Part shown: in pieces, positions 1-60,987 of the stretch | How positions within the stretch are numbered: position 1 is the first letter of the stretch | Layout of the letters: every line of letters starts with the position of its first letter | Source of the DNA: Verrucomicrobiales bacterium | GTDB taxonomy: Bacteria > Verrucomicrobiota > Verrucomicrobiia > Limisphaerales > UBA9464 | Direction: 5' to 3' | Assembly: GCA_027488845.1 (NCBI GenBank) | Contig: JAIYBC010000045.1 | Coordinates: 1 to 60,987 of the forward strand | Length of the DNA stretch: 60,987 bases | Made by a program: the position numbers and the translations under genes | Notes under the pieces: model-generated | Seen by the model: the letters and a program-made list of their open reading frames with translations, nothing else | Databases searched by the model: none | Told to the model about the DNA's origin: nothing

Positions 1-57
1 CACGCGCCAGCTCTTCCCCAGTCCCAACAACTGCCCAAACGTCTCCTCGGGTGTCAT
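1..57 (-). CDS. Possible transposase N-terminus (ISL3-like), cut by window edge
   Basis: Reading leftward from the ATG at 57-55, the frame stays open to the window edge and encodes 19 residues beginning MTPEETFGQLLGLGKSWRV. From memory, this resembles the first residues of ISL3-type transposases of Verrucomicrobiota (a short helix, then an LGL-x-x-x-W-x-V pattern). Only the extreme N-terminus is inside the window, so the family call is tentative. If right, an insertion sequence abuts the cassette array to its right. The bases between it and the first attC-like site (58-143) carry no recognisable gene. Confidence 0.35.
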   Translation of the reverse strand, partial: MTPEETFGQLLGLGKSWRV

Positions 58-143
58 CGCCCGTCATCATCCTCCGCCCGTCAAGCCCCCCCGGTTCCAC
101 TGGAATCAGCGAGGAACCAGAATTTGATGGAGGAAGCGACGAT

Positions 144-236
144 GCGTAAAAAGACGCTCCCACGAACCCGGCGGGAGCGTTCTCGTTGCAATCCAGGCGT
201 TTGGAGCGCCGGATCGCTGAGCTTTCGACGTCGAGA
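144..236 (+). other. attC-like recombination site A (93 bp)
   Basis: This is one of three 93-bp elements (here, 1065-1157 and 1724-1816) that align end to end without gaps. All share the block GCGAACCCGGCG-GAGCG or a close variant about 20 bp in, and end near GCTTTCGACG or equivalent. Each sits between short same-strand genes, as attC sites do in integron cassette arrays. In this copy the outer boxes (GCGTAAA and GTCGAGA) depart from the consensus RYYYAAC/GTTRRRY, so it may be a decayed site. Confidence 0.55.
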
Positions 237-242
237 CAAAGC

Positions 243-671
243 ATGACCCGGGAAAGATCATTCGTTGAAGCTGAGGTCGTCCTGCTATCGAAAGAAGAAG
301 GAGGCCGAAGCACGCCAGCATTACCGGTAGCGTATGGCGGCGGCATGCGTCCCCACATCGTTCTTCAAGATCGCTCCGTCCGTAAGGCGAAGGTTGGCAT
401 GCGCGACGGTCATCCGAATACGATTCTCGATGAGTATCTGGGCGTCGAGTTTTGGAGCGGCCCCGACCCCATACCCGTGAGCAGCGCATTTTTGCTGACG
501 ATGCGTTTATCGTATCATCCGGCTCCAATGTATGACAGCTGTGTTCCAGGCGCGACTTTCACCATCCGTGAGGGCGGCAGGATTACCGGTCACGGTGAGA
601 TCAAGCGACGCTGGATCGAAAAAGAGCCTGACCAGGCGCAACAGCCAACGACCGCAGCCGGTCGTGGCTGA
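243..671 (+). CDS. Stand-alone EF-Tu domain III-like protein
   Basis: The 142-residue product resembles only the C-terminal beta-barrel (domain III) of elongation factor Tu. Residues 15-22 read LSKEEGGR, and residues 106-120 (FTIREGGRITGHGEI) match the EF-Tu end motif that normally reads FAIREGGRTVGAGVV. There is no GTPase domain or P-loop, so it cannot be an elongation factor by itself. In EF-Tu this domain contacts aminoacyl-tRNA and EF-Ts; what the isolated domain does is unknown. I chose the ATG at 243 because the longer in-frame start at 186 would place 19 codons inside the attC-like site, whereas 243 is seven bases beyond it, as in typical cassettes. Confidence 0.7.
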   Translation: MTRERSFVEAEVVLLSKEEGGRSTPALPVAYGGGMRPHIVLQDRSVRKAKVGMRDGHPNTILDEYLGVEFWSGPDPIPVSSAFLLTMRLSYHPAPMYDSCVPGATFTIREGGRITGHGEIKRRWIEKEPDQAQQPTTAAGRG

Positions 672-701
672 TCTGAATCGTCCAGGCGGCAACACAACAT
701 C

Positions 702-1055
702 ATGAGCAGCATCACACTCAACCTTGTAGTTCTTAGGTCTACTGATGTAGCTCGTGCAGCTGCTTTCTACACGCGACTGGGATTGCACCTTTTAAAACAT
801 CGGCACGGTAGCGGCCCGGAGCATTTTGCCGCCGAATTGCCCGGCGGCGTTTTCGAATTGTATCCGCTGTCTCCGGAGGGGCCATCCACACTTGGGACGC
901 GGATAGGATTTCGGGTTCCGTCGGTTGATGCCGCGATAGCGGCGTTGAGCGATTACCCGAGCGCGGTTGTCACTTCCCCCAGGGATTCCGAATGGGGGCG
1001 CAGAGCAGTTGTTGCAGACCCGGATGGCCATCGAGTTGAACTCTTGCAGTCATGA
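702..1055 (+). CDS. VOC family protein (glyoxalase/bleomycin-resistance fold)
   Basis: This 117-residue protein has the paired beta-alpha-beta-beta-beta modules of the vicinal oxygen chelate fold. The N-terminal module contains DVARAAAFYTRLGL, and the C-terminus ends ADPDGHRVELLQS, the classic last strand carrying a metal-ligand glutamate. Family members include glyoxalases, dioxygenases and drug-binding resistance proteins; the substrate cannot be told from sequence. It lies 30 bp downstream of the EF-Tu-like gene with no attC-like site between them, so the two appear to share one cassette. Confidence 0.8.
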   Translation: MSSITLNLVVLRSTDVARAAAFYTRLGLHLLKHRHGSGPEHFAAELPGGVFELYPLSPEGPSTLGTRIGFRVPSVDAAIAALSDYPSAVVTSPRDSEWGRRAVVADPDGHRVELLQS

Positions 1056-1064
1056 CGATCTTGC

Positions 1065-1157
1065 GCCTAATGTGACGCGCGAGCGAACCCGGCGTGAGCG
1101 TCGCGGTCTTGAGCTAAGCTTTTCGGCGCCGCTGTCGCTGAACTTTCCACATTAGAC
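1065..1157 (+). other. attC-like recombination site B (93 bp)
   Basis: This copy begins GCCTAAT and ends ATTAGAC. These correspond to R'' (RYYYAAC) and R' (GTTRRRY) with the innermost C:G pair replaced by T:A, so base pairing between the boxes is kept at that position. The internal AGCG/CGCT pairing expected of the L boxes is present. The site starts ten bases after the VOC stop codon and ends eleven bases before the next ATG, the normal placement in a cassette array. Confidence 0.7.
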
Positions 1158-1168
1158 GACTTCGCACA

Positions 1169-1729
1169 ATGACTTTCAGCAAAGCGCATAAAACCAGCCT
1201 CTGTGTGGGGTTGGTTCGTACTGGATATCATCCAGACGAGGTCGAGGGGGTGATTCAGAAGCTTTCATCATGTTGGTGCCTGGTTGCGAGCTTAGACTCT
1301 CTCGATTCCGATGGATACTGGATCATCAGACGAGATACCATTCTCAATGTGAGATACACGCGTATCGAGGCATTCCGTCATCGTATCCTACTCGCAAATG
1401 GCGCGACTTCCCGACTTCGACTTCTTCGCGGTATCGACATCACTACGACGGACAGCCTCATGGCCTCTTTAGTGAGCCAGCGCCGTTATGCGATCATATA
1501 CCGAGATACCGATACAGAATGGTGGAGCTTGCACGCCGCCATTCTCCGGCAGGAGCGATCAGATCTTCTGCTTCACGGCTTTGACGGAGCCGGCCGTTTC
1601 GAGTCCCGCGTTCGCCGCTACCCCATCGCTCAAATTAACTGTATCCGCCTCGGTAGCCGCTACCTCCGCGAGTATCAGTCTGCAGTCCCTTATGATTACG
1701 ACATGCAATCCCCTGTCCCCGTCGCCTAA
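1169..1729 (+). CDS. Cassette-encoded protein of unknown function
   Basis: The 186-residue protein is not recognised. It is predicted soluble with many beta strands, including a segment GYWIIRRDTILNVRYT near residues 49-64 and aromatic-rich EWWSLHAAIL near residues 117-126. There are no transmembrane segments and no signal peptide. The ATG lies eleven bases after attC-like site B, and the stop at 1727-1729 falls inside the R'' box of site C. A coding end overlapping R'' is typical of integron cassettes. A small RNA-binding beta-barrel (Sm-like) fold is a guess only. Confidence 0.75.
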   Translation: MTFSKAHKTSLCVGLVRTGYHPDEVEGVIQKLSSCWCLVASLDSLDSDGYWIIRRDTILNVRYTRIEAFRHRILLANGATSRLRLLRGIDITTTDSLMASLVSQRRYAIIYRDTDTEWWSLHAAILRQERSDLLLHGFDGAGRFESRVRRYPIAQINCIRLGSRYLREYQSAVPYDYDMQSPVPVA

Positions 1730-1816
1730 CCAGGCGCCCCAGCGAACCCGGCGGGAGCGTTGTCGTTGCAATTCAACCGTTCGGAGCGCTGGCTCGCGGA
1801 GCTTCCGACGTTAGGC
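1724..1816 (+). other. attC recombination site C (93 bp, best preserved)
   Basis: The site begins GCCTAAC and ends GTTAGGC. Both are exact matches to the integron attC core boxes RYYYAAC and GTTRRRY, and they are perfect reverse complements of each other. CCAGCG (1739-1744) can pair with CGCTGG (1787-1792), as the L boxes do. The centre holds the block shared with sites A and B. The cassette gene upstream ends within the R'' box. Confidence 0.8.
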
Positions 1817-1828
1817 TTCCAGCCGCAT

Positions 1829-1960
1829 ATGGACAATACTCCGCCAATCCTGTCACCGCCAGTGGTTGCTAGGCGGCATTCACGTGACAGATTTCAGGGA
1901 CATGGCCACAGTGGAATCCTGATGGATCTGAAAACGATTGCCGAATCACCTGCAAAGTAG
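1829..1960 (+). CDS. Short cassette ORF, possibly truncated
   Basis: A 43-codon frame opens twelve bases after attC site C with MDNTPPILSPPVV. A proline-rich start of this kind is common on small verrucomicrobial membrane proteins, but nothing membrane-like follows and the frame ends after ILMDLKTIAESPAK. It could be the beginning of a cassette gene broken by a frameshift or deletion. It could also be a non-coding leader to the next gene, which begins eleven bases later. Confidence 0.3.
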   Translation: MDNTPPILSPPVVARRHSRDRFQGHGHSGILMDLKTIAESPAK

Positions 1961-1970
1961 TTCCTGAGTC

Positions 1971-2402
1971 ATGGCATACAACGAACAACTTGCCAAACGC
2001 ATCCGCGACTTCTTGGGCGATGCCCGCGTCCGCGTGGAGGAGAAACGCATGATGGGCGGGTTGTGTTTCATGGTGAACGGAAAGATGTGTGTGGGAGTGG
2101 AAAAGGATCGCCTGATGGTGCGCCTGGATCCCGAAGAATATGAATCGGCCCTGCGACGCAAGGGTTGCGTATCGATGGATTTCACGGGGAGACCGCTGCG
2201 TGGTTTCGTTTTTGTCAAACTGGTAGAGCTGTCAACGGACGATGCATTGAACGGTTGGCTCAAGCTGGCCTTGGAGTTCAATCCCAAGGCGAAGTGCTCG
2301 AAGAAGAAGTCAACTCCAGCTTCACCAATGCAAGCACGCTTGGGGGCTGCTGGTTTTCCCCTCAAGCGGTCTCTTCAACATTCCACAAAATCAGGTCTAT
2401 GA
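1971..2402 (+). CDS. TfoX/Sxy N-terminal domain protein
   Basis: The first ~110 residues match the TfoX N-terminal domain. There is an N-terminal helix (LAKRIRDFLGDARVRVEEKRMMGG), then the typical strand FMVNGKMCVGVEKDRLMVRL, and an end of the kind GWLKLALEFNP. TfoX/Sxy proteins activate competence genes in Gammaproteobacteria, but stand-alone N-domains are widespread and of unknown role. The last ~30 residues look unrelated to the family and may come from a frame-altering change. The stop TGA overlaps the next gene's ATG (ATGA at 2399-2402), implying translational coupling. Confidence 0.75.
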   Translation: MAYNEQLAKRIRDFLGDARVRVEEKRMMGGLCFMVNGKMCVGVEKDRLMVRLDPEEYESALRRKGCVSMDFTGRPLRGFVFVKLVELSTDDALNGWLKLALEFNPKAKCSKKKSTPASPMQARLGAAGFPLKRSLQHSTKSGL

Positions 2403-2803
2403 AAAAACAGATCCTCGCTGTTCTGGCCTACTTGCTGCCCACTTTCCCTCTGGGCTATTTCTGGCATCTCACGATCTTTGCCGACTATTACAAGTCGCTC
2501 CACGTTTACCGCGACGACATCTTCATCCCGTTTGGAATCCTCTCGATGCTGATTCAAGGCGTGATCTGGTCGGTGCTGTATCGAAAGATGTTTGCTGGGG
2601 AACCGATCTTGAGGGGGGCAATCAAATTCGCCACTTTGGCGTGTCCGCTTGCGTGGAGCTTCATGGTGTTGGCCACTTCCGCGAAGCATCACATGTCCTC
2701 GATACAAGGATACGTCGGCATTGAAACGTGCTTCATGCTCGTCCATTACACCATCGTCAGCCCGCTCATTGAAGCGGTGTATGCCAAGAACCCAAGAAGC
2801 TGA
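2399..2803 (+). CDS. Small integral membrane protein, function unknown
   Basis: This 134-residue protein has about four hydrophobic helices: ILAVLAYLLPTFPLGYFW, IPFGILSMLIQGVIWSVLY, FATLACPLAWSFMVLA and a final one near FMLVHYTIVSPLIEAVY. I know similar four-helix proteins only as uncharacterised membrane proteins. The start chosen (2399) overlaps the TfoX-like stop by four bases; upstream in-frame codons lie wholly within the TfoX gene and are a shadow. Confidence 0.65.
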   Translation: MKKQILAVLAYLLPTFPLGYFWHLTIFADYYKSLHVYRDDIFIPFGILSMLIQGVIWSVLYRKMFAGEPILRGAIKFATLACPLAWSFMVLATSAKHHMSSIQGYVGIETCFMLVHYTIVSPLIEAVYAKNPRS

Positions 2804-3188
2804 CCGGATGCCCGGTCCGGTTTGAAATTGGATTCTTGCGGACGGCGCAGAATTCCGCCCAGCGCATCCTTGATGACTGCCGGAATATCCGCGACAGCAT
2901 TTCCGGAGGCCCGATTCCTGGCACTTCGGCAGCGTGGAAACCCATACCGCGGCCGGGAATTGCCCGCGGAGATCCGACGACGGCTCCCATCGAAACCAGC
3001 AACTACCGCAGGTGACGCTTTCGCCTTCTCAGGCCGGACCCCAGCACCCTGAGGTCACTCTCGGAATCTGGAGGAGATTCCATTTCACCTTCGATGGGCT
3101 TAACGGATCCTGCGCCTAGGGGATCTGTCCCCAACGGAAGCCATTCGAAGGCTCGCGGTCCTTGGCGGCGAACGGCTAGACTCAGCGC
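2804..3188. other. Intergenic region holding a decayed antitoxin and a short hairpin
   Basis: The 385 bases contain no intact gene. A perfect short hairpin GACCGG-ATGC-CCGGTC follows the membrane-protein stop (about 2803-2818) but lacks a T tract. From about 2907 to 3050 the sequence resembles the 3' end of the antitoxin gene at 10750-11007 (listed separately). GGGGA-TCTG-TCCCC at 3119-3132 is a second weak hairpin ahead of the kinase gene. Confidence 0.5.
2822..3052 (+). pseudogene. Remnant of a short antitoxin-like gene
   Basis: Its translation contains RQRGNPYRGRELPAEIRRRL, then PSKPATTAGDA. That is plainly homologous to RQQRGNPARGRELLAEIRQR-IPSRPGASTGDA at the C-terminus of the antitoxin-like protein at 10750-11007. 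The first ~28 codons here bear no resemblance to that protein's DNA-binding half, and no PIN gene lies upstream, so this is probably a decayed toxin-antitoxin copy. A degenerate version of the repeat found after the intact antitoxin also follows this copy. Confidence 0.6.
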
Positions 3189-4946
3189 ATGGACCGACCG
3201 TCCAACCGGCCCCGCGTCACCCGTGGCCCAGTGTCCGGGGTGTGGTTCGGCCTCGCCGGTTTGGTGATTACGGCGCTTCTGACGGCCATGATCTGGCGTG
3301 ACGCGGTGCAGCACGACGAGGAGCGGTTGGCCGTGCTGACGGAACAGCTTTGGCAGGAATTGGAGACCCGCGTCGAAAGCTACGAGCGCGAACTCAGCCA
3401 GTTGGCGGAATGGTTTGCAGGGCGGACGCAGGTCACCGGTGTCGAGTGGGAGAACCGCGTCGAAAGGATGAAGCTGCCGGTGAACTTCCCCGCCCTGACC
3501 GAAGTGCTGTTCGCCGAGACCATTCGCCCTCCGAAGGAGTCGGAGCAACCACCGGACCCTGCCGACCTGAACGGCAACCGGGCGATGATCCACCGCGGCT
3601 GGGATTTCGAGGTACGCCTGACGGCGGTGCGCTCCTTGGGGGCCACGCCGGATGGGACCATCCCTCGCCTGAGCCTTGATCCACCCCAGGCGGGTCGCCG
3701 CCTGATGGCGGAGCTGGATCCCGAACGGTTGAACCAGATCGGGGGCAACCTCAGCGTCAGGTCGACCCGCCGGCGCCTCATCGAGCCCGGCGGGTCGGCC
3801 GCGGTGCCCGCGTTCACCCTGTTTGCTGGGATTCACGACCGTTCGATGCCGGCGGCCTCGGCCATCGATGAACCCTCCTTTGACCGATGGCACGGACTGC
3901 GCAACCTGCGACGTCTCGAATCGCTGCGGGGTGTCGTGGCGGGAACGGTCGCAACGGGCCCATTGGTTGAATCCATTTTCGGCGACCGAAGATTGGAGGC
4001 GGACTTCGACCTGTATGCGGGCGAATTGGTGGAGACCAACCGACTCACCCGGCAGATGCAGGCGCCCGTGGCTCCCCGGCGCGGTCTCGGGGTGACGAAA
4101 GAGGTGCGCTGGTATGGTGACCGGTGGCATTTCGTGACCGCACCCAACGACCGATTCTTCTTCGGCTCGCGACGTTTCCGCGCCGGGCTTGTCGCGATCG
4201 CAGGCACGCTGCTCAGCCTTCTGCTCGCGGGTTTCGTCCACACACAGACCCGCGCCCGGGCGGCGGCCGAGGCCTGGAGCCGCGAACTGGAGGAGGCCCG
4301 CGAACAATTGCGGACCGCCCACAGCGAACGTGAGCAGTTCGGCCGCAACCTGCACGACGGCGTTCTCCAATCCCTCTACGCCGCCGTGCTCAGCCTGCGG
4401 CGCGCCGGTCGCGCCACGGCGGTGGACCCAGGTCGGGCAGGCGTGCTGATCGAGGGCGTGGTCTCCGACCTCGAGGAATCCATGCAGACCATCCGCGGTT
4501 TCCTGACCAACGCGCCGGCCGGGCAGATCGCCGCCGTCGACCTGCCCGCCCAGTTGCGTGGCTATGTGGACGCCTGCCGGCGCATGGCCTTGGCCGAGGT
4601 TTCGATTTCGGGAGATCCTGTCGTCCTCACGCAACTGCACGGCGATCACGCGGAGCAGGTGCTCCTGCTGGTGAAGGAGGCGGTCAGCAACGCCCATCGT
4701 CACGGCCAGGCGGCCCACATCGAAATCCGCTGCGAGCGCGTCGGCTCCGCACTCCAGCTCACGGTTTCCGACGACGGCCGTGGATTCGTGCCGGACAACG
4801 TCACCGGCCCCGGCTATGGTCTGCGCTCGATGCGGGAGCGGATGGAACATTGCGGCGGCCGGCTGGGAGTGGACTCGCGGCCCGGCGGACCGACCACGGT
4901 CCGCGCCACCGTGCCGCTGCGACCCGAGAAGCGGACGGATGCATGA
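3189..4946 (+). CDS. Membrane sensor histidine kinase (NarL-type partner, HisKA_3)
   Basis: The 585-residue protein has a first membrane helix near residues 17-36, an extracytoplasmic sensor region of about 290 residues (CHASE-like, beginning with a coiled segment), and a second helix near 333-352. A short coiled coil leads to a HisKA_3 domain with phospho-acceptor His389 in NLHDGVLQSLY. A HATPase_c domain follows, with the N box near residue 500 (EAVSNAHRHG) and G boxes DDGRGF and GYGLRSMRERM. It would autophosphorylate and pass phosphate to the regulator encoded immediately downstream, whose ATG overlaps this stop (ATGA). The ligand is unknown. Confidence 0.9.
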   Translation: MDRPSNRPRVTRGPVSGVWFGLAGLVITALLTAMIWRDAVQHDEERLAVLTEQLWQELETRVESYERELSQLAEWFAGRTQVTGVEWENRVERMKLPVNFPALTEVLFAETIRPPKESEQPPDPADLNGNRAMIHRGWDFEVRLTAVRSLGATPDGTIPRLSLDPPQAGRRLMAELDPERLNQIGGNLSVRSTRRRLIEPGGSAAVPAFTLFAGIHDRSMPAASAIDEPSFDRWHGLRNLRRLESLRGVVAGTVATGPLVESIFGDRRLEADFDLYAGELVETNRLTRQMQAPVAPRRGLGVTKEVRWYGDRWHFVTAPNDRFFFGSRRFRAGLVAIAGTLLSLLLAGFVHTQTRARAAAEAWSRELEEAREQLRTAHSEREQFGRNLHDGVLQSLYAAVLSLRRAGRATAVDPGRAGVLIEGVVSDLEESMQTIRGFLTNAPAGQIAAVDLPAQLRGYVDACRRMALAEVSISGDPVVLTQLHGDHAEQVLLLVKEAVSNAHRHGQAAHIEIRCERVGSALQLTVSDDGRGFVPDNVTGPGYGLRSMRERMEHCGGRLGVDSRPGGPTTVRATVPLRPEKRTDA

Positions 4947-5602
4947 ATGCGCCGGCTCCCATCCGTGTGCTGGTGGTGGATGACCACCGTGTCGTGCGCG
5001 CCGGCCTGAGCGCCATCCTGGCGGAACATCCCGGGCTGACGGTTGTGGGCGAGGCCGGCTCCGTGGTCGAAGCCCTCTCCTGTGCCGCCGCATTGCGTCC
5101 CGACCTGGTCCTACTGGACCTTCGGCTGCCCGACGGCTCGGGCACCCAGGCCTGCCGCCGGCTCAAGGGACTTCCCCGGCCGCCGCGCGTGGTCGTACTC
5201 ACTTCGTTCGCGCAGGCGACGCTGGTGTTCGAGGCGATGGATGCCGGGGCGGACGGCTATCTGCTCAAGGACAGCGACGACGGAGCGCTCATCTCTTCGC
5301 TGCTCACGGTGGCGAGCGGAAAGCAGGTGCTGTCGCCGGCGGTCACCCAGCTGGTCCTGCGACGCGAAGCCGTCAGCCCGGCATCACGGGCACCCGCGCA
5401 CCTCCTCCGCACGCTCACTGCGAGGGATCTCGACATGCTGAGGCAGGTGGCCGAAGGAGGCACCTACAAGGAGGTGGCCGACCGCCTGGGCCTGGCTGAA
5501 AAGACCGTCCGAAACGCCTTCAGCCTGATGATGGCGCGGCTGGGACTGGAAGGCCGCGCCCAACTGATCGCGGCCTATGTGCGGGCGACTGAAGGCCTGT
5601 AG
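4943..5602 (+). CDS. NarL/FixJ-family response regulator
   Basis: The 219-residue protein has a receiver domain (VLVVDDHRVVRAGL near the N-terminus, phospho-acceptor Asp59 in LLDLRLPDG, conserved Lys in YLLKD) and a C-terminal LuxR-type helix-turn-helix (LTARDLDMLRQVAEGGTYKEVADRLG, then KTVRN). I chose the ATG at 4943, overlapping the kinase stop, because it places the receiver beta-1 strand eight residues in. It forms a two-gene operon with the kinase. The exported protein gene at 5680 is a possible target, by position only. Confidence 0.92.
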   Translation: MNAPAPIRVLVVDDHRVVRAGLSAILAEHPGLTVVGEAGSVVEALSCAAALRPDLVLLDLRLPDGSGTQACRRLKGLPRPPRVVVLTSFAQATLVFEAMDAGADGYLLKDSDDGALISSLLTVASGKQVLSPAVTQLVLRREAVSPASRAPAHLLRTLTARDLDMLRQVAEGGTYKEVADRLGLAEKTVRNAFSLMMARLGLEGRAQLIAAYVRATEGL

Positions 5603-5613
5603 GCTTCCATAGG

Positions 5614-5644
5614 TTCGGGACGTTCCGGCAGGACGTTGGCCCCT
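5614..5644 (+). repeat. 31-bp exact repeat, copy 1
   Basis: The 31 bases starting TTCGGGACGTTCCGGCAGG and ending GGCCCCT recur identically at 8560-8590. Each copy lies 35-40 bp upstream of the start of an exported-protein gene (5680 and 8630). It could be a shared regulatory site for the response regulator encoded just upstream, or a fragment of a dispersed repeat. It contains GACGTTC and GACGTTG half-sites. Confidence 0.75.
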
Positions 5645-5679
5645 GTCCGTGGAAACGGCCCGGGCCATAGGATTCCGGC

Positions 5680-8346
5680 ATGATCTTCAGGACGAGGTCT
5701 CTGCGGCCCCAGCAAAGCCTTCATCGGAGCCTCACGGCGATGGCCACGGGCCTGAGCCTGTCGCTGGCGTTCGCCGCCCAGTTCCCGGACGGAAGTCTGG
5801 TCACGCTGAGCACCAATCTCTCCGGGGTCAGCACCTGGCCGGGTTACCGCCGTCCCTCCCAGATCAACGACATGGATGTGCAGGGCGGACGGGTGGCGTT
5901 TGCGGGCGCCAGCCTGGGTGCCCTGGTACTGGACCGGAACAGCGGTGGGGTCGTGCGGCGTTTCGCGCCGCCGACCATCAGCAGCACCGGAAACGACGTG
6001 GCGTTGGCGGGCAATGTCGCCCTGCTCGGAAGCGCTGACGCCTATTGGTTCAACTGGGGGGTGGCAGCACTGGCCTCCGGCGCTCTTGAGGACGAGATTG
6101 GATTCGGGGTCGCCAGTCTCGGCGAGTTGGGCCTGAGCTGGACGCTGGGCTCCCGCCGGACGAACACGTTCATCCGCACCTATGATGCCTCCTCGCCGAC
6201 CGGCCCGGTCCTTACGGGGCAATGGGAACTGGTGCATGGCTACAACGACAACCCGAGGGACATCCAACTCTGCGAGGTGTCCGGCACGAAGCTGGCCGTG
6301 GTTCGACGGATTGCGACCACAGCCTCTTCGTCAAGGCATTGGCTCGACGTGATGAGCCTGGATCCGGCGCGCCCCATCCAGTCAGCCACCCTGAATCTGC
6401 CATCCACCGACAACCAACTGCGGGTGGCTCCCGACGGTCGCTTCCTGCTCCTCGGTTCCCAGTCGGACGAAGACTGGATCCAACTCTACCGCGTGGAACT
6501 GAACGGCAATGCCGCCTCCTTTCGGCAGCTCTCGGAAACAAGTATCGAGGACCTCGATTTCACCACGCCGGCGCTGGGGAACAACCTGATGGCCTCGCTG
6601 GTGTCCCATCCCAGCGAGGAGGCGGTGGTGCTGCATGACATCAGCGATCCGGCGGCCCCGGTGCGGCTCGCGACGCTGCCCTTGCCGGTCCAGGAACGGC
6701 TGGGCAACCCGTCCTACCTGGCCATCGAGGGCAATCGCCTACTCTTCACGGATCGAAAGGGTGCCTATCGGGAGGCGGATCTCAGTGATCCGACCCAGCC
6801 ACGCTGGCTCGGAGAATCGCTGCTGACCGGCACCACGGACTCGCTCACCCACAACGGGGCCTGGGTGCTGGCCGACGAAGGCATCTCCGACGCCGTGCGC
6901 CTGCTGGACCTGGGGGCCGACGCGACGGCCCCGCGGGAGGTTGACACCGTCGTGCTGGAGGGAGGCGCACAGTCCGTCGCCTGGGTGGGCCACATGGCCT
7001 ACGTGGCCGAGGCCGGCGGCAGCGCCAGTCTTGCGGCGATTGACTTCAGCGAGCCCGACCAGCCCCGCATTGCCCGGCGACCGCTCTCAGGGTCCTCTTT
7101 CAACGTCGCCACGGACGGCACGTTGCTGTTGCTGAAAAGCGCCGGCTTGCTGCGCCTGTATTCCTTGGCCGTTCCCGGTTACCCGCGGTTGCTCCGCACC
7201 TACGATCCGACGAAATCCTCGGAAAGCATCTGGGGTCTCACTGTTCGCGAAGGCATCGCCCATCTGGTGTTGGATTCCTCCAACGGCGCCGTGCGTCCCC
7301 GGTTGGTGGTCCTGGATGTGCGGGATCCCGCGAACCCGGTGGAACTGGCCACGCTGGACATTCCATCCCCGGTGGACCCGGGAATCGGCGGCAGCCTCAG
7401 GCTGGAGGGCAACCTGCTGTGGATGACAGACACGCGTGGGGCCGGCGGTGTCGGGACGCCGATCGGAGAAGACCTGGTCGTGTTCGACGTCCAGACGCCG
7501 GCGCAACCGCGTCTGGTGGCGGTGGCCGAACACCCGGGCGGAAACGTGCTCGTGGCCGGAGGCCATCTGTGGCGGGGACGCAATGGGGCGACGGGCGACT
7601 CCAGCGACTACCTGACCGTCAACCCGCTGACGGTCGGCGAAGGCGGTGTGACGTGGGGAGACGCCGTGGCTCAGATGCGGCTGTTCAACTGGCGTTCCGT
7701 GGCCGGTGGCTACGCAGGTCGAAGGGTCGGCACACCGGGCATCCCCCACCGGATCGGTGACCTGATCCTGCTGCCGGTCGGCCTGCACGGCTTCGACATC
7801 ATCCGGGCGGATTTCCTGCCGGCCACCGCGCCGACGCTGGTGCATCCACCGGTCGGCCGCACGGTGGCCGCCGGCCGCCGCGCCGTCGTGAGCGCCACGG
7901 TGGACGGTGCGCTGCCTCTCACCCTGCAGTGGTTCAAGGGGGACCGGGCGCTGACGAACGGCGGCGCCGTGTCGGGTGTGAATTCCCCTGCCCTGGTGCT
8001 CGATCCCGTTTCCCCGGAGGACGCCGGCGACTACCGGTTGAAGGTGACCAATCCCGCCGGCGAGGTGACCAGCGAACCGGTGTCGCTGACCGTGGTGGAA
8101 GCCCGGCCGCTGCTCCTGGAACTGGCCTCTGCCGGAGGCACCAACTGGAAGGCGACCTTTTCCGGCGACCCCGGCCAAGTCGTCCAACTGGAGCAGTCCG
8201 ACGACCTCAAGACGTGGACCGCCGTCGAGGTTTCCAGCGACGCCATCCGCGCCTGGCTGACCGAGGGCGAGGAGGAGTCGTCCACCTTCAGCGCCGGCTC
8301 GGCGAAAGCCCGCTTCTACCGGGCGACGCTGGTTTATGCGCCGTAG
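5680..8346 (+). CDS. Exported LVIVD/beta-propeller protein with Ig-like domain
   Basis: The 888-residue protein starts with a signal-type segment (MATGLSLSLAFAA near residues 21-33; the ATG at that methionine is an alternative start). Residues ~50-700 consist of repeated propeller-type units with patterns such as DLSDPTQPRWLGE and DVRDPANPVELAT, typical of LVIVD repeats. Residues ~712-800 form an Ig-like domain ending EDAGDYRLKVTNPAGEV. A final module, VVQLEQSDDLKTW followed by ARFYRA, is the beta-rich end seen on many verrucomicrobial exported proteins. No catalytic motif is visible; a surface or periplasmic binding role is inferred. Confidence 0.8.
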   Translation: MIFRTRSLRPQQSLHRSLTAMATGLSLSLAFAAQFPDGSLVTLSTNLSGVSTWPGYRRPSQINDMDVQGGRVAFAGASLGALVLDRNSGGVVRRFAPPTISSTGNDVALAGNVALLGSADAYWFNWGVAALASGALEDEIGFGVASLGELGLSWTLGSRRTNTFIRTYDASSPTGPVLTGQWELVHGYNDNPRDIQLCEVSGTKLAVVRRIATTASSSRHWLDVMSLDPARPIQSATLNLPSTDNQLRVAPDGRFLLLGSQSDEDWIQLYRVELNGNAASFRQLSETSIEDLDFTTPALGNNLMASLVSHPSEEAVVLHDISDPAAPVRLATLPLPVQERLGNPSYLAIEGNRLLFTDRKGAYREADLSDPTQPRWLGESLLTGTTDSLTHNGAWVLADEGISDAVRLLDLGADATAPREVDTVVLEGGAQSVAWVGHMAYVAEAGGSASLAAIDFSEPDQPRIARRPLSGSSFNVATDGTLLLLKSAGLLRLYSLAVPGYPRLLRTYDPTKSSESIWGLTVREGIAHLVLDSSNGAVRPRLVVLDVRDPANPVELATLDIPSPVDPGIGGSLRLEGNLLWMTDTRGAGGVGTPIGEDLVVFDVQTPAQPRLVAVAEHPGGNVLVAGGHLWRGRNGATGDSSDYLTVNPLTVGEGGVTWGDAVAQMRLFNWRSVAGGYAGRRVGTPGIPHRIGDLILLPVGLHGFDIIRADFLPATAPTLVHPPVGRTVAAGRRAVVSATVDGALPLTLQWFKGDRALTNGGAVSGVNSPALVLDPVSPEDAGDYRLKVTNPAGEVTSEPVSLTVVEARPLLLELASAGGTNWKATFSGDPGQVVQLEQSDDLKTWTAVEVSSDAIRAWLTEGEEESSTFSAGSAKARFYRATLVYAP

Positions 8347-8370
8347 CCGGCACGATGAGGTGCCAATGAG

Positions 8371-8392
8371 GCGCGGACGGTCACGTCCGCGC
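8371..8392. terminator. Strong hairpin after the LVIVD gene
   Basis: Nine base pairs (GCGCGGACG at 8371-8379 with CGTCCGCGC at 8384-8392) close a GTCA loop 24 bases after the stop codon. No T-rich tail follows, so it may terminate poorly or act as a transcript-end stabiliser. It could also be a REP-type element. Confidence 0.5.
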
Positions 8393-8559
8393 GATTCCGC
8401 GGGGCCGGAAACCGTTCTCCATCGGCGGATCTCTGCGCGCCGGACGTGCGACCACTTCAACGCCCTCTTGGGTCCCGCGCTTTCCCGCTGAGGCGACCCG
8501 CGAACGCAGACCATCCACGTTCCGCCTGCATCCTTCCTTCCAAAGAAAGCCCAGCCCGC

Positions 8560-8590
8560 TTCGGGACGTTCCGGCAGGACGTTGGCCCCT
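8560..8590 (+). repeat. 31-bp exact repeat, copy 2
   Basis: Identical to 5614-5644, in the same orientation and at a similar distance from the start of the next exported-protein gene (8630). The rest of the 283-bp gap between 8347 and 8629 holds one hairpin and no gene. Confidence 0.75.
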
Positions 8591-8629
8591 ACTCAAATCC
8601 GCCCGTCCGCTGACAGACTGCGGTCCGAC

Positions 8630-9937
8630 ATGCGCCTGATTCCCGAAAACTACGCACGGACCACCGGCCGGCTCGGGGTTTTCCTCGCCGCCACCCTGTC
8701 GGTCACCGCCGCGGAACCCAACCTGGAGGGCCGCTGGTGGTGGAACCTGTTCGAGACCCCCGCTGAACTCCGCTTCGCAGGCGGGCAGCTCGTGGGCGGA
8801 AACGATTTCGGCGTGTTTGTCGGGGCCCACGAATACTTCCCCGCGGGCACGGGCATCCGCTACCAGAACCTCACCGACGGCGAGGAGGACGAACGGGGCG
8901 TGGTCACCGTGTCCGACACGCTGGTGGTCCGCCGGCAATTTGACCTCGGAGGGGAAGGGTTCTCGTTTCTCAACCAGGCGGGCGACGTCATGGTTTCGGG
9001 CAGCGTGTCGGATTCCCAGTTCGCCGGCCTGGAGATCCTGCTGCGCCAGCCCACCGCGCCCTTCACCGCCGCCGATCTGATCGGCCAGTGGGAGTATCGC
9101 TACCTGGAAGTGCCCGGGGCTGTGTCCGCCCCCAGCCTGACACCGGGCACTCCGCTCAACGGGGGCCGCAACTTCTCCGTGGAAGCCGACCGGTTCACCT
9201 TCGCGCCCAACGGCCTCGTGACGGTCACAGCCACCGGGGAATCGCTGGGCGGACTGACGGTGATTCAGGGCCTGCCCATGTTCGTGGGCGGCGGAAGGCA
9301 GGAGCCTTTCTTCATCAACCGCGGGCTGGATGTGTTGCTTTCGATCAAGGCGGACCAGACTGACCAGGATGTGCCGCAACCAATCTACAACATCTCCCTG
9401 CTGTTGCGACGCCCGGACACGGTGACGGTCGCCGATGTGGTGGGGCGCTGGCATGTGGCGGAACTATACACCCCCCGCAGGCTCCAGGTGGGGGCCGGTC
9501 CGATCGTGCAGGGCGGAAGCGATTTCGGCGCGGAGAGTTTTTCCGTGACGTTCTTCCCCGATGGGCGGCTGGTGGACGCGGACGGTGAGGTGGACACCTG
9601 GTCACTGACGGCGGACGGGCTGGTGCAGATCGGGGACGCGACCTCCGGCGCGAAGTTTGCCGTCAACCGCTCCAAGACGATTGCCGCGACGGTGACATCG
9701 GGCGAAGACAACACTCTGACCCTCGCGGTGAAATACTCCGACTCCACCGGGGAAGCTGTCACGCCCACGCTTGGCCTCGTCCAAAACGGCGGCCAATGGC
9801 AGTTGGTATGGTCCGGTGGCATCCTGGAAAGCGCCCCCACGCCGACCGGCCCATGGAATTCCGTGCCCGGGGCGACGAGCCCCCGAGCTCTGGTGGGTGA
9901 TGGGGCCGGGGCCTTCTTCCGGGTGACTTCGCGCTGA
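8630..9937 (+). CDS. Exported protein with three internal repeats, unknown function
   Basis: The start at 8630 gives a clear signal peptide (RLGVFLAATLSVTAAEPN). The 435-residue protein then contains three related units, beginning LEGRWWWNLFETPAEL, LIGQWEYRYLEVPGAV and VVGRWHVAELYTPRRL, each followed by beta-strand-rich sequence. The C-terminus ends with the GILESAPTPTGPWNSVPGA...FFR module. It shares a 31-bp upstream repeat and a similar terminal module with the preceding gene, which hints at co-regulation. No enzymatic motif is seen. Confidence 0.7.
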   Translation: MRLIPENYARTTGRLGVFLAATLSVTAAEPNLEGRWWWNLFETPAELRFAGGQLVGGNDFGVFVGAHEYFPAGTGIRYQNLTDGEEDERGVVTVSDTLVVRRQFDLGGEGFSFLNQAGDVMVSGSVSDSQFAGLEILLRQPTAPFTAADLIGQWEYRYLEVPGAVSAPSLTPGTPLNGGRNFSVEADRFTFAPNGLVTVTATGESLGGLTVIQGLPMFVGGGRQEPFFINRGLDVLLSIKADQTDQDVPQPIYNISLLLRRPDTVTVADVVGRWHVAELYTPRRLQVGAGPIVQGGSDFGAESFSVTFFPDGRLVDADGEVDTWSLTADGLVQIGDATSGAKFAVNRSKTIAATVTSGEDNTLTLAVKYSDSTGEAVTPTLGLVQNGGQWQLVWSGGILESAPTPTGPWNSVPGATSPRALVGDGAGAFFRVTSR

Positions 9938-9970
9938 GGCCAGCACGGCCAGCCTTGTTCGGGGTGGGTG

Positions 9971-10003
9971 GGTTTCCGCCGGCTGAAGCCGGGACTCCGT
10001 ACC
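9971..10003 (+). repeat. REP-like palindromic repeat, copy 1
   Basis: The core CCGGCTGAAGCCGG is a self-complementary hairpin followed by GACTCCGTACC. Other copies lie at 10996-11024 (same orientation) and at about 58398-58437 and 59870-59909 (opposite orientation), with a degenerate one near 3010-3045. It is dispersed, intergenic or at gene ends, which suggests a mobilised REP-type repeat. Confidence 0.75.
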
Positions 10004-10209
10004 CCGAGGTGTCTCTCGCGATCTGTTTGCGAGCTGAGAGCGACGTCGATGGGTCGAGTGGATCGGTAGGATGAATCTCACCGGCGTAATTCAGTCCGGC
10101 GGTCAGGCTGGCCCCCATCTCTTCCAACGGACAGCACCGCGCCCGTTTTTGGTGCATGGCCAAAGGGTTCGCGTTGGCTTCGCTTCTTGAGCTAACTGTT
10201 TACAGCAAC

Positions 10210-10221
10210 GCAAACGTTTGC
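10210..10221. promoter_or_regulatory. Perfect palindrome GCAAACGTTTGC upstream of PIN toxin gene
   Basis: A perfect 12-bp palindrome within a longer partial symmetry (ACAGCAA to the left, TTTGCTGT to the right). A TTTACA hexamer at 10199-10204 adjoins it. Toxin-antitoxin operons are usually autorepressed through such sites; its role as operator is inferred. Confidence 0.35.
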
Positions 10222-10305
10222 TGTTCAATACATTAAGACAAACCCCTACCCGCTCTCGGTTCCACTTTGAAGCCATCCTGGGTCCGATCACCAGCTTGAC
10301 TGACA

Positions 10306-10317
10306 TCACCGGTGATA
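10306..10317. promoter_or_regulatory. Perfect palindrome ATCACCGGTGAT next to PIN start
   Basis: This perfect 12-bp palindrome ends thirteen bases before the GTG start at 10331, over the expected ribosome-binding region. A TTGACT hexamer lies just upstream (10297-10302) without a convincing -10 partner. A good candidate operator for the antitoxin. Confidence 0.4.
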
Positions 10318-10330
10318 CCACCTTTTTTCT

Positions 10331-10753
10331 GTGGAGATCGTGCAAGACACCAATGTCTTCGTCGCTGCCCTTCGCAGCCCGGACGGCGCCAGTGCCGGAG
10401 TGCTCGACCGTTGTCTGGCTAAGGCAGACCAAGCCACCATGGGAGCGGCCCTGTTCGCGGAGTATGAGGAATTGATCCATAGGGAAAGCCTTTGGCGGGG
10501 CGTGCCGGTCACGGCGGAAGAGCGCGAGATGCTGCTCGACGATTTCTGCGCAGCGGCCGTTTGGCAGCCGATCTACTTCCGGTGGCGTCCAAATCTGCCG
10601 GATGCGGCGGATGACCACGTTTTGGAATTGGCGATTGCCGGAGGCGTGGAACACCTGGTCACGCACAATTTACAGGACTTCGGACGGGGCGAGCTCAAAT
10701 TCACATCGCCGCGGGTGGTCAGCCCGGCACAGCATCTGAAAGCTGCAAAATGA
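10331..10753 (+). CDS. PIN-domain toxin (putative ribonuclease)
   Basis: The 140-residue protein has the PIN fold's acidic residues: Asp6 in QDTNVFVAAL, Glu44 in the FAEYEEL helix, and the Asp91/94/95 cluster in LPDAADDHVLELA. The THNLQDF motif at 111-117 is usual in this toxin family. PIN toxins are magnesium-dependent endoribonucleases. The start is a GTG fixed by the position of Asp6 on the first strand. The stop overlaps the next ATG (ATGA at 10750-10753), so toxin precedes antitoxin, the reverse of the usual order. Confidence 0.85.
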   Translation: MEIVQDTNVFVAALRSPDGASAGVLDRCLAKADQATMGAALFAEYEELIHRESLWRGVPVTAEEREMLLDDFCAAAVWQPIYFRWRPNLPDAADDHVLELAIAGGVEHLVTHNLQDFGRGELKFTSPRVVSPAQHLKAAK

Positions 10754-11007
10754 AGACGATCCCCTATCGGTGCGACGAATCGCGGCACAAGGCCTTGCTC
10801 AGCTTGGCCCGGGACTCGGGGACGAGTGTACAGCGGTTGTTCGACAACTTCGTGACGCATGTCATCGCCGAACGGCAGGCAGAGGCCCGATTCGTGGCGC
10901 GCCAGCAGCGCGGAAACCCTGCCCGCGGCCGTGAATTGCTCGCGGAAATCCGCCAACGGATCCCCTCGAGACCAGGGGCTTCCACAGGTGACGCCTCCGC
11001 CGGCTGA
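10750..11007 (+). CDS. Probable antitoxin partner of the PIN toxin
   Basis: The 85-residue protein begins MKTIPYRCDESRHKALLSLA, then a helix SGTSVQRLFDNFVTHVIAERQAEARF, consistent with a small DNA-binding antitoxin. Its C-terminal half (RQQRGNPARGRELLAEIRQR) is basic and probably wraps the toxin. The call rests mainly on its size and its four-base overlap with the PIN gene. The last codons run into a REP-like element, as they do in the decayed copy near 3000. Confidence 0.65.
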   Translation: MKTIPYRCDESRHKALLSLARDSGTSVQRLFDNFVTHVIAERQAEARFVARQQRGNPARGRELLAEIRQRIPSRPGASTGDASAG

Positions 11008-11024
11008 AGCCGGGACTCCGTACC
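10996..11024 (+). repeat. REP-like palindromic repeat, copy 2
   Basis: Contains CCGCCGGCTGAAGCCGG followed by GACTCCGTACC, matching the copy at 9971-10003. Its left end provides the final codons of the antitoxin gene, so the toxin-antitoxin pair lies between two same-orientation REP-like copies. Confidence 0.75.
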
Positions 11025-11132
11025 TGCAGAAAACTCTTCAAGATGTGCCACGGAGACACGGAGGAGGACGTGCCTTGGCGGCTGCCCTCAGTTGTTGGCT
11101 CTCAGCTCCCTGCTCCGAGTTTGCTGCTACTT

Positions 11133-11169
11133 CCTTGGCGGCTTGGCGGTTTGGCGTGAGTTCCTCTTC
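11133..11169 (+). repeat. Dispersed 'TTGGCG' intergenic repeat
   Basis: The stretch CTTGGCGGCTTGGCGG and its extension to GTGAGTTCCTCTTC recur in variant form at 12128-12174, and in reverse near 29350-29380. An adjacent 'CCACGGAGACACGGAGG' unit (about 11047-11063) has relatives near 58296 and 59812. These are short dispersed intergenic repeats. The region 11008-11242 holds nothing else recognisable. Confidence 0.55.
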
Positions 11170-11242
11170 TCAGCACCGATGCCCAGAACGACTTCGTGTC
11201 TCGACCGGCAGGCGGGCGATTCGTAGCTTCGTCCCGATTCCC

Positions 11243-11890
11243 ATGCGCCGATTCCTTCCCCTCCTCTCGTTGTTGGCCGCCGGATGCATCGCGTCCCATG
11301 GCCCGGGCCGCACGCTCACCTTGGCGGACTTCACGGACGCCGGCGGCAAGGCGCCTTCGGGTGGCTGGTCCACCGACACCGATGGAACCATCCATCTCAA
11401 GGGCCGCGGCGGAAACCTGATCACCCGCGAGGAGTTCCGCGACTTCACCCTGGACTGGGACTGGAAGGTCGCGCCGGGCGGCAACAACGGCGTGAAGTAC
11501 TGGGTCACCGACGTCTCCGGCGCCGGAGAATGGCTTGGGATCGAGTACCAGATGATCGACGACGAACGGCACGAGGACGGCCGTCGCGGCGGGTCGCACA
11601 CCACGGCGTCGTTCTACGACATCCAGGAGCCGGAGCCGGGCAAGCCGCTGCATCCCGCGGGCGAATGGAACCACAGCCGCGTGGTGGTGCGGGACGGCCG
11701 CCTTGAGCACTGGCTCAACGGCAAGCGGGTCGGCGTGGCCGACACGAACAGCGACGACTGGAAGCGCCGGGTCGCGGCGAGCAAGTTCCGGAACAAGGCC
11801 GGGTTCGCGCCCGGACACGGGCGGATCATGCTGACCGACCACCAGGACGAGACCTGGTTCCGCAACCTGCGGCTGAGCCTCCGGGATTGA
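11243..11890 (+). CDS. DUF1080 (3-keto-disaccharide hydrolase-like) lipoprotein
   Basis: The 215-residue product begins with a lipoprotein signal (MRRFLPLLSLLAAGC, lipidated Cys15 expected). It continues with a concanavalin-like beta-sandwich of the DUF1080 family: FRDFTLDWDWKVAPGGNNGVKYWV, a central GIEYQMIDDERH, then GEWNHSRVVVRDGRLEHWLNG and the end GRIMLTDHQDETWFRNLRL. DUF1080 proteins act on keto-glycosides or bind sugars and are much expanded in Planctomycetota and Verrucomicrobiota. The start was chosen at the ATG that yields the signal peptide; the frame is open further upstream. Confidence 0.88.
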   Translation: MRRFLPLLSLLAAGCIASHGPGRTLTLADFTDAGGKAPSGGWSTDTDGTIHLKGRGGNLITREEFRDFTLDWDWKVAPGGNNGVKYWVTDVSGAGEWLGIEYQMIDDERHEDGRRGGSHTTASFYDIQEPEPGKPLHPAGEWNHSRVVVRDGRLEHWLNGKRVGVADTNSDDWKRRVAASKFRNKAGFAPGHGRIMLTDHQDETWFRNLRLSLRD

Positions 11891-12127
11891 GCGGCCGGCC
11901 TTCCCGACTCGTTTGGAACCAGCGGATCGGGAAGGAGGGAAATCTCCCCGAGAAAGACCTCACGCCAATTCGCCAACGGGAAACCGGAAACGGGGCCGAA
12001 ACGTCGGCGTGAGGCCGGTTCAGAGTGGGATCCCTGGTGCCCTCCCACCCAGGGTGCTGAACCGATCCCAAGAGCCCGGCCGGTCATCGAATCCGAGCGG
12101 ACACGTTCCCCTCCCCGTCCCTCACAC

Positions 12128-12174
12128 CCTTGCGGCTTGGCGCCTTGGCGTGGGGGATTCCTCTTCGCGAACCA
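12128..12174. repeat. Dispersed 'TTGGCG' intergenic repeat, second copy
   Basis: CTTGCGGCTTGGCGCCTTGGC with a trailing ATTCCTCTTCGCGA matches the copy at 11133-11169. It sits just beyond the stop of the TPR gene, in the 286-bp gap 11891-12176, which otherwise shows no gene. Confidence 0.5.
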
Positions 12175-12176
12175 GC

Positions 12177-13925
12177 TCAGCGGGCGGCGTCGAGCAGCAG
12201 CCGCTCGGTGGTCGTCAGCTTGTCGAGGGTGACCTGGCGGGCGTGGATACGGGCGGCTTCCCGCTGCTGGTTGGCGGAGAGTGCCGCCACGTAGACCGCG
12301 TACCAACGTGGGTCGGTCGACTTCCAGTCCACGTTCACCGCTTCCATCAACGCCAGGGCCTCGGTGGTCCGGCCGGCCCGCAGCTCGGTCAGCGCGAGGC
12401 TGGAACGGAAAAGCATGTCGTCGGGGTGGGTCCTCTGGAGTTCCACCAACTGGTCGCGCGTGGTGGACGCGGGCGTCTTGAGCAGCGCGGCCTGATAGGC
12501 TTCGAGGGCCTTGAGCCCGACGTCGCCGGGCAGCGCGTCCGACAGGCGTCGCACCGCCTGATGGATGGCGGCCTCGTCCCCGATGAGGCGGGCCAGCCGA
12601 AACGCCTCGGAGGCGGAGGTCAGCAGCGCCGGCGGCCACTCCAGACGACGGAGATGGGCGTTCATCGCGGTGCGGGAGGCCCCCAGGTACTCGGAATAGC
12701 CGGCAACGAAGGCCAGCGCGCGAGGATCCCTGCCGGCGGCGGACAACGCGCTGTCGAGATGGGGTCCGATGTCGGTGTCCTGCCCCTGCTGCTTGGCCTT
12801 CATGGCGGCGAAGCAATGGGCGACGTACTCGATCAACCGGGTGTTGGAGCCGCCTTCCGCAGACTTCTGGAGAAGCGTCTCGACCTCCTTGAATTCCTTC
12901 CGTTCGAGGAGGATCTGGACCCGCACCGACAGGAGTGCGGCGTTGGTCGCGGAGCGGGCCACCGGGAGAAGCGACAGCGCCTGATCCAGCGCCCCGGCCT
13001 CGGCCAGCCAACTGACCACCGGGACCAGCTCCGGAAGCGGGGATTCCGGCGTCACCGACGAGGCGACTTCGCCCACGATTTCATCCCGCTTTTCGGGGTC
13101 GATGCGCAGGCGCAGGCGTTCCGCGGCGAGACGGTTCTCCGGCTTCTCGCGCAACATGCGCAGGAGCAGTGCGCTTTCCCCGCGGTTCAGGGAGGCGCTG
13201 GAGGCCAACCGCGTGGCCGCCGACTCGCTCCATTCGGATCCACCGGCCACCAGACCCCAGAGCAAACGGGCTCCCTCGGAGCGGGATCCGGCGTCCCGGG
13301 CGTCGAGCAAGGCCGATCCGAGCGTGAACTCCGCCTCGAGGTCGGAGGGATGGGCCTCGAGCCAGTTCCGCGCGCTCGCCCGGGTGGACACGGAGTCCCC
13401 GGCCAACCGGAATTGCCGGGTCAACAACCGCAACGCCTCCCGATCCATGGCGTTCGTCGCGAGGATCTTCTGGAGGTGCGGCTGGCTGACATCCAGGCGG
13501 TTGAGGGTCAGCGCGAACTCCACCGCAGCCAAACGGTCCGCCCGGGTGGCCCCGGGCAACGCGAGCAGCATGTTCCAGTAGTTGAGGCCATCGGGATTGC
13601 CGACCCGGGTGCAGAAGTCGGCCGTCAGCCGCAGCACGGCGGGATCCCGGGGTGCCAAACCGAGGAGCAGCCGGACGCTCTTCCCGGCCGCCGTCAGGTC
13701 CCCGGAATCGAGTTCCGACTGGACCCGCGGCAGGAGGCTTTTCGCACGCTGCAGCTTCACAAGCCGGTAGGCGGGTCGCGCTGCGAAGACACCGATCAAC
13801 GCCACCACACCGATCGCCACCAGCCAGAGGAACCACTTCCTGCTGGGATCGGTCCCGTTGCCGGTCGCCGCGGCCGTAGAGATCTCCTCTTCCTCCGCAG
13901 GATTCAGGTCGCCCGGTAGATGCAT
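12177..13925 (-). CDS. Membrane-anchored tetratricopeptide (TPR-like) protein
   Basis: The 582-residue protein has an acidic cytoplasmic N-terminus, one transmembrane helix near residues 31-48 (WFLWLVAIGVVALIGVFAA), and then a long array of helical pairs with TPR-like spacing, e.g. LLPRVQSELDSGDLTAAGKSV and QAALLKTPASTTRDQLVELQ. Such proteins are scaffolds for exported or envelope complexes. No enzymatic motif is visible and the partner is unknown. It is divergent from the glycosidase gene at 14019 across 93 bases. Confidence 0.75.
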   Translation of the reverse strand: MHLPGDLNPAEEEEISTAAATGNGTDPSRKWFLWLVAIGVVALIGVFAARPAYRLVKLQRAKSLLPRVQSELDSGDLTAAGKSVRLLLGLAPRDPAVLRLTADFCTRVGNPDGLNYWNMLLALPGATRADRLAAVEFALTLNRLDVSQPHLQKILATNAMDREALRLLTRQFRLAGDSVSTRASARNWLEAHPSDLEAEFTLGSALLDARDAGSRSEGARLLWGLVAGGSEWSESAATRLASSASLNRGESALLLRMLREKPENRLAAERLRLRIDPEKRDEIVGEVASSVTPESPLPELVPVVSWLAEAGALDQALSLLPVARSATNAALLSVRVQILLERKEFKEVETLLQKSAEGGSNTRLIEYVAHCFAAMKAKQQGQDTDIGPHLDSALSAAGRDPRALAFVAGYSEYLGASRTAMNAHLRRLEWPPALLTSASEAFRLARLIGDEAAIHQAVRRLSDALPGDVGLKALEAYQAALLKTPASTTRDQLVELQRTHPDDMLFRSSLALTELRAGRTTEALALMEAVNVDWKSTDPRWYAVYVAALSANQQREAARIHARQVTLDKLTTTERLLLDAAR

Positions 13926-14018
13926 GGAGGTAGTAAGGAGTCAATGGTCCTGAGGGGCAAGGTCGGCAGAGATGGAACTTGAGGCGGATGGAGGTCTGTC
14001 CGTTGAATTCGCGGATTC

Positions 14019-14942
14019 ATGCGTTCCCTCGCGGAGTGGCTCGCGGCCGCCCGGAATCCACGTCGAATCGGTCCGATCACGGTGCTTGTCGCCGTGTGCG
14101 CGGTGGCGTGCCTCTGGTTCCTGCCCAACCTGCCCCGTCCGCGGTTCACCGAGTCCTGGCCGGCACCGGAGGAGGGTTGGGAACCCTGGACGCCGGCCTT
14201 CCAAGGCGTGGATGTCCGCCGGGCCAGCTTCTCCCGGCCGCGCCCGATGAAGGCCCATGCCGTCCGCATCGACCTCCAGGCGCCCGGAGTCGAGGCGGTC
14301 GTCCATTCGCCGGACGCGTCCGATGACGGCTTGTTGAAGACGATCTACCCCTCGGACTTCCTTCTCCGAAACGGACTGCAGGTGGCGATGAGCGCCGGTT
14401 CGTTCAATCCGTTCCCCTACCTCCCTGGGGTCACGATCCGGTTGGACAACCTGGGCATCAACGACGGCCGGCAGTTCTCGGCCCAGGCCCCGAACCTCGA
14501 TTCGCTGCTCATCCTCAAGGACCGCAGGGCCGTGCTCTTCCGGCACTTCAATCCGATGACGGACCATCCGAACGCCCTCGCGGGAGTCGGGGGCATGTGG
14601 ATCAACCTCTTCGGCGGCACAAACCAGTACGAGCGGCTCGAGGCCGAAGCCGCCTCGGTGGCCGGTGTCTCCGAGGACGGACGGTATCTGTTCTGGCTCA
14701 TCGTGGACGGCCGTCAACCGGGCTACAGCGAAGGGGCCACGCCGGTGGAGACGGGTGAGATGATGCGTCAACTGGGGGCCCACGACGCGATCAACATGGA
14801 CGGCGGGAGCGTGGTGACGCTCGTGTTCGACGACGGCGAGGGCGGCTTCGAGATCCGGAACCAGCCTTGCCACCCGTTCATCACGGGCGTTCAGCGGCCG
14901 ATCGGCGGCATCATCGGCTTCCGGGCCCGGGCGTTGCCCTGA
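14019..14942 (+). CDS. Phosphodiester glycosidase family protein (NAGPA-like)
   Basis: The 307-residue protein has an N-terminal membrane anchor or uncleaved signal (residues 19-36). A domain like that of N-acetylglucosamine-1-phosphodiester alpha-N-acetylglucosaminidase follows: VAMSAGSFNPF near the middle and the family hallmark NMDGGS at 259-264, with the end GGIIGFRAR. Family members cleave sugar phosphodiesters outside the cytoplasm. The substrate is unknown; recycling of a cell-surface polymer is plausible. Confidence 0.85.
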   Translation: MRSLAEWLAAARNPRRIGPITVLVAVCAVACLWFLPNLPRPRFTESWPAPEEGWEPWTPAFQGVDVRRASFSRPRPMKAHAVRIDLQAPGVEAVVHSPDASDDGLLKTIYPSDFLLRNGLQVAMSAGSFNPFPYLPGVTIRLDNLGINDGRQFSAQAPNLDSLLILKDRRAVLFRHFNPMTDHPNALAGVGGMWINLFGGTNQYERLEAEAASVAGVSEDGRYLFWLIVDGRQPGYSEGATPVETGEMMRQLGAHDAINMDGGSVVTLVFDDGEGGFEIRNQPCHPFITGVQRPIGGIIGFRARALP

Positions 14943-15028
14943 ATCCACCCCTCAGTTGCCTGGAGCAGGGAGCAGGGAGAGGCCGGTCCACGACCGTCGG
15001 AGCGATCCATGGAATCCGTGTCCAACGC

Positions 15029-15796
15029 TCAACCGCCGCGCTCGGCGCGCCGGCTGCGCCGGTACTCGCTCGGCGTGGCGCCGGTGGCCGAACGGAATGC
15101 GCGCGTGAACGCGCTGTGGTCGTAGAACCCGCTGGCATGGGCGATTTCGGCCACCTGCTTGTCGGTGTCCTCCAACATGCGCGAGGCCGCGGCGAGACGC
15201 GTCTGCGAGATCAGCCGGCTCGGGGTGATCCGGAACAGGCGCTTGATCATGCGGGCGAACCGCACCGGCGGCAGGCCGGCCATGCGCGCCAGCGAGGCGG
15301 GCGACATCGGTTCCGAATACTGCGTCTCCAGGTAGTCCAACGCCTTGATCAGTCCGGGCGGGATCTGGCCGGTGCCCGCAGGGGCGTGGAGATCCCGCGA
15401 GACGCCCACCACCCCGACGATCCGCCCCGCTCCATCCCGCAGCGGGAGCTTGGTGGTGAAACACCAACCCGTCTTCCGTCGCGGGTACCAATGGAGCTCC
15501 AGCGTGTCGAGGATCGGGCGTCCGCTCCGCAGCACCGCGTCGTCCTGCCGGGCGAACCTTTCGGCGAGGTCGGTCGGGTAGAAGTCCCGGACGGTCCGCC
15601 CATGCAGATGGCGCGTGGAGGAGGCGCCGACGCGCTCCGCCATCGAGGTGTTGACGGCGACGTACCTCCCGAGGGTGTCCTTCACGAAGAACGCCGTGTC
15701 GGGCACGTGTTCGAACAGCTCCGCAAGGACCCCCACCGGCAGGCTCTCCAGGAGCGCCGCGCTGCCGAGGCTCTCTGTGCGCACTTTGGCGGACAT
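15029..15796 (-). CDS. AraC-family regulator with N-terminal PAS domain
   Basis: A PAS domain (LAELFEHVPDTAFFVKDTLGRYVAVN, later GWCFTTKLPLRDGAGRIVGVVGVSRD) precedes a C-terminal AraC helix-turn-helix pair (MSPASLARMAGLPPVRFARM and VAEIAHASGFYDHSAFTRAF). The PAS fold should sense a small ligand or redox state. I chose the ATG at 15796 (255 residues); an upstream ATG at 15850 would overlap the divergent peptidase start by two bases. The 52-bp divergent gap makes the peptidase the likeliest target. Confidence 0.85.
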   Translation of the reverse strand: MSAKVRTESLGSAALLESLPVGVLAELFEHVPDTAFFVKDTLGRYVAVNTSMAERVGASSTRHLHGRTVRDFYPTDLAERFARQDDAVLRSGRPILDTLELHWYPRRKTGWCFTTKLPLRDGAGRIVGVVGVSRDLHAPAGTGQIPPGLIKALDYLETQYSEPMSPASLARMAGLPPVRFARMIKRLFRITPSRLISQTRLAAASRMLEDTDKQVAEIAHASGFYDHSAFTRAFRSATGATPSEYRRSRRAERGG

Positions 15797-15848
15797 GTCG
15801 GGAGGGTGCAGCAAGACCCCTCCGCCAGCGAGGCCAGAATCGGTCCCC

Positions 15849-18365
15849 ATGCGAAGCGGATGCCTCCTGCTGGTGCTCTTCTCCCTGGTGCTCCGTCTCG
15901 GCGCCCAGGGCTCCAGGTCGGATTACGAACGCGCCCTCTCCGTCGAGGCGCGAACCCGGGACACCGTGTTCCGAACCGGCATCCGCCCCCAGTGGCTCAC
16001 GGACAAATCCGGCTTCTGGTACCGCGTCCAGACCGGACCCGGCACCCGTGAATGGGTGTTCGTCTCCCTGCCCGAGGGACGCCGGGAACCGCTCTTCGAC
16101 GCCGCGGAACTCGCCCGCGCGCTCGGACGCGAACTCGGGACGAACCTCGTTCCGGACGCCCTCCCCCTGGAGGATGTCGCCGTCGACTCCACCAACGGCC
16201 TCCGCACCCTCCGTTTCCGTGCCGGCGGATCTTCCTGGGTCACTTCCCTGCCGAAGATCGAGCCCAGGAAGGACGACCGACCGCCTTCCGAACTCCAACC
16301 GCTCCAGGGACGTCCCACCCAGCGCCGTTCCCGCACGACCGGCGGTGAGACCGAGCTGACCTTCGTCAACCGCACCGGCGACGACGTCGAGTTGTCGTGG
16401 CTGGACGACCAAGGTGTCAGCCGTCCCTATGGCCGTCTCCGGCCGGGCGCCGAACGACGCCAACACACCTTCGCCGGCCATGTCTGGATCGGCACCGACC
16501 GCGAAGGCCGGACGGTGGACGCGTTCCTCGCCACCGAGGAACCCGGCCGGGCCGTCTTCCTCGGCAGCAGCCGTCCCAAGTCCACCGTGGAGCGTCCCGC
16601 CGAACGCCGGGAGGCCAAGGTGCCGGGAATCTCCCCCGACGGCCGTTGGACCGCGTTCATCACCAACTTCAACCTCCACCTGCGCGGCACCGACGGCACC
16701 TCGCGGGCGCTGACCGCCGACGGCACGATCTCCAACGCCTACGTCTCCGAGGTCCACTGGTCGCCCGATTCAAGCCATGTGGTGGGACGCCGTGTCCAGG
16801 CGGTGCCGCCCCACATCGTCTCCTGGATCGAGGCGCTCCCCAAGGGCCAGACCCAACCCGCGCTGCGTTCCCACTCCTACTTCAAGCCGGGAGATCCCCT
16901 GCCCACGCCGCGCATCGCGCTTTTCGAGACCCGGACCGGCCGCCGCATCGATCCCGACCACGCCCTGTTCGCCAATCCGTTCACCGAGGACGGCGACATC
17001 CCGATCCGCTGGTCGCCCGACAGCTCGGAATTCCACGTCGACTACAACCAGCGGGGACACCAGGTGTACCGCATCCTGGCCATCGACCGGTCCGGCAAGG
17101 TCCGCACCGTGGTCGAGGAGACGCCGCGGACCTTCGTGGACTGGACGGCGAAGACCTGGCGCCAGTGGCTCGACGGATCCGGCGAGCTGCTGTGGATGTC
17201 CGAGCGCAGCGGCTGGTGCCACCTGTGGCTGGTGGACGCCCGGACCGGCACGGTGAAGAACGCCGTCACCGGCGGCGACTGGGTGGTGCGCTCGGTCGAA
17301 CACGTCGACGTCGAGCGCCGGCAGGTCTGGTTCTTCGCGGGCGGGATCCGGCCGGGTCAGGACCCCTATTTCCTGCACCTCTGCCGGGTTGGATTCGACG
17401 GCACCGGGCTGGTGGTGCTGACCGAGGGCGACGGCACCCACAAGGTCGAGTTCTCCCCCGACCGCCGGTGGTTCATCGACACCTGGTCCCGCGTGGACCA
17501 GGCGCCGGTGGCCGAACTCAGGTCCGCCGAAGACGGACGCCTGCTGACCGTCCTGGAACGCGGCGACATGTCCCGGCTGCTGGCCACCGGCTGGACCGTC
17601 CCGGAGCGCTTCGTGGCCAAGGGTCGCGACGGAAAGACGGACATCCACGGCGTGGTGATCCGTCCGTCGAACCTGGATCCGAACCGCCGGTACCCGGTGG
17701 TCGAGGAGATCTACGCGGGACCCCATGGCGCCTTCGCGCCGAAGGAATTCGGCCGGGCGACCCGTCAACACGCCATGGCCGAGCTGGGATTCGTGGTGGT
17801 GCAGCTCGACGGCATGGGGACGAGCCAGCGATCGAAGGCGTTCCAGGACGTCAGCTGGAAGAACCTCGCGGATTCCGGCTTCCCGGACCGGCGGATCTGG
17901 ATCCGCGCCGCGGCGGAGACGCGTCCCTGGATGGACCTCGGGCGGATCGGCATCTACGGCGGCAGCGCCGGCGGGCAGAGCGCGTTGAGGGCACTGCTGG
18001 ACCACGGGGACTTCTACAAGGTCGCCGTCGCCGACTGCGGCTGCCACGACAACCGGGTCGACAAGATCTGGTGGAACGAGCAGTGGCTGGGCTGGCCCGT
18101 GGACGAGAGCTACCGGCGCAGTTCGAACGTGGAGGACGCGGGCAAGCTGAACGGCAAGCTGTTGCTCATCGTGGGCGAGGTGGACACCAACGTGGACCCG
18201 GCCAGCACCCTGCAGGTCAGCGCCGCATTGGTGCGGGCGGACAAGGACTTCGAGCTGCTGGTCATGCCTTCGACCAACCATGGCGCGGCGGAGACGCCCT
18301 ATGGCAGCCGTCGGCGGATGGACTTCCTCGTCCGCCACCTGCACGGGCGCGAACCCCGCTGGTAG
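15849..18365 (+). CDS. Secreted S9 prolyl-oligopeptidase/DPP IV-type peptidase with VHL-like insert
   Basis: The 838-residue protein has a signal peptide (CLLLVLFSLVLRLGAQG), a seven-bladed DPP IV-type propeller, and a C-terminal alpha/beta-hydrolase domain. The catalytic triad is visible: Ser706 in YGGSAGGQS, Asp779 in GEVDTN and His811 in STNHGA. Unusually, residues 166-~230, ahead of the propeller, match the VHL beta domain: ELTFVNRTGDDVELSWLD, then PYGRLRPGA and HTFAGHVW. It should remove dipeptides or cleave short peptides in the periplasm. The start was chosen to give the signal peptide. Confidence 0.9.
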   Translation: MRSGCLLLVLFSLVLRLGAQGSRSDYERALSVEARTRDTVFRTGIRPQWLTDKSGFWYRVQTGPGTREWVFVSLPEGRREPLFDAAELARALGRELGTNLVPDALPLEDVAVDSTNGLRTLRFRAGGSSWVTSLPKIEPRKDDRPPSELQPLQGRPTQRRSRTTGGETELTFVNRTGDDVELSWLDDQGVSRPYGRLRPGAERRQHTFAGHVWIGTDREGRTVDAFLATEEPGRAVFLGSSRPKSTVERPAERREAKVPGISPDGRWTAFITNFNLHLRGTDGTSRALTADGTISNAYVSEVHWSPDSSHVVGRRVQAVPPHIVSWIEALPKGQTQPALRSHSYFKPGDPLPTPRIALFETRTGRRIDPDHALFANPFTEDGDIPIRWSPDSSEFHVDYNQRGHQVYRILAIDRSGKVRTVVEETPRTFVDWTAKTWRQWLDGSGELLWMSERSGWCHLWLVDARTGTVKNAVTGGDWVVRSVEHVDVERRQVWFFAGGIRPGQDPYFLHLCRVGFDGTGLVVLTEGDGTHKVEFSPDRRWFIDTWSRVDQAPVAELRSAEDGRLLTVLERGDMSRLLATGWTVPERFVAKGRDGKTDIHGVVIRPSNLDPNRRYPVVEEIYAGPHGAFAPKEFGRATRQHAMAELGFVVVQLDGMGTSQRSKAFQDVSWKNLADSGFPDRRIWIRAAAETRPWMDLGRIGIYGGSAGGQSALRALLDHGDFYKVAVADCGCHDNRVDKIWWNEQWLGWPVDESYRRSSNVEDAGKLNGKLLLIVGEVDTNVDPASTLQVSAALVRADKDFELLVMPSTNHGAAETPYGSRRRMDFLVRHLHGREPRW

Positions 18366-18491
18366 GCGCCTCCACTGCGGCGGGCATGAACCGCCCGAAG
18401 CGCCCGCTGCTTGGGGATCGCCCCCGGCCTTGGCGTGTCGGACCGCAGCCCCGCGGTTCGGGATCCGCCTCTCCCGCCCCTTCCCCGCTGC

Positions 18492-19568
18492 TCAGGACGC
18501 CGCTTCGGCCAGGTCCTTCGCGAAGGCGCGGACGTCCTCCTCGCGGGTATCCCAGGAGCACATGAGACGGCAGCCGCCTTCGCCGATGAAGTTGTAGAAG
18601 AGCCATCCGCGGTCCCAAAGCTTCTGGATGACCGGCTTCGGCAGGTCGACGAACACGCTGTTGGCCTGGCGCGGGAAGAGCACCTTGACGCCGGGCAGCT
18701 CCGCGATGAGTTCGTGCATGAGCGCGGCCATGGCGTTGGCGTGTCCGGCATGCCGGAGCCAGACCCCGTCCTGGAGCATCCCGAGCCAGGGAGCGGACAT
18801 GAAGCGCATCTTGGAGCACAGCTGGCCCGCCTGCTTGGTGCGGTAGGCGAACTCCTCGGCGAGCTCGATGTTGAAGAACACCACGGTCTCGCCGACGTGG
18901 ATGCCGTTCTTGGTGCCGCCGAAGGAGAGGACGTCGACGCCGGCCTGCCAGGTGATCTCGCGCGGGGCGACCCCGAGCGCGGCGACGGCGTTGGCGAAGC
19001 GGGCGCCGTCCATGTGGAAGCGGAGTCCGTGCTTCTTGGTCATGGCCCCGATCGCACGGAGTTCCTGCGGCGTGTAGAGCGTTCCGACCTCGGTCGCCTG
19101 GGTCACGGTGACGACCTTGGGCTTGGGGTAGTGGATGTCGGTGCGGCGCTGGACGGCCTCCTCGATGCCGTCCGGCGTCAGCTTGCCGAGCGCACCGGGG
19201 AGCAGGAGCAGCTTGGAGCCGTTGCTGAAGAACTCCGGGGCGCCGCACTCGTCCTTCTCCACGTGGGCGACCTCGTGGCAGAGCACGCTGTGGTAGCTCT
19301 GGCAGCAGGCCGAGAGGGCGAGGGAATTGGCGGCGGTGCCGTTGAAGACGAAGAAGACCTCGCAGGGGGTCTCGAAGACCTGGCGGATGAGGTCGGCGGC
19401 GCGTTGGGTCCAACGGTCGTTGCCGTAGGCCGGCTCGTGGTCCTGGTTGGCCTCGGCGAGGGCGGCCCAGGCCTCGGGCGTGATCCCGGCGTAGTTGTCG
19501 GAGGCGAAGTGCCGCCGCGGTCCGTTCGGCGCCGCGGGGATGTGCCGGCTGGGATTCTGCGAACTCAT
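18492..19568 (-). CDS. Low-specificity L-threonine aldolase / beta-eliminating lyase
   Basis: The 358-residue protein is a fold-type I PLP enzyme. The cofactor lysine is Lys220 in SFGGTKNG, preceded by the ring-nitrogen aspartate Asp187 in HMDGARF. Other family features are the N-terminal FASDNYAGITPE and the segment VFNGTAANSLAL. It splits threonine or allo-threonine into glycine and acetaldehyde. I chose the MSSQ start at 19568; a longer frame to 19655 overlaps the terminator and lacks family similarity. It converges with the S9 peptidase gene. Confidence 0.88.
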   Translation of the reverse strand: MSSQNPSRHIPAAPNGPRRHFASDNYAGITPEAWAALAEANQDHEPAYGNDRWTQRAADLIRQVFETPCEVFFVFNGTAANSLALSACCQSYHSVLCHEVAHVEKDECGAPEFFSNGSKLLLLPGALGKLTPDGIEEAVQRRTDIHYPKPKVVTVTQATEVGTLYTPQELRAIGAMTKKHGLRFHMDGARFANAVAALGVAPREITWQAGVDVLSFGGTKNGIHVGETVVFFNIELAEEFAYRTKQAGQLCSKMRFMSAPWLGMLQDGVWLRHAGHANAMAALMHELIAELPGVKVLFPRQANSVFVDLPKPVIQKLWDRGWLFYNFIGEGGCRLMCSWDTREEDVRAFAKDLAEAAS

Positions 19569-19640
19569 TGGAGGGAAATGGAAAACCGTCCGCGCCCGTT
19601 GTTCAACCGCGGCGTTCCCGGAGGCGCCCCGGAAACGGAA

Positions 19641-19665
19641 ACGGCCCGGGTTCACCCCGGGCCGT
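19641..19665 (-). terminator. Terminator hairpin after the PPi-PFK gene
   Basis: ACGGCCCGGG (19641-19650) pairs perfectly with CCCGGGCCGT (19656-19665) around a five-base loop. Read leftward, it lies 17 bases after the phosphofructokinase stop, and a pyrimidine-rich stretch (TTCCGTTTCC) follows the stem, as expected for an intrinsic terminator. Confidence 0.75.
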
Positions 19666-19682
19666 TCGGAAGGGACCGCCGA

Positions 19683-20957
19683 TCAGGAGCGCGGCGCCAG
19701 CTTCTTCTCGACCCGGCTCTTGGCCAGGACCGTGTACTGGGGCAACCCGCCCTTCATCGGCACCTGCACCTGGCCCTCGATCAACGGGGCCGCGTACTCG
19801 ACGAACTTCTCGTTCGGCATGAAGCCGTCCTCGCTGATCCAGTCACGCGGGATGAAGTGCTCGACGTTGGCGATGTTCTCCAGCGGCTCGAGCGCGACGT
19901 CCCAGCGGTAGGGGCTGGAGGAAAGACGCACCAGCTTGGGCATGAAGCCCGACTTGCCGTCCACCGCGGCACGCACCGCGGAGGCGCCGAGGGCGACCGC
20001 CTCGTCGACGTCCGTCTGGCTCGCGAAGTGGGCCGCGGCCCGCTGCGCGTAGCCCAGCTTCACGGTCCGCGTCTTCAGGTTCAGCTTGCCCTGCACGATC
20101 GAAGCCAAGGCGTCGGCCGCTCCGGAAAGCACCGGATGTCCGAACGCGTCCAAACGGGTCTTGTCGGCGCCGATCTCCTCGCCCGCGGCGTTCTTCACAC
20201 CTTCGCCGCAGACGACGATGCAGTACTTGTGTTCGGCCACGACGGACTTCACACGCTCCAGGAACGCCGCCTCGTCGAGGGCGATCTCGGGCAGGAGGAT
20301 GATGTGCGGCGGATTGGCCGGGTTCCCCTGCTTCGCGAGCACGGTGCCGGCGGCGATCCAGCCCGCGGCGCGGCCCATGACCTCGACGATGCAGCACGAG
20401 CCGTCGTCGGTGGCCATCGAGCCGACGTCGAGGCCGATCTCGGCGACGGTGACGGAGTTGTACTTGATCACCGATCCGTAGCCCGGGCAGTGGTCGGTGG
20501 CCGGCAGGTCGTTGTCGATCGTCTTGGGCACGCCCATCACGCGCATCTCGTAGCCGCGCTTGACGGCCTCGAGGTGGATCTTGTGCGCGGTGTCCTGGGA
20601 ATCGTTTCCGCCGGCGTAGAAGAAGTACCGGATGTTGTGCGCGTTGAAGACCTCGAACAGGCGGTCCATGTCCTGGGCGGCCTTCTCGGGCTTCTTCTTG
20701 AAGTCGATCTTGTAGCGGCAGGTGCCCAAGGCGGCGGCGGGCGTGTGCTTCAGGCCCTCGATGGCCTTGGACCGCTCGTCGTTGATGTCGATCAGCTCCT
20801 CGTTGAGGATGCCGAGGATCCCGTTCAGGCCGCCGTAGATCTCCTCGATGCACTCGTGGTGACCCGCTTCGGTGATGACTCCGGCCACGGAGGCATTGAT
20901 GACGCTGGTGGGGCCGCCGGACTGGGCGACGAGGAGGTTTCCATTGAGTTCTGCCAT
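19683..20957 (-). CDS. pfp: Pyrophosphate-dependent 6-phosphofructokinase
   Basis: The 424-residue protein has the phosphofructokinase fold. GGNDS at 116-120 replaces the ATP-type GGDGS; an aspartate following GGN is a mark of PPi dependence. PKTIDNDL at 144-151 holds the fructose-6-phosphate catalytic base, with the PPi-type lysine preceding TIDND. MGRAAGWIA is the substrate-binding helix. It interconverts fructose-6-phosphate and fructose-1,6-bisphosphate with pyrophosphate. Length fits the short clade of PPi-PFKs. It is divergent from the acyltransferase gene. Confidence 0.92.
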   Translation of the reverse strand: MAELNGNLLVAQSGGPTSVINASVAGVITEAGHHECIEEIYGGLNGILGILNEELIDINDERSKAIEGLKHTPAAALGTCRYKIDFKKKPEKAAQDMDRLFEVFNAHNIRYFFYAGGNDSQDTAHKIHLEAVKRGYEMRVMGVPKTIDNDLPATDHCPGYGSVIKYNSVTVAEIGLDVGSMATDDGSCCIVEVMGRAAGWIAAGTVLAKQGNPANPPHIILLPEIALDEAAFLERVKSVVAEHKYCIVVCGEGVKNAAGEEIGADKTRLDAFGHPVLSGAADALASIVQGKLNLKTRTVKLGYAQRAAAHFASQTDVDEAVALGASAVRAAVDGKSGFMPKLVRLSSSPYRWDVALEPLENIANVEHFIPRDWISEDGFMPNEKFVEYAAPLIEGQVQVPMKGGLPQYTVLAKSRVEKKLAPRS

Positions 20958-21082
20958 ATACGCGTAAAGTGGGCGGACGATGCCTAGGAAGGCGCCCCAT
21001 CAGCAAGCGGCGAATCGGCGGGTCGACGGCGTCGAAAATCGCCCTCCCACTCCGGTCCGGGTTGGGAATATCCTCCGGCCAC

Positions 21083-21991
21083 GTGTTCTCCCGCCTGCTG
21101 GAAGCCCTCCTGATCGTCCTCTTCGGACTCCTGCGCCTTCTCCCCCTGGAATGGGCCGCCCGCGTCGGCCGCTGCGTGGGCGGGCTCGCCGTCGTCTTCG
21201 CCCGACGCCACCGCCGGATCGCCGAGGAGAACCTCCGCATGGCCTTCCCGGACTGGCCGGAATCCCGGGTCCGTGAAACCGCCGCGGAGAACCTCCGGCG
21301 CATCGGCGAGGCCTATGCTTGCGCCATACGCGTTCCCGGGATGTCCCTGGCCGACCTCGGGGACCGCCTGAGGTTTACCGGGTTCGAAGAGGCGCTGCCG
21401 CCCAAGGGGGTGAACCTCTTGGCCGCCACGGGGCATTTCGGCAACTTCGACCTCCTTTCCCAGGCCCAGCAGTTGGCACCGGACCGCCGGATGGCCACGA
21501 CCTACCGCGCGCAGAAGCTCCGCGCCCTCGAGAACGCCTTGCAACGTCTCCGCCGGATGACCGGGGTGGAGTTCGTCGAACGGCGCCAGGGCGTCGCCCC
21601 GCTCAAACGCCTCTTCGAGAGCCAGAACGCCATCGTCGCCCTCTTCTCCGACCAGCATGGCGGCGGACATGGGCTCTGGATCCCGCTGTTCGGACACCCG
21701 TGCTCCTGCAGTCCCGCAGCCGCGGTGATGGCCCTGCGCTACAGGGCGCGCCTCGCCATGGCCTACTGCTTCCGGATCGGCCTCGCCCGCTGGGAGATCC
21801 AGTGCGGTCCCGTCATCGCCACGCAGGAAGCCGACGGCTCGGACCGGTCGGTCGAGGCGATCACCCGCGACGTCATGGCCGCCTACGAGACCGCCATCCG
21901 CCGCGATCCGGCGAACTGGTTCTGGGTCCATCGCCGATGGAAGCCTCCTTCCGCCATCCAGACCCGCCGCGAATCGAAGGAGGCCGAATAG
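21083..21991 (+). CDS. Lysophospholipid/lipid A acyltransferase (LpxL/HtrB family)
   Basis: The ~302-residue protein starts with a membrane helix (LLEALLIVLFGLLRLLPL). It has the LPLAT catalytic HX4D motif His118...Asp123 (GHFGNFD), then the segments RAQKLRALE and SDQHGGGHGLWIPLFG typical of lauroyl/myristoyl acyltransferases. It likely adds a secondary acyl chain to lipid A at the inner membrane. I prefer the GTG at 21083, which starts just before the anchor helix; the frame extends to another GTG at 20969. It is followed after seven bases by a heptosyltransferase gene. Confidence 0.82.
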   Translation: MFSRLLEALLIVLFGLLRLLPLEWAARVGRCVGGLAVVFARRHRRIAEENLRMAFPDWPESRVRETAAENLRRIGEAYACAIRVPGMSLADLGDRLRFTGFEEALPPKGVNLLAATGHFGNFDLLSQAQQLAPDRRMATTYRAQKLRALENALQRLRRMTGVEFVERRQGVAPLKRLFESQNAIVALFSDQHGGGHGLWIPLFGHPCSCSPAAAVMALRYRARLAMAYCFRIGLARWEIQCGPVIATQEADGSDRSVEAITRDVMAAYETAIRRDPANWFWVHRRWKPPSAIQTRRESKEAE

Positions 21992-21998
21992 CCGACCC

Positions 21999-23162
21999 AT
22001 GGAACCGACCGCACCGCAACCGGCCCGCATCCTCGTCCGCGGCGTGAACTGGCTCGGCGACGCCGTCATGACCACGCCGGCCCTGGTCCGGCTGCGCGGA
22101 CGGTTCCCGTCCGCCGAGGTCACCCTGCTCTGCCACGAGAAGCTGGCCGACCTCTGGACCGGACATCCCGCCGTCGATCGCGTCCGGACCTTCCGCTCCA
22201 AGGATTCCCCATGGACGACCGGCCGGAGCCTCCGACGCGACCGCTTCGACCTCGCCGTCCTCTTCCCCAATTCGTTCCGGTCCGGACTCGAGGCCTTCGT
22301 GGCCCGGATCCCGGTCCGCATCGGGGCCTCGCGCGGACTGCGCCGGCTGCTGCTGACCCATCCGGTGGAGCCGGACCCGCACGCCACGCCGATGCGGAAG
22401 CGTTCGTTGGCCGAGATCCGCAGACTCCAATCGGAACCCGACCGACCGCCGCCCGTCCTTCCGTCGGCGTCCCACCAGATCCACCACTACCTGCGTCTGG
22501 TGGCCGCGGCCGGCGCCTCCTCGGAGCCCCTCGCACCCGTGCTCGGGATGCCTCCCCAGGAACTGGCCGCCGCCCGCTCGGAACTGTTCCCCGAAGATTC
22601 CGGGTTCCCGGTGCTCGGACTGAACGCCGGGGCCGAGTACGGCGCCGCGAAACGATGGCCCGTCGAACGCTTCGCCGAGGCCGCCAACCGGCTCTTCGCG
22701 ACGACCGGCTGTCGGGTGCTCGTCTTCGGCGGTCCTTCCGACCAGCAGTTGGCCCAGCAACTGGCCGCCCGGATCCATCGGGCCCCGACCACCGTGCTCG
22801 CCGGCCGGACATCCCTGCGCCAGCTGCTCTCCAAGCTCGCCTGCTGCGACCTGCTCATCACCAACGACACCGGACCGATGCATGTCGCCGCCGCCCTCGG
22901 CGTCCCGGTGGTGGTTCCCTTCGGCAGCACGAACCCCGACCTCACCGGCCCCGGCGCGCCCGGCGACTCCCACCACGCCCTGCTGCGCAGCCCCGTCGCC
23001 TGCGCTCCCTGCTTCCTCCGGACCTGCCCCGCGGAGTTCCGCTGCATGGACCGCATCGGCGTCGACGCCGTGGTCCAGGCCGCGGAACGGATCCTCTTCC
23101 GTGGTACGGATCCACAGGCCCCGCGGCGCACGCCTCCTTTACAACCCGGACCCGGTTCCTAG
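21999..23162 (+). CDS. waaF: Glycosyltransferase family 9, ADP-heptose:LPS heptosyltransferase II-like
   Basis: The 387-residue protein shows the GT-B fold of heptosyltransferases. An N-terminal ILVRGVNWLGDAVMTTPAL is the WaaF signature, and the nucleotide-sugar domain contains LITNDTGPMHVAAALGVPVV. A cysteine-rich stretch ACAPCFLRTCP near the C-terminus is usual for WaaF. It transfers heptose to the inner core of lipopolysaccharide. Tight linkage to the lipid A acyltransferase supports an envelope-building operon. Confidence 0.88.
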   Translation: MEPTAPQPARILVRGVNWLGDAVMTTPALVRLRGRFPSAEVTLLCHEKLADLWTGHPAVDRVRTFRSKDSPWTTGRSLRRDRFDLAVLFPNSFRSGLEAFVARIPVRIGASRGLRRLLLTHPVEPDPHATPMRKRSLAEIRRLQSEPDRPPPVLPSASHQIHHYLRLVAAAGASSEPLAPVLGMPPQELAAARSELFPEDSGFPVLGLNAGAEYGAAKRWPVERFAEAANRLFATTGCRVLVFGGPSDQQLAQQLAARIHRAPTTVLAGRTSLRQLLSKLACCDLLITNDTGPMHVAAALGVPVVVPFGSTNPDLTGPGAPGDSHHALLRSPVACAPCFLRTCPAEFRCMDRIGVDAVVQAAERILFRGTDPQAPRRTPPLQPGPGS

Positions 23163-23174
23163 CCTTCCCACCAA

Positions 23175-23504
23175 GTGTCCCTTTCCGCGGAACAGTTTGA
23201 GCCGGAACTCCGGGCGGCCCTCCGCTCCTACGAGCGCCACATCGTCTGCCTGGAACAACTGCCCGACGAGGCGGAGGAATCGCTGCGCAGCCTCCTGGCC
23301 AAGGCGATCCGCGCCTACGAGAACCGCGAACCGGGACTCCGCCACGGCATCGCCCTGAACCGCCAGATCACCATCATCCTCAGCCAGACCGGCGGGGATC
23401 GACCGCTCTGCGGCATCTACTTCAACCTCCACTCGCCGTATTCGCGGAAGTCCCGCTCCAAGTCCGACGCCGGCAACCAGACCGAGCCACCTTCGGGGGG
23501 ATAG
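23175..23504 (+). CDS. Small conserved-type protein, function unknown
   Basis: A 109-residue soluble protein starting at a GTG twelve bases after the heptosyltransferase stop. It is largely helical in the first half (ELRAALRSYERHIVCLEQLPDEAEESLRSLL broken by short turns) and ends in a basic, disordered tail. I do not recognise a family. Position suggests co-transcription with the two envelope genes. Confidence 0.6.
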   Translation: MSLSAEQFEPELRAALRSYERHIVCLEQLPDEAEESLRSLLAKAIRAYENREPGLRHGIALNRQITIILSQTGGDRPLCGIYFNLHSPYSRKSRSKSDAGNQTEPPSGG

Positions 23505-23563
23505 AGGTTCTTCGCCGTTGGCTGTCCGTCGTCGGTTGCCGGCTGTTCGTGGCGGACGGGCCC

Positions 23564-24064
23564 TCAGACAGCCGCCGGATCGCGGTCCAGGCGGAGATGG
23601 ACCTCCTCGGTGACTTCTCCCCGTCCCTGGGCGAAGCCCCGGTCGCCTCCAACGACCTCGAAGCCGCATTTCCGGAGAACCCGGATCGAACCGGGATTGT
23701 CGGCCGCGGCCCGGGCGTGGATCGGCCTCTCCGGGACGATCCGCAGCAGCTGCCGGAGCGCCCCGGTTGCCAGGCCTCGGCCCCAGTATTCACGCCCAAG
23801 CCAGTAGGTGACCTCCAGGTCTCCACCCCATCGGAAGCAGGCGATGAAGCCCGCGATCCGGCCTTCGAAGAGAATCGTCCGGTGGGTGCTTTCCGACGCA
23901 CGGAGGTTCCGCTCCCAATGGGCGATGAACGCGGCCTTGTCCGATGCCCCCGTTCCGACAAACGCCGCCATGCGGACGGCGGCAGGATCGAGTCGATGAC
24001 GGTGGAACGTCCCGATGTCGGACGCCTCCACGTCACGGAGTTCCAGGCCCGTTGGCTGGCTCAT
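23564..24064 (-). CDS. GNAT family N-acetyltransferase
   Basis: The 166-residue protein resembles RimJ-type acetyltransferases. The acetyl-CoA loop is EYWGRGLATGALR, followed by ARAAADNPGSIRVLRKCGFE, the usual alpha-4/beta-6 region. The ATG at 24064 overlaps the stop of the upstream SRPBCC gene (ATGA), so the two are coupled. A longer open frame further upstream is a shadow of that gene. The acceptor is unknown. Confidence 0.88.
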   Translation of the reverse strand: MSQPTGLELRDVEASDIGTFHRHRLDPAAVRMAAFVGTGASDKAAFIAHWERNLRASESTHRTILFEGRIAGFIACFRWGGDLEVTYWLGREYWGRGLATGALRQLLRIVPERPIHARAAADNPGSIRVLRKCGFEVVGGDRGFAQGRGEVTEEVHLRLDRDPAAV

Positions 24065-24573
24065 CGATTCCGACCCGATTCCGATGCGTCCCCGAGGGAC
24101 AACGGCGGTTCCCGCAGGACCTCGACGGTCAGGCGGTCGAGGTTGTCTTCGTTCGCAGGGACGACGATGTGCGCGACACGGCCCGCGAACCCGGCGCTTT
24201 CGAAGACCTGCTCCCACGAGACGACGGTCCCGGTCGGGGTCTGCGTCAGACCGAGGGTCAGGCGGAACCTCGGCTCCGAGACGTGCTGCACCACGACCCG
24301 CCGCGGTTCCTCGATCTCCACGAACTCGTTCTCGTTGGGGTAGTCCGTGCCGTTGGGCGCATGCATCGTGAAGGTCCATCGGCCTCCCACCTTGAACTCG
24401 CAGACCTCGAAGGTGTTGGTGAAGCCGGCCGGTCCCCACCACCGGGCGAGGCGTTCCGGATCGCCGATCGCGGCGAAAACCTGCGCCTCCGTTGCGGGGA
24501 TCTCACGGGACGTCCGGAAGGTTCCGGGCGGCGAAGTGGAGTTCCGTGTGTCGGGGGTGATGGGTGGTTCCAT
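24061..24573 (-). CDS. SRPBCC/AHSA1 domain protein
   Basis: The 170-residue protein has the START-like fold common to AHSA1 proteins: ATEAQVFAAIGDPERLARWWGP at the first helix, then CEFKVGGRWTFTMHAPNG and PNENEFVEIEEPRRVVV. Members bind hydrophobic ligands in a helix-grip pocket; the ligand here is unknown. I chose the ATG at 24573 because codons before it lack family similarity. It is coupled to the acetyltransferase downstream. Confidence 0.85.
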   Translation of the reverse strand: MEPPITPDTRNSTSPPGTFRTSREIPATEAQVFAAIGDPERLARWWGPAGFTNTFEVCEFKVGGRWTFTMHAPNGTDYPNENEFVEIEEPRRVVVQHVSEPRFRLTLGLTQTPTGTVVSWEQVFESAGFAGRVAHIVVPANEDNLDRLTVEVLREPPLSLGDASESGRNR

Positions 24574-24802
24574 TTCGGAGGATGAGGTGGGACCCGTTCG
24601 CTTCCGAGGTTCCAAGCCGGGGCATCGGGACCCATCCCGACGTCGTCCGGCGACCTGCCGCCCCAGACTGCTGCGACGAACCGGGGCGGGCGAGGACGGT
24701 GTCCTGATTTCTGCCGCGGGCACGCTTCCCTGTGGTCGAAGACGCCCTTCGGGACGGCCCTTTCGAATTCCCACGGCCGCCCACGGGGTCTAGAACGTCC
24801 CG

Positions 24803-27670
24803 GTGAAGCCGCTCCTCCTCCTCGGATTCGCCCTGGCCGGCCCTGCCCTGGCCGACCTCCAGCGGATCGGACCCCACGCCTTCACCCTTCCCGACGGCTT
24901 CGAGATCCGGCAGGTCGCCGCGACCAATGTCGTCCATCGGCCGGTCAACGGCGCCGTCGACGACGCCGGGCGCCTCTACGTCACCGACTCCAGCGGATCC
25001 ACCGAACCCCCGGCGGAACAGGCCAAGGACCCGCGCTGGCGCGTGATCCGGCTCGAGGACACCGACGGCGACGGCTCGTACGACCGCTCGGCGGTCTTCG
25101 CCGACCGGCTCCCCATGCTCCAGGGCATCCTGTGGCACTCGGGCAGCCTCTACATCGGCGGTTCCCCGGCCATCTGGCGGCTGCAGGACACGGACGGCGA
25201 CGGCCGTGCGGATGTCCGGAGCGAATGGTGGAACGTCGGCCACCCCAGCACCCATTGCGGCAACGAAGTCCATGGTCCCTACGCGGGACCGGACGGATTC
25301 ATCTACTGGACGAAGGGCGCCTTCGAGCCGGTTTCGTGGACCGACGGCCATGGCGGCACGAAGCGTCGCGACCGCGCCTCGCACATCTTCCGGGCCCGCC
25401 CCGACGGCTCGGGCTTCGAATCGGTGATGACCGGCGGCATGGACAACCCGGTGGACGTCGAGTTCAGCGACGAGGGCGAGGCCTTCTTCACCAGCACCTT
25501 CATCGACTTCTCCCAACCCGGTTGGCGCGACGGCGTCGGCTTCGCCAGTTCGGGCGCCGTGTTCGGCAAGGAGAACTCCGTGCTCGACGACCGTGCCGTG
25601 CTCCGACCCGGACCGGAGCTGGCGCACCCGTTCGTCCAGATGGGCGCAGCCGCACCGTCGGGCCTCGCCGCCTACCGGCACGCCGACTTCGGTCCCGGGT
25701 TCCACGGCAACCTCTTCGCCTCGGCCTTCAACCTCCGGAAGATCTCGCGGATCGAACTCTCCCGGAACGGTTCCGCCTTCGCCGGCAAGGAGTCGGACTT
25801 CGTCGTCTCCGACAACCTCGACTTCCATCCCACCGACGTGGTCGCCGACACCGACGGCTCGTTGCTCCTCCTCGACACCGGCGGCTGGTACAAGCTGTGT
25901 TGCCCCAGCTCCCAGTTGTGGAAGGCCGACGTGCTCGGCGGGATCTACCGCGTGCGTCGCAAGGGCGCCGCACACGTCCGCGGTCCCGCGCCGCAGGGGC
26001 CCGAATCGCCGTTGGCCCGGCTTCGCAGGCTGGGTGACCTCCGGGATCCCGCGGCCGTTGCCGCCGCCCGTGAGGCGCTACGGAGCCCCGCAACCGCGGC
26101 CGATCCCTTCGCCCGACGCATCGCCGTGACCGCCCTCGGACAGCTGGCGGACAAGACCGCGGTCGATGCCGTCCTCGGGGCCTTGGAAGGACAGCCCGAC
26201 GACGCCCTGTTCTCGGCCGGCTTCGTTGCGCTGACGCGCATCGGCAACGCCGCCGCCCTGCGTGCGGCGCTGGACCGGAACGACCCGTCTGCCCGTCGTG
26301 CGGCCCTCGCCGCCCTCGACCAACTGACGGCCGCTCCCGACCGGCAACCGCTCCAACCGGCGGAACTCCTCCCGCGCCTCACCGATCCCGATTCCAAGGT
26401 CCGGCAGACGGCCCACTGGATCGCCAGCCGCCATGGCGACTGGTCGGAGCCGTTGGCGAAGTCCCTGGCCCCGGCTCTCCGTGGTTCCCTTGGACGCGAG
26501 GCCGCCGCGGCGGATCTCTCGCGCCTGCTCGTCCTGGTCTCCACGGCTCCGGCCGGCCGTTCACTGGTGGCCGAAACCCTGGGCAACACCTCGGCGTCGA
26601 CGGCCCTGCGCCTGGCGTCGCTGGAGGCGATGCGTTCCGCACGACCCAAGTCGCCACCCCAGGAATGGGTCGAAGCCCTGGCCCAGGTGCTGGGAGATCC
26701 GGGATCCACCGCGCTCCACGGAGCCGCCATCTCCTCCGCCTCGGCGATCGGAGCCGGCAAGGATCTGGGCGCCCAACTGCAACGGCTGGGTCGCGATGCC
26801 TCGGCCGCAAGCCCTGTCCGGATCGCCGCCCTCGCCGCGCTTCCCGCCGGCTGGAAGGCCGGGTCGGAGGACGTCTCGTTTCTCGCCAAGGCCGTCTCCA
26901 CGGGGATCCCCGGCGCCGCCGACGCCCTGGGCCGCGCCGCCGTTTCCACGGAACAGCTCGGCCGCGTTCTCGAGGCCGTGCGCGATGCCGGTCCGATGGA
27001 GTTGCCCCGCCTGCTTCCCGCGATGGAGCGGCTGGAGACCGAGGAATCCGCCGGCGCCTTCGTCCGCGCCCTCGCCACCTCCAAGGCCCGGGCCGCGCTG
27101 CGACCGGAACTGCTCCGGGCCGCGGTCAAGAACCGGCCGGAGCCGGTCAAGGCCGAGGCCGAGCGTCTGCTGGAATCCCTCCAGTCGGGACGCGCCGCCG
27201 AACGGAAGCACCTCGCCGAACTGAAGGCCGCGCTGCCCGAGGGCGACATCCGACGGGGCCAGAACGTCTTCAACTCGGCCAAGGCCGCGTGCATCCAGTG
27301 CCATCGCCTCGGCTACCAGGGCGGCGACGTCGGCCCCGACCTCACCGCGATCGGCACGGTCCGCAGCCACGACGACCTGCTCGAGGCGGTCGTCTATCCC
27401 TCCGCCAGCTTCGTGCGCAGCTACGAACCCATGACCGTGGCCACGAAGGACGGCGAGGAACGCACCGGCATCCTGCGTCGCGACGACGAACGGGGCGTCG
27501 AGCTGTTGACCGGTCCCGGGACGTCCCTCGACCTGCGTCGTGAGGACATCACGGAGATGCGTCCCTCCACCGTCTCGATCATGCCGGCCGGATTGGAGGA
27601 ACAGCTGACGCCGCAGGACCTCGCGGACCTCCTGGCGTTCCTGAAGAACACCAAGTGGGGCCGGAACTGA
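24803..27670 (+). CDS. PVC-type heme-binding protein (propeller, HEAT repeats, CxxCH)
   Basis: The 955-residue protein starts at a GTG with a signal peptide (LLLLGFALAGPALA). Residues ~20-390 form a dehydrogenase-like beta-propeller of the PVC membrane-bound family (DTDGDGSYDRSAVFADRL; THCGNEVHGPYAGPDG). A region of HEAT-type helical repeats follows, and a C-terminal cytochrome domain has Cys830-Ile-Gln-Cys833-His834 for covalent heme. Known only from the Planctomycetota-Verrucomicrobiota group, these are thought to work in periplasmic oxidation of sugars, though the substrate is unproven. The 229-bp divergent gap upstream shows no gene. Confidence 0.92.
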   Translation: MKPLLLLGFALAGPALADLQRIGPHAFTLPDGFEIRQVAATNVVHRPVNGAVDDAGRLYVTDSSGSTEPPAEQAKDPRWRVIRLEDTDGDGSYDRSAVFADRLPMLQGILWHSGSLYIGGSPAIWRLQDTDGDGRADVRSEWWNVGHPSTHCGNEVHGPYAGPDGFIYWTKGAFEPVSWTDGHGGTKRRDRASHIFRARPDGSGFESVMTGGMDNPVDVEFSDEGEAFFTSTFIDFSQPGWRDGVGFASSGAVFGKENSVLDDRAVLRPGPELAHPFVQMGAAAPSGLAAYRHADFGPGFHGNLFASAFNLRKISRIELSRNGSAFAGKESDFVVSDNLDFHPTDVVADTDGSLLLLDTGGWYKLCCPSSQLWKADVLGGIYRVRRKGAAHVRGPAPQGPESPLARLRRLGDLRDPAAVAAAREALRSPATAADPFARRIAVTALGQLADKTAVDAVLGALEGQPDDALFSAGFVALTRIGNAAALRAALDRNDPSARRAALAALDQLTAAPDRQPLQPAELLPRLTDPDSKVRQTAHWIASRHGDWSEPLAKSLAPALRGSLGREAAAADLSRLLVLVSTAPAGRSLVAETLGNTSASTALRLASLEAMRSARPKSPPQEWVEALAQVLGDPGSTALHGAAISSASAIGAGKDLGAQLQRLGRDASAASPVRIAALAALPAGWKAGSEDVSFLAKAVSTGIPGAADALGRAAVSTEQLGRVLEAVRDAGPMELPRLLPAMERLETEESAGAFVRALATSKARAALRPELLRAAVKNRPEPVKAEAERLLESLQSGRAAERKHLAELKAALPEGDIRRGQNVFNSAKAACIQCHRLGYQGGDVGPDLTAIGTVRSHDDLLEAVVYPSASFVRSYEPMTVATKDGEERTGILRRDDERGVELLTGPGTSLDLRREDITEMRPSTVSIMPAGLEEQLTPQDLADLLAFLKNTKWGRN

Positions 27671-27804
27671 GCCGGACCTCGGACCTGGCCCATGGACGCC
27701 GAGATGCCCAAGTGGACCCGGGTATCGATGAAGTCACCGACGTGCTGCGCATGCCGAACGGAACCCGGTTGCGTCCCCCGACTTCACGACCACTCTCCCC
27801 TCCC

Positions 27805-28350
27805 ATGAGCATTGCCACCCGTACCGGGGACACCGGGACCACCGGACTGATGTACAACCGCCGTGTTGCGAAATCGCATCCGCGGGTGGAGGCCTACGGC
27901 TCCGTCGACGAGCTGAACTCCGCGATCGGGATGGCCCGGTCCATCGCGCCCGCCGCGGTCGCCGATCCGCTCCTGGTCATCCAGAAGGACCTGGTGGTGC
28001 TCATGGGCGAACTGGCCACGGCCCGGGAGGACATGGAACGCTACCTCAAGGACGGCTTCGAGCGGGTGCTGCCGACGCACACCGTGAAGCTCGACGGATG
28101 GGTGGCCGCGATCGAGGCCCAAAGCATCACGTTCAAGGGCTGGGCCACTCCCGGGATGACCCCGGTTTCGGCGGCCCTCGACGTCGCCCGGACGACCTGT
28201 CGTCGGGCGGAACGGCGGGTCCACTCCCTGTTCGACTCCGAAGGGGAAGGCAACGCCGAGATCCTGGTCTACCTCAACCGCCTCAGCGACCTGCTGTGGC
28301 TGATGGCCCGGAAGGTTGAGACCCAGCACGAGGCCCCTCCGGCCGCCTGA
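27805..28350 (+). CDS. Cob(I)alamin adenosyltransferase (PduO type)
   Basis: The 181-residue protein carries the PduO/MMAB motifs: TRTGDTGTTGLM for ATP binding near the N-terminus, EAYGSVDELNSAIG, CRRAERRV and the C-terminal YLNRLSDLLWLMAR. It transfers the adenosyl group of ATP to cob(I)alamin. The ATG at 27805 sits just before the ATP motif; upstream codons look non-coding. No cobalamin riboswitch is evident upstream. Confidence 0.92.
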   Translation: MSIATRTGDTGTTGLMYNRRVAKSHPRVEAYGSVDELNSAIGMARSIAPAAVADPLLVIQKDLVVLMGELATAREDMERYLKDGFERVLPTHTVKLDGWVAAIEAQSITFKGWATPGMTPVSAALDVARTTCRRAERRVHSLFDSEGEGNAEILVYLNRLSDLLWLMARKVETQHEAPPAA

Positions 28351-28372
28351 GTCGGATCCCCTTCCGCACGCC

Positions 28373-28470
28373 GTAGGAGACGAGGTCACGAGTCTCTGAC
28401 CTCCCCACCGCACGCCTCGGCCGTCACAAGGCCGCCGGGAAGGCGTGAGACTCTTCACGTCGTCTCCTAC
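28373..28470. repeat. 98-bp inverted repeat (MITE-like or bidirectional terminator)
   Basis: The outer 24 bases at each end (GTAGGAGACGAGG... and ...CGTCGTCTCCTAC) are reverse complements with about three mismatches. The interior has GGCC-GTCACAA-GGCC. It fills the space between the convergent adenosyltransferase and WalJ-like genes and supplies the latter's stop region, so a transcript from either side could fold into a long hairpin. Confidence 0.7.
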
Positions 28471-29279
28471 AGGTGTACGACTCCCGGGGCTTCACCGAGC
28501 ACGACCGTGGGGCACGGCGTTTCCTGCGAGGTGTTGGCGACATCGATATGCCGGATCCCGGCCGCCTCCAGCGCCTTCGAAACGGTCCGGTGGGCCAGTT
28601 CCGGGGAGTTGCAGTCGCGACTAAGGTGTCCGAGGTAGATGCGCCTCAGGCCTTCGTGGGCCACCTCGACGGCAACCTTCGCGGCAGCCTCGTTCGAAAG
28701 GTGCCCGTGCCGGCTGAGGATCCGCTGCTTCGTGCTCCAAGGACGTCGGGTGTCCTCCTGCAGCAGCTTCAGGTCGTGGTTGGCCTCCAACACGAGCAGG
28801 TTCGAGGTCTTCACCCGCTCGAGGATCAGCTTGGTCGCATGCCCGAGGTCGGTGAGGAAGCCGATGTTTCCGGCCGAGGTCTCCAAGAGGAAGCCCACCG
28901 GATCCATGGCGTCGTGGGGCACGCTGAAGGTCCGGGTCTCGACCTCGCCCACGGGAAACCCCGCTCCGGTCTCGAAGAGCCGGAATTCGAATCGGGTGTT
29001 CGAGAATTGCTTCTGGATCGCCTCGGCGGTGAAGCGGTTGGCGTAGATCGGGATCTGCGCCTTGGAACACAGGGTCCCCAGGCCGCAGATGTGGTCGCCG
29101 TGCTCGTGGGTGACCAGGATTCCGGTGAGCGCCTCCGGGGTGCGGCCGATGCTGGCGAGGCGTTCACGGATCTGTTTGGCGCTGAATCCGGCGTCGATCA
29201 GCAGACGCGTTTCCCCCGCTTCCAGGTAGGCACAATTGCCGGAGGAACCGCTGCCGAGGATGGTGAATCGGACCGACAT
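28467..29279 (-). CDS. MBL-fold hydrolase, WalJ/YycJ-like
   Basis: The 270-residue protein has the metallo-beta-lactamase metal motif THEHGDH at 57-63, preceded by ILGSGSSGNCAYLE, the usual N-terminus of WalJ/YycJ proteins, and includes LLVLEANHD and a C-terminal LGHLSRD. The family includes a 5'-3' exonuclease implicated in DNA repair and single-stranded DNA handling. I chose the ATG at 29279, placing the first strand three residues in. Its final codons lie within the inverted repeat. Confidence 0.85.
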   Translation of the reverse strand: MSVRFTILGSGSSGNCAYLEAGETRLLIDAGFSAKQIRERLASIGRTPEALTGILVTHEHGDHICGLGTLCSKAQIPIYANRFTAEAIQKQFSNTRFEFRLFETGAGFPVGEVETRTFSVPHDAMDPVGFLLETSAGNIGFLTDLGHATKLILERVKTSNLLVLEANHDLKLLQEDTRRPWSTKQRILSRHGHLSNEAAAKVAVEVAHEGLRRIYLGHLSRDCNSPELAHRTVSKALEAAGIRHIDVANTSQETPCPTVVLGEAPGVVHL

Positions 29280-29511
29280 GCGCCGAGCCTGTTGGGAGTC
29301 GGCGTGGCCGACAATGGGCAAACGGTTTCGGACGAGGGGAGAAGACGGACCTCACGCAAAATCGCCAAGACGCCAACGGGAAACCCGATCCGGTGTCGAA
29401 ATGGATATCAGCCAGCGGCCGGCGGCGGATCTCGGCGTTGTCACCGCGCGGTTCCCTTCCTGTTCCAGAGCGGCTTGGCGTGCGGCCTGCGCACCGTTCC
29501 CTGGCCCAGGT
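29280..29511. other. Intergenic gap with a fragment of the 'TTGGCG' repeat
   Basis: No gene is seen. CTCACGCAAAATCGCCAAGACGCC (broken as CTCACGC-AAAATCGCC-AAGACGCC, about 29352-29376) is the reverse of the dispersed repeat found at 11133 and 12128. Confidence 0.4.
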
Positions 29512-30972
29512 CTAGCGGCCTGCGTCCGCGTCCGCACTCGGTGTCGACGTGCGCGTCGGCTCGCCGAGCAGGGCCCCGAAGAGGGTGAACGCCGTCCATG
29601 CGGAGGCCGGGATGTAGAGCCCGAACTCCGCCATCCCGTGGAGGAACCACGCCAGCAATCCGAAGAACACGGCCGTCTCCACGGGGAGTCCCGGCGAACC
29701 GTTGCCTGCGGACGCCGATGCGACGGCATGGCGTCGGCCGAGGAACCAGAGCCCCCATCCGACCCACACGCCATAGAGCAGGAATCCGGGCACACCGGAG
29801 TCGGTGGCCTGTTCGAGGAAGTCGTTGTGGACCAACCGCGCCATCTCGGCCTCCGGCGGCTTCAACCGGGCGTAGGGACGCTGGAACGTGCCTGGGCCGC
29901 TGCCGAACACCGGGCGATCCCGCGTGTTCTGGACGGCCGCCTTCCAGTAGTCCATGCGCGCCGCGGCGCTGGTCGCGCCCTTGGCGAAGTAGCCTGAGAA
30001 CCTCAGGCCAAACACCGTCAATCCGGCCGCGAGCACTCCCGCGACGAGGAGGAATCGCAGGCGTGCGGAGAGCGGCTGGAGCGCCACCCAAACCGTGCCG
30101 ACGGCGATCGCCACCAACCACCCCGCCTTGGATCCGGTCCAGAAGAGCACCGCCAGGCCCAATGCCGCCGCGCATCCCAACACCAGTTTCCGGATCGAAC
30201 CCTTCATGCCCCGGGTCGCGGCCGCAAGCACGGCGAGGGACGCCGGCAGGAGCAGCAGCACCATGCCGGCGAGGGCGTTGGGATAGACCAGGGTTCCGCT
30301 GACGCGTGCGCGACGCATCTTGTCGAGGATCGCGGGATTGGCGACCTCGACCCCGTTGGTCGTCACCAGCAGCTGGTCCCGCCGCATCTGGTCGAGCACC
30401 GCCGGGTTGAAGTTGGTCCAGCCGTTCGACTGGCCTTCAACCAAGGCCTCGTAGTCCTGGCGGAACTCGAAGAGCCGTTGCTGGGCCGCGCGGTTGAGGC
30501 AGAACAGGAAGCCCAGCAGCAGGCCGACCCACAGCAGGCTCCGGCGGAGGCCGGGTGAAAGGCAGATGAACCCGACGGCGAAGCAGCCGACACAGGCCGC
30601 CAGCTGGCGGAGGGTGACCTCGGAGAGCGCGGCATCCACCGAACCGGTCGACGACAGGAACTGCCATCCGAGCCAGAGCAGCGGCAGCGCGAGCAGCGGG
30701 ACCGGCACGCCGGCTTCGCGGAACCGCGAGTACGGACGGCCGAAGGCGAGCGCCGAGACCGCGGCGATGAGCAGCAACGGGAAGGACCAGCGGACCGGCC
30801 AAGGCTGCGAGATCCAGCCGGCGAGGTCGGTCGGCGGATCGATGCGATGGTCGAGCACCACCGGATTGCCGAACTTCAGCACGCACAACCCCAGGAAGAG
30901 GCCGAAGAGGACGGGGAAGACGCGGGTGCTCCAGATGGGAGCCACCGGCGCGGACTTTTCCGGGGCGCTCAC
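29512..30972 (-). CDS. O-antigen ligase family membrane protein
   Basis: The 486-residue protein has ten or more hydrophobic helices and a large periplasmic loop of the O-antigen ligase/polymerase family, with the recognisable RMDYWKAAVQNTRDRPVFGSGPGTF and LVHNDFLEQATDSGVPG. The RPVFGSGPG and HNDFL motifs are the ones conserved in Wzy/WaaL-type proteins. It likely joins or polymerises surface polysaccharide at the periplasmic face. The GTG start overlaps the preceding stop (GTGA). Confidence 0.85.
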   Translation of the reverse strand: MSAPEKSAPVAPIWSTRVFPVLFGLFLGLCVLKFGNPVVLDHRIDPPTDLAGWISQPWPVRWSFPLLLIAAVSALAFGRPYSRFREAGVPVPLLALPLLWLGWQFLSSTGSVDAALSEVTLRQLAACVGCFAVGFICLSPGLRRSLLWVGLLLGFLFCLNRAAQQRLFEFRQDYEALVEGQSNGWTNFNPAVLDQMRRDQLLVTTNGVEVANPAILDKMRRARVSGTLVYPNALAGMVLLLLPASLAVLAAATRGMKGSIRKLVLGCAAALGLAVLFWTGSKAGWLVAIAVGTVWVALQPLSARLRFLLVAGVLAAGLTVFGLRFSGYFAKGATSAAARMDYWKAAVQNTRDRPVFGSGPGTFQRPYARLKPPEAEMARLVHNDFLEQATDSGVPGFLLYGVWVGWGLWFLGRRHAVASASAGNGSPGLPVETAVFFGLLAWFLHGMAEFGLYIPASAWTAFTLFGALLGEPTRTSTPSADADAGR

Positions 30973-31994
30973 AGCTTGAGCCTCAGCAGCCCGACCTCGA
31001 GGGCGAGGGCCTCCTGAACGTTGGTGTGGAGCAACCGCTGGGTGCCTTCCCACGCCTCGATGTTGGCCAGTGCTTCCGCCGGGCGGAGTCGCGCCGCGAC
31101 CACGGTCGACGCCGGGTTGAACGCCGGGAACATCGGCGTTGCGGCCCCGGCTCCGGAGGCGGCCAGCCAGACGTCCCGGAGCCACGCGTGCAGGCCTCCG
31201 AGGTACTCCCCGCGCAGACGCCGGTACTCGGCTTCGATGGCCGCGGCGAGTTCGTCGGTCCAGCGCTCCTGCTGATCCGGCGTCGCGTCGGCATAGCGCG
31301 AAATCGGCGAGGCGGCCGTCAGGCGTTCCTCGATGGATTCACGCGCCGCACCGAGGGAATTGAGCAGGGTCCCGAGCAGTTGATAACGGGCCATGACACC
31401 GGCGGCACCCTCGGCGGCCAGCCGGGCGAACTCGCCCACCCAGGCCTCCACCTCGGGTCCGACCCGGAACGGACTCACGCCGAAGCTCACCAGCTGGCAG
31501 CGCGACAGGATCGTGTCCAGCAACCGCCCGGGCTCGGTGCTCAGGAGGATCAGGACCGAACCGGCCGGCGGCTCCTCCAGGGTCTTGAGGAAGATGTTGG
31601 CGGCGGTGGTGTGCATGCGGTCCGCACCGACGAAGACGGCGATCTTGTGCGCGGCCTCCATCGGCTTGAGCGTGATCGTCCGGACCACCTCGCGGGTCTG
31701 GTCGGCGCTGATCTGGCGGGACCGGTTCTCGGGCCGGATCCAGGTCACGTCGGCGTGGTTCCGCGCGGCGATGCGCACGCAGTTCGGGCAGGTGCCGCAG
31801 GGCGCCAGCGGCCTCCCCTCCTCCGACCGCTCCTTCGGGGAGCGGCAGTTCAACGTCTGCGCCAGCGCCTCGGCGCCCGACTCGAGCAGGTCGATGTCGT
31901 CGCCGAGGAACAGGAGCCCGTGGGCCAGGCGGTTCCGCGACAGGCTGCGGCGGAGAAGCTCCCAGGCGTTGGAACTGGCGATCGCCGGATCCAC
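30969..31994 (-). CDS. holB: DNA polymerase III delta' subunit-like (HolB)
   Basis: The 341-residue protein resembles clamp-loader delta'. It has a zinc-type motif CGTCPNCVRIAARNHADV, then TLKPMEAAHKIAVFVGADRMHTTAANIFLKTLEEPP and the sensor motif LSRCQLVSF. The N-terminal loop reads LFLGDDIDLLESG and lacks a Walker A lysine, as expected for delta' rather than the tau/gamma motor. It starts at a GTG two bases after the glnS stop and overlaps the ligase gene. Confidence 0.85.
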   Translation of the reverse strand: MDPAIASSNAWELLRRSLSRNRLAHGLLFLGDDIDLLESGAEALAQTLNCRSPKERSEEGRPLAPCGTCPNCVRIAARNHADVTWIRPENRSRQISADQTREVVRTITLKPMEAAHKIAVFVGADRMHTTAANIFLKTLEEPPAGSVLILLSTEPGRLLDTILSRCQLVSFGVSPFRVGPEVEAWVGEFARLAAEGAAGVMARYQLLGTLLNSLGAARESIEERLTAASPISRYADATPDQQERWTDELAAAIEAEYRRLRGEYLGGLHAWLRDVWLAASGAGAATPMFPAFNPASTVVAARLRPAEALANIEAWEGTQRLLHTNVQEALALEVGLLRLKL

Positions 31995-31996
31995 GT

Positions 31997-33781
<1,785 letters not shown>

Positions 33782-33862
33782 ACGAAAGACGGGCATTTCT
33801 AGGGGGGATGGAGGACGAAGTCGAGAAATGGGGCGAGGTCCACGGTTTCAGACGGAACGCGG

Positions 33863-34027
33863 TTCATCCGCAGATGTCGCAGAGGCACGCAGATGGCTTC
33901 GCTGGAGCGCCAAAGACTTCGCCGGTAGTTGGACTCCGCCCCCTCACCAACCGCTGTCCGCCGGCCAAGCACCAACACACGAATCCCCTCGGCTCCGCCC
34001 ATCTGCGGACATCTGTTTCATCTGTGG
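33863..34027. repeat. MITE-like 'CGCAGATG' repeat, copy 1
   Basis: The unit opens with CATCCGCAGATGTCGCAGAGG and closes with CCATCTGCGGACATCTG plus CATCTGTGG, so its ends are inverted repeats built from the CGCAGATG word. The middle (GGCTTCGCTGGAGC, GTTGGACTCCGCCCC) recurs in copy 2 at 34073-34238. Confidence 0.7.
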
Positions 34028-34072
34028 ACGTCTCAGCCCCACTGAATCAGGAATCCACGAAGGGGGAGCCTA

Positions 34073-34238
34073 TCCACAGATGTCGTAGAGGTGCGCAGAT
34101 GGCTTCGCTGGAGCACCAAAGGCGTCGCCATCGGTTGGACTCCGCCCCTTCGCCAAACGCTGTCCGAAGGCGAAGTTCCAACACCTGAATCCACTCCGCT
34201 CCGCCCATCTGCGGACATCTGCGTCATCTGCGGATGTT
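34073..34238. repeat. MITE-like 'CGCAGATG' repeat, copy 2
   Basis: An imperfect direct copy of 33863-34027 that opens TATCCACAGATGTCGTAGAGG and ends TCTGCGTCATCTGCGGATG. A shorter relative with the same ends lies at about 56505-56590. Confidence 0.7.
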
Positions 34239-34272
34239 CCCGCGGCTGCCCCTGCGGATTTGAAAACGACGG

Positions 34273-35310
34273 CTATCTCTTGAGGAAGTCGACGGTCGCA
34301 CTGAGTTCCGGCGTCAGGAAGCGGTCCGGCTCCCGGATCTGCACCTTCACCTGGAGGGTGCCCTTCTGGCGGCTCGCCTCGGGGGCGATCTCGACGACGG
34401 ATCCCTTGTACCTGTGGTCCCGGAAGGCCCGCGGCATGAGCACGCATTCCTGTCCGATGAAGACCTTGGCGAGGTCGGATTCGTTGATGTCCAACTCGAC
34501 CTGGAGGTCCCCGAGGTCGGCGACGGCCACCAAGGAAGTGCTGGGCCCACGCGTGCCGCCGAAGGTCTGCGGGGTGACGAGTTCGTTGGGATCGACAAGC
34601 TTCTCGAGCACCAGGCCGTTGACCGGCGAGCGGATGACACACCAGTCCATCCAGGTCTGGATCGTCTTCCGGGCACCTTCGATCTGGAGGATCTGGGCCT
34701 CGGCGGACTGGAGGGCGAGGCGGGCGTCGTCGAGGACCTTCTCCATCTCGACCTTGCGCTGGACGAGGTCGGTGGCGCGGCGGAGGTCGATGCGGGCCCG
34801 TTCCACGGCCACCCGGGCGACCGCCAACGCCCCGTCGTTCTCCGCGAGGCGCGCGCGGTACTCGGAGTCGTCGAGCAGGACCACGACCTGGCCGTTGGTG
34901 ACGGTGTCGCCCTTGCGCACGCCGATCCACTTCACCACGCCCATGAAGCGCGGGCTGATCTCGATGCGTTCCCGGGCGACGATGTAGCCGGAGACGGTGA
35001 GCACGGATCCCTCGACGGAGCCCGAGCCGGCGGAAGCAGACGCGGAGGCGGATGCCGTGGCGTTCGTCGACGTTGAAGCCGGCTTGGAACGGGCGGCCAG
35101 CTCCTTGTCGGCGCGGTCGGTGGCCGATTCGCGGGAAGACCGGACGCCGGACTTCATGCCCGAGCGGTCGTCGTCGGAGGCGCGCGGCACCGCGTAGACG
35201 AGGATGGCGACGGTGACCGCGGCGACGCCGATGAAGATCGCCCAGGTGGAGACGGCGGAGCGCTTCTTCCTGTGGGAGGCGATCCGGAGACGTTCGAGCT
35301 GTTCGTTCAT
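34273..35310 (-). CDS. HlyD/MacA-type periplasmic adaptor of an ABC exporter
   Basis: The 345-residue protein has one N-terminal membrane helix (STWAIFIGVAAVTVAILVYAV) and a low-complexity Ser/Ala/Thr linker near residues 75-100. Then come a lipoyl-type half-motif (GVVKWIGVRKGDTVTNGQVV), a coiled-coil hairpin, and the second half (MDWCVIRSPVNGLVLEKLVDPNELV) with a beta-barrel. It should bridge the ABC permeases to an outer-membrane channel. Its ATG overlaps the stop of the permease gene upstream, making it the last gene of a four-gene operon. Confidence 0.88.
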   Translation of the reverse strand: MNEQLERLRIASHRKKRSAVSTWAIFIGVAAVTVAILVYAVPRASDDDRSGMKSGVRSSRESATDRADKELAARSKPASTSTNATASASASASAGSGSVEGSVLTVSGYIVARERIEISPRFMGVVKWIGVRKGDTVTNGQVVVLLDDSEYRARLAENDGALAVARVAVERARIDLRRATDLVQRKVEMEKVLDDARLALQSAEAQILQIEGARKTIQTWMDWCVIRSPVNGLVLEKLVDPNELVTPQTFGGTRGPSTSLVAVADLGDLQVELDINESDLAKVFIGQECVLMPRAFRDHRYKGSVVEIAPEASRQKGTLQVKVQIREPDRFLTPELSATVDFLKR

Positions 35311-36491
35311 AGCGATTTCAGGGCGGAGATGACGGGGAGCCGCGAGGCGCGGACGGCCGGAAGGAGGCTTCCGAAGAACCCGATGAGGATGGAGAAGACG
35401 ACTCCCTGGGCCACGAGGTCCGGTGTGATGCGGAACTGGTAGACCGTCTCGGAGAACGACTGGAAGTCGACGGTGCCGAAGGTGATGCCCCGCGCGATCA
35501 CGTAGAAGTACACCGCCGCGGAGAGGCCGCAGCCGAGCAGCCCGCCGAGGGCCGCAAGGAAGGAACCCTCGATGAGGAAGCACAGGACGATCGAAATGCG
35601 GGAGTAGCCGAGGACGCGGAGGGTGCCGATCTCGCGGGTGCGCGCGGCGACCGAGGCGTACATGGTGTTCATGGCGGCGAAGACGGCGCCGATGGACATG
35701 GCCACGCCGAGGATGCCGGCGAGGATGTTGAAGGGCATCGCGGTCGCGGTCTGCTTCCTGTAGTACTCCGACTCGGGTTCCGCGCGGAGGGCGAGGCGCT
35801 TGTCCTCGGCCACGCGGTTGGTGAGGGCGGCCAGCGCGGCGGAGTCCCGGGGACGCAGGAGGATGCTGGAGTACATCTCACCGCGGTCGAACACGGCCCG
35901 GGCCTCGTCCGAATCCATCCAGGTCTCGGAGTCGAAGGCCGAGCCGCCGGCGTCGAAGACACCGACCACCCGGAGCCGTTCGGGACCCGCCTTGATGGTG
36001 CCCCCGACCTGGAATCCGTCGAAGCGGCCGGCGAGGCGCCGGGAGACGGTGACCTCCCTCTTGCCGGGCTCGAACCACCGTCCTTCCACCAGCTTCACGG
36101 CGGGACGCAGCTCGAGGCCTCGCGGGGTGACGCCGCGGATGAGCGTGTTGGCCTCGCCGGAGCCGCCGAGTCGCGGGGCGCTGACGAGCATGACCAGCTC
36201 GGCGGAGACGACCGGTTGTCCGGCCGCGTTGCGGTCGATCTCCTCGAAGAACTCGAGGGTGCGGAACTGTTCGCGGGTGATCAGGCTGCCGGACTCGGCC
36301 TGGGAGCCCTTGCGTACGATGAGCACGTTGCGCGGGTCGCCGGTCGAGGCGCTGTTCGCCTCGATGCCCTTCGCCAGGGCGCGGAGGAGGACCACGACCG
36401 ACACCACGGCGGCCACGCCGACGATGGTGAAGGCGGTGGTGCGCCATCGGACGAGGACGTTCCTGAAGTTGTATTTCAGCGGGAGGGCCAT
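35307..36491 (-). CDS. MacB-type ABC transporter permease (1)
   Basis: The 394-residue protein has the MacB/FtsX topology. There is one N-terminal helix (FTIVGVAAVVSVVVLLRALA), a large periplasmic domain, and three C-terminal helices, including MNTMYASVAARTREIGTLRVLGYSR, the coupling segment typical of the family. It pairs with the permease and ATPase encoded upstream. The substrate is not evident. Confidence 0.88.
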   Translation of the reverse strand: MALPLKYNFRNVLVRWRTTAFTIVGVAAVVSVVVLLRALAKGIEANSASTGDPRNVLIVRKGSQAESGSLITREQFRTLEFFEEIDRNAAGQPVVSAELVMLVSAPRLGGSGEANTLIRGVTPRGLELRPAVKLVEGRWFEPGKREVTVSRRLAGRFDGFQVGGTIKAGPERLRVVGVFDAGGSAFDSETWMDSDEARAVFDRGEMYSSILLRPRDSAALAALTNRVAEDKRLALRAEPESEYYRKQTATAMPFNILAGILGVAMSIGAVFAAMNTMYASVAARTREIGTLRVLGYSRISIVLCFLIEGSFLAALGGLLGCGLSAAVYFYVIARGITFGTVDFQSFSETVYQFRITPDLVAQGVVFSILIGFFGSLLPAVRASRLPVISALKSL

Positions 36492-36504
36492 GGTGGCGTC
36501 GCTC

Positions 36505-37658
36505 TCAGTCGAGGGTCTTGAGTCCCTCGACCACGCTCATGCGGGCCACGGCGACGGAGGGACCGATGGCGGCGAGGATCCCGAGCACGGCGGCGACGCT
36601 CGCGCCGGTGGCCATGATGCGGGGGGTGACCTCGAAATAGGGGAGGAAGCCGTTGGTCAGTGTCTGGAGGTCGATGAGGTTCCAGAACAGCCAGATCCCG
36701 CCGATGCCGACCAGCGCGCCCAGCATCGAGAGGCCGAAGCTCTCGGCGAGGATGAAGGAGAAGATCTCCCGCCTGCGGAAGCCGATGGCCTTCAGCACGG
36801 CCAGTTCCCGGAACCGTTCGCGGATGGCCATGCTCATGGTGCTGACGCACACGAGGACGAGGGTGAAGATCACCACCGCGCTGATGCTGCCGAAGAGGAG
36901 CCGGACGTTGCCGAACATGCTCACGAAGCCGAGCTGGAAGGCGCGTTCGGTCTCCGCGCGGACCTCGGCCGAGGTGTTGGCGAAGGTGGCGTTCACCTCC
37001 TGGATGACCGAGTTCACCGCCTCGGCGGAATCGGCGAGGATGTACCAGGTGCCGGTCTGGCCCCAGTCGTCCATCAGCTCGTCGAGCAGCTTGTGGTGGA
37101 AGAAGCAGTTGCGGTCGTCGACGGTGCCCTCGTAGACCGCCGCGATCCGCAGCTCGAGGTCGACCGGGTAGAACGTCCCGGTGAACCGGAGCTTGTCGCC
37201 GACCTTCATCCCGTAGCGCCGGACGGTGTCCGCCCCGAGGAGGCAGGAGTTGCGGTCGTTCACGAAGTCCTCGTAGCTGCCCTGCGAGATCTTCCCCTCG
37301 AGGATCAGCTCTCGGAAACGGGCCGGCTCGACCCCGAACTGGGCCCAGCTGGTCGCGGTCTCCTCGGCGTAGAGCCCGCCGAAGAAGGTGAACGGCGTCA
37401 CCTGCCGGACGCCCTGGATCTTCACGATCTCCGACATCTGGCGCTGGGGGAGCGGCTGGGCGAGGGAGACCTTGTTTCGGGCGATGATGCGGAAGGAGGC
37501 CGATTCGGACTCCGGCGGCACGGTCAGTTCCCGCTGGAAGGTCAGCAGGGTCACCAAAAGGGCGCAGCTGATGGCCACGCTGGCGACGGTGAGGAGCGCC
37601 CTTCGGCCGTTGCGGAAGGCGTTCTTCAACACGAACCCGGGGATGCTCAGGCCGCGGA

Positions 37659-37662
<4 letters not shown>
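36505..37662 (-). CDS. MacB-type ABC transporter permease (2)
   Basis: The 385-residue protein has the same layout as its neighbour: an N-terminal helix (ALLTVASVAISCALLVTLL), a periplasmic domain of about 220 residues, and three C-terminal helices with the coupling segment MSMAIRERFRELAVLKAIGFRR. The ATG at 37662 overlaps the ATPase stop. Two different permeases in the operon suggest a heterodimeric channel. Confidence 0.88.
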
Positions 37663-38342
<680 letters not shown>

Positions 38343-38380
38343 GGGGCGGGAGCTTCCTTGGTGGGCTTGGCGGCGTCGAT

Positions 38381-38394
38381 GGGGGAATTCCCCC
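38381..38394. promoter_or_regulatory. 14-bp perfect palindrome GGGGGAATTCCCCC
   Basis: It lies in the 107-bp gap between the Fe-S carrier gene and the ABC operon, about 40 bases upstream of the ATPase start. It may be an operator for the exporter or part of a termination structure for the gene before it. Function is inferred from position only. Confidence 0.25.
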
Positions 38395-38449
38395 TCCGTC
38401 GGTCACCGGTTCACCGATATGGACGGAACAGGCCGGACGGATGGAAACC

Positions 38450-38839
38450 TCAGGCGCTGAAGCTCTCGCCGCACGAGCAGCTGGTGGCCGCGTTGGGGTT
38501 CTTCACCTTGAAGCCGCCCTCCTGCAGGGCGTCGCTGTAGTCCAGCTCGCTGCCGGTGACATAGAGGGCGCTCTTGGGATCGACCACCACGCGCACGCCG
38601 GCGCTCTCAACGAGGATGTCGCGGTTCTGCGGCGAGTCCTGGAGGTCCATCTTGTACTGGAGACCGGAGCAACCGCCGCCAACGACGGCGACACGGAGCA
38701 CGCCCTGGGGTCGGCCCTGCTTGTTGAGGAGACCGGAGACCTTGCTGCCGGCGCTGGAGGTGAGCTTGATGAGGCGCTCATCCCCGACGCGGAACGTGGG
38801 TTGTTGACTGCTGCTGGCTCCAATTTTTCCGGCGATCAT
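38450..38839 (-). CDS. erpA: A-type iron-sulfur cluster carrier (ErpA/IscA family)
   Basis: The 129-residue protein has the three cluster-binding cysteines of HesB/IscA proteins: Cys57 in GGGCSGLQY and Cys121/Cys123 in TSCSCGESF. GVLRVAVVGGGCSG and LDYSDALQEGGFKVKNPNA are family signatures. It should deliver Fe-S clusters to apo-enzymes. A ~20-residue extension before the domain means an internal start is possible. No other Fe-S assembly gene is adjacent, and ErpA versus IscA cannot be fully separated. Confidence 0.85.
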   Translation of the reverse strand: MIAGKIGASSSQQPTFRVGDERLIKLTSSAGSKVSGLLNKQGRPQGVLRVAVVGGGCSGLQYKMDLQDSPQNRDILVESAGVRVVVDPKSALYVTGSELDYSDALQEGGFKVKNPNAATSCSCGESFSA

Positions 38840-38878
38840 ATTTCGGCGGGATCACCGTACGGACGGAACCCTCGGACG

Positions 38879-40189
38879 TCAACGTGCCGGACCTTCGAGC
38901 CGATAGAGGAAGGACTTGGTCCGGAGGTACAGCGAATCGCCCGCGATCGCCGGCGAGGCCATGCAGCCTTCCTCCAGCTTGTTCTCCGCCAGCTTGCGGA
39001 AGGTCCGTGAGGCCTCCACGACCACGGTGTTGCCATCCTGGCCGACACAATAGAGGCGACCCTGCGCCACGACCGGCGAGGCGGAATAGTTGCCGCCGAG
39101 GCGCTCGGACCAGACGACCTCGCCCGTGGCGGCCTCCCAACAGGTGGCCACCCCGCCGTCCTCGATCCCGAACAGCAGGTCGCCGACGAGGGTCAGCGAG
39201 GGCTTCTTCGGGGTGCCACGCTTGGAACGCCACGCCAAAGTGAGGGCGCCGGAATTGGTGGCGGAACCGGCGTTGACGTCCAGGACCTCGCCGGAACGGC
39301 CCGGGCGGATGGCCAGGGTCTGGCCTTGGGACCAACCGGTGGGCAGGAAGACCATCCCCCGGCCGACCACCGGCCGGGTGCCGCCGGAATGGCTGGTGCG
39401 TTCCTCGATGCGCCAGAGTTCGCGGCCGGTGAGCGGGTCGTAGCCGTACACGGCCTTGGCGCCTTGGCTGACGAGATGCTCCACGCCGTCGAAGCGGCCG
39501 ACCTGCACGGTGGCGAAGGCCTTCCGGAAATCCCCCTCGGCCTCCGGCTTGCCGTCGGGACCGAGGTCCCGGTAGTCGAGCGAACGTTCCCGCTTCCAGA
39601 CCGTCTTGCCGGTCCGCTTGTCCAAGGCCACCACGAACTGGGCGTCCGCGCCGTCGAAGTTGAGGAACAGGAGATCGCCGTGCACCACGGGCGAAGAACC
39701 CGCGCCGCGGTAGTGGTTGCAACGCAGGTCGCGACGTTCCCACAGGACCTTGCCGGACTTGGAATCCAGGCAGGCGGTCGCGGCCTCGCCGAAGGAGACG
39801 TACACGCGGCCCTCCTCGACCACGGGCGTCGGCGAGGCGTAGCTGTTGTAGCGCTTCCAGACCTCGGACTGGTTGGCCTCGAAGAGCGGCAGGTCGTGGA
39901 CGACCTTGCCGGTCACGCGGTCGACCGCGAGGACGAACAGGCGGCGGCCGTCCTCGGTGGCCGTGGTGAGCCAGAGCGTGTCGCCCCAGACCACCGGCGA
40001 GGACCAGCCCTTGTCGTGGATCGGGGTCTTCCAGGCCACGTTCCGGGATTCGGCCCAGTCGAGGGGCGGATTGGCGTCCGGGGCGAGGCCGTCGCCCGAC
40101 GGACCACGGAACTGGGGCCAATTCCCCGCCTGGGCGGACAGCAACAGGGCCGGGAGGGCGAGGAGCAGGCGGAAGGACGGTGGGATCAT
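38879..40189 (-). CDS. Exported PQQ-like beta-propeller protein
   Basis: The 436-residue protein has a signal peptide (FRLLLALPALLLSAQAGN) followed by the verrucomicrobial/planctomycete start WPQFRGPSGDGLAP. It then has propeller blades with the typical pattern of a lysine or arginine-x-G-K-x-x-W ending (KSGKVLWER, RTGKTVWKRE, LTGRELWRIE, ATGEVVWSER). These proteins are abundant and of unknown function. The ATG at 40189 overlaps the transporter stop (ATGA), so both are one transcript. Confidence 0.88.
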   Translation of the reverse strand: MIPPSFRLLLALPALLLSAQAGNWPQFRGPSGDGLAPDANPPLDWAESRNVAWKTPIHDKGWSSPVVWGDTLWLTTATEDGRRLFVLAVDRVTGKVVHDLPLFEANQSEVWKRYNSYASPTPVVEEGRVYVSFGEAATACLDSKSGKVLWERRDLRCNHYRGAGSSPVVHGDLLFLNFDGADAQFVVALDKRTGKTVWKRERSLDYRDLGPDGKPEAEGDFRKAFATVQVGRFDGVEHLVSQGAKAVYGYDPLTGRELWRIEERTSHSGGTRPVVGRGMVFLPTGWSQGQTLAIRPGRSGEVLDVNAGSATNSGALTLAWRSKRGTPKKPSLTLVGDLLFGIEDGGVATCWEAATGEVVWSERLGGNYSASPVVAQGRLYCVGQDGNTVVVEASRTFRKLAENKLEEGCMASPAIAGDSLYLRTKSFLYRLEGPAR

Positions 40190-41403
40190 GCGGGCTTGGT
40201 GGAAGACGAACCCATGAGACGGCGGGCCGCAAGGATTCCCGCGACGAGGGCCACGGCGGCGCAGAAGAGGTACGGGGCGGGGACGCTGACCTTGTAGAGA
40301 GACGTGGCGAAGACCGGTCCGAGGACCCGTGCGAGGGTGCCGGCGCTCTGGGCGACGCCGAGGGTGGCCCCCTGCTCCTCCGCGGGACTCCACTGGGAGA
40401 TCAGGCCCATGGTCGGCGCGCGGTTGACGCCGGAGCCAATTGCGAACAAAGCCAAGACCGCGAGCATCGAGGCAAGTGTGCCCGCGAACGGGATCAGGGC
40501 GAGGCTCACGGCCACCACCACGAGGCTGCCGCCGATGAGGCTTCGTTCGCCGAACGACTTCACCAGTCGGCCGATTCCCCCGCCCTGCACCAGCGCCCCC
40601 ATGAGGCCGCAGTAGGCGAAGACATAGCCGACGTGCTGTTCATCGAGGTGCAGGCGCAGGTCGAGCAGGAGCGGGAGCGTCGTCTCGAAGGAGGTGAAGG
40701 CGAACGTGGCGAGGAAGTAGATGCCGACCAGGAATCCGACCCCGGGAAGGGCGAGCACATGGAGCACCTGTTGGAACCGCGGACGCCTCGGGGCGGTTGC
40801 GGAGCCGGGAACGCGGCTCTCCTTGAGGACGAAGCAGGCCAGCAGGAAGTTCGAGGCGCAGATGGCGGACGCCACCCAACCGGGGCCGGAAAGTCCGAAA
40901 CGGGAGAACGCGAAGGAACCGATGACCGGTCCGAGGATGAACCCCAGCCCGAACGCCATGCCGATCATGCCCATGCCCTTGGAACGCTTCTCCGGGGTCG
41001 TGACGTCGGCGATGTAGGCGGAAGCCACGCCGAGGTTCGCGCCGCAGGCGCCGGCGAAGACGCGGGATCCGACGAGGATCCAGAACCCGGTGGCGCCGGT
41101 GAACTGGGCGGAGACGCCGAAGAGCGCGTAGGCGACCGCGGAACCGGCCACGCTGATCAGCAGGACCGGACGTCGTCCGACCCGGTCGCTCCACTGGCCC
41201 CAGAGCGGGGCGAACAGCAGTTGCATCAGCGAGTAGACGCCCATCGCCGCGCCGATCTCCCAACCCACGGCGCCGTAGCGGGACGCATACTTGGGCAAGA
41301 GCGGCAGGCAGATCCCGAATCCGACCAAGTCGATGAACACCGTCAGGAAGATGACCAGCAGCGGGGACCGTTGACTCATTTCCTGAATGCTGGGGCCGGA
41401 CAT
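40186..41403 (-). CDS. MFS transporter (TetA-like drug/sugar efflux)
   Basis: The ~405-residue protein has twelve predicted helices, motif A in GQWSDRVGRRPVLL between helices 2 and 3, and a motif C-like GLGFILGPVIGSF in helix 5. These features place it with TetA/MdtG-type proton-driven exporters. The start is uncertain among ATGs at 41421, 41403 and 41379; I took 41403. It is translationally coupled to the propeller gene. The substrate is unknown. Confidence 0.88.
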   Translation of the reverse strand: MSGPSIQEMSQRSPLLVIFLTVFIDLVGFGICLPLLPKYASRYGAVGWEIGAAMGVYSLMQLLFAPLWGQWSDRVGRRPVLLISVAGSAVAYALFGVSAQFTGATGFWILVGSRVFAGACGANLGVASAYIADVTTPEKRSKGMGMIGMAFGLGFILGPVIGSFAFSRFGLSGPGWVASAICASNFLLACFVLKESRVPGSATAPRRPRFQQVLHVLALPGVGFLVGIYFLATFAFTSFETTLPLLLDLRLHLDEQHVGYVFAYCGLMGALVQGGGIGRLVKSFGERSLIGGSLVVVAVSLALIPFAGTLASMLAVLALFAIGSGVNRAPTMGLISQWSPAEEQGATLGVAQSAGTLARVLGPVFATSLYKVSVPAPYLFCAAVALVAGILAARRLMGSSSTKPA

Positions 41404-41447
41404 CGATAGGGCAATCTCCAAAGACCCGCGAAGGAGCCACGAGGGGG

Positions 41448-41476
41448 TTTACCCAGGAGACCGCTTCGACTATCTC
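41448..41476 (+). promoter_or_regulatory. Possible sigma70 promoter for the DUF4337 gene
   Basis: TTTACC (41448-41453), a 17-bp spacer and TATCTC (41471-41476) precede the ATG at 41492 by fifteen bases. The -10 is one or two bases off consensus and transcription would begin very close to the start codon, so this is tentative. Confidence 0.35.
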
Positions 41477-41491
41477 CGGCTCCGACAAACC

Positions 41492-42100
41492 ATGTCCGAG
41501 ATCGAGATCCCCCATCCCGAAGGCCGAAAGAACGAGCGACAGGTCGGCATCATCATCGCGATCGTCGCGGTGGTGCTGGCGGTGTTCGGCTCCCTGGGCA
41601 ACAACGCGGCCAACGACCGGATCGTCTCCGAGGTCAAGGCCTCCAACGGCTATTCCTGGTATCAGGCGAAGCGGCAGCGTGAGGCGTTGAACGACCTCGA
41701 GCTGAAGCGGATCGCGGTGGAACTGGCCTCGGCGCCGGGGCCGGAACGGAAGGCCGCGCTGATCCGGCTTCAGGAGGGACTCCAGGCGAAGGTGCAGGAA
41801 TACCGGCAGGAGAACGGCGCGATCCTGGAACAGGCCGGGCTGGCGCGGAAGGCGGCCGAGATCAACGCCCGGCGCAACGACGGTTTCGACCGCGCCGAGA
41901 TCCTGCTCCAGGTGGCCGTGGTCCTCTGCACGCTGACCCTGCTGGTGGAGGCGCGGATCTTCCTGCGGATCGGCATCGTGGTGGCCCTGGTCGGGATCGG
42001 CGTCGGAGTCCATACCCATCTCGGACCCGAGGCGCCGGAAGTCTCCGACGCCCAGGGCGGTTCACCGGCCCCGGCGGCATCCTCGCCCTCCCGCTCCTAA
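41492..42100 (+). CDS. DUF4337-type membrane protein
   Basis: The 202-residue protein has an N-terminal membrane helix (VGIIIAIVAVVLAVFGSLGNNAA), a central helical region with SWYQAKRQREALNDLELKRIAVELA, and two C-terminal helices (LLQVAVVLCTLTLLVEARIF, IVVALVGIGVGV). The pattern fits DUF4337, widespread and uncharacterised. The ATG at 41492 was chosen; upstream codons lie in the divergent promoter gap. Confidence 0.8.
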   Translation: MSEIEIPHPEGRKNERQVGIIIAIVAVVLAVFGSLGNNAANDRIVSEVKASNGYSWYQAKRQREALNDLELKRIAVELASAPGPERKAALIRLQEGLQAKVQEYRQENGAILEQAGLARKAAEINARRNDGFDRAEILLQVAVVLCTLTLLVEARIFLRIGIVVALVGIGVGVHTHLGPEAPEVSDAQGGSPAPAASSPSRS

Positions 42101-42162
42101 CCAAGCCTTCCGCCACCGCCGACCTTGCCAATCCCCGGCCATCCGTGCGAACTAGCCCGGTC

Positions 42163-42552
42163 ATGAAGTCGATTTCCGCCGTCGTCTCCGCAGTCCTGAT
42201 CGCCCTTGCCGGCGCCGGTTGCACCGGTTCGCGGAACACCAACCTCACGCCGAGGGACCTGCCCGCGGCGCCGGATTCCAGCTACCTCTTCGAGACCACC
42301 TTCGACAGCCACCGGCGGGGCGTGGATCCGGCCAGCGTCAAGGCCTGGGTCATGATCGACCTCACCCTGTATCCGATGCAGCGGGTGCCCAACACCGAGA
42401 ACCGCTTCGAGGCCCTCGTCCCGCTGCCGCCGGGCCGGAACAACATCCCGTACCGCTACAAGTTCGAGTTCGCCTACCCCGGAACTCCGGGTCGCGCAGT
42501 CAACTCCACCTGGTCGCAGGAGTACCGGCTCGTGGTCGGCCAGTCCCGGTAG
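42163..42552 (+). CDS. Small lipoprotein, function unknown
   Basis: The 129-residue product has a lipoprotein signal (AVLIALAGAGC, lipid on the cysteine) and then a compact beta domain. The middle has YLFETTFDSHRRGVDPASVKAWVMIDL, a run of strand and turn, and the end is NNIPYRYKFEFAYPGTPGRAVN, resembling an Ig-like or carbohydrate-binding sandwich. The start at 42163 gives the signal; a GTG six codons before is open. No firm family. Confidence 0.65.
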   Translation: MKSISAVVSAVLIALAGAGCTGSRNTNLTPRDLPAAPDSSYLFETTFDSHRRGVDPASVKAWVMIDLTLYPMQRVPNTENRFEALVPLPPGRNNIPYRYKFEFAYPGTPGRAVNSTWSQEYRLVVGQSR

Positions 42553-42579
42553 TCCTCGGTCGGGATCGCCCCGGGCCGG

Positions 42580-43491
42580 ATGACCGCCATCGTCTTCAAT
42601 CCCACCGCCCAAGGGGACCACGCGCGTCGTTTCATCGACGCTTTGGGCCGCCGAATCGCGGAAGCCCGGCTCCTGCCGACCCAGCACGCCGGCCATGCGA
42701 CCGAACTGGCCGCGAAGGCCGTGGAAGACGGGGCCACCACCGTGGTCGCCGCAGGCGGTGACGGAACGGTCAACGAGGTCCTCAACGGACTCGCACTCGC
42801 CCACGACGGCTTCCACCGCGCACGACTCGCCGTCCTGCCTTTCGGCACGGTCAACGTGTTCGCCAAGGAACTCGGGATTCCCGGGGATCTCGACGGGGCC
42901 TGGGAAACGGCCGTCGGCCCCGGGGAAAGAAGCATCGACGTGGCCTGCATGGAATGGGACGACGGACGCCGGCGCCGGTTCGTCCAGATGGCCGGCGCCG
43001 GATTGGATTCCCTTTCGATCTCCCGCGTCCGCTGGGGCCTGAAGAAGCGCCTCGGTCCGGTCGCCTACCTGTGGTCCTGCATCGAGGTGATGTTCCTCCC
43101 CCGTCCCCGCGTGCTGATCGAGGCGGAAGCGGAGCGATTGGAAGGGGTTCTCGCCGCAGTCGGCAACGGCCGCTATCTCGGGGGCCGCTATCCGGTCTTC
43201 CCCCGGGCATCGCTGGAGGACGGCCTGCTCGACCTGGTCGTGTTCCCAAAGGTCGGGTGGTTCACCCTGGCCCGGGTCTTCCCCAGGTTGTGGAACGACA
43301 CCTTCGCCGACTCTTCCGACGCGGTCCACAGGCAGGTTGCCTCCCTTCGGTTGAGCAGTCCGGACCCGTTGCCGGTGCACGTCGAGGGCGACAACGTGGG
43401 CCATCTGCCGGTGACGATACGGATGGAAGGCACGCGTCTGCGGGTGGCGGCCCCGGCGAAAAATCCCACGATCCCGGGGCGCCGCGGTTGA
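42580..43491 (+). CDS. Diacylglycerol kinase-family lipid kinase
   Basis: The 303-residue protein has the nucleotide motif GGDGTVNEV at 59-67 and the LAVLPFGTVNVFAKELGIP segment that follows in DagK/YegS proteins. VGNGRYLGGRYPVFPRASLEDGLLDLV marks the second domain. It should phosphorylate diacylglycerol or a related lipid with ATP at the membrane. It follows the lipoprotein gene by 27 bases. Confidence 0.88.
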   Translation: MTAIVFNPTAQGDHARRFIDALGRRIAEARLLPTQHAGHATELAAKAVEDGATTVVAAGGDGTVNEVLNGLALAHDGFHRARLAVLPFGTVNVFAKELGIPGDLDGAWETAVGPGERSIDVACMEWDDGRRRRFVQMAGAGLDSLSISRVRWGLKKRLGPVAYLWSCIEVMFLPRPRVLIEAEAERLEGVLAAVGNGRYLGGRYPVFPRASLEDGLLDLVVFPKVGWFTLARVFPRLWNDTFADSSDAVHRQVASLRLSSPDPLPVHVEGDNVGHLPVTIRMEGTRLRVAAPAKNPTIPGRRG

Positions 43492-43546
43492 CAAGACCCG
43501 TCGGCCCGCGGTCACTTTCCGCGCCGACCACCCGGACGGCGCCTCA

Positions 43547-44218
43547 ATGACCTACGCACTCCTCCAGAAGTCGATCACCCCGCCGCCGGTCGACGCCCTG
43601 CAACGTGCCTTCAAGGCCGGGGCGACCCAGTCCCTTTCCGCCGCCGACGCGATCTTCGCCGCGGACGACGCCTTCGGCATCCTCGCCCGGGACCTGCCGG
43701 AGAACGACGCCCTGAACGTCGCCGGGGAACTGGCCGCGGAAGGCATCGAGGTCGAAGTGGTCCGGGAACGGGAACTGCCCCGCCTGCCGGAGCCCGAGTT
43801 CTTCCTCAGCACGCACTTCAACGAGACCCACATCGAGTTCTTCGACGCCCGCGAGAAGCGGGACCTCGCGCCGTGGGCGGCCCTGACGCTGATTGCGGTC
43901 GGCTACGACCAGCGCGACGTGCGCCTGGAGTTGATCTTCGGCGAGGCCACGGCCCGCTACTTCACGACCCTCGACCGCTTCCACGCGCACCACTCCCCCG
44001 AGGCCAACGGCCGCTTCGCGACCGAACGCTTCATCCGGCTCATCCAGAGCCTCTGCCAACAGGCTCCCAAGGCCCTCCGCAACCGCGGGACGGACCTCCT
44101 GCTCGGCGGCGGCGCCGGCGACCGGATCGAGGAACTGGTCGCCTACCCCCGCCCCAGCGCCTTCATCGAGGAGATCACCTGGCTCCTCTGGCGCGCCCGC
44201 CGCGACTCCGCCGCCTGA
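43547..44218 (+). CDS. Protein of unknown function
   Basis: The 223-residue soluble protein begins MTYALLQKSITPPPVDALQRA, then a domain with AADAIFAADDAFGILARDLPENDAL that looks ferredoxin-like, and a second half centred on LTLIAVGYDQRDVRLELIFGE. I have the impression of similar verrucomicrobial proteins but know no function. No transmembrane helix. It is separated from the following operon by a promoter, so it is not part of that operon. Confidence 0.65.
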   Translation: MTYALLQKSITPPPVDALQRAFKAGATQSLSAADAIFAADDAFGILARDLPENDALNVAGELAAEGIEVEVVRERELPRLPEPEFFLSTHFNETHIEFFDAREKRDLAPWAALTLIAVGYDQRDVRLELIFGEATARYFTTLDRFHAHHSPEANGRFATERFIRLIQSLCQQAPKALRNRGTDLLLGGGAGDRIEELVAYPRPSAFIEEITWLLWRARRDSAA

Positions 44219-44281
44219 TCCGCCCCCGGCCGTCCGAGCCACTTCCTCGGCCAGCCTGCGGAATCCCAACCGGGGAAACGG

Positions 44282-44309
44282 TTGACCCTCCCGGGTTAAA
44301 CCGTATGAT
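44282..44309 (+). promoter_or_regulatory. Sigma70-type promoter of the SPFH/P-ATPase operon
   Basis: TTGACC (44282-44287), a 16-bp spacer and TATGAT (44304-44309) match the -35/-10 consensus in five of six positions each. The -10 ends 24 bases before the ATG at 44334, leaving room for a short leader. It is the best promoter-like match I saw in the window. Confidence 0.65.
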
Positions 44310-44333
44310 ACTCACCACACAGTCCACCGGAAG

Positions 44334-45293
44334 ATGCGTCAGTTCCTATCCATCGCCTACAACACCTTCATGGAGTTGGTCCGCCAACCCATCTTCCTGT
44401 TGTTGATGACCAGCTCGTCCGGCTTCTGCGTGTTCATCGCCGCCGTGCCGTACTTCGGATTCGGCGAGGATCCGAAGCTGGTGAAGGACATGTCGCTGGC
44501 GCTGATGCTCCTTTCCGGGCTCTTCGGGGCGGTCCTCTGCGCGTCGTCCAGCGTGGCCCAGGAGATCCGGCTGGGAACCGCGCTGACCGTGCTGTCGAAG
44601 CCGGTGGGCCGGGTGACCTTCCTCCTGGGCAAGTACGTGGGTCTCGCCGCCTCGCTGGCGTTGATGACCTACGCGAACCTGGTGGCAGCGCTCCTGGCAG
44701 GCCGGATGGCCTTCGACGCCTACGGGGACACCGACGTCCGCTCGCTTGCCCTCTACGCCGGCGCGGTGCTGTTGGCCTATGCCGTGGCCGGGTTCTTCAA
44801 CTTCTTCCTGCGGCGGGGCTTCGTCTCGGACGCCGTCTTCGCCCACATCCTGTTCACCTCGCTCACGGTGATGGGCATCCACCTGTTCATCCGCGACGAA
44901 CGCTCGTTCGGCGAGGTCGCGAACGTCGACTGGCGCATGGTCCCCGCGGCCGTGCTGATCCTTTTCGCCCTGCTGATCCTCGCGGCCGCGGCGTTGGCCT
45001 GTTCGACCCGGCTCGACACCGTGCCCACGCTCGCCGTCTGCTCGGGCCTCTTCCTCGCCGGCCTGATGAGCGACTACTTCTTCAAGTCGGCCGCCGATTC
45101 CGGTGCGGTCTGGGCCCGGTTCCTCTACGCCCTCACGCCGAACTGGCAGCAGTTCTGGCTGGCCGACGCCTTGGAGGACAAGAAGTCGATCCCCTGGTCC
45201 TATGTCGCCCGCTCCGCCGGCTACATGGCCTCGTGCCTGGTGGCGGCGCTGTCCGCCGGGATCTGGCTCTTCGAAGACCGGGAGCTGAACTGA
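44334..45293 (+). CDS. ABC-2-type permease subunit
   Basis: The 319-residue protein has at least six hydrophobic helices and the ABC-2 permease pattern: an N-terminal MRQFLSIAYNTFMELVRQPIFLLL, then SSSVAQEIRLGTALTVLSKPVGR, the gate loop where such permeases read 'ExxxGT...LL.KPV'. No ATPase adjoins it; the ATPase at 51478 in the same operon is the likely partner, with the permease at 52720. First gene after the promoter. Confidence 0.8.
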   Translation: MRQFLSIAYNTFMELVRQPIFLLLMTSSSGFCVFIAAVPYFGFGEDPKLVKDMSLALMLLSGLFGAVLCASSSVAQEIRLGTALTVLSKPVGRVTFLLGKYVGLAASLALMTYANLVAALLAGRMAFDAYGDTDVRSLALYAGAVLLAYAVAGFFNFFLRRGFVSDAVFAHILFTSLTVMGIHLFIRDERSFGEVANVDWRMVPAAVLILFALLILAAAALACSTRLDTVPTLAVCSGLFLAGLMSDYFFKSAADSGAVWARFLYALTPNWQQFWLADALEDKKSIPWSYVARSAGYMASCLVAALSAGIWLFEDRELN

Positions 45294-45417
45294 TGTCCCC
45301 CTCCCCGTTCCCAACACCGGCCTTCGTCGCCGGACGAAATGCCGCGACTGGCCGGTTGCATTCCGGCCGGCCGACGCTGTTCCATTCCCGACCCGCCTTC
45401 ACCTGCTGACCGTCACG

Positions 45418-47313
45418 ATGCACCGCACCTTCCAACGCACCGGCCTGATCAACTGGATGGTCCTCCTCGCCCTGGGGGCCGGACTCGAGATCGTCTCCAG
45501 GATCACCGGCTCCGCCACCGCCGAGGTCGGCGCCGCCTTCGTCCTCGTGGGCCTGTTCACCGCGCTGGTGAGCTGGTTCCAGATGCGCCTGGAGTCGGCG
45601 GAGGAAGCCGAGAGGCTGGAGCTGGAGGATCTCGCCCGCTCCCGCAGTTCGGCCGCCCTGTTCGATTCCACCGCGGCGGAATCGTTCCCCGCCCGGAAGG
45701 CCCGTGAACAGTTCGAGAAGTGGTTCATCCCGGCCCTGACCACGATCCTCTTCGCCATCGAGGTCGCGGCGGTCCTCTACTTCTACCGGGACCTGAAGGA
45801 GAAGTCCCCGACCGCAGGCACCGCCTCGACGCTCGGCATGGCGATGTTCGCCGCCATGAGCCTGGTGACCTTCCTGATCGGAAAGTACACCTCGCGTCTC
45901 GCCCAGTTGGAAGGTGTCCGCCTGCTCCGACCCGGCGGTTCCGCCCTGATGATGGGCGCCCTGCTCGCCCTGTTGTCCGCGGCCGCCGAGGCCCTCCAGT
46001 GGTTCGGGTTCCCGGCCTACGACCTCCACGTCGCCTGGGTGCTTTCCGGCCTGTTGGCCCTGATCGCGGTCGAAACCCTGCTCGCCCTCGTCTTCGAGGC
46101 CTACCGCCCCCGCGTCCGCGGCAAGGAAGTCCGCCTCATCTACGAAAGCCGCCTCGTCGGCCTTCTCGGCCAGCCCACCGGACTCTTCGCCACCGCCGCC
46201 CAGGCGCTGGACTACCAGTTCGGGTTCCGGGTCAGCGACACGTGGTTCTACCGCTTCATCGAGGAGAAGATCGGCCGGTTCGCCCTCGTCTGGATCGGCA
46301 TCCTCGCGCTCAGCGACTGCTTCGTCTTCATCGAACCCGGCGAGCAGGGCCTGCGTGAACGCTTCGGCCGCCCGAGCGGCGAGGTCCTCGGCTCCGGCGT
46401 GGCCGTGAAGTTCCCGCGGCCGATCGACGTCGTCCACCGCTTCCCGACCTCCGAGATCCAGGGCTTCAACGTCGGCTTCGTCCCGGACGAGAAGCTCGAG
46501 GCCCAACGGACGCTCCTGTGGACCAAGCCCCACTACAAGGAGGAGTTCAACCTGCTGGTCGCCTCGCGCGAGCAGTTCGCCTCGACCAACGCCGTGGAGT
46601 CCGAGCAGTCGGTGCCGGTCAACCTCCTCACCGTCAGCATCCCGGTCCAGTTCCTCGTCCGTGACGTCAAGGCCTGGGCCTACGGCCACTCCGAACCCAA
46701 GGGCCTGCTCGAACGCATCGCCAACCGCGAGGTCGTGCGCTACATGGCCAGCGTCGACATCGAGAAGGTGATGTCCTTCGGCCGGCTCGAGGCGGCCGCC
46801 GACCTCCGCCGCAACATCCAGAAGCAGGCCGACACCGCCGGGCTCGGCGTGGAGATCGTCTTCGTCGGGCTCCAGGACATCCATCCGCCCATGGGTTCCA
46901 AGGAGAACCAGGTCGCCGCCTCCTACGAGAAGGTCATCGGCGCGGAGCAGGAGAAGGAGTCGAAGATCCTCGAGGCCGAAGGCTACGCGCTCGAGGCGGT
47001 GCCCACGGCCCTGGCCAACGCCGCGAAGACCGTCAACGAGGCGAAGTCCGTGGCCGCGCAGAAGGTCAGCGAAGCCGCCGGCCGCGCGGCCCAGTTCAAC
47101 CATCAGCTCACCGCCTACCGCACCGCACCCGGGCTCTTCACCACCCGCAACTACGTCGAGACCTTCGCCCGCGGCGCCGTCGGCAACCGCAAGCTCGTCC
47201 TGCTCCCGACCAACACCCACGACGTCATCATCCTCGACCTCTCCGACAAGATCCGACAGGACCTCCTGGACGTGAACATCGAGCCGGTCCGCCGCGACGA
47301 GCCCAAGAAGTGA
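45418..47313 (+). CDS. Large SPFH-domain membrane protein (HflK-like)
   Basis: The 631-residue protein has about seven hydrophobic segments in its first 305 residues, which ordinary HflK lacks. An SPFH (band 7) domain then begins near FIEPGEQGLRERFGRPSGE, with LGSGVAVKFPRPID and VNLLTVSIPVQFLVRD, followed by a helical region with AEGYALEAVPTALANAAKTV. SPFH proteins form large ring assemblies in membranes. The polytopic N-terminal half is the odd part. The ATG is preceded by a 124-bp gap. Confidence 0.8.
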   Translation: MHRTFQRTGLINWMVLLALGAGLEIVSRITGSATAEVGAAFVLVGLFTALVSWFQMRLESAEEAERLELEDLARSRSSAALFDSTAAESFPARKAREQFEKWFIPALTTILFAIEVAAVLYFYRDLKEKSPTAGTASTLGMAMFAAMSLVTFLIGKYTSRLAQLEGVRLLRPGGSALMMGALLALLSAAAEALQWFGFPAYDLHVAWVLSGLLALIAVETLLALVFEAYRPRVRGKEVRLIYESRLVGLLGQPTGLFATAAQALDYQFGFRVSDTWFYRFIEEKIGRFALVWIGILALSDCFVFIEPGEQGLRERFGRPSGEVLGSGVAVKFPRPIDVVHRFPTSEIQGFNVGFVPDEKLEAQRTLLWTKPHYKEEFNLLVASREQFASTNAVESEQSVPVNLLTVSIPVQFLVRDVKAWAYGHSEPKGLLERIANREVVRYMASVDIEKVMSFGRLEAAADLRRNIQKQADTAGLGVEIVFVGLQDIHPPMGSKENQVAASYEKVIGAEQEKESKILEAEGYALEAVPTALANAAKTVNEAKSVAAQKVSEAAGRAAQFNHQLTAYRTAPGLFTTRNYVETFARGAVGNRKLVLLPTNTHDVIILDLSDKIRQDLLDVNIEPVRRDEPKK

Positions 47314-47355
47314 ACCCCCTGAGGACGTTCCCAAAACCCCCTTCCCTTTCCTGAG

Positions 47356-48258
47356 ATGAAGAACCGCACCCCAACCATGGTCATCGGCGGACTCCTGCTG
47401 GTGATCTTCCTGTTCCTCCTGTTCGCGTTCCAGGTCCGCACGACGGAGATCGCCGTCGTCACGACCTTCGGCAGCATCAGCGGCGCGCCGCGCACCGAGC
47501 CCGGCCTCTACCTGCGCCTGCCCTACCCCATCCAGAACGTCTACAAGTTCGACAAGCGCCTCCAGAACTTCGAGCGCAAGTACGAGCAGAGCTTCACCCG
47601 CGACAAGAAGTCCCCGATCATCTCGGTCTTCGTCGCCTGGAAGATCGCCGACGCCGAGACCTTCCTGAAGCGCTTCAACGGCGACGTGGTCCGCGCCGAG
47701 GCCAGCCTCGAGAACGTGGTCCGCGACGCGAAGAACGCCGTGATCGGCCGCCACGACTTCTCCGAGCTCGTCGCGCCGGATCCCGCGCTGGTGAAGTTCG
47801 ACCAGATCGAGGGCGAGATGAAGGCCGCCATGTCCGAGACCGCCCTCAAGACCTACGGCATCCAGATCGAGCTGGTCGGCATCAAGCAGCTCGGGCTTCC
47901 CGAGGCGCTCACCGCGAAGGTGTTCGACCGCATGAAGACCGAGCGTGAACGCCTGGTGAAGAAGCTCACCGCCGAGGGCACCGCCGAGGCCGTCCGGATC
48001 CGTTCCGACGCCGAGCTGAAGCGGGACACCACCCTCGCCGAGGCCCGCCGCCAGGCCCTCGTCCTCCGTGGCGAGGCCGAGGCGAAGGCCACAGAGTCCT
48101 ACAAGATCCTCAACCAGGACGAGGCGCTCGCCCGGTTCCTGATCTCCCTCAACGGCCTCGAGGCGACGCTCAAGGAGAGGACCACGCTGATCCTCGACGA
48201 GAAGACCGCCCCGCTGAACCTGCTCCGGGGCGACACCGCCGGACCCGCGACCCGCTGA
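47356..48258 (+). CDS. hflC: SPFH-domain protein, HflC-like
   Basis: The 300-residue protein has one N-terminal helix (residues 8-25) and the HflC layout: a band 7 domain starting VRTTEIAVVTTFGSISGAP, LYLRLPYPIQNVYKFDKRLQ, and a long charged helix with RDTTLAEARRQALVLRGEAEAKATE. With HflK it usually forms a cage around FtsH that controls membrane proteolysis. Here it is in an operon without ftsH. Confidence 0.85.
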   Translation: MKNRTPTMVIGGLLLVIFLFLLFAFQVRTTEIAVVTTFGSISGAPRTEPGLYLRLPYPIQNVYKFDKRLQNFERKYEQSFTRDKKSPIISVFVAWKIADAETFLKRFNGDVVRAEASLENVVRDAKNAVIGRHDFSELVAPDPALVKFDQIEGEMKAAMSETALKTYGIQIELVGIKQLGLPEALTAKVFDRMKTERERLVKKLTAEGTAEAVRIRSDAELKRDTTLAEARRQALVLRGEAEAKATESYKILNQDEALARFLISLNGLEATLKERTTLILDEKTAPLNLLRGDTAGPATR

Positions 48259-48262
48259 CGCC

Positions 48263-49360
48263 ATGTCCGACGCCAAGCCCACCTCCGGCGACCTCCGCCC
48301 AGGCCGCCCCTCGATCTCCGCGGACGACGCCTCCAGCCAGGCGCTCTCCGAGGCGCTCGGCAGCAGCCTGCTGTTCGTCCGCATCCTCGGTGCCCTGCTC
48401 CTCGGCGCCTTCCTCTTCTCCTGCGTCTTCACCGTCAACCCCAACGAGGTCGCCATCGTCCTCCGCTTCGGGAAGCCGGTCGGCGAGGGACGCGGCATCA
48501 TCCGCACCAACGGCCTCCACTTCGCCCTGCCCTACCCCGTCGACGAGATCGTCCGCATCGGCGTCGGCGACTCCAAGGTGGTCCGCGCCAACAACGCCTG
48601 GTACGCCGTCGCCCCCTCCGCTGAGGCCACCGGCAACACCGCCGCCCCCAACGTCCCCCAGCTCAATCCCGCCGCCGAAGGCCACGTGATCACCGCGGAT
48701 GGCAACATCCTCCACGTCCGTGCCTCCATGCGGTACCGCATCAGCGATCCCGTCGCCTATGCGTTCCGGTTCTCGTCGGCCTCCAACATCATCGAGAACG
48801 CCCTGAACAACGCCATCCAGTGGTCCTCCGTCCGGTACAAGGCCGACGACATCATCACCGGCGACGTGGTCGGCTTCCGCGATTCCATCCGCCAGCGCGT
48901 CTCCGAGATGATCGAGAAGACGGGATTGGGCGTGACCATCGAGAACCTCGACGTCGAGCGGGCCGCGCCGGGCTTCGTGAAGGAGTACTTCGACGCCGTC
49001 ATCGCCGCCGGCCAGGACCGCAACAAGCGGATCAACGAGGCGCAGGGCGAATATGACCGAATCACCCGCGAGGCCGAGGGCGAGGCCCGTCGCGTGGTCT
49101 CCCAGGGCGAATCCGCCGCCGACCAACTCGTCCAGGGGATCGCCGCCGAGGCCCGGTTCTTCCAGGACCAGCTGGCCACCTACCGCCAGAACCCGGCCCT
49201 CTACCGGGACCGCCTCCGCGTCGAGGCCCTCACCCGGATCCTGACCAACGCCCCCGACAAGTTCTTCCTGCCCTCCCGCTCCGACGGCGACCGCCGCGAA
49301 CTCCGCATCAACCTGAACCGCGAACCGGTCACCCCCAAGAAGCCCGAACCGCCCCGCTGA
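48263..49360 (+). CDS. hflK: SPFH-domain protein, HflK-like
   Basis: The 365-residue protein has a disordered cytoplasmic start, one membrane helix (residues 37-58) and a band 7 domain: TVNPNEVAIVLRFGKPVGEG, LHFALPYPVDEIVRI and NILHVRASMRYRISDPVAYAF. Its long helix (INEAQGEYDRITREAEGEAR) and end resemble HflK. It starts four bases after the HflC stop, so the two are tightly coupled. Confidence 0.85.
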   Translation: MSDAKPTSGDLRPGRPSISADDASSQALSEALGSSLLFVRILGALLLGAFLFSCVFTVNPNEVAIVLRFGKPVGEGRGIIRTNGLHFALPYPVDEIVRIGVGDSKVVRANNAWYAVAPSAEATGNTAAPNVPQLNPAAEGHVITADGNILHVRASMRYRISDPVAYAFRFSSASNIIENALNNAIQWSSVRYKADDIITGDVVGFRDSIRQRVSEMIEKTGLGVTIENLDVERAAPGFVKEYFDAVIAAGQDRNKRINEAQGEYDRITREAEGEARRVVSQGESAADQLVQGIAAEARFFQDQLATYRQNPALYRDRLRVEALTRILTNAPDKFFLPSRSDGDRRELRINLNREPVTPKKPEPPR

Positions 49361-49390
49361 GTCCGTCCGGCCCCCTTCCCCCATTCCATC

Positions 49391-51448
49391 ATGCAAGTCA
49401 CCAGCCTCCTCAGCCTCGAAGAGGATCCGAAGAAGTCCGGCGAGTGCGCCGATTGCGGACACGACCACGGTGGACTCGACCACACCCACACGAACACCAA
49501 GCTCTCGACCACGATCGTCGGCCTGATCTTCGTGCTGAACTCGTTCGCGGTGGACGCGCTGTTCCAGGATGCGACCCGCATCGCGGCCTTCAGCGCCATG
49601 ATCGGCGCGATCATCCTCGGCGCGCCCATCATGGCCGTCGCCTTCAAGGACCTCCGGAAGGGCCTGCTCTCCATCAACGAGCTGGTCGCGCTCGGCGTCC
49701 TCGCCTGCGCCGTGTCCGGGAACTTCGGGATGAAGGGCGAGGGCTCCAGCCTCGCCGGCGGATTCCAGACCGCCGGCATCGTCGCCTTCTTCATGCTGCT
49801 CGGTGAGATCATCGAGACCCGCACCGCCGCCGGCGCCCGCGCCTCCATCCAGTCCCTCATCAAGCTCACCCCCACCAAGGCCCGCCGCCTCGCCGACGGC
49901 AAGGAGTCCGAGGTGCCCGCCAGCGAACTCCGCGTCGGCGACGTCATCCGCATCCGCCCCGGCGACAGCATCGCCGCCGACGGCGTCATCGTCTCCGGCC
50001 AGGGTTCCATCAACCAGGCCAACATCACCGGCGAGTCCCTTCCCGTGGACAAGGCCGTCGGCGAACAGGTCTTCGCCGGCACGATCAACATGAACGGCCT
50101 GCTCGAGGTGAAGGTGAGCAAGGCGGGCCAGGACACGACGCTCGGCCGGGTCCGCGACCTGATCCTCGCCGCGGAACGCACCAAGCTCCCGTTCATGCGC
50201 ATCATCGACCAGTACATGCGCTACTACACCCCGCTCGTGCTGGTGATCGCCGCGCTGGTCTGGGCCTTCACGCGGGACCTCGACCGCGTCATCACGATCC
50301 TCATCGTCGCCTGCCCCTGCGCCTTCATCCTGGCCACCCCGAGCGCGATGGTCGCCGCCCTCAGCGCCGCCGCCCGCCTCGGCATCCTCGTCAAGAACAT
50401 CGCCGACCTCGAGGCCGCCGCCCGCATCAACGCCTTCGTCTTCGACAAGACGGGCACGCTCACCACCGGCCGCCTCGCCGTCAGCCGCCTCAACCCCCTC
50501 GGCGGCGTGGCCCCCGCGGAACTCCTCCGCTCCGCCGCTTCCGCCGAACAGTTCTCCACCCACCCCACCGCCCGCGCGGTCACCGCGCTCGCCAACGAGG
50601 CCGGCGTCCCGCTCTCCGATGCCAAGGACTTCCGCGAGGTCGCCGGCAAGGGCGTCTCCGCCCTCATCGACGGCCACCGCATCCTCGTCGGCCGCGCCGC
50701 CTTCCTGAAGGACAACGGCGTCGAGGGTGACATCCTCGGTTCCGTCGACCTCGACGAAACCGCCGGGTTCAGCCTGCTCTTCATCGCCCGCGACGGCGCC
50801 TGCATCGGCTGGATCGGCCTCCAGGACCAGACCCGTCCCGAGGCCGCCGACGCCATCAAGGAACTCCAGGCCAGCGGCATCCGCCGCATCACGATGGTCA
50901 GCGGCGACCGTCGCCCGGTCGCCGAACGCGTCGCCCGCGAGATCGGCGTCCCCGAGGTCGTCGCCGAGTGCCTCCCGCAGGACAAGGTCGAGTTCGTCCG
51001 CCAGACCAAGGCCAAGGGCTACCGCGTCGCCGTGATCGGCGACGGCGTCAACGACGCCCCCGCGCTGGCCTCCGGTGACATCAGCATCGCCATGGGTGCC
51101 GCCGGCAGCGAGGTGGCCATCAACTCGGCGACCATCGCCCTGATGAACAGCAACCTCCGCCGACTGCCGTTCCTGATCCGCCTCAGCCGGATGGCCCGCA
51201 CCGTGATCAACCAGAACTTCCTGTTCGGCATGTTCTTCATCGTCGGCGGCCTGGCCGCGGCCTCCTTCGGCTACCTCAACCCGATCGTCGCCGCGATCCT
51301 GCACAACGTCGGTTCGCTCTTCGTCGTCTTCAACAGCGCCCGCCTGGTCCGCCAGGGCGAGGAACTCGAGCCGTTCCAGAAGCCGGAGTCGTCCTCTTCC
51401 ACGTCCGGCGCGGCAACCGCCCATGCCCCCGTCCCCGTGACGGCCTGA
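49391..51448 (+). CDS. Heavy-metal P-type ATPase (P1B, CPC type)
   Basis: The 685-residue pump has the TGES motif at 213-216, the metal-site CPC at 308-310 (ACPCAFILATPSA), phosphorylation Asp352 in DKTGT, and GDGVNDAPAL in the hinge. Near its end, HNVGSLFVVFNSARL resembles the zinc/cadmium group. The N-terminus lacks a ferredoxin-like metal domain and instead carries Cys19-x-x-Cys22 followed by His24, His26, His31 and His33. It likely exports Zn, Cd or Cu across the inner membrane. Confidence 0.9.
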   Translation: MQVTSLLSLEEDPKKSGECADCGHDHGGLDHTHTNTKLSTTIVGLIFVLNSFAVDALFQDATRIAAFSAMIGAIILGAPIMAVAFKDLRKGLLSINELVALGVLACAVSGNFGMKGEGSSLAGGFQTAGIVAFFMLLGEIIETRTAAGARASIQSLIKLTPTKARRLADGKESEVPASELRVGDVIRIRPGDSIAADGVIVSGQGSINQANITGESLPVDKAVGEQVFAGTINMNGLLEVKVSKAGQDTTLGRVRDLILAAERTKLPFMRIIDQYMRYYTPLVLVIAALVWAFTRDLDRVITILIVACPCAFILATPSAMVAALSAAARLGILVKNIADLEAAARINAFVFDKTGTLTTGRLAVSRLNPLGGVAPAELLRSAASAEQFSTHPTARAVTALANEAGVPLSDAKDFREVAGKGVSALIDGHRILVGRAAFLKDNGVEGDILGSVDLDETAGFSLLFIARDGACIGWIGLQDQTRPEAADAIKELQASGIRRITMVSGDRRPVAERVAREIGVPEVVAECLPQDKVEFVRQTKAKGYRVAVIGDGVNDAPALASGDISIAMGAAGSEVAINSATIALMNSNLRRLPFLIRLSRMARTVINQNFLFGMFFIVGGLAAASFGYLNPIVAAILHNVGSLFVVFNSARLVRQGEELEPFQKPESSSSTSGAATAHAPVPVTA

Positions 51449-51477
51449 ACCTTCCGTTCCGAACTGGAATCCCGAAC

Positions 51478-52713
51478 ATGTCCGACAACACGAATCCCGC
51501 GGAGGTCGTCGTCCGGGCCACCGGCCTCACCAAGGTGTTCAAGGACTTCTGGGGCCGTCCCAAGGCCCGCGCCGTCGACAACGTGGACTTCGAGATCCGC
51601 CGCGGCGAGGTGTTCGGCCTGCTCGGGCCCAACGGCTCCGGCAAGTCGACGACGATCAAGATGATCCTCGGCCTGCTTTACCCGACCAAGGGCCACATCT
51701 CCGTCTTCGGCCAGTCCCCGCGCGACGTCTCGACCAAGGCGCGCATCGGCTTCCTCCCGGAGGAAAGCTACCTGTACCGCTTCCTCACCCCGGGCGAGAC
51801 CCTCGAGTTCTTCGGAAGCCTGTTCAAACTCGACGCCGCCGAGCGCCGTCGGAGGGCCGAGCAGCTCATCGAGATGGTCGGACTCAACCAGGCCCGCACC
51901 CGCACCGTCGGCGAGTTCTCCAAGGGCATGCAGCGCCGCATCGGCATCGCCCAGGCGCTCATCAACGACCCCGACCTCGTCATCCTCGACGAACCCACCG
52001 CCGGCCTCGACCCGCTCGGCTGCCGCGAGGTCAAGGACCTCATCCTCGCCCTCGCCCGCCGCGGCAAGACGGTCATCCTCTCCAGCCACCTGCTGAGCGA
52101 CGTCGAGGACGTCTGCGACCGCGCCGTCATCTACTATGGCGGCCGCATCCAGGCCCAGGGCCCGTTGTCGGAACTGCTCGCCCGTCCCGATTCCGTCCGC
52201 TTCACCAGCCCCGTGCTCTCCCGCGAGACGACCGAGAAGATCCTCGAGATCATCCGCGCCGAGGTCGGCGACAAGGTCCGCCTCGAGAATCCCACCCAGA
52301 ACCTCGAGTCCTACTTCCTCGGCGTCGTCGAGGCGGCCCGGAAGCGTGCCGAGACAAGCGGCGCCACCAGCGGCAACCGCGTGGCCGAATACCTCCGGGG
52401 CGGCGCGGAACCCGCCCAGGGCCAGACCGACTCGGTCCTCGACCGCCTGTCCCGTCCCGCCGCCGAACCCGAGCCGGTCGTCACCCGCGTCGCACCCACC
52501 CAGGAAGCCGCCTCCGAGTCGGTCCTCGCCTCGCTCCTCAAGTCGGATCCCGCGCCCCAACCCGGAGCCGGATCCGATTCCGCGCCGAAGTCCCCGTCCG
52601 CCCCGGCGTCCGTCAGCCCGGCGTCCGCCGCCGATCCGAAGAAGGAAGCCGCTCCGGTCGACCTGAGCCGGGCGAACGAGAAGCTGTCCGGCCTGCTCGG
52701 CGGAAAGAAGTGA
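51478..52713 (+). CDS. ABC transporter ATPase with long disordered tail
   Basis: Residues 1-~290 form an ABC-2-type ATPase: Walker A GPNGSGKST at 50-58, signature FSKGMQRRIGIAQAL, Walker B LVILDEPTAGLD, and the downstream SSHLLSDVEDVCDRA. The last ~120 residues are Pro/Ala/Ser-rich and carry three similar hydrophobic motifs (SVLDRLSRP, SVLASLLKSD, EKLSGLLGGKK). It should energise the permeases at 44334 and 52720. Confidence 0.9.
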   Translation: MSDNTNPAEVVVRATGLTKVFKDFWGRPKARAVDNVDFEIRRGEVFGLLGPNGSGKSTTIKMILGLLYPTKGHISVFGQSPRDVSTKARIGFLPEESYLYRFLTPGETLEFFGSLFKLDAAERRRRAEQLIEMVGLNQARTRTVGEFSKGMQRRIGIAQALINDPDLVILDEPTAGLDPLGCREVKDLILALARRGKTVILSSHLLSDVEDVCDRAVIYYGGRIQAQGPLSELLARPDSVRFTSPVLSRETTEKILEIIRAEVGDKVRLENPTQNLESYFLGVVEAARKRAETSGATSGNRVAEYLRGGAEPAQGQTDSVLDRLSRPAAEPEPVVTRVAPTQEAASESVLASLLKSDPAPQPGAGSDSAPKSPSAPASVSPASAADPKKEAAPVDLSRANEKLSGLLGGKK

Positions 52714-52719
52714 CCGTTC

Positions 52720-54528
52720 ATGACGCGCCGCTTCGAGATCTATCGCAACGAGTCCCGCCAACACCTGGCGATCCCGTTGGGCTTCTCCTGGACCGCCGCG
52801 GTCCTGGACTGGATGTGGGCGTTCGGACTCCGGCTGTGGGCCGCGGGTGTCGTCCTCCTGATCGTCAATCTCCTCCTCTCGGTGGTGCTGTATTCCAACC
52901 GCGCCGGCTGGAAGACCTACCTGGTCGCCCAGTTGATCCAGGGACTCTTCGCCGGCCTCGCCGCCCGCAGGCTGCGCGAGATGTCCGCGGAACGGCGCGG
53001 ATTCGCCTACCTCTGCACCCTGCCCGCCACCAACGGCGACGGCGCGATCGCGAAGCTGCTGTCGGTCGGCGGTGAACCGCTCCCGGAATGGCGCGCCCGC
53101 GCCATCCACGGCGTCCCCGACTTCGCCCCGCCCCACCTGCGCCCGTTCCTCGCGGTGGCCCTCCTCACGATCCAGGCCGCATTCCGGCTGCGCCTGGTGG
53201 TCACCCTTCTCGGCCTGCTGGTCGCCGCCGTGTTCGTCCTGCCCAGCGTCATCCGCCACGACGGCTCGGCCCAGGGCTTCACCCAGATCCTCATCACCTA
53301 CACCCTGGCCGTCATCACCGCCCTGCTCGGCTTCACCTCGCTGTGGGTCGCCTGCGGCACCCTCGCCCGGGACATCGAGGAGATGCAGCTCTTCCTCGTC
53401 GCCTCCAAGCCCGTGGAACGCTGGCAGATCTGGATCGGCAAGTGGGCCGGCATCATGACGATCAACCTCGCCATGCTCGGCATCGCCGGCCTGGTCGCCT
53501 ACGGACTGCTCCAGCTCCGCACCGGCGAGCTTTCCCCGGATCAGCAGAAGAAGCTCCGCGAGGAGGTCCTCGTCGCCCGGGCCGGCGTCCGGGAACCGTC
53601 CGTCGACCTCCGGACGGACATCGAGATGATCCTCGCCGAGCGCCTCAAGGACCCGACGGTCGCCGCCATGGACCGAGCCTTCGTCCGCAAGCAGGTCGAG
53701 GAGACGGTCCGTGCCCGGCAACAGGTCGTCCCGCCCGGCATGCTCCGCCGTTGGACCGTCGAACTCGGTGACGACGCCCGCCAACGCCTTTCCGGCCGCC
53801 CCCTCTTCATCCGGGTCAAGTTCTTCACCACCCAGTACAACTCCGAGGGAACCGTGTACCCGGCCTACTGGGAGATCGGTCCGCCGGAAGGCCGCCGTCT
53901 CCGGATCCAGAACTCCCTGCCCGCCGAGTCGTTCGTCGAGTTCGCCCTCGATCCCCGCGCCACCTCCGAGATCGTCGAGGCCAACGGGAAGCTCTCCGTC
54001 GATTTCCAGAACTGGACCGAGCAACCGCTGCTCTTCCCCCTCGACGACGGCATGGAGGTGCTCTTCCACGAAGGGGGCTTCGAGCTGAACTACGCCCGCG
54101 GGCTCATGATCATCGCCTTCTGGCTCGGCCTCCTCACCGCGGTCGGACTCGCCTGCTCCAGCTTCCTTTCCTTCCCCGTGGCCGCCTTCTGCTCCATCGC
54201 CCTGCTCATGCTCGGCATGTCCGGCAACACCCTGAAACAGGTCGTCGAACAGGGCGGCATCGTCGGCGTCAGCAGCGAGACCGGCACCGTCACCGACCCC
54301 AGCCTCGTCAACCAGCTCTCCGTGGTCGTCTACGGCAACGCCAAACGCCTCATCGACCAGGTCGGCGGCTATTCCCCCGTGTCCAGCCTCAGCACCGGAC
54401 GCAGCATCACCTGGGGCGAGATCCTCCGCGCCTTCCTGGTGATCAACGTCGTCGTCGGCGGAACCGTCTCCGTCGCGGGCATGGTCATCCTCACCCGCCG
54501 CGAACTCGCCGCCCCCACCAAGTTCTGA
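52720..54528 (+). CDS. ABC permease with N-terminal DUF2628-like domain
   Basis: The 602-residue protein opens with a short domain resembling DUF2628 (LGFSWTAAVLDWMWAFGLRLW, then two helices). A helix-rich permease half follows (LRLVVTLLGLLVAAVFVLPS, LASKPVERWQIWIGKWAG as the KPV gate motif), then a ~250-residue extracytoplasmic domain and three final helices. Such permeases normally pair with an ABC-2 ATPase. The DUF2628 fusion is unusual. Stop and next ATG share one base (TGATG). Confidence 0.78.
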   Translation: MTRRFEIYRNESRQHLAIPLGFSWTAAVLDWMWAFGLRLWAAGVVLLIVNLLLSVVLYSNRAGWKTYLVAQLIQGLFAGLAARRLREMSAERRGFAYLCTLPATNGDGAIAKLLSVGGEPLPEWRARAIHGVPDFAPPHLRPFLAVALLTIQAAFRLRLVVTLLGLLVAAVFVLPSVIRHDGSAQGFTQILITYTLAVITALLGFTSLWVACGTLARDIEEMQLFLVASKPVERWQIWIGKWAGIMTINLAMLGIAGLVAYGLLQLRTGELSPDQQKKLREEVLVARAGVREPSVDLRTDIEMILAERLKDPTVAAMDRAFVRKQVEETVRARQQVVPPGMLRRWTVELGDDARQRLSGRPLFIRVKFFTTQYNSEGTVYPAYWEIGPPEGRRLRIQNSLPAESFVEFALDPRATSEIVEANGKLSVDFQNWTEQPLLFPLDDGMEVLFHEGGFELNYARGLMIIAFWLGLLTAVGLACSSFLSFPVAAFCSIALLMLGMSGNTLKQVVEQGGIVGVSSETGTVTDPSLVNQLSVVVYGNAKRLIDQVGGYSPVSSLSTGRSITWGEILRAFLVINVVVGGTVSVAGMVILTRRELAAPTKF

Positions 54529-55988
54529 TGTCCGCCCGCAAAGCCATCCTGTCTTTGCTGATCGTCCTCGCCCTGGTGGCGTCGCACTTCAGCCAGGCGC
54601 GCCTGAACCACGACCGGGAGACGCTTGGACTCACCCGCACCGCGATCATCAGCAACGCCCCGCCGATCCTCGCCTTCACCACCGTCGCCCTCGGCGGCTT
54701 CCGCGGTCTCATCGCCAACGCGCTCTGGATCCGCACCACCGAGCTCCAGGAGGACGGCAAGTACTTCGAGGCCGTCCAGCTCGCGGACTGGATCACCAAG
54801 CTGCAGCCGCACTTCACGACCGTCTGGGTCCACCAGGCCTGGAACATGGCCTACAACATCTCGGTGAAGTTCCCCTCGCCCGAGGACCGCTGGCTCTGGG
54901 TCCAGCGCGGACTGGAACTGCTCCGCGACGAGGGACTCCGCTACAACCCGCACGAGGTCATGATGTACCGCGAGCTGGGCTGGATCTTCCAACACAAGAT
55001 GGGCGCCTACCTCGACGACGCCCACCTCACCTACAAGGCCCGCTGGGCGCAGCGCATGGAGGAGGTCCTTCCCGGCGGACGCCCCGACTACGCGGTCCTG
55101 CTCCAGCCCACCACCCCCGCGGCCAGCAACCGCGTCGACGTCCTCGTCCAACGCTACAAGCTGCTGCCGGCCGTGATGAAGGAGGTCGACGAGAAGTACG
55201 GCCCGCTCGAATGGCGCCTGCCCGAGGCCCATGCCGTCTATTGGGGCTACCGCGGCCTCGCCGAGTGCAAGAAGGAGTCCGACCGTGCCCCGCTGCGCCG
55301 CGTCGTGTTCCAGTCGATGCTCACCACCTTCCAGCGCGGACGCATCTTCACCAACATCGCCAGCCAGACCATCGAGCTGGGTCCGAACCTGAACATCGTC
55401 GCCAACGCCAGCCGGGCCTACGAGGACATGATCGCGGCCGACGACAAGATGGGCGACCACTTCGCCAAGGGTCACCGGAACTTCCTGCGGGACGCCGTCT
55501 ACTTCCTCTACACCGCCAACCGCGAGCGCGAGGCCTCGCAGTGGTGGGAATACTGCAAGAAGAAGTACGCCGCCGACCTCGGAGAACAGATGGCGATGAC
55601 GGTGGAGCAGTTCGCCGTGGCCCGCGTCAGCGAGGACGCCAACGAGACCTCGCCGGACCGCATCAAGGCCGTGATCACCGGACTGCTCACCCAGGCGTTC
55701 GTGGCCTTGGCCAACGGGGACGAGGACCGCGGCGAGGCCCTCCTCCGCCTCGGGACCAAGGTCCACGACAACTACCAGGGCCGGACCACCAACAAGAGCA
55801 TGCAGCAGCGCATCCCGCTGGCGCCGCTCAACGACTACAAGCTCGAGGTCCTGCGCGACATGCTGGCGCCGTCCGACGACGTGAATCCCGCGTTCCAGGC
55901 GGCGCTGCGGACCCGTTTCAACCTGCCCGCCGACTTCGGGACGCCCAAGACCAACGCCGTACCCCAGATTCCGTTCCGACGGAATTGA
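54528..55988 (+). CDS. Exported or membrane-anchored helical-repeat protein, unknown function
   Basis: The 486-residue protein has an N-terminal hydrophobic helix (ILSLLIVLALVAS), then TPR-like helical pairs: ALWIRTTELQEDGKYFEAV, QLADWITKLQPHFTTVWV, HQAWNMAYNISVKFPSPED. The segment RWLWVQRGLELLRDEGLRYNP is striking and looks family-specific. No enzymatic motif. As the last gene of the operon it probably forms an extracytoplasmic partner of the ABC or SPFH proteins. Confidence 0.7.
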   Translation: MSARKAILSLLIVLALVASHFSQARLNHDRETLGLTRTAIISNAPPILAFTTVALGGFRGLIANALWIRTTELQEDGKYFEAVQLADWITKLQPHFTTVWVHQAWNMAYNISVKFPSPEDRWLWVQRGLELLRDEGLRYNPHEVMMYRELGWIFQHKMGAYLDDAHLTYKARWAQRMEEVLPGGRPDYAVLLQPTTPAASNRVDVLVQRYKLLPAVMKEVDEKYGPLEWRLPEAHAVYWGYRGLAECKKESDRAPLRRVVFQSMLTTFQRGRIFTNIASQTIELGPNLNIVANASRAYEDMIAADDKMGDHFAKGHRNFLRDAVYFLYTANREREASQWWEYCKKKYAADLGEQMAMTVEQFAVARVSEDANETSPDRIKAVITGLLTQAFVALANGDEDRGEALLRLGTKVHDNYQGRTTNKSMQQRIPLAPLNDYKLEVLRDMLAPSDDVNPAFQAALRTRFNLPADFGTPKTNAVPQIPFRRN

Positions 55989-56094
55989 TTCGGGATTACC
56001 GATTCGGGATTCGGGATTCTTGATTCCGGATTTTGACTCCGGAAGCAGGGGCAGCGATGGCGGCGGCGGCAGCTCCCTATCCACGCGGACGGAG

Positions 56095-56427
56095 CTACGG
56101 AGCGATGCTCACAGCGGCGATCAGGCCGTCGCGAATCGTGAACCGATAGCGCAGTTGGATCGGACTGCCCGGGAAGGTTCCGCTGACTTGGGCGGTCACG
56201 ACCGTCGGACCGTCGCCCGAGACGACGTCCACGACCTCAGCGTGCAGCGGACGGAAATTGGCGATGGCCGCATCCATCCACGTCCGGATCGCTTCGCCGC
56301 GATGCGAGTGGGACTCGTCGGAAACGACCGCATCCTCCGTGAAGAGGTCGAGGAAGCCCTCCGTGTTGCCGGAATTCTGGGCCTGGAAGAAACCGGAGAT
56401 CGGTGCGGACAGTTCTGCGTGCGTCAT
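56095..56427 (-). CDS. SnoaL/NTF2-like small protein
   Basis: The 110-residue protein has a cone-shaped alpha+beta NTF2-like fold: ISGFFQAQNSGNTEGFLDLFTEDAVVSDES, then HRGEAIRTWMDAAIANFRP. The C-terminal strands (VTAQVSGTFPGSPIQLRYRF) complete the sheet. Such proteins are ketosteroid isomerase- or cyclase-like, or ligand-binding; the substrate is unknown. The ATG at 56427 was chosen, upstream codons lacking the fold. Confidence 0.82.
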   Translation of the reverse strand: MTHAELSAPISGFFQAQNSGNTEGFLDLFTEDAVVSDESHSHRGEAIRTWMDAAIANFRPLHAEVVDVVSGDGPTVVTAQVSGTFPGSPIQLRYRFTIRDGLIAAVSIAP

Positions 56428-56504
56428 GTGCCCGCAGACAAGAGGCCCGCATGATCCGAACATCAAGGCCTCCCGCACCCAACCTCCTCCGACGCCCCGC
56501 CCCG

Positions 56505-56590
56505 AATCATCCGCAGATCCCGCAGATTCACACAGATCCCCGACAGCCCCGTCCCCGCCATCTGCGCCTCTCTACGTCATCCGCGGATGA
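56505..56590. repeat. Short MITE-like 'CGCAGATG' repeat, copy 3
   Basis: Opens ATCATCCGCAGATCCCGCAG and closes CCATCTGCGCCTCTC plus CATCCGCGGATGA, the same terminal words as the two elements at 33863-34238. It lies in the 257-bp gap between the SnoaL-like and xylulokinase genes, where no gene is seen. Confidence 0.6.
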
Positions 56591-56684
56591 ACGTCCCTTC
56601 CCATTCCCGAGGATCCGCTTCGGATCGCGGATCCTCCGCCCTCCCCTCAGAAATCCGTGAAATCCGTGTTCCCCAAAAGGGCAT

Positions 56685-58214
<1,530 letters not shown>

Positions 58215-58576
58215 AGGATGGGGATGATCGTGGTTCGACCGGCCCGAACCTGTCGAGCGCGTCCTCCCCACAGAAAACTGAAAACGTGTGAGCCATGCCA
58301 CCGAGACACGGAGGACACGGAGCTGCCCCGACACGCAACGCTTCACGCTGAACCGAAGCGGAGTTCACAAGTCAGGGTGCCAAGGGTGCGAAGCCCCTCT
58401 GAGGTACGGAGTCCCGGCTTCAGCCGGCGGAAACCATCTCGACCCGAACACCTCAGAACCCCTCAAGACAAATCCTAAGACGCCAGTTCCACGTGTCCCT
58501 GCCACGTGTTCCCGCTGGCTGAGGCTAGACCGGGCTGGACCGCTTGATGACCAAGCAGTACCATATTCAAAATTCC
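58215..58576. other. Intergenic region with REP-like and dispersed repeats
   Basis: The 362-bp gap carries a 'CCACCGAGACACGGAGG' unit (about 58296-58312) and a REP-like copy (about 58398-58437), but no gene. The sequence becomes visibly richer in A/T towards 58576. Confidence 0.6.
58398..58437 (-). repeat. REP-like palindromic repeat, copy 3
   Basis: In reverse orientation to the copies near 10 kb: GGTACGGAGTCCCGGC then TTCAGCCGGCGGAAACC. It is preceded by GTGCCAAGGGTGCGAAGCCCC, the same lead-in as the copy at 59870, so the repeat unit is longer than the hairpin alone. Confidence 0.75.
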
Positions 58577-58750
58577 ATGATTCGCCTATTTCAATTCACA
58601 TACCCTGAAAATTCAAATTGTGATGTGGGAATTGATGGCGCCTTTGTTTACAGACTTCCCGGAATCAAGTGCAACACCTGTAATCGCACAATTGACAATT
58701 CGTCCGCCTCGGAACCCACTAGGGACACGTCCGTCCTCGGAACCCACTAG
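58577..58750 (+). pseudogene. Truncated double-CXXC immunity-type gene
   Basis: The first ~44 codons (MIRLFQFTYPENSNCDVGID, RLPGIKCNTCNR, then SSAS) are a close paralogue of the intact gene at 58943-59671 (MIRLFQFTYSTTVNCGAGID, RLPSIKCQSCNR, SSAS). Resemblance ends exactly where a tandem 28-bp repeat begins at 58707, and the frame closes at 58750. The remaining three quarters are missing. Confidence 0.75.
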
Positions 58751-58762
58751 GGACACGTCCGT
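58707..58762. repeat. Tandem 28-bp repeat (two perfect copies)
   Basis: Two identical 28-base units (58707-58734 and 58735-58762) contain AACCCACTAGGGACACGTCC. The GGGACACGTCC word occurs again at about 59684 and 60810, and its complement-like GTGTCCCC at 59764, 60007 and 60877. It marks the breakpoint in the truncated gene. Confidence 0.85.
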
Positions 58763-58942
58763 AGGCACACTTTTGAAACGAGTCGAAGTTTTGAAACGTG
58801 AGGCAACGACCGTTTCTGAAACCCTGGTCCTTGCCGACCGTGGTGAACCCACAAGAGCAGGTCTTACGGGAATATCCCCAGCGGGAACTCACTAAATCGA
58901 ATTAAATCACCCGAAAATAAATTTACACTTCATCAAGGGCTT

Positions 58943-59671
58943 ATGATTCGTTTGTTTCAGTTTACATATTCCACAACCGTGAATTGCGGAGCGGGAATTG
59001 ACGGGCAGTTTCAATATCGACTCCCATCGATCAAGTGTCAGTCCTGTAACCGATCACTGACATTCTCTTCCGCATCGTGCCCATGTCCGAGTAATCTGTG
59101 CGATTGGCCAGTCAACCCAAAGTCGCTATCCCGTGAAGAGTTTGAAGTTCAGGCTCAGTCCGCAGGCTGGAATCAGGAATTTCAGAAAATCGGTGTCTCA
59201 GTTCTGCCAGGTATGTACTTTGGCGAGTTTAGGGGTACCGTGACTAGCAAACCCGTTGAACTTTTGTGGCTCACGCCTGACCAATGCTTCTTGTCACCCG
59301 CAGTGCTGGAAGAATCGATGAGGGCTGGGCTAGGCATTGAAGCATTTCCTGCGAGAATATGCTCCAGGCGCAAGGATATCGGATATTCCACGCTGCACGC
59401 CCGCCCCCGCAGGTTGATTCATCCTTTGGATTATAGCAGCGGGAGAAAGTGGCATTACTGTGATGCTTGCAAATGGTATAGGCCCGACTGGTATGGAAGC
59501 CTAGATCTGACAGATATTCCAATTGATGGCAATGCCTGGGTGAGTTATGGAGTTCACATTTCACGGGTCCTAGAGTTGAGCGACTTTATCGTCGTTGACG
59601 AGGAGTTTAAGCTTTGGTTCGAACAGCGCTTTCCCAATGCTGCAGAGTTTCTTGAGTTGAAGGTTGTATGA
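58943..59671 (+). CDS. Double-CXXC protein, probable SitI6-family immunity protein
   Basis: The 242-residue protein has an early CXXC (CQSC in PSIKCQSCNRS) and a later one (CDAC in WHYCDACKWYRPDW), with WFEQRFPNAAEFLEL at the end. This layout fits the double-CXXCG family first noted as Myxococcus paralogues and later linked to SitI6-type immunity. The metal or redox role of the cysteines is unknown. No toxin gene is visible nearby. Base composition is clearly more A/T-rich than the chromosome core. Confidence 0.7.
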   Translation: MIRLFQFTYSTTVNCGAGIDGQFQYRLPSIKCQSCNRSLTFSSASCPCPSNLCDWPVNPKSLSREEFEVQAQSAGWNQEFQKIGVSVLPGMYFGEFRGTVTSKPVELLWLTPDQCFLSPAVLEESMRAGLGIEAFPARICSRRKDIGYSTLHARPRRLIHPLDYSSGRKWHYCDACKWYRPDWYGSLDLTDIPIDGNAWVSYGVHISRVLELSDFIVVDEEFKLWFEQRFPNAAEFLELKVV

Positions 59672-59674
59672 CTC

Positions 59675-59875
59675 TGCCCCTAAGGGACACGTCCATAGGA
59701 AACAGTCCATAGGAAACAGATTCGGAAAGCGCTGGCAAGCTGGCCGTTAGAACTTTAGGAGAACGTGTCCCCGGTGCCCCCTCACAGTTCCCGCTGAGAA
59801 ATATCTCCCGCAGAGACGCAGAGACGCAGAGAGGCTTACAACCAAGGGTGCCAAGGGTGCGAATCCCCTCTGAGG
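59675..59875. repeat. ~200-bp direct repeat, copy 1
   Basis: From TGCCCCTAAGGGACACG to CCCCTCTGAGG this matches 60801-60987 with few differences, the main one being a 15-base internal duplication (GTCCATAGGAAACAG) in this copy. It includes GCAGAGACGCAGAGACGCAG and GGGTGCCAAGGGTGC. Together the two copies bracket the SMI1/KNR4-like gene. Confidence 0.85.
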
Positions 59876-59909
59876 TACGGAGTCCCGGCTTCAGCCGGCG
59901 GAAACCGTC
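59870..59909 (-). repeat. REP-like palindromic repeat, copy 4
   Basis: GGTACGGAGTCCCGGC plus TTCAGCCGGCGGAAACC, same orientation and lead-in as the copy at 58398. It directly abuts the end of the direct repeat. Confidence 0.75.
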
Positions 59910-60086
59910 CTTATCTGACCACCTCGGAATCCACCAAAAGTAGCCCGTAGAAGACAACTTCAGGAGACTCACGCACTCGAGTGCATAGACCAGCATATTG
60001 TCCAAGCGACGTGTCCCCAGTGGCTGGGAGCCGAGACACGAGGCATCGCTGACGTCCTCGGAGATTTCCAGAGACTAGCCACGGCA

Positions 60087-60773
60087 TCAGCCTTCAATTC
60101 CCAGCGCTTTCTGCAGACCCTGCGCCTTATCCGTCTCTGGATCGAGTAGCCCATCGTCATTCAGGAAGTTCTCGATCATCCAAGACTCGGGCCCTACATA
60201 GCCGACACGCGCCCAAGCAGAGAGAAAGCTGGTGAAGCTTTCAGCAACAATCTTGCTCTCATCGTCGTGCGACAAGTAAACGACGGCAGGATCATCGGAT
60301 GGACTCCTGGAGTCGAGTCCCAGGAAGTCTCCGTTGTCCATCCGTAGTATCGGAAACGATTGAATCCAAAAGGCGAAGTCGTCCGGATTCTCGGCCACCC
60401 ATGTCTCTTCCGCCCAACTCTTACAGTCGGCGAGCCATCCAGCAAATTCCGTGGCTTTGCAAAATTCACCTCCACCAAAAAGCCAGGGTTCTCCTCCTAG
60501 AGCGGACACAACAGCTTCCGCCTGACTGCCGGTAGGAATCCACTTATAACGAAACACGAATCCTCCGGAGGCATGCTGGAGGAAGGCACGTAGAGCAGCA
60601 GGCATAGGCAACCGGAGACTCGAAGCTATGGAGTCCAATGTGTCAGCAGGAATAGGGGGAAGCTGAATGGCTTCGGATTCGACTCTGCCAGTCAGTTGTT
60701 TGGGCAGACGTTCCAGGAACTGCCGGGCGGTTTGGGGCCATTCTTGAAATTTGTACGCGTTGGCTTGTGGCAT
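60087..60773 (-). CDS. SMI1/KNR4 family protein (possible immunity protein)
   Basis: The 228-residue protein has the SMI1/KNR4 layout: LPPIPADTLDSIASSLRLPMP, ALRAFLQHASGGFVF, then WLFGGGEFCKATEFAGW and FWIQSFPILRMDNGDFLGLD. The end is PAVVYLSHDDES followed by a helical stretch. Bacterial members often serve as immunity proteins against polymorphic toxins (SUKH superfamily). No toxin gene adjoins it within the window. It is bracketed by direct repeats, consistent with a mobile cargo. Confidence 0.8.
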   Translation of the reverse strand: MPQANAYKFQEWPQTARQFLERLPKQLTGRVESEAIQLPPIPADTLDSIASSLRLPMPAALRAFLQHASGGFVFRYKWIPTGSQAEAVVSALGGEPWLFGGGEFCKATEFAGWLADCKSWAEETWVAENPDDFAFWIQSFPILRMDNGDFLGLDSRSPSDDPAVVYLSHDDESKIVAESFTSFLSAWARVGYVGPESWMIENFLNDDGLLDPETDKAQGLQKALGIEG

Positions 60774-60800
60774 AGGCGGTGATGTGCCCCCAAGGCATAA

Positions 60801-60987
60801 TGCCCCTAAGGGACACGTCCATAGGAAACAGATTTGGAAAGCGCTGGCAAGCTGGCCGTTAGAACTTCAGGAGAACGTGTCCCCGGTGCCCCCTCTCAGT
60901 TCCCGCTGAGAAACATCTCCCGCAGAGACGCCGAGACGCAGAGAGGCTTACAACCAAGGGTGCCAAGGGTACGAAGCCCCTCTGAGG
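60801..60987. repeat. ~200-bp direct repeat, copy 2, reaching the window edge
   Basis: This matches 59675-59875 and continues to the last base of the window, so it is probably incomplete here. It lacks the 15-base internal duplication. The bases 60774-60800 between it and the SMI1-like start show nothing recognisable. Confidence 0.85.

Follow-up and report, generated by a model that had tools for sequence, protein, structure and literature searches.

A SUKH-1 gene between direct repeats in a Verrucomicrobiales genome: a small immunity-type array probably edited by recombination at dispersed repeats

The ways in which genomes acquire and lose single orphan immunity genes are, in our judgement, poorly explained. 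The window analysed here comprises 60,987 nucleotides of a Verrucomicrobiales bacterium and is the complete contig C39 of the source genome assembly (G000). Near its right end lies a candidate gene of this kind, and close relatives show states of the same site with and without the gene, together with repeats that would produce such a change. Fifty-nine relatives, G000 counted, were compared.

A first-pass annotation of the window had described a reverse-strand immunity-type gene bracketed by near-identical direct repeats of about 200 bp, the right copy reaching the window edge. The arrangement is real (Table 1), and the edge is the end of contig C39. Comparison of 59705-59875 with 60817-60987 revealed direct repeats of 171 nt, ungapped and 96% identical, which is far beyond chance, and a 31-nt block is shared at 100% identity between 59675-59705 and 60801-60831. 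As the window is a whole contig, the right copy (R2) is cut off at the contig edge. The final 96 bases of C39 were found to be exactly the first 96 bases of the reverse-complemented contig C34, including the bases specific to the right copy. When followed across this overlap, the pair extended over 59698-60024 and 60811-61136 (window frame) with 95.1% identity over 327 positions; the repeat is therefore about 327 bp long and the earlier estimate of its length was too short. The C39-C34 join is based on the 96-bp overlap and on the gene arrangement in the congener G013, described below. A partial third copy of the inner part of the repeat, IG0, had been overlooked by the first-pass annotation; it is 77% identical to 59816-59956 over 141 nt, and its core (58374-58435) is 98% identical to the left copy (R1) over 62 bp.

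Table 1. Features of the right end of the window (positions in the window frame)
Feature	Position	Strand	Remarks
Xylulokinase gene	56685..58217	-	TIGR01312 XylB, E 5e-167; left flank common to the congeners
IG0, partial third copy of the inner part of the repeat	58345..58485	+	Xylulokinase side
CXXCG gene, truncated copy (N-terminal 47 residues only)	58577..58717	+	31/47 identical to residues 1-47 of the intact gene; ends beside the first TIR motif
TIR motifs, two in tandem	58722..58760	+	28 bp apart
Gmx_para_CXXCG gene (PF09535), intact, 242 aa	58943..59671	+	E 2e-08, 34.2 bits, cut-off 25
R1, left direct-repeat copy	59675..60024	+	TIR motifs at 59684 (+), 59761 (-) and 60007 (-); inner part homologous to IG0
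SUKH-1 (SMI1/KNR4) gene, 228 aa	60087..60773	-	PF09346, E 1e-11, 45.9 bits, cut-off 25.4, profile 1-124 of 125
R2, right direct-repeat copy	60801..60987	+	Cut by the contig end, runs on C34 to window-frame 61136; TIR motifs at 60810 (+) and 60873 (-)

In a fragmented assembly, two such copies might be collapsed or mis-joined versions of one repeat, and it would agree with this that the right copy lies at a contig end and that other contigs also end in repeats. We nevertheless hold an artefact to be very improbable, since 5% of positions differ between R1 and R2, the two copies have different right-hand neighbours, the variants peculiar to R2 recur on C34, and the link from xylulokinase to the C34 gene is found independently in G013.

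R1 and R2 are dispersed intergenic repeats combined with the GGGGACACGTCC-type motif. The inner part of the repeat is built from dispersed units, with at least 47 genome matches to 59600-60987 (window counted; 40 of 73 candidates scored). Among the matches listed, the full repeat unit was present in only two copies, both beside the SUKH gene. CGCAGAGACGCAGAG and GTCCCGGCTTCAGCCGGCGGAA units of the repeat were seen scattered in G000 and in the congeners G005, G012 and G013.

From left to right, the region reads xylulokinase, IG0, truncated CXXCG, two motifs, intact CXXCG, R1, SUKH and R2, followed by the genes of C34. The SUKH protein passed the curated cut-off of SUKH-1 (PF09346) along the domain and is the sole PF09346 (SMI1_KNR4) match in G000; judging by its family, it is likely encoded by a toxin-immunity gene. 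The intact CXXCG protein passed the curated cut-off of Gmx_para_CXXCG (PF09535) and had zero NCBIfam matches; by association, this gene would also be of immunity type. No toxin gene was identified among the immediate neighbours of the SUKH and CXXCG genes. Reading past 60987, as the first-pass annotation had proposed, found that the array continues on C34. Three more small ORFs (152, 142 and 87 aa), set apart from one another by related motifs of the GGGACAYGTCC type, come before larger genes. The 152-aa and 142-aa proteins matched zero Pfam families.

Tandem immunity genes, SUKH genes included and usually without toxin genes, form the polyimmunity loci (Zhang et al. 2012, PMC3482391). The window is similar in having tandem immunity-type genes including SUKH and no toxin gene identified beside them: it holds the SUKH gene, the CXXCG gene and the truncated CXXCG copy, and, of the three further small genes, the two that were scanned are without a Pfam family. 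It differs from the polyimmunity loci in having just two intact immunity-type genes and long direct repeats around SUKH; the portion of PMC3482391 drawn on here describes no repeats between the genes of such loci. A literature search on immunity genes with direct repeats found none.

In the order, the SUKH protein was found in three of 293 genomes, namely G000, G168 (43% identity) and G116 (42%, with one internal stop codon). Among named genomes, 43 pattern-matching stretches were obtained, of which 0 were confirmed as SUKH relatives. In contig C90 of G168 (L155, 5958-9147), a SUKH gene and a CXXCG gene overlap, sharing four bases. An ORF of 501 aa scored 25 bits for PF09535, which is just the cut-off, and 19.4 bits for PF09346, below the cut-off of 25.4; SUKH and CXXCG may thus be fused in this ORF. 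From the overlap and the double match it follows that the two immunity-type families of the window also adjoin in a distant relative. Proteins combining a SUKH-like match with another immunity-type match are a further likeness to polyimmunity loci, going by the part of that study used here (PMC3482391).

Genomic comparison found that three congeners align to the window as far as 58456-58461, which is inside IG0: G013 at 97%, G012 at 94% and G005 at 92%. In contig C247 of G013, xylulokinase is followed by one copy of the inner part of the repeat and then by the 152-aa gene of C34, and a segment of 2,583 bp with the CXXCG and SUKH genes is extra in G000. When IG0 and R2 of G000 were joined in silico, the product aligned with G013 at 1,001 of 1,001 positions, 959 of them identical (95.8%) and with no gaps, whereas the alignments of the unjoined G000 sides stopped at 678 and 459. 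In G012 and G005, the xylulokinase repeat leads instead to a 142-aa lipoprotein-like gene, with DNA 79-82% identical to that of G000. There are thus three gene orders among these four genomes, and the SUKH gene was not found at this locus in G005, G012 or G013. The first-pass annotation had proposed a comparison of strains for presence or absence of the gene, and both states were indeed encountered, with a single-repeat state lacking the gene in G013 and another gene order in G012 and G005.

The flanks are 96.4-96.6% identical between G000 and G013, and R1 and R2 are 95.1% identical to each other. As the identity of the pair is no higher than that of the flanks, the repeats were not freshly made, and a loss in G013 and a gain in G000 are equally possible. 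The G012 and G005 loci are not simple deletions, because the 142-aa gene is 79-82% identical where the flank is 90-96% identical. The first-pass annotation had also held that recombination between the repeats would delete or duplicate the gene. The gene-less single-repeat state of G013 fits this proposal, whether it arose by loss in G013 or the gene was gained in G000.

The same differences could be taken as passive debris, the site being an intergenic dumping ground in which the repeats have no causal part and the congeners differ by unrelated insertions and deletions. The dispersal of the repeat sub-units would fit this, as would the truncated CXXCG copy, read as decay, and the fact that G012 and G005 differ from G000 at the site in more than one way. 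The state of G013, an exact product of IG0 and R2 along its whole ungapped length, argues against it, and we regard this reading as distinctly unlikely.

The reading that we favour, and think probable, is that the locus is a small array of the polyimmunity type, in which recombination at the repeats edits the gene content. The SUKH gene would be one of the units of this short and rapidly changing array, which is made up of immunity-type genes and unknown small genes at a single intergenic site. The borders of the units would be dispersed intergenic repeats and the TIR motifs of a TIRYT-type element, in which inverted GGGGACACGTCC-type ends enclose a Y1/HUH transposase gene. Homologous recombination, the presumed agent, would remove whole units by acting between the direct copies IG0, R1 and R2, and entry of repeat-bearing DNA followed by recombination would add them; the repeats would serve as portable homology and the immunity-type genes as cargo. 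Turnover of this kind would be expected to depend on recA. The immunity function of the genes is a prediction from their families, and the sequence of the relative G013 supports the recombination idea for what appears to be a fast-changing immunity-type array with repeats of a TIRYT-linked kind. Circular or excised forms were not observed.

The motif GGGACACGTCC stands at the ends of the repeats. Counted as a single exact 11-mer, it has 60 copies in G000 (reversed-pattern control 0), 45 in G012 (control 1), 27 in G013 (control 3) and 17 in G005 (control 2), and 0-2 copies in the other 15 congeners; elsewhere in the family, G027 has 12 copies (control 1) and G033 has 11 (control 0). Around the 11-mer, the stretch from about -5 to +24 is conserved in the 52 G000 sites with full context, which gives an end-site consensus of about CMYTRGGGACACGTCCSTAGGCTACCGATT, some 30 bp long. 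Position -1 of GGGACACGTCC is G in 28, A in 22 and T in 2 of these 52 sites, and the 28 sites with G at -1 fit strictly the TIR consensus of TIRYT/TIRtron elements, GGGGWSAS, as given in the parts of PMC3733652 and PMC6006769 drawn on here.

An element with such ends was found in L092 (CAMASJ01), where inverted motifs at 102 (+) and 1615 (-), with 15 of 16 bases matching and A at -1 at both ends, flank a gene (397-1443) whose product is a Y1_Tnp protein of 348 aa (PF01797, 38.3 bits, cut-off 23, E 1.6e-9). The first 2,943 bases of L092 are identical to L163 of G012. This G012-type element has two features of TIRYT/TIRtron elements, a Y1_Tnp (HUH) gene and inverted repeats around it. A close Y1 transposase was found assembled only in G012 and G005; the best Y1 matches in G000 and G013 are 39-40% identical, and no Y1 transposase gene close to the G012 type was found in G013. 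In G000, the 3′ flank of the element was found at 12 contig ends, and five of the 23 contig ends compared break within the homologous terminal coding sequence of the element, those of C63, C18 and C36 (the last weak, E 0.37) at the N-terminus and both ends of C65 at the C-terminus; C27 carries a 47-residue internal transposase fragment, 281 bases in. Judging from these remnants, full copies of the element may be present in G000 and would explain the contig breaks at those ends, and the motif copies may have been spread by the transposase.

The sole Y1 transposase gene of G000 found by Pfam, on C12, was also considered as the partner of the motif and was rejected, as its flanks carry GGGGTCAG-type ends. 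This gene (L070, 3662-4636) is thus a second Y1 transposase gene besides that of the G012-type element, and its inverted GGGGTCAG-type ends fit GGGGWSAS as well. In C47 of G000 (L064, 175-640), fragments that resemble an IS630-type transposase gene alternate with motif copies, which would fit a nesting of elements. L092-L095 of CAMASJ01 are 93.7-94.2% identical in DNA to G000 over 2,409 and 2,013 bp, which is congener-like, and the title Akkermansia muciniphila looks wrong for them.

The element resembles the TIRYT/TIRtron elements in its Y1 (IS200-like) transposase gene between inverted ends fitting the consensus, and in the occurrence of the ends as singles, pairs and clusters in the genome; here the ends also lie near the borders of strain-variable genes, of which the portions of PMC3733652 and PMC6006769 used make no mention. 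The REPs of RAYT elements, which are also intergenic dispersed repeats tied to a Y1 transposase, have a GTAG or GTGG head followed by a GC-rich palindrome that folds (part of PMC2817692). The motif described here differs in not being a GTAG-headed GC-rich hairpin; as single-stranded DNA, six motif stretches folded no better than shuffles (z -0.67 to 1.81), and on this result the reading as a classical REP was rejected. In Pseudomonas, many strain-specific genes are placed in REP deserts by the section of PMC3390384 consulted, a pattern from which the loci compared here differ.

Gene content was found to differ between congeners beside the motif at other loci too. At the C65 locus, the place of the G000 ankyrin gene is taken in G013 by a gene of 227 aa, and homology stops 13 bp past one motif and restarts 18 bp before the next. 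The same locus is near-empty in G012, with 26 to 32 bp between the flanks; its two junctions are 8 and 41 bp away from a motif in G012, but in G000 these distances are 481 and 1,613 bp. Different genes lie between corresponding motifs in C69 of G000 and C204 of G013. A TPR gene is extra in C231 of G013 when compared with C29 of G000, where homology stops 9 bp past the motif and the other junction is 733 bp from it. Altogether, nine of 31 hand-listed breakpoints lay within 20 bp of a motif (8-18 bp away, none at the window locus) against a mean of 1.8 for random placement within 1 kb, with 0 of 5000 draws giving as many, and the median distance was 95 bp against 305 bp at random, both members of each pair being counted and the pairs being non-independent. 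As the loci were picked for holding a motif or a repeat, these figures are descriptive and suggestive only. Loci L152, whose stretch carries no motif, L153 and L154 were left off the list, as were six points at which a motif marks the end of the transposase element itself. The list derives from 17 comparisons, five of them without a shared block of at least 90 bp (L018 with two loci, L101-L092, L023-L092 and L073-L148), and L101 and L160 share only the element end.

These junctions bear on an alternative in which the TIRYT Y1 transposase itself moves genes, a gene between two TIR motifs being excised and inserted as a passenger cassette. Mobile insertion cassettes provide precedents for the movement of passenger genes, and IS200/IS605-type single-strand transposition is the precedent invoked for the enzyme. 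The C65 and C29 junctions, the genes swapped between motifs at C69 and the excess of breakpoints near motifs would fit such movement. However, the motifs that bound genes have no single consistent orientation, 22 of the 31 breakpoints, all nine of the window locus included, lie farther than 20 bp from a motif, no target duplication or circle was seen, and the poor folding of the motif stretches, the motif-based choice of loci and the pairing of breakpoints count against it as well. At the window locus, the homology to the congeners ends inside the dispersed repeat, 266 bp from the TIR motif on the left, and the TIR is therefore not the junction there. We consider this alternative unlikely. It would be a rather improbable extension that the TIRYT Y1 transposase constitutes a gene-cassette system, in which CMYTRGGGACACGTCCSTAGGCTACCGATT-like ends of about 30 bp flank individual accessory genes, including immunity genes, which the enzyme exchanges or removes one by one, an integron-like outcome without an integrase. 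Should the turnover near TIRYT ends at other loci be causal, such transposases would have a visible role in gene exchange, and in gene turnover the transposase may have some part.

Under the preferred reading, editing by recombination at repeats, the bracketing is not a dedicated device. In G000 or its congeners, the motif has not only immunity-type genes as neighbours but also ankyrin, WG-repeat, TPR and DUF1963 genes and unknown ones. With the sub-units dispersed and the motif beside many kinds of gene, the bracketing of the SUKH gene exemplifies a general process at repeats and is not a special immunity device, and the repeats are not dedicated to immunity genes. The idea of the first-pass annotation that recombination is a simple way to swap cargo accordingly stands as far as the sequence of G013 fits it, but not as a process specific to immunity genes. 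Wide dispersal of the repeat with no link to immunity genes had been named as what would tell against that idea; the sub-units and the motif are indeed dispersed beside varied genes, but among the matches listed the link of the full unit to the SUKH gene holds.

Single genes separated by repeated sites are also characteristic of integron gene cassettes. The locus is like them in its single genes between repeated sites, with an attC-like array at the start of the same window, and unlike them in that R1, R2 and the TIR motif, inspected by eye, lack GCCTAAC...GTTAGGC ends. At the contig start, repeats were observed at 1065-1157 and 1724-1816 and, in a degenerate third copy, at 144-231. They are spaced by 921 and 659 bp, and small ORFs lie in the intervals. 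GCCTAA starts the copies at 1065 and 1724, and the latter ends with GTTAGGC. By the attC signature, these repeats presumably represent an integron attC-like cassette array; the attC-core pattern scan covered window positions 1-3600. Further into the window, a 166-nt tandem pair (33866-34031 and 34072-34237), 84% identical, was found with ATCTGCGGACATCTG-type units.
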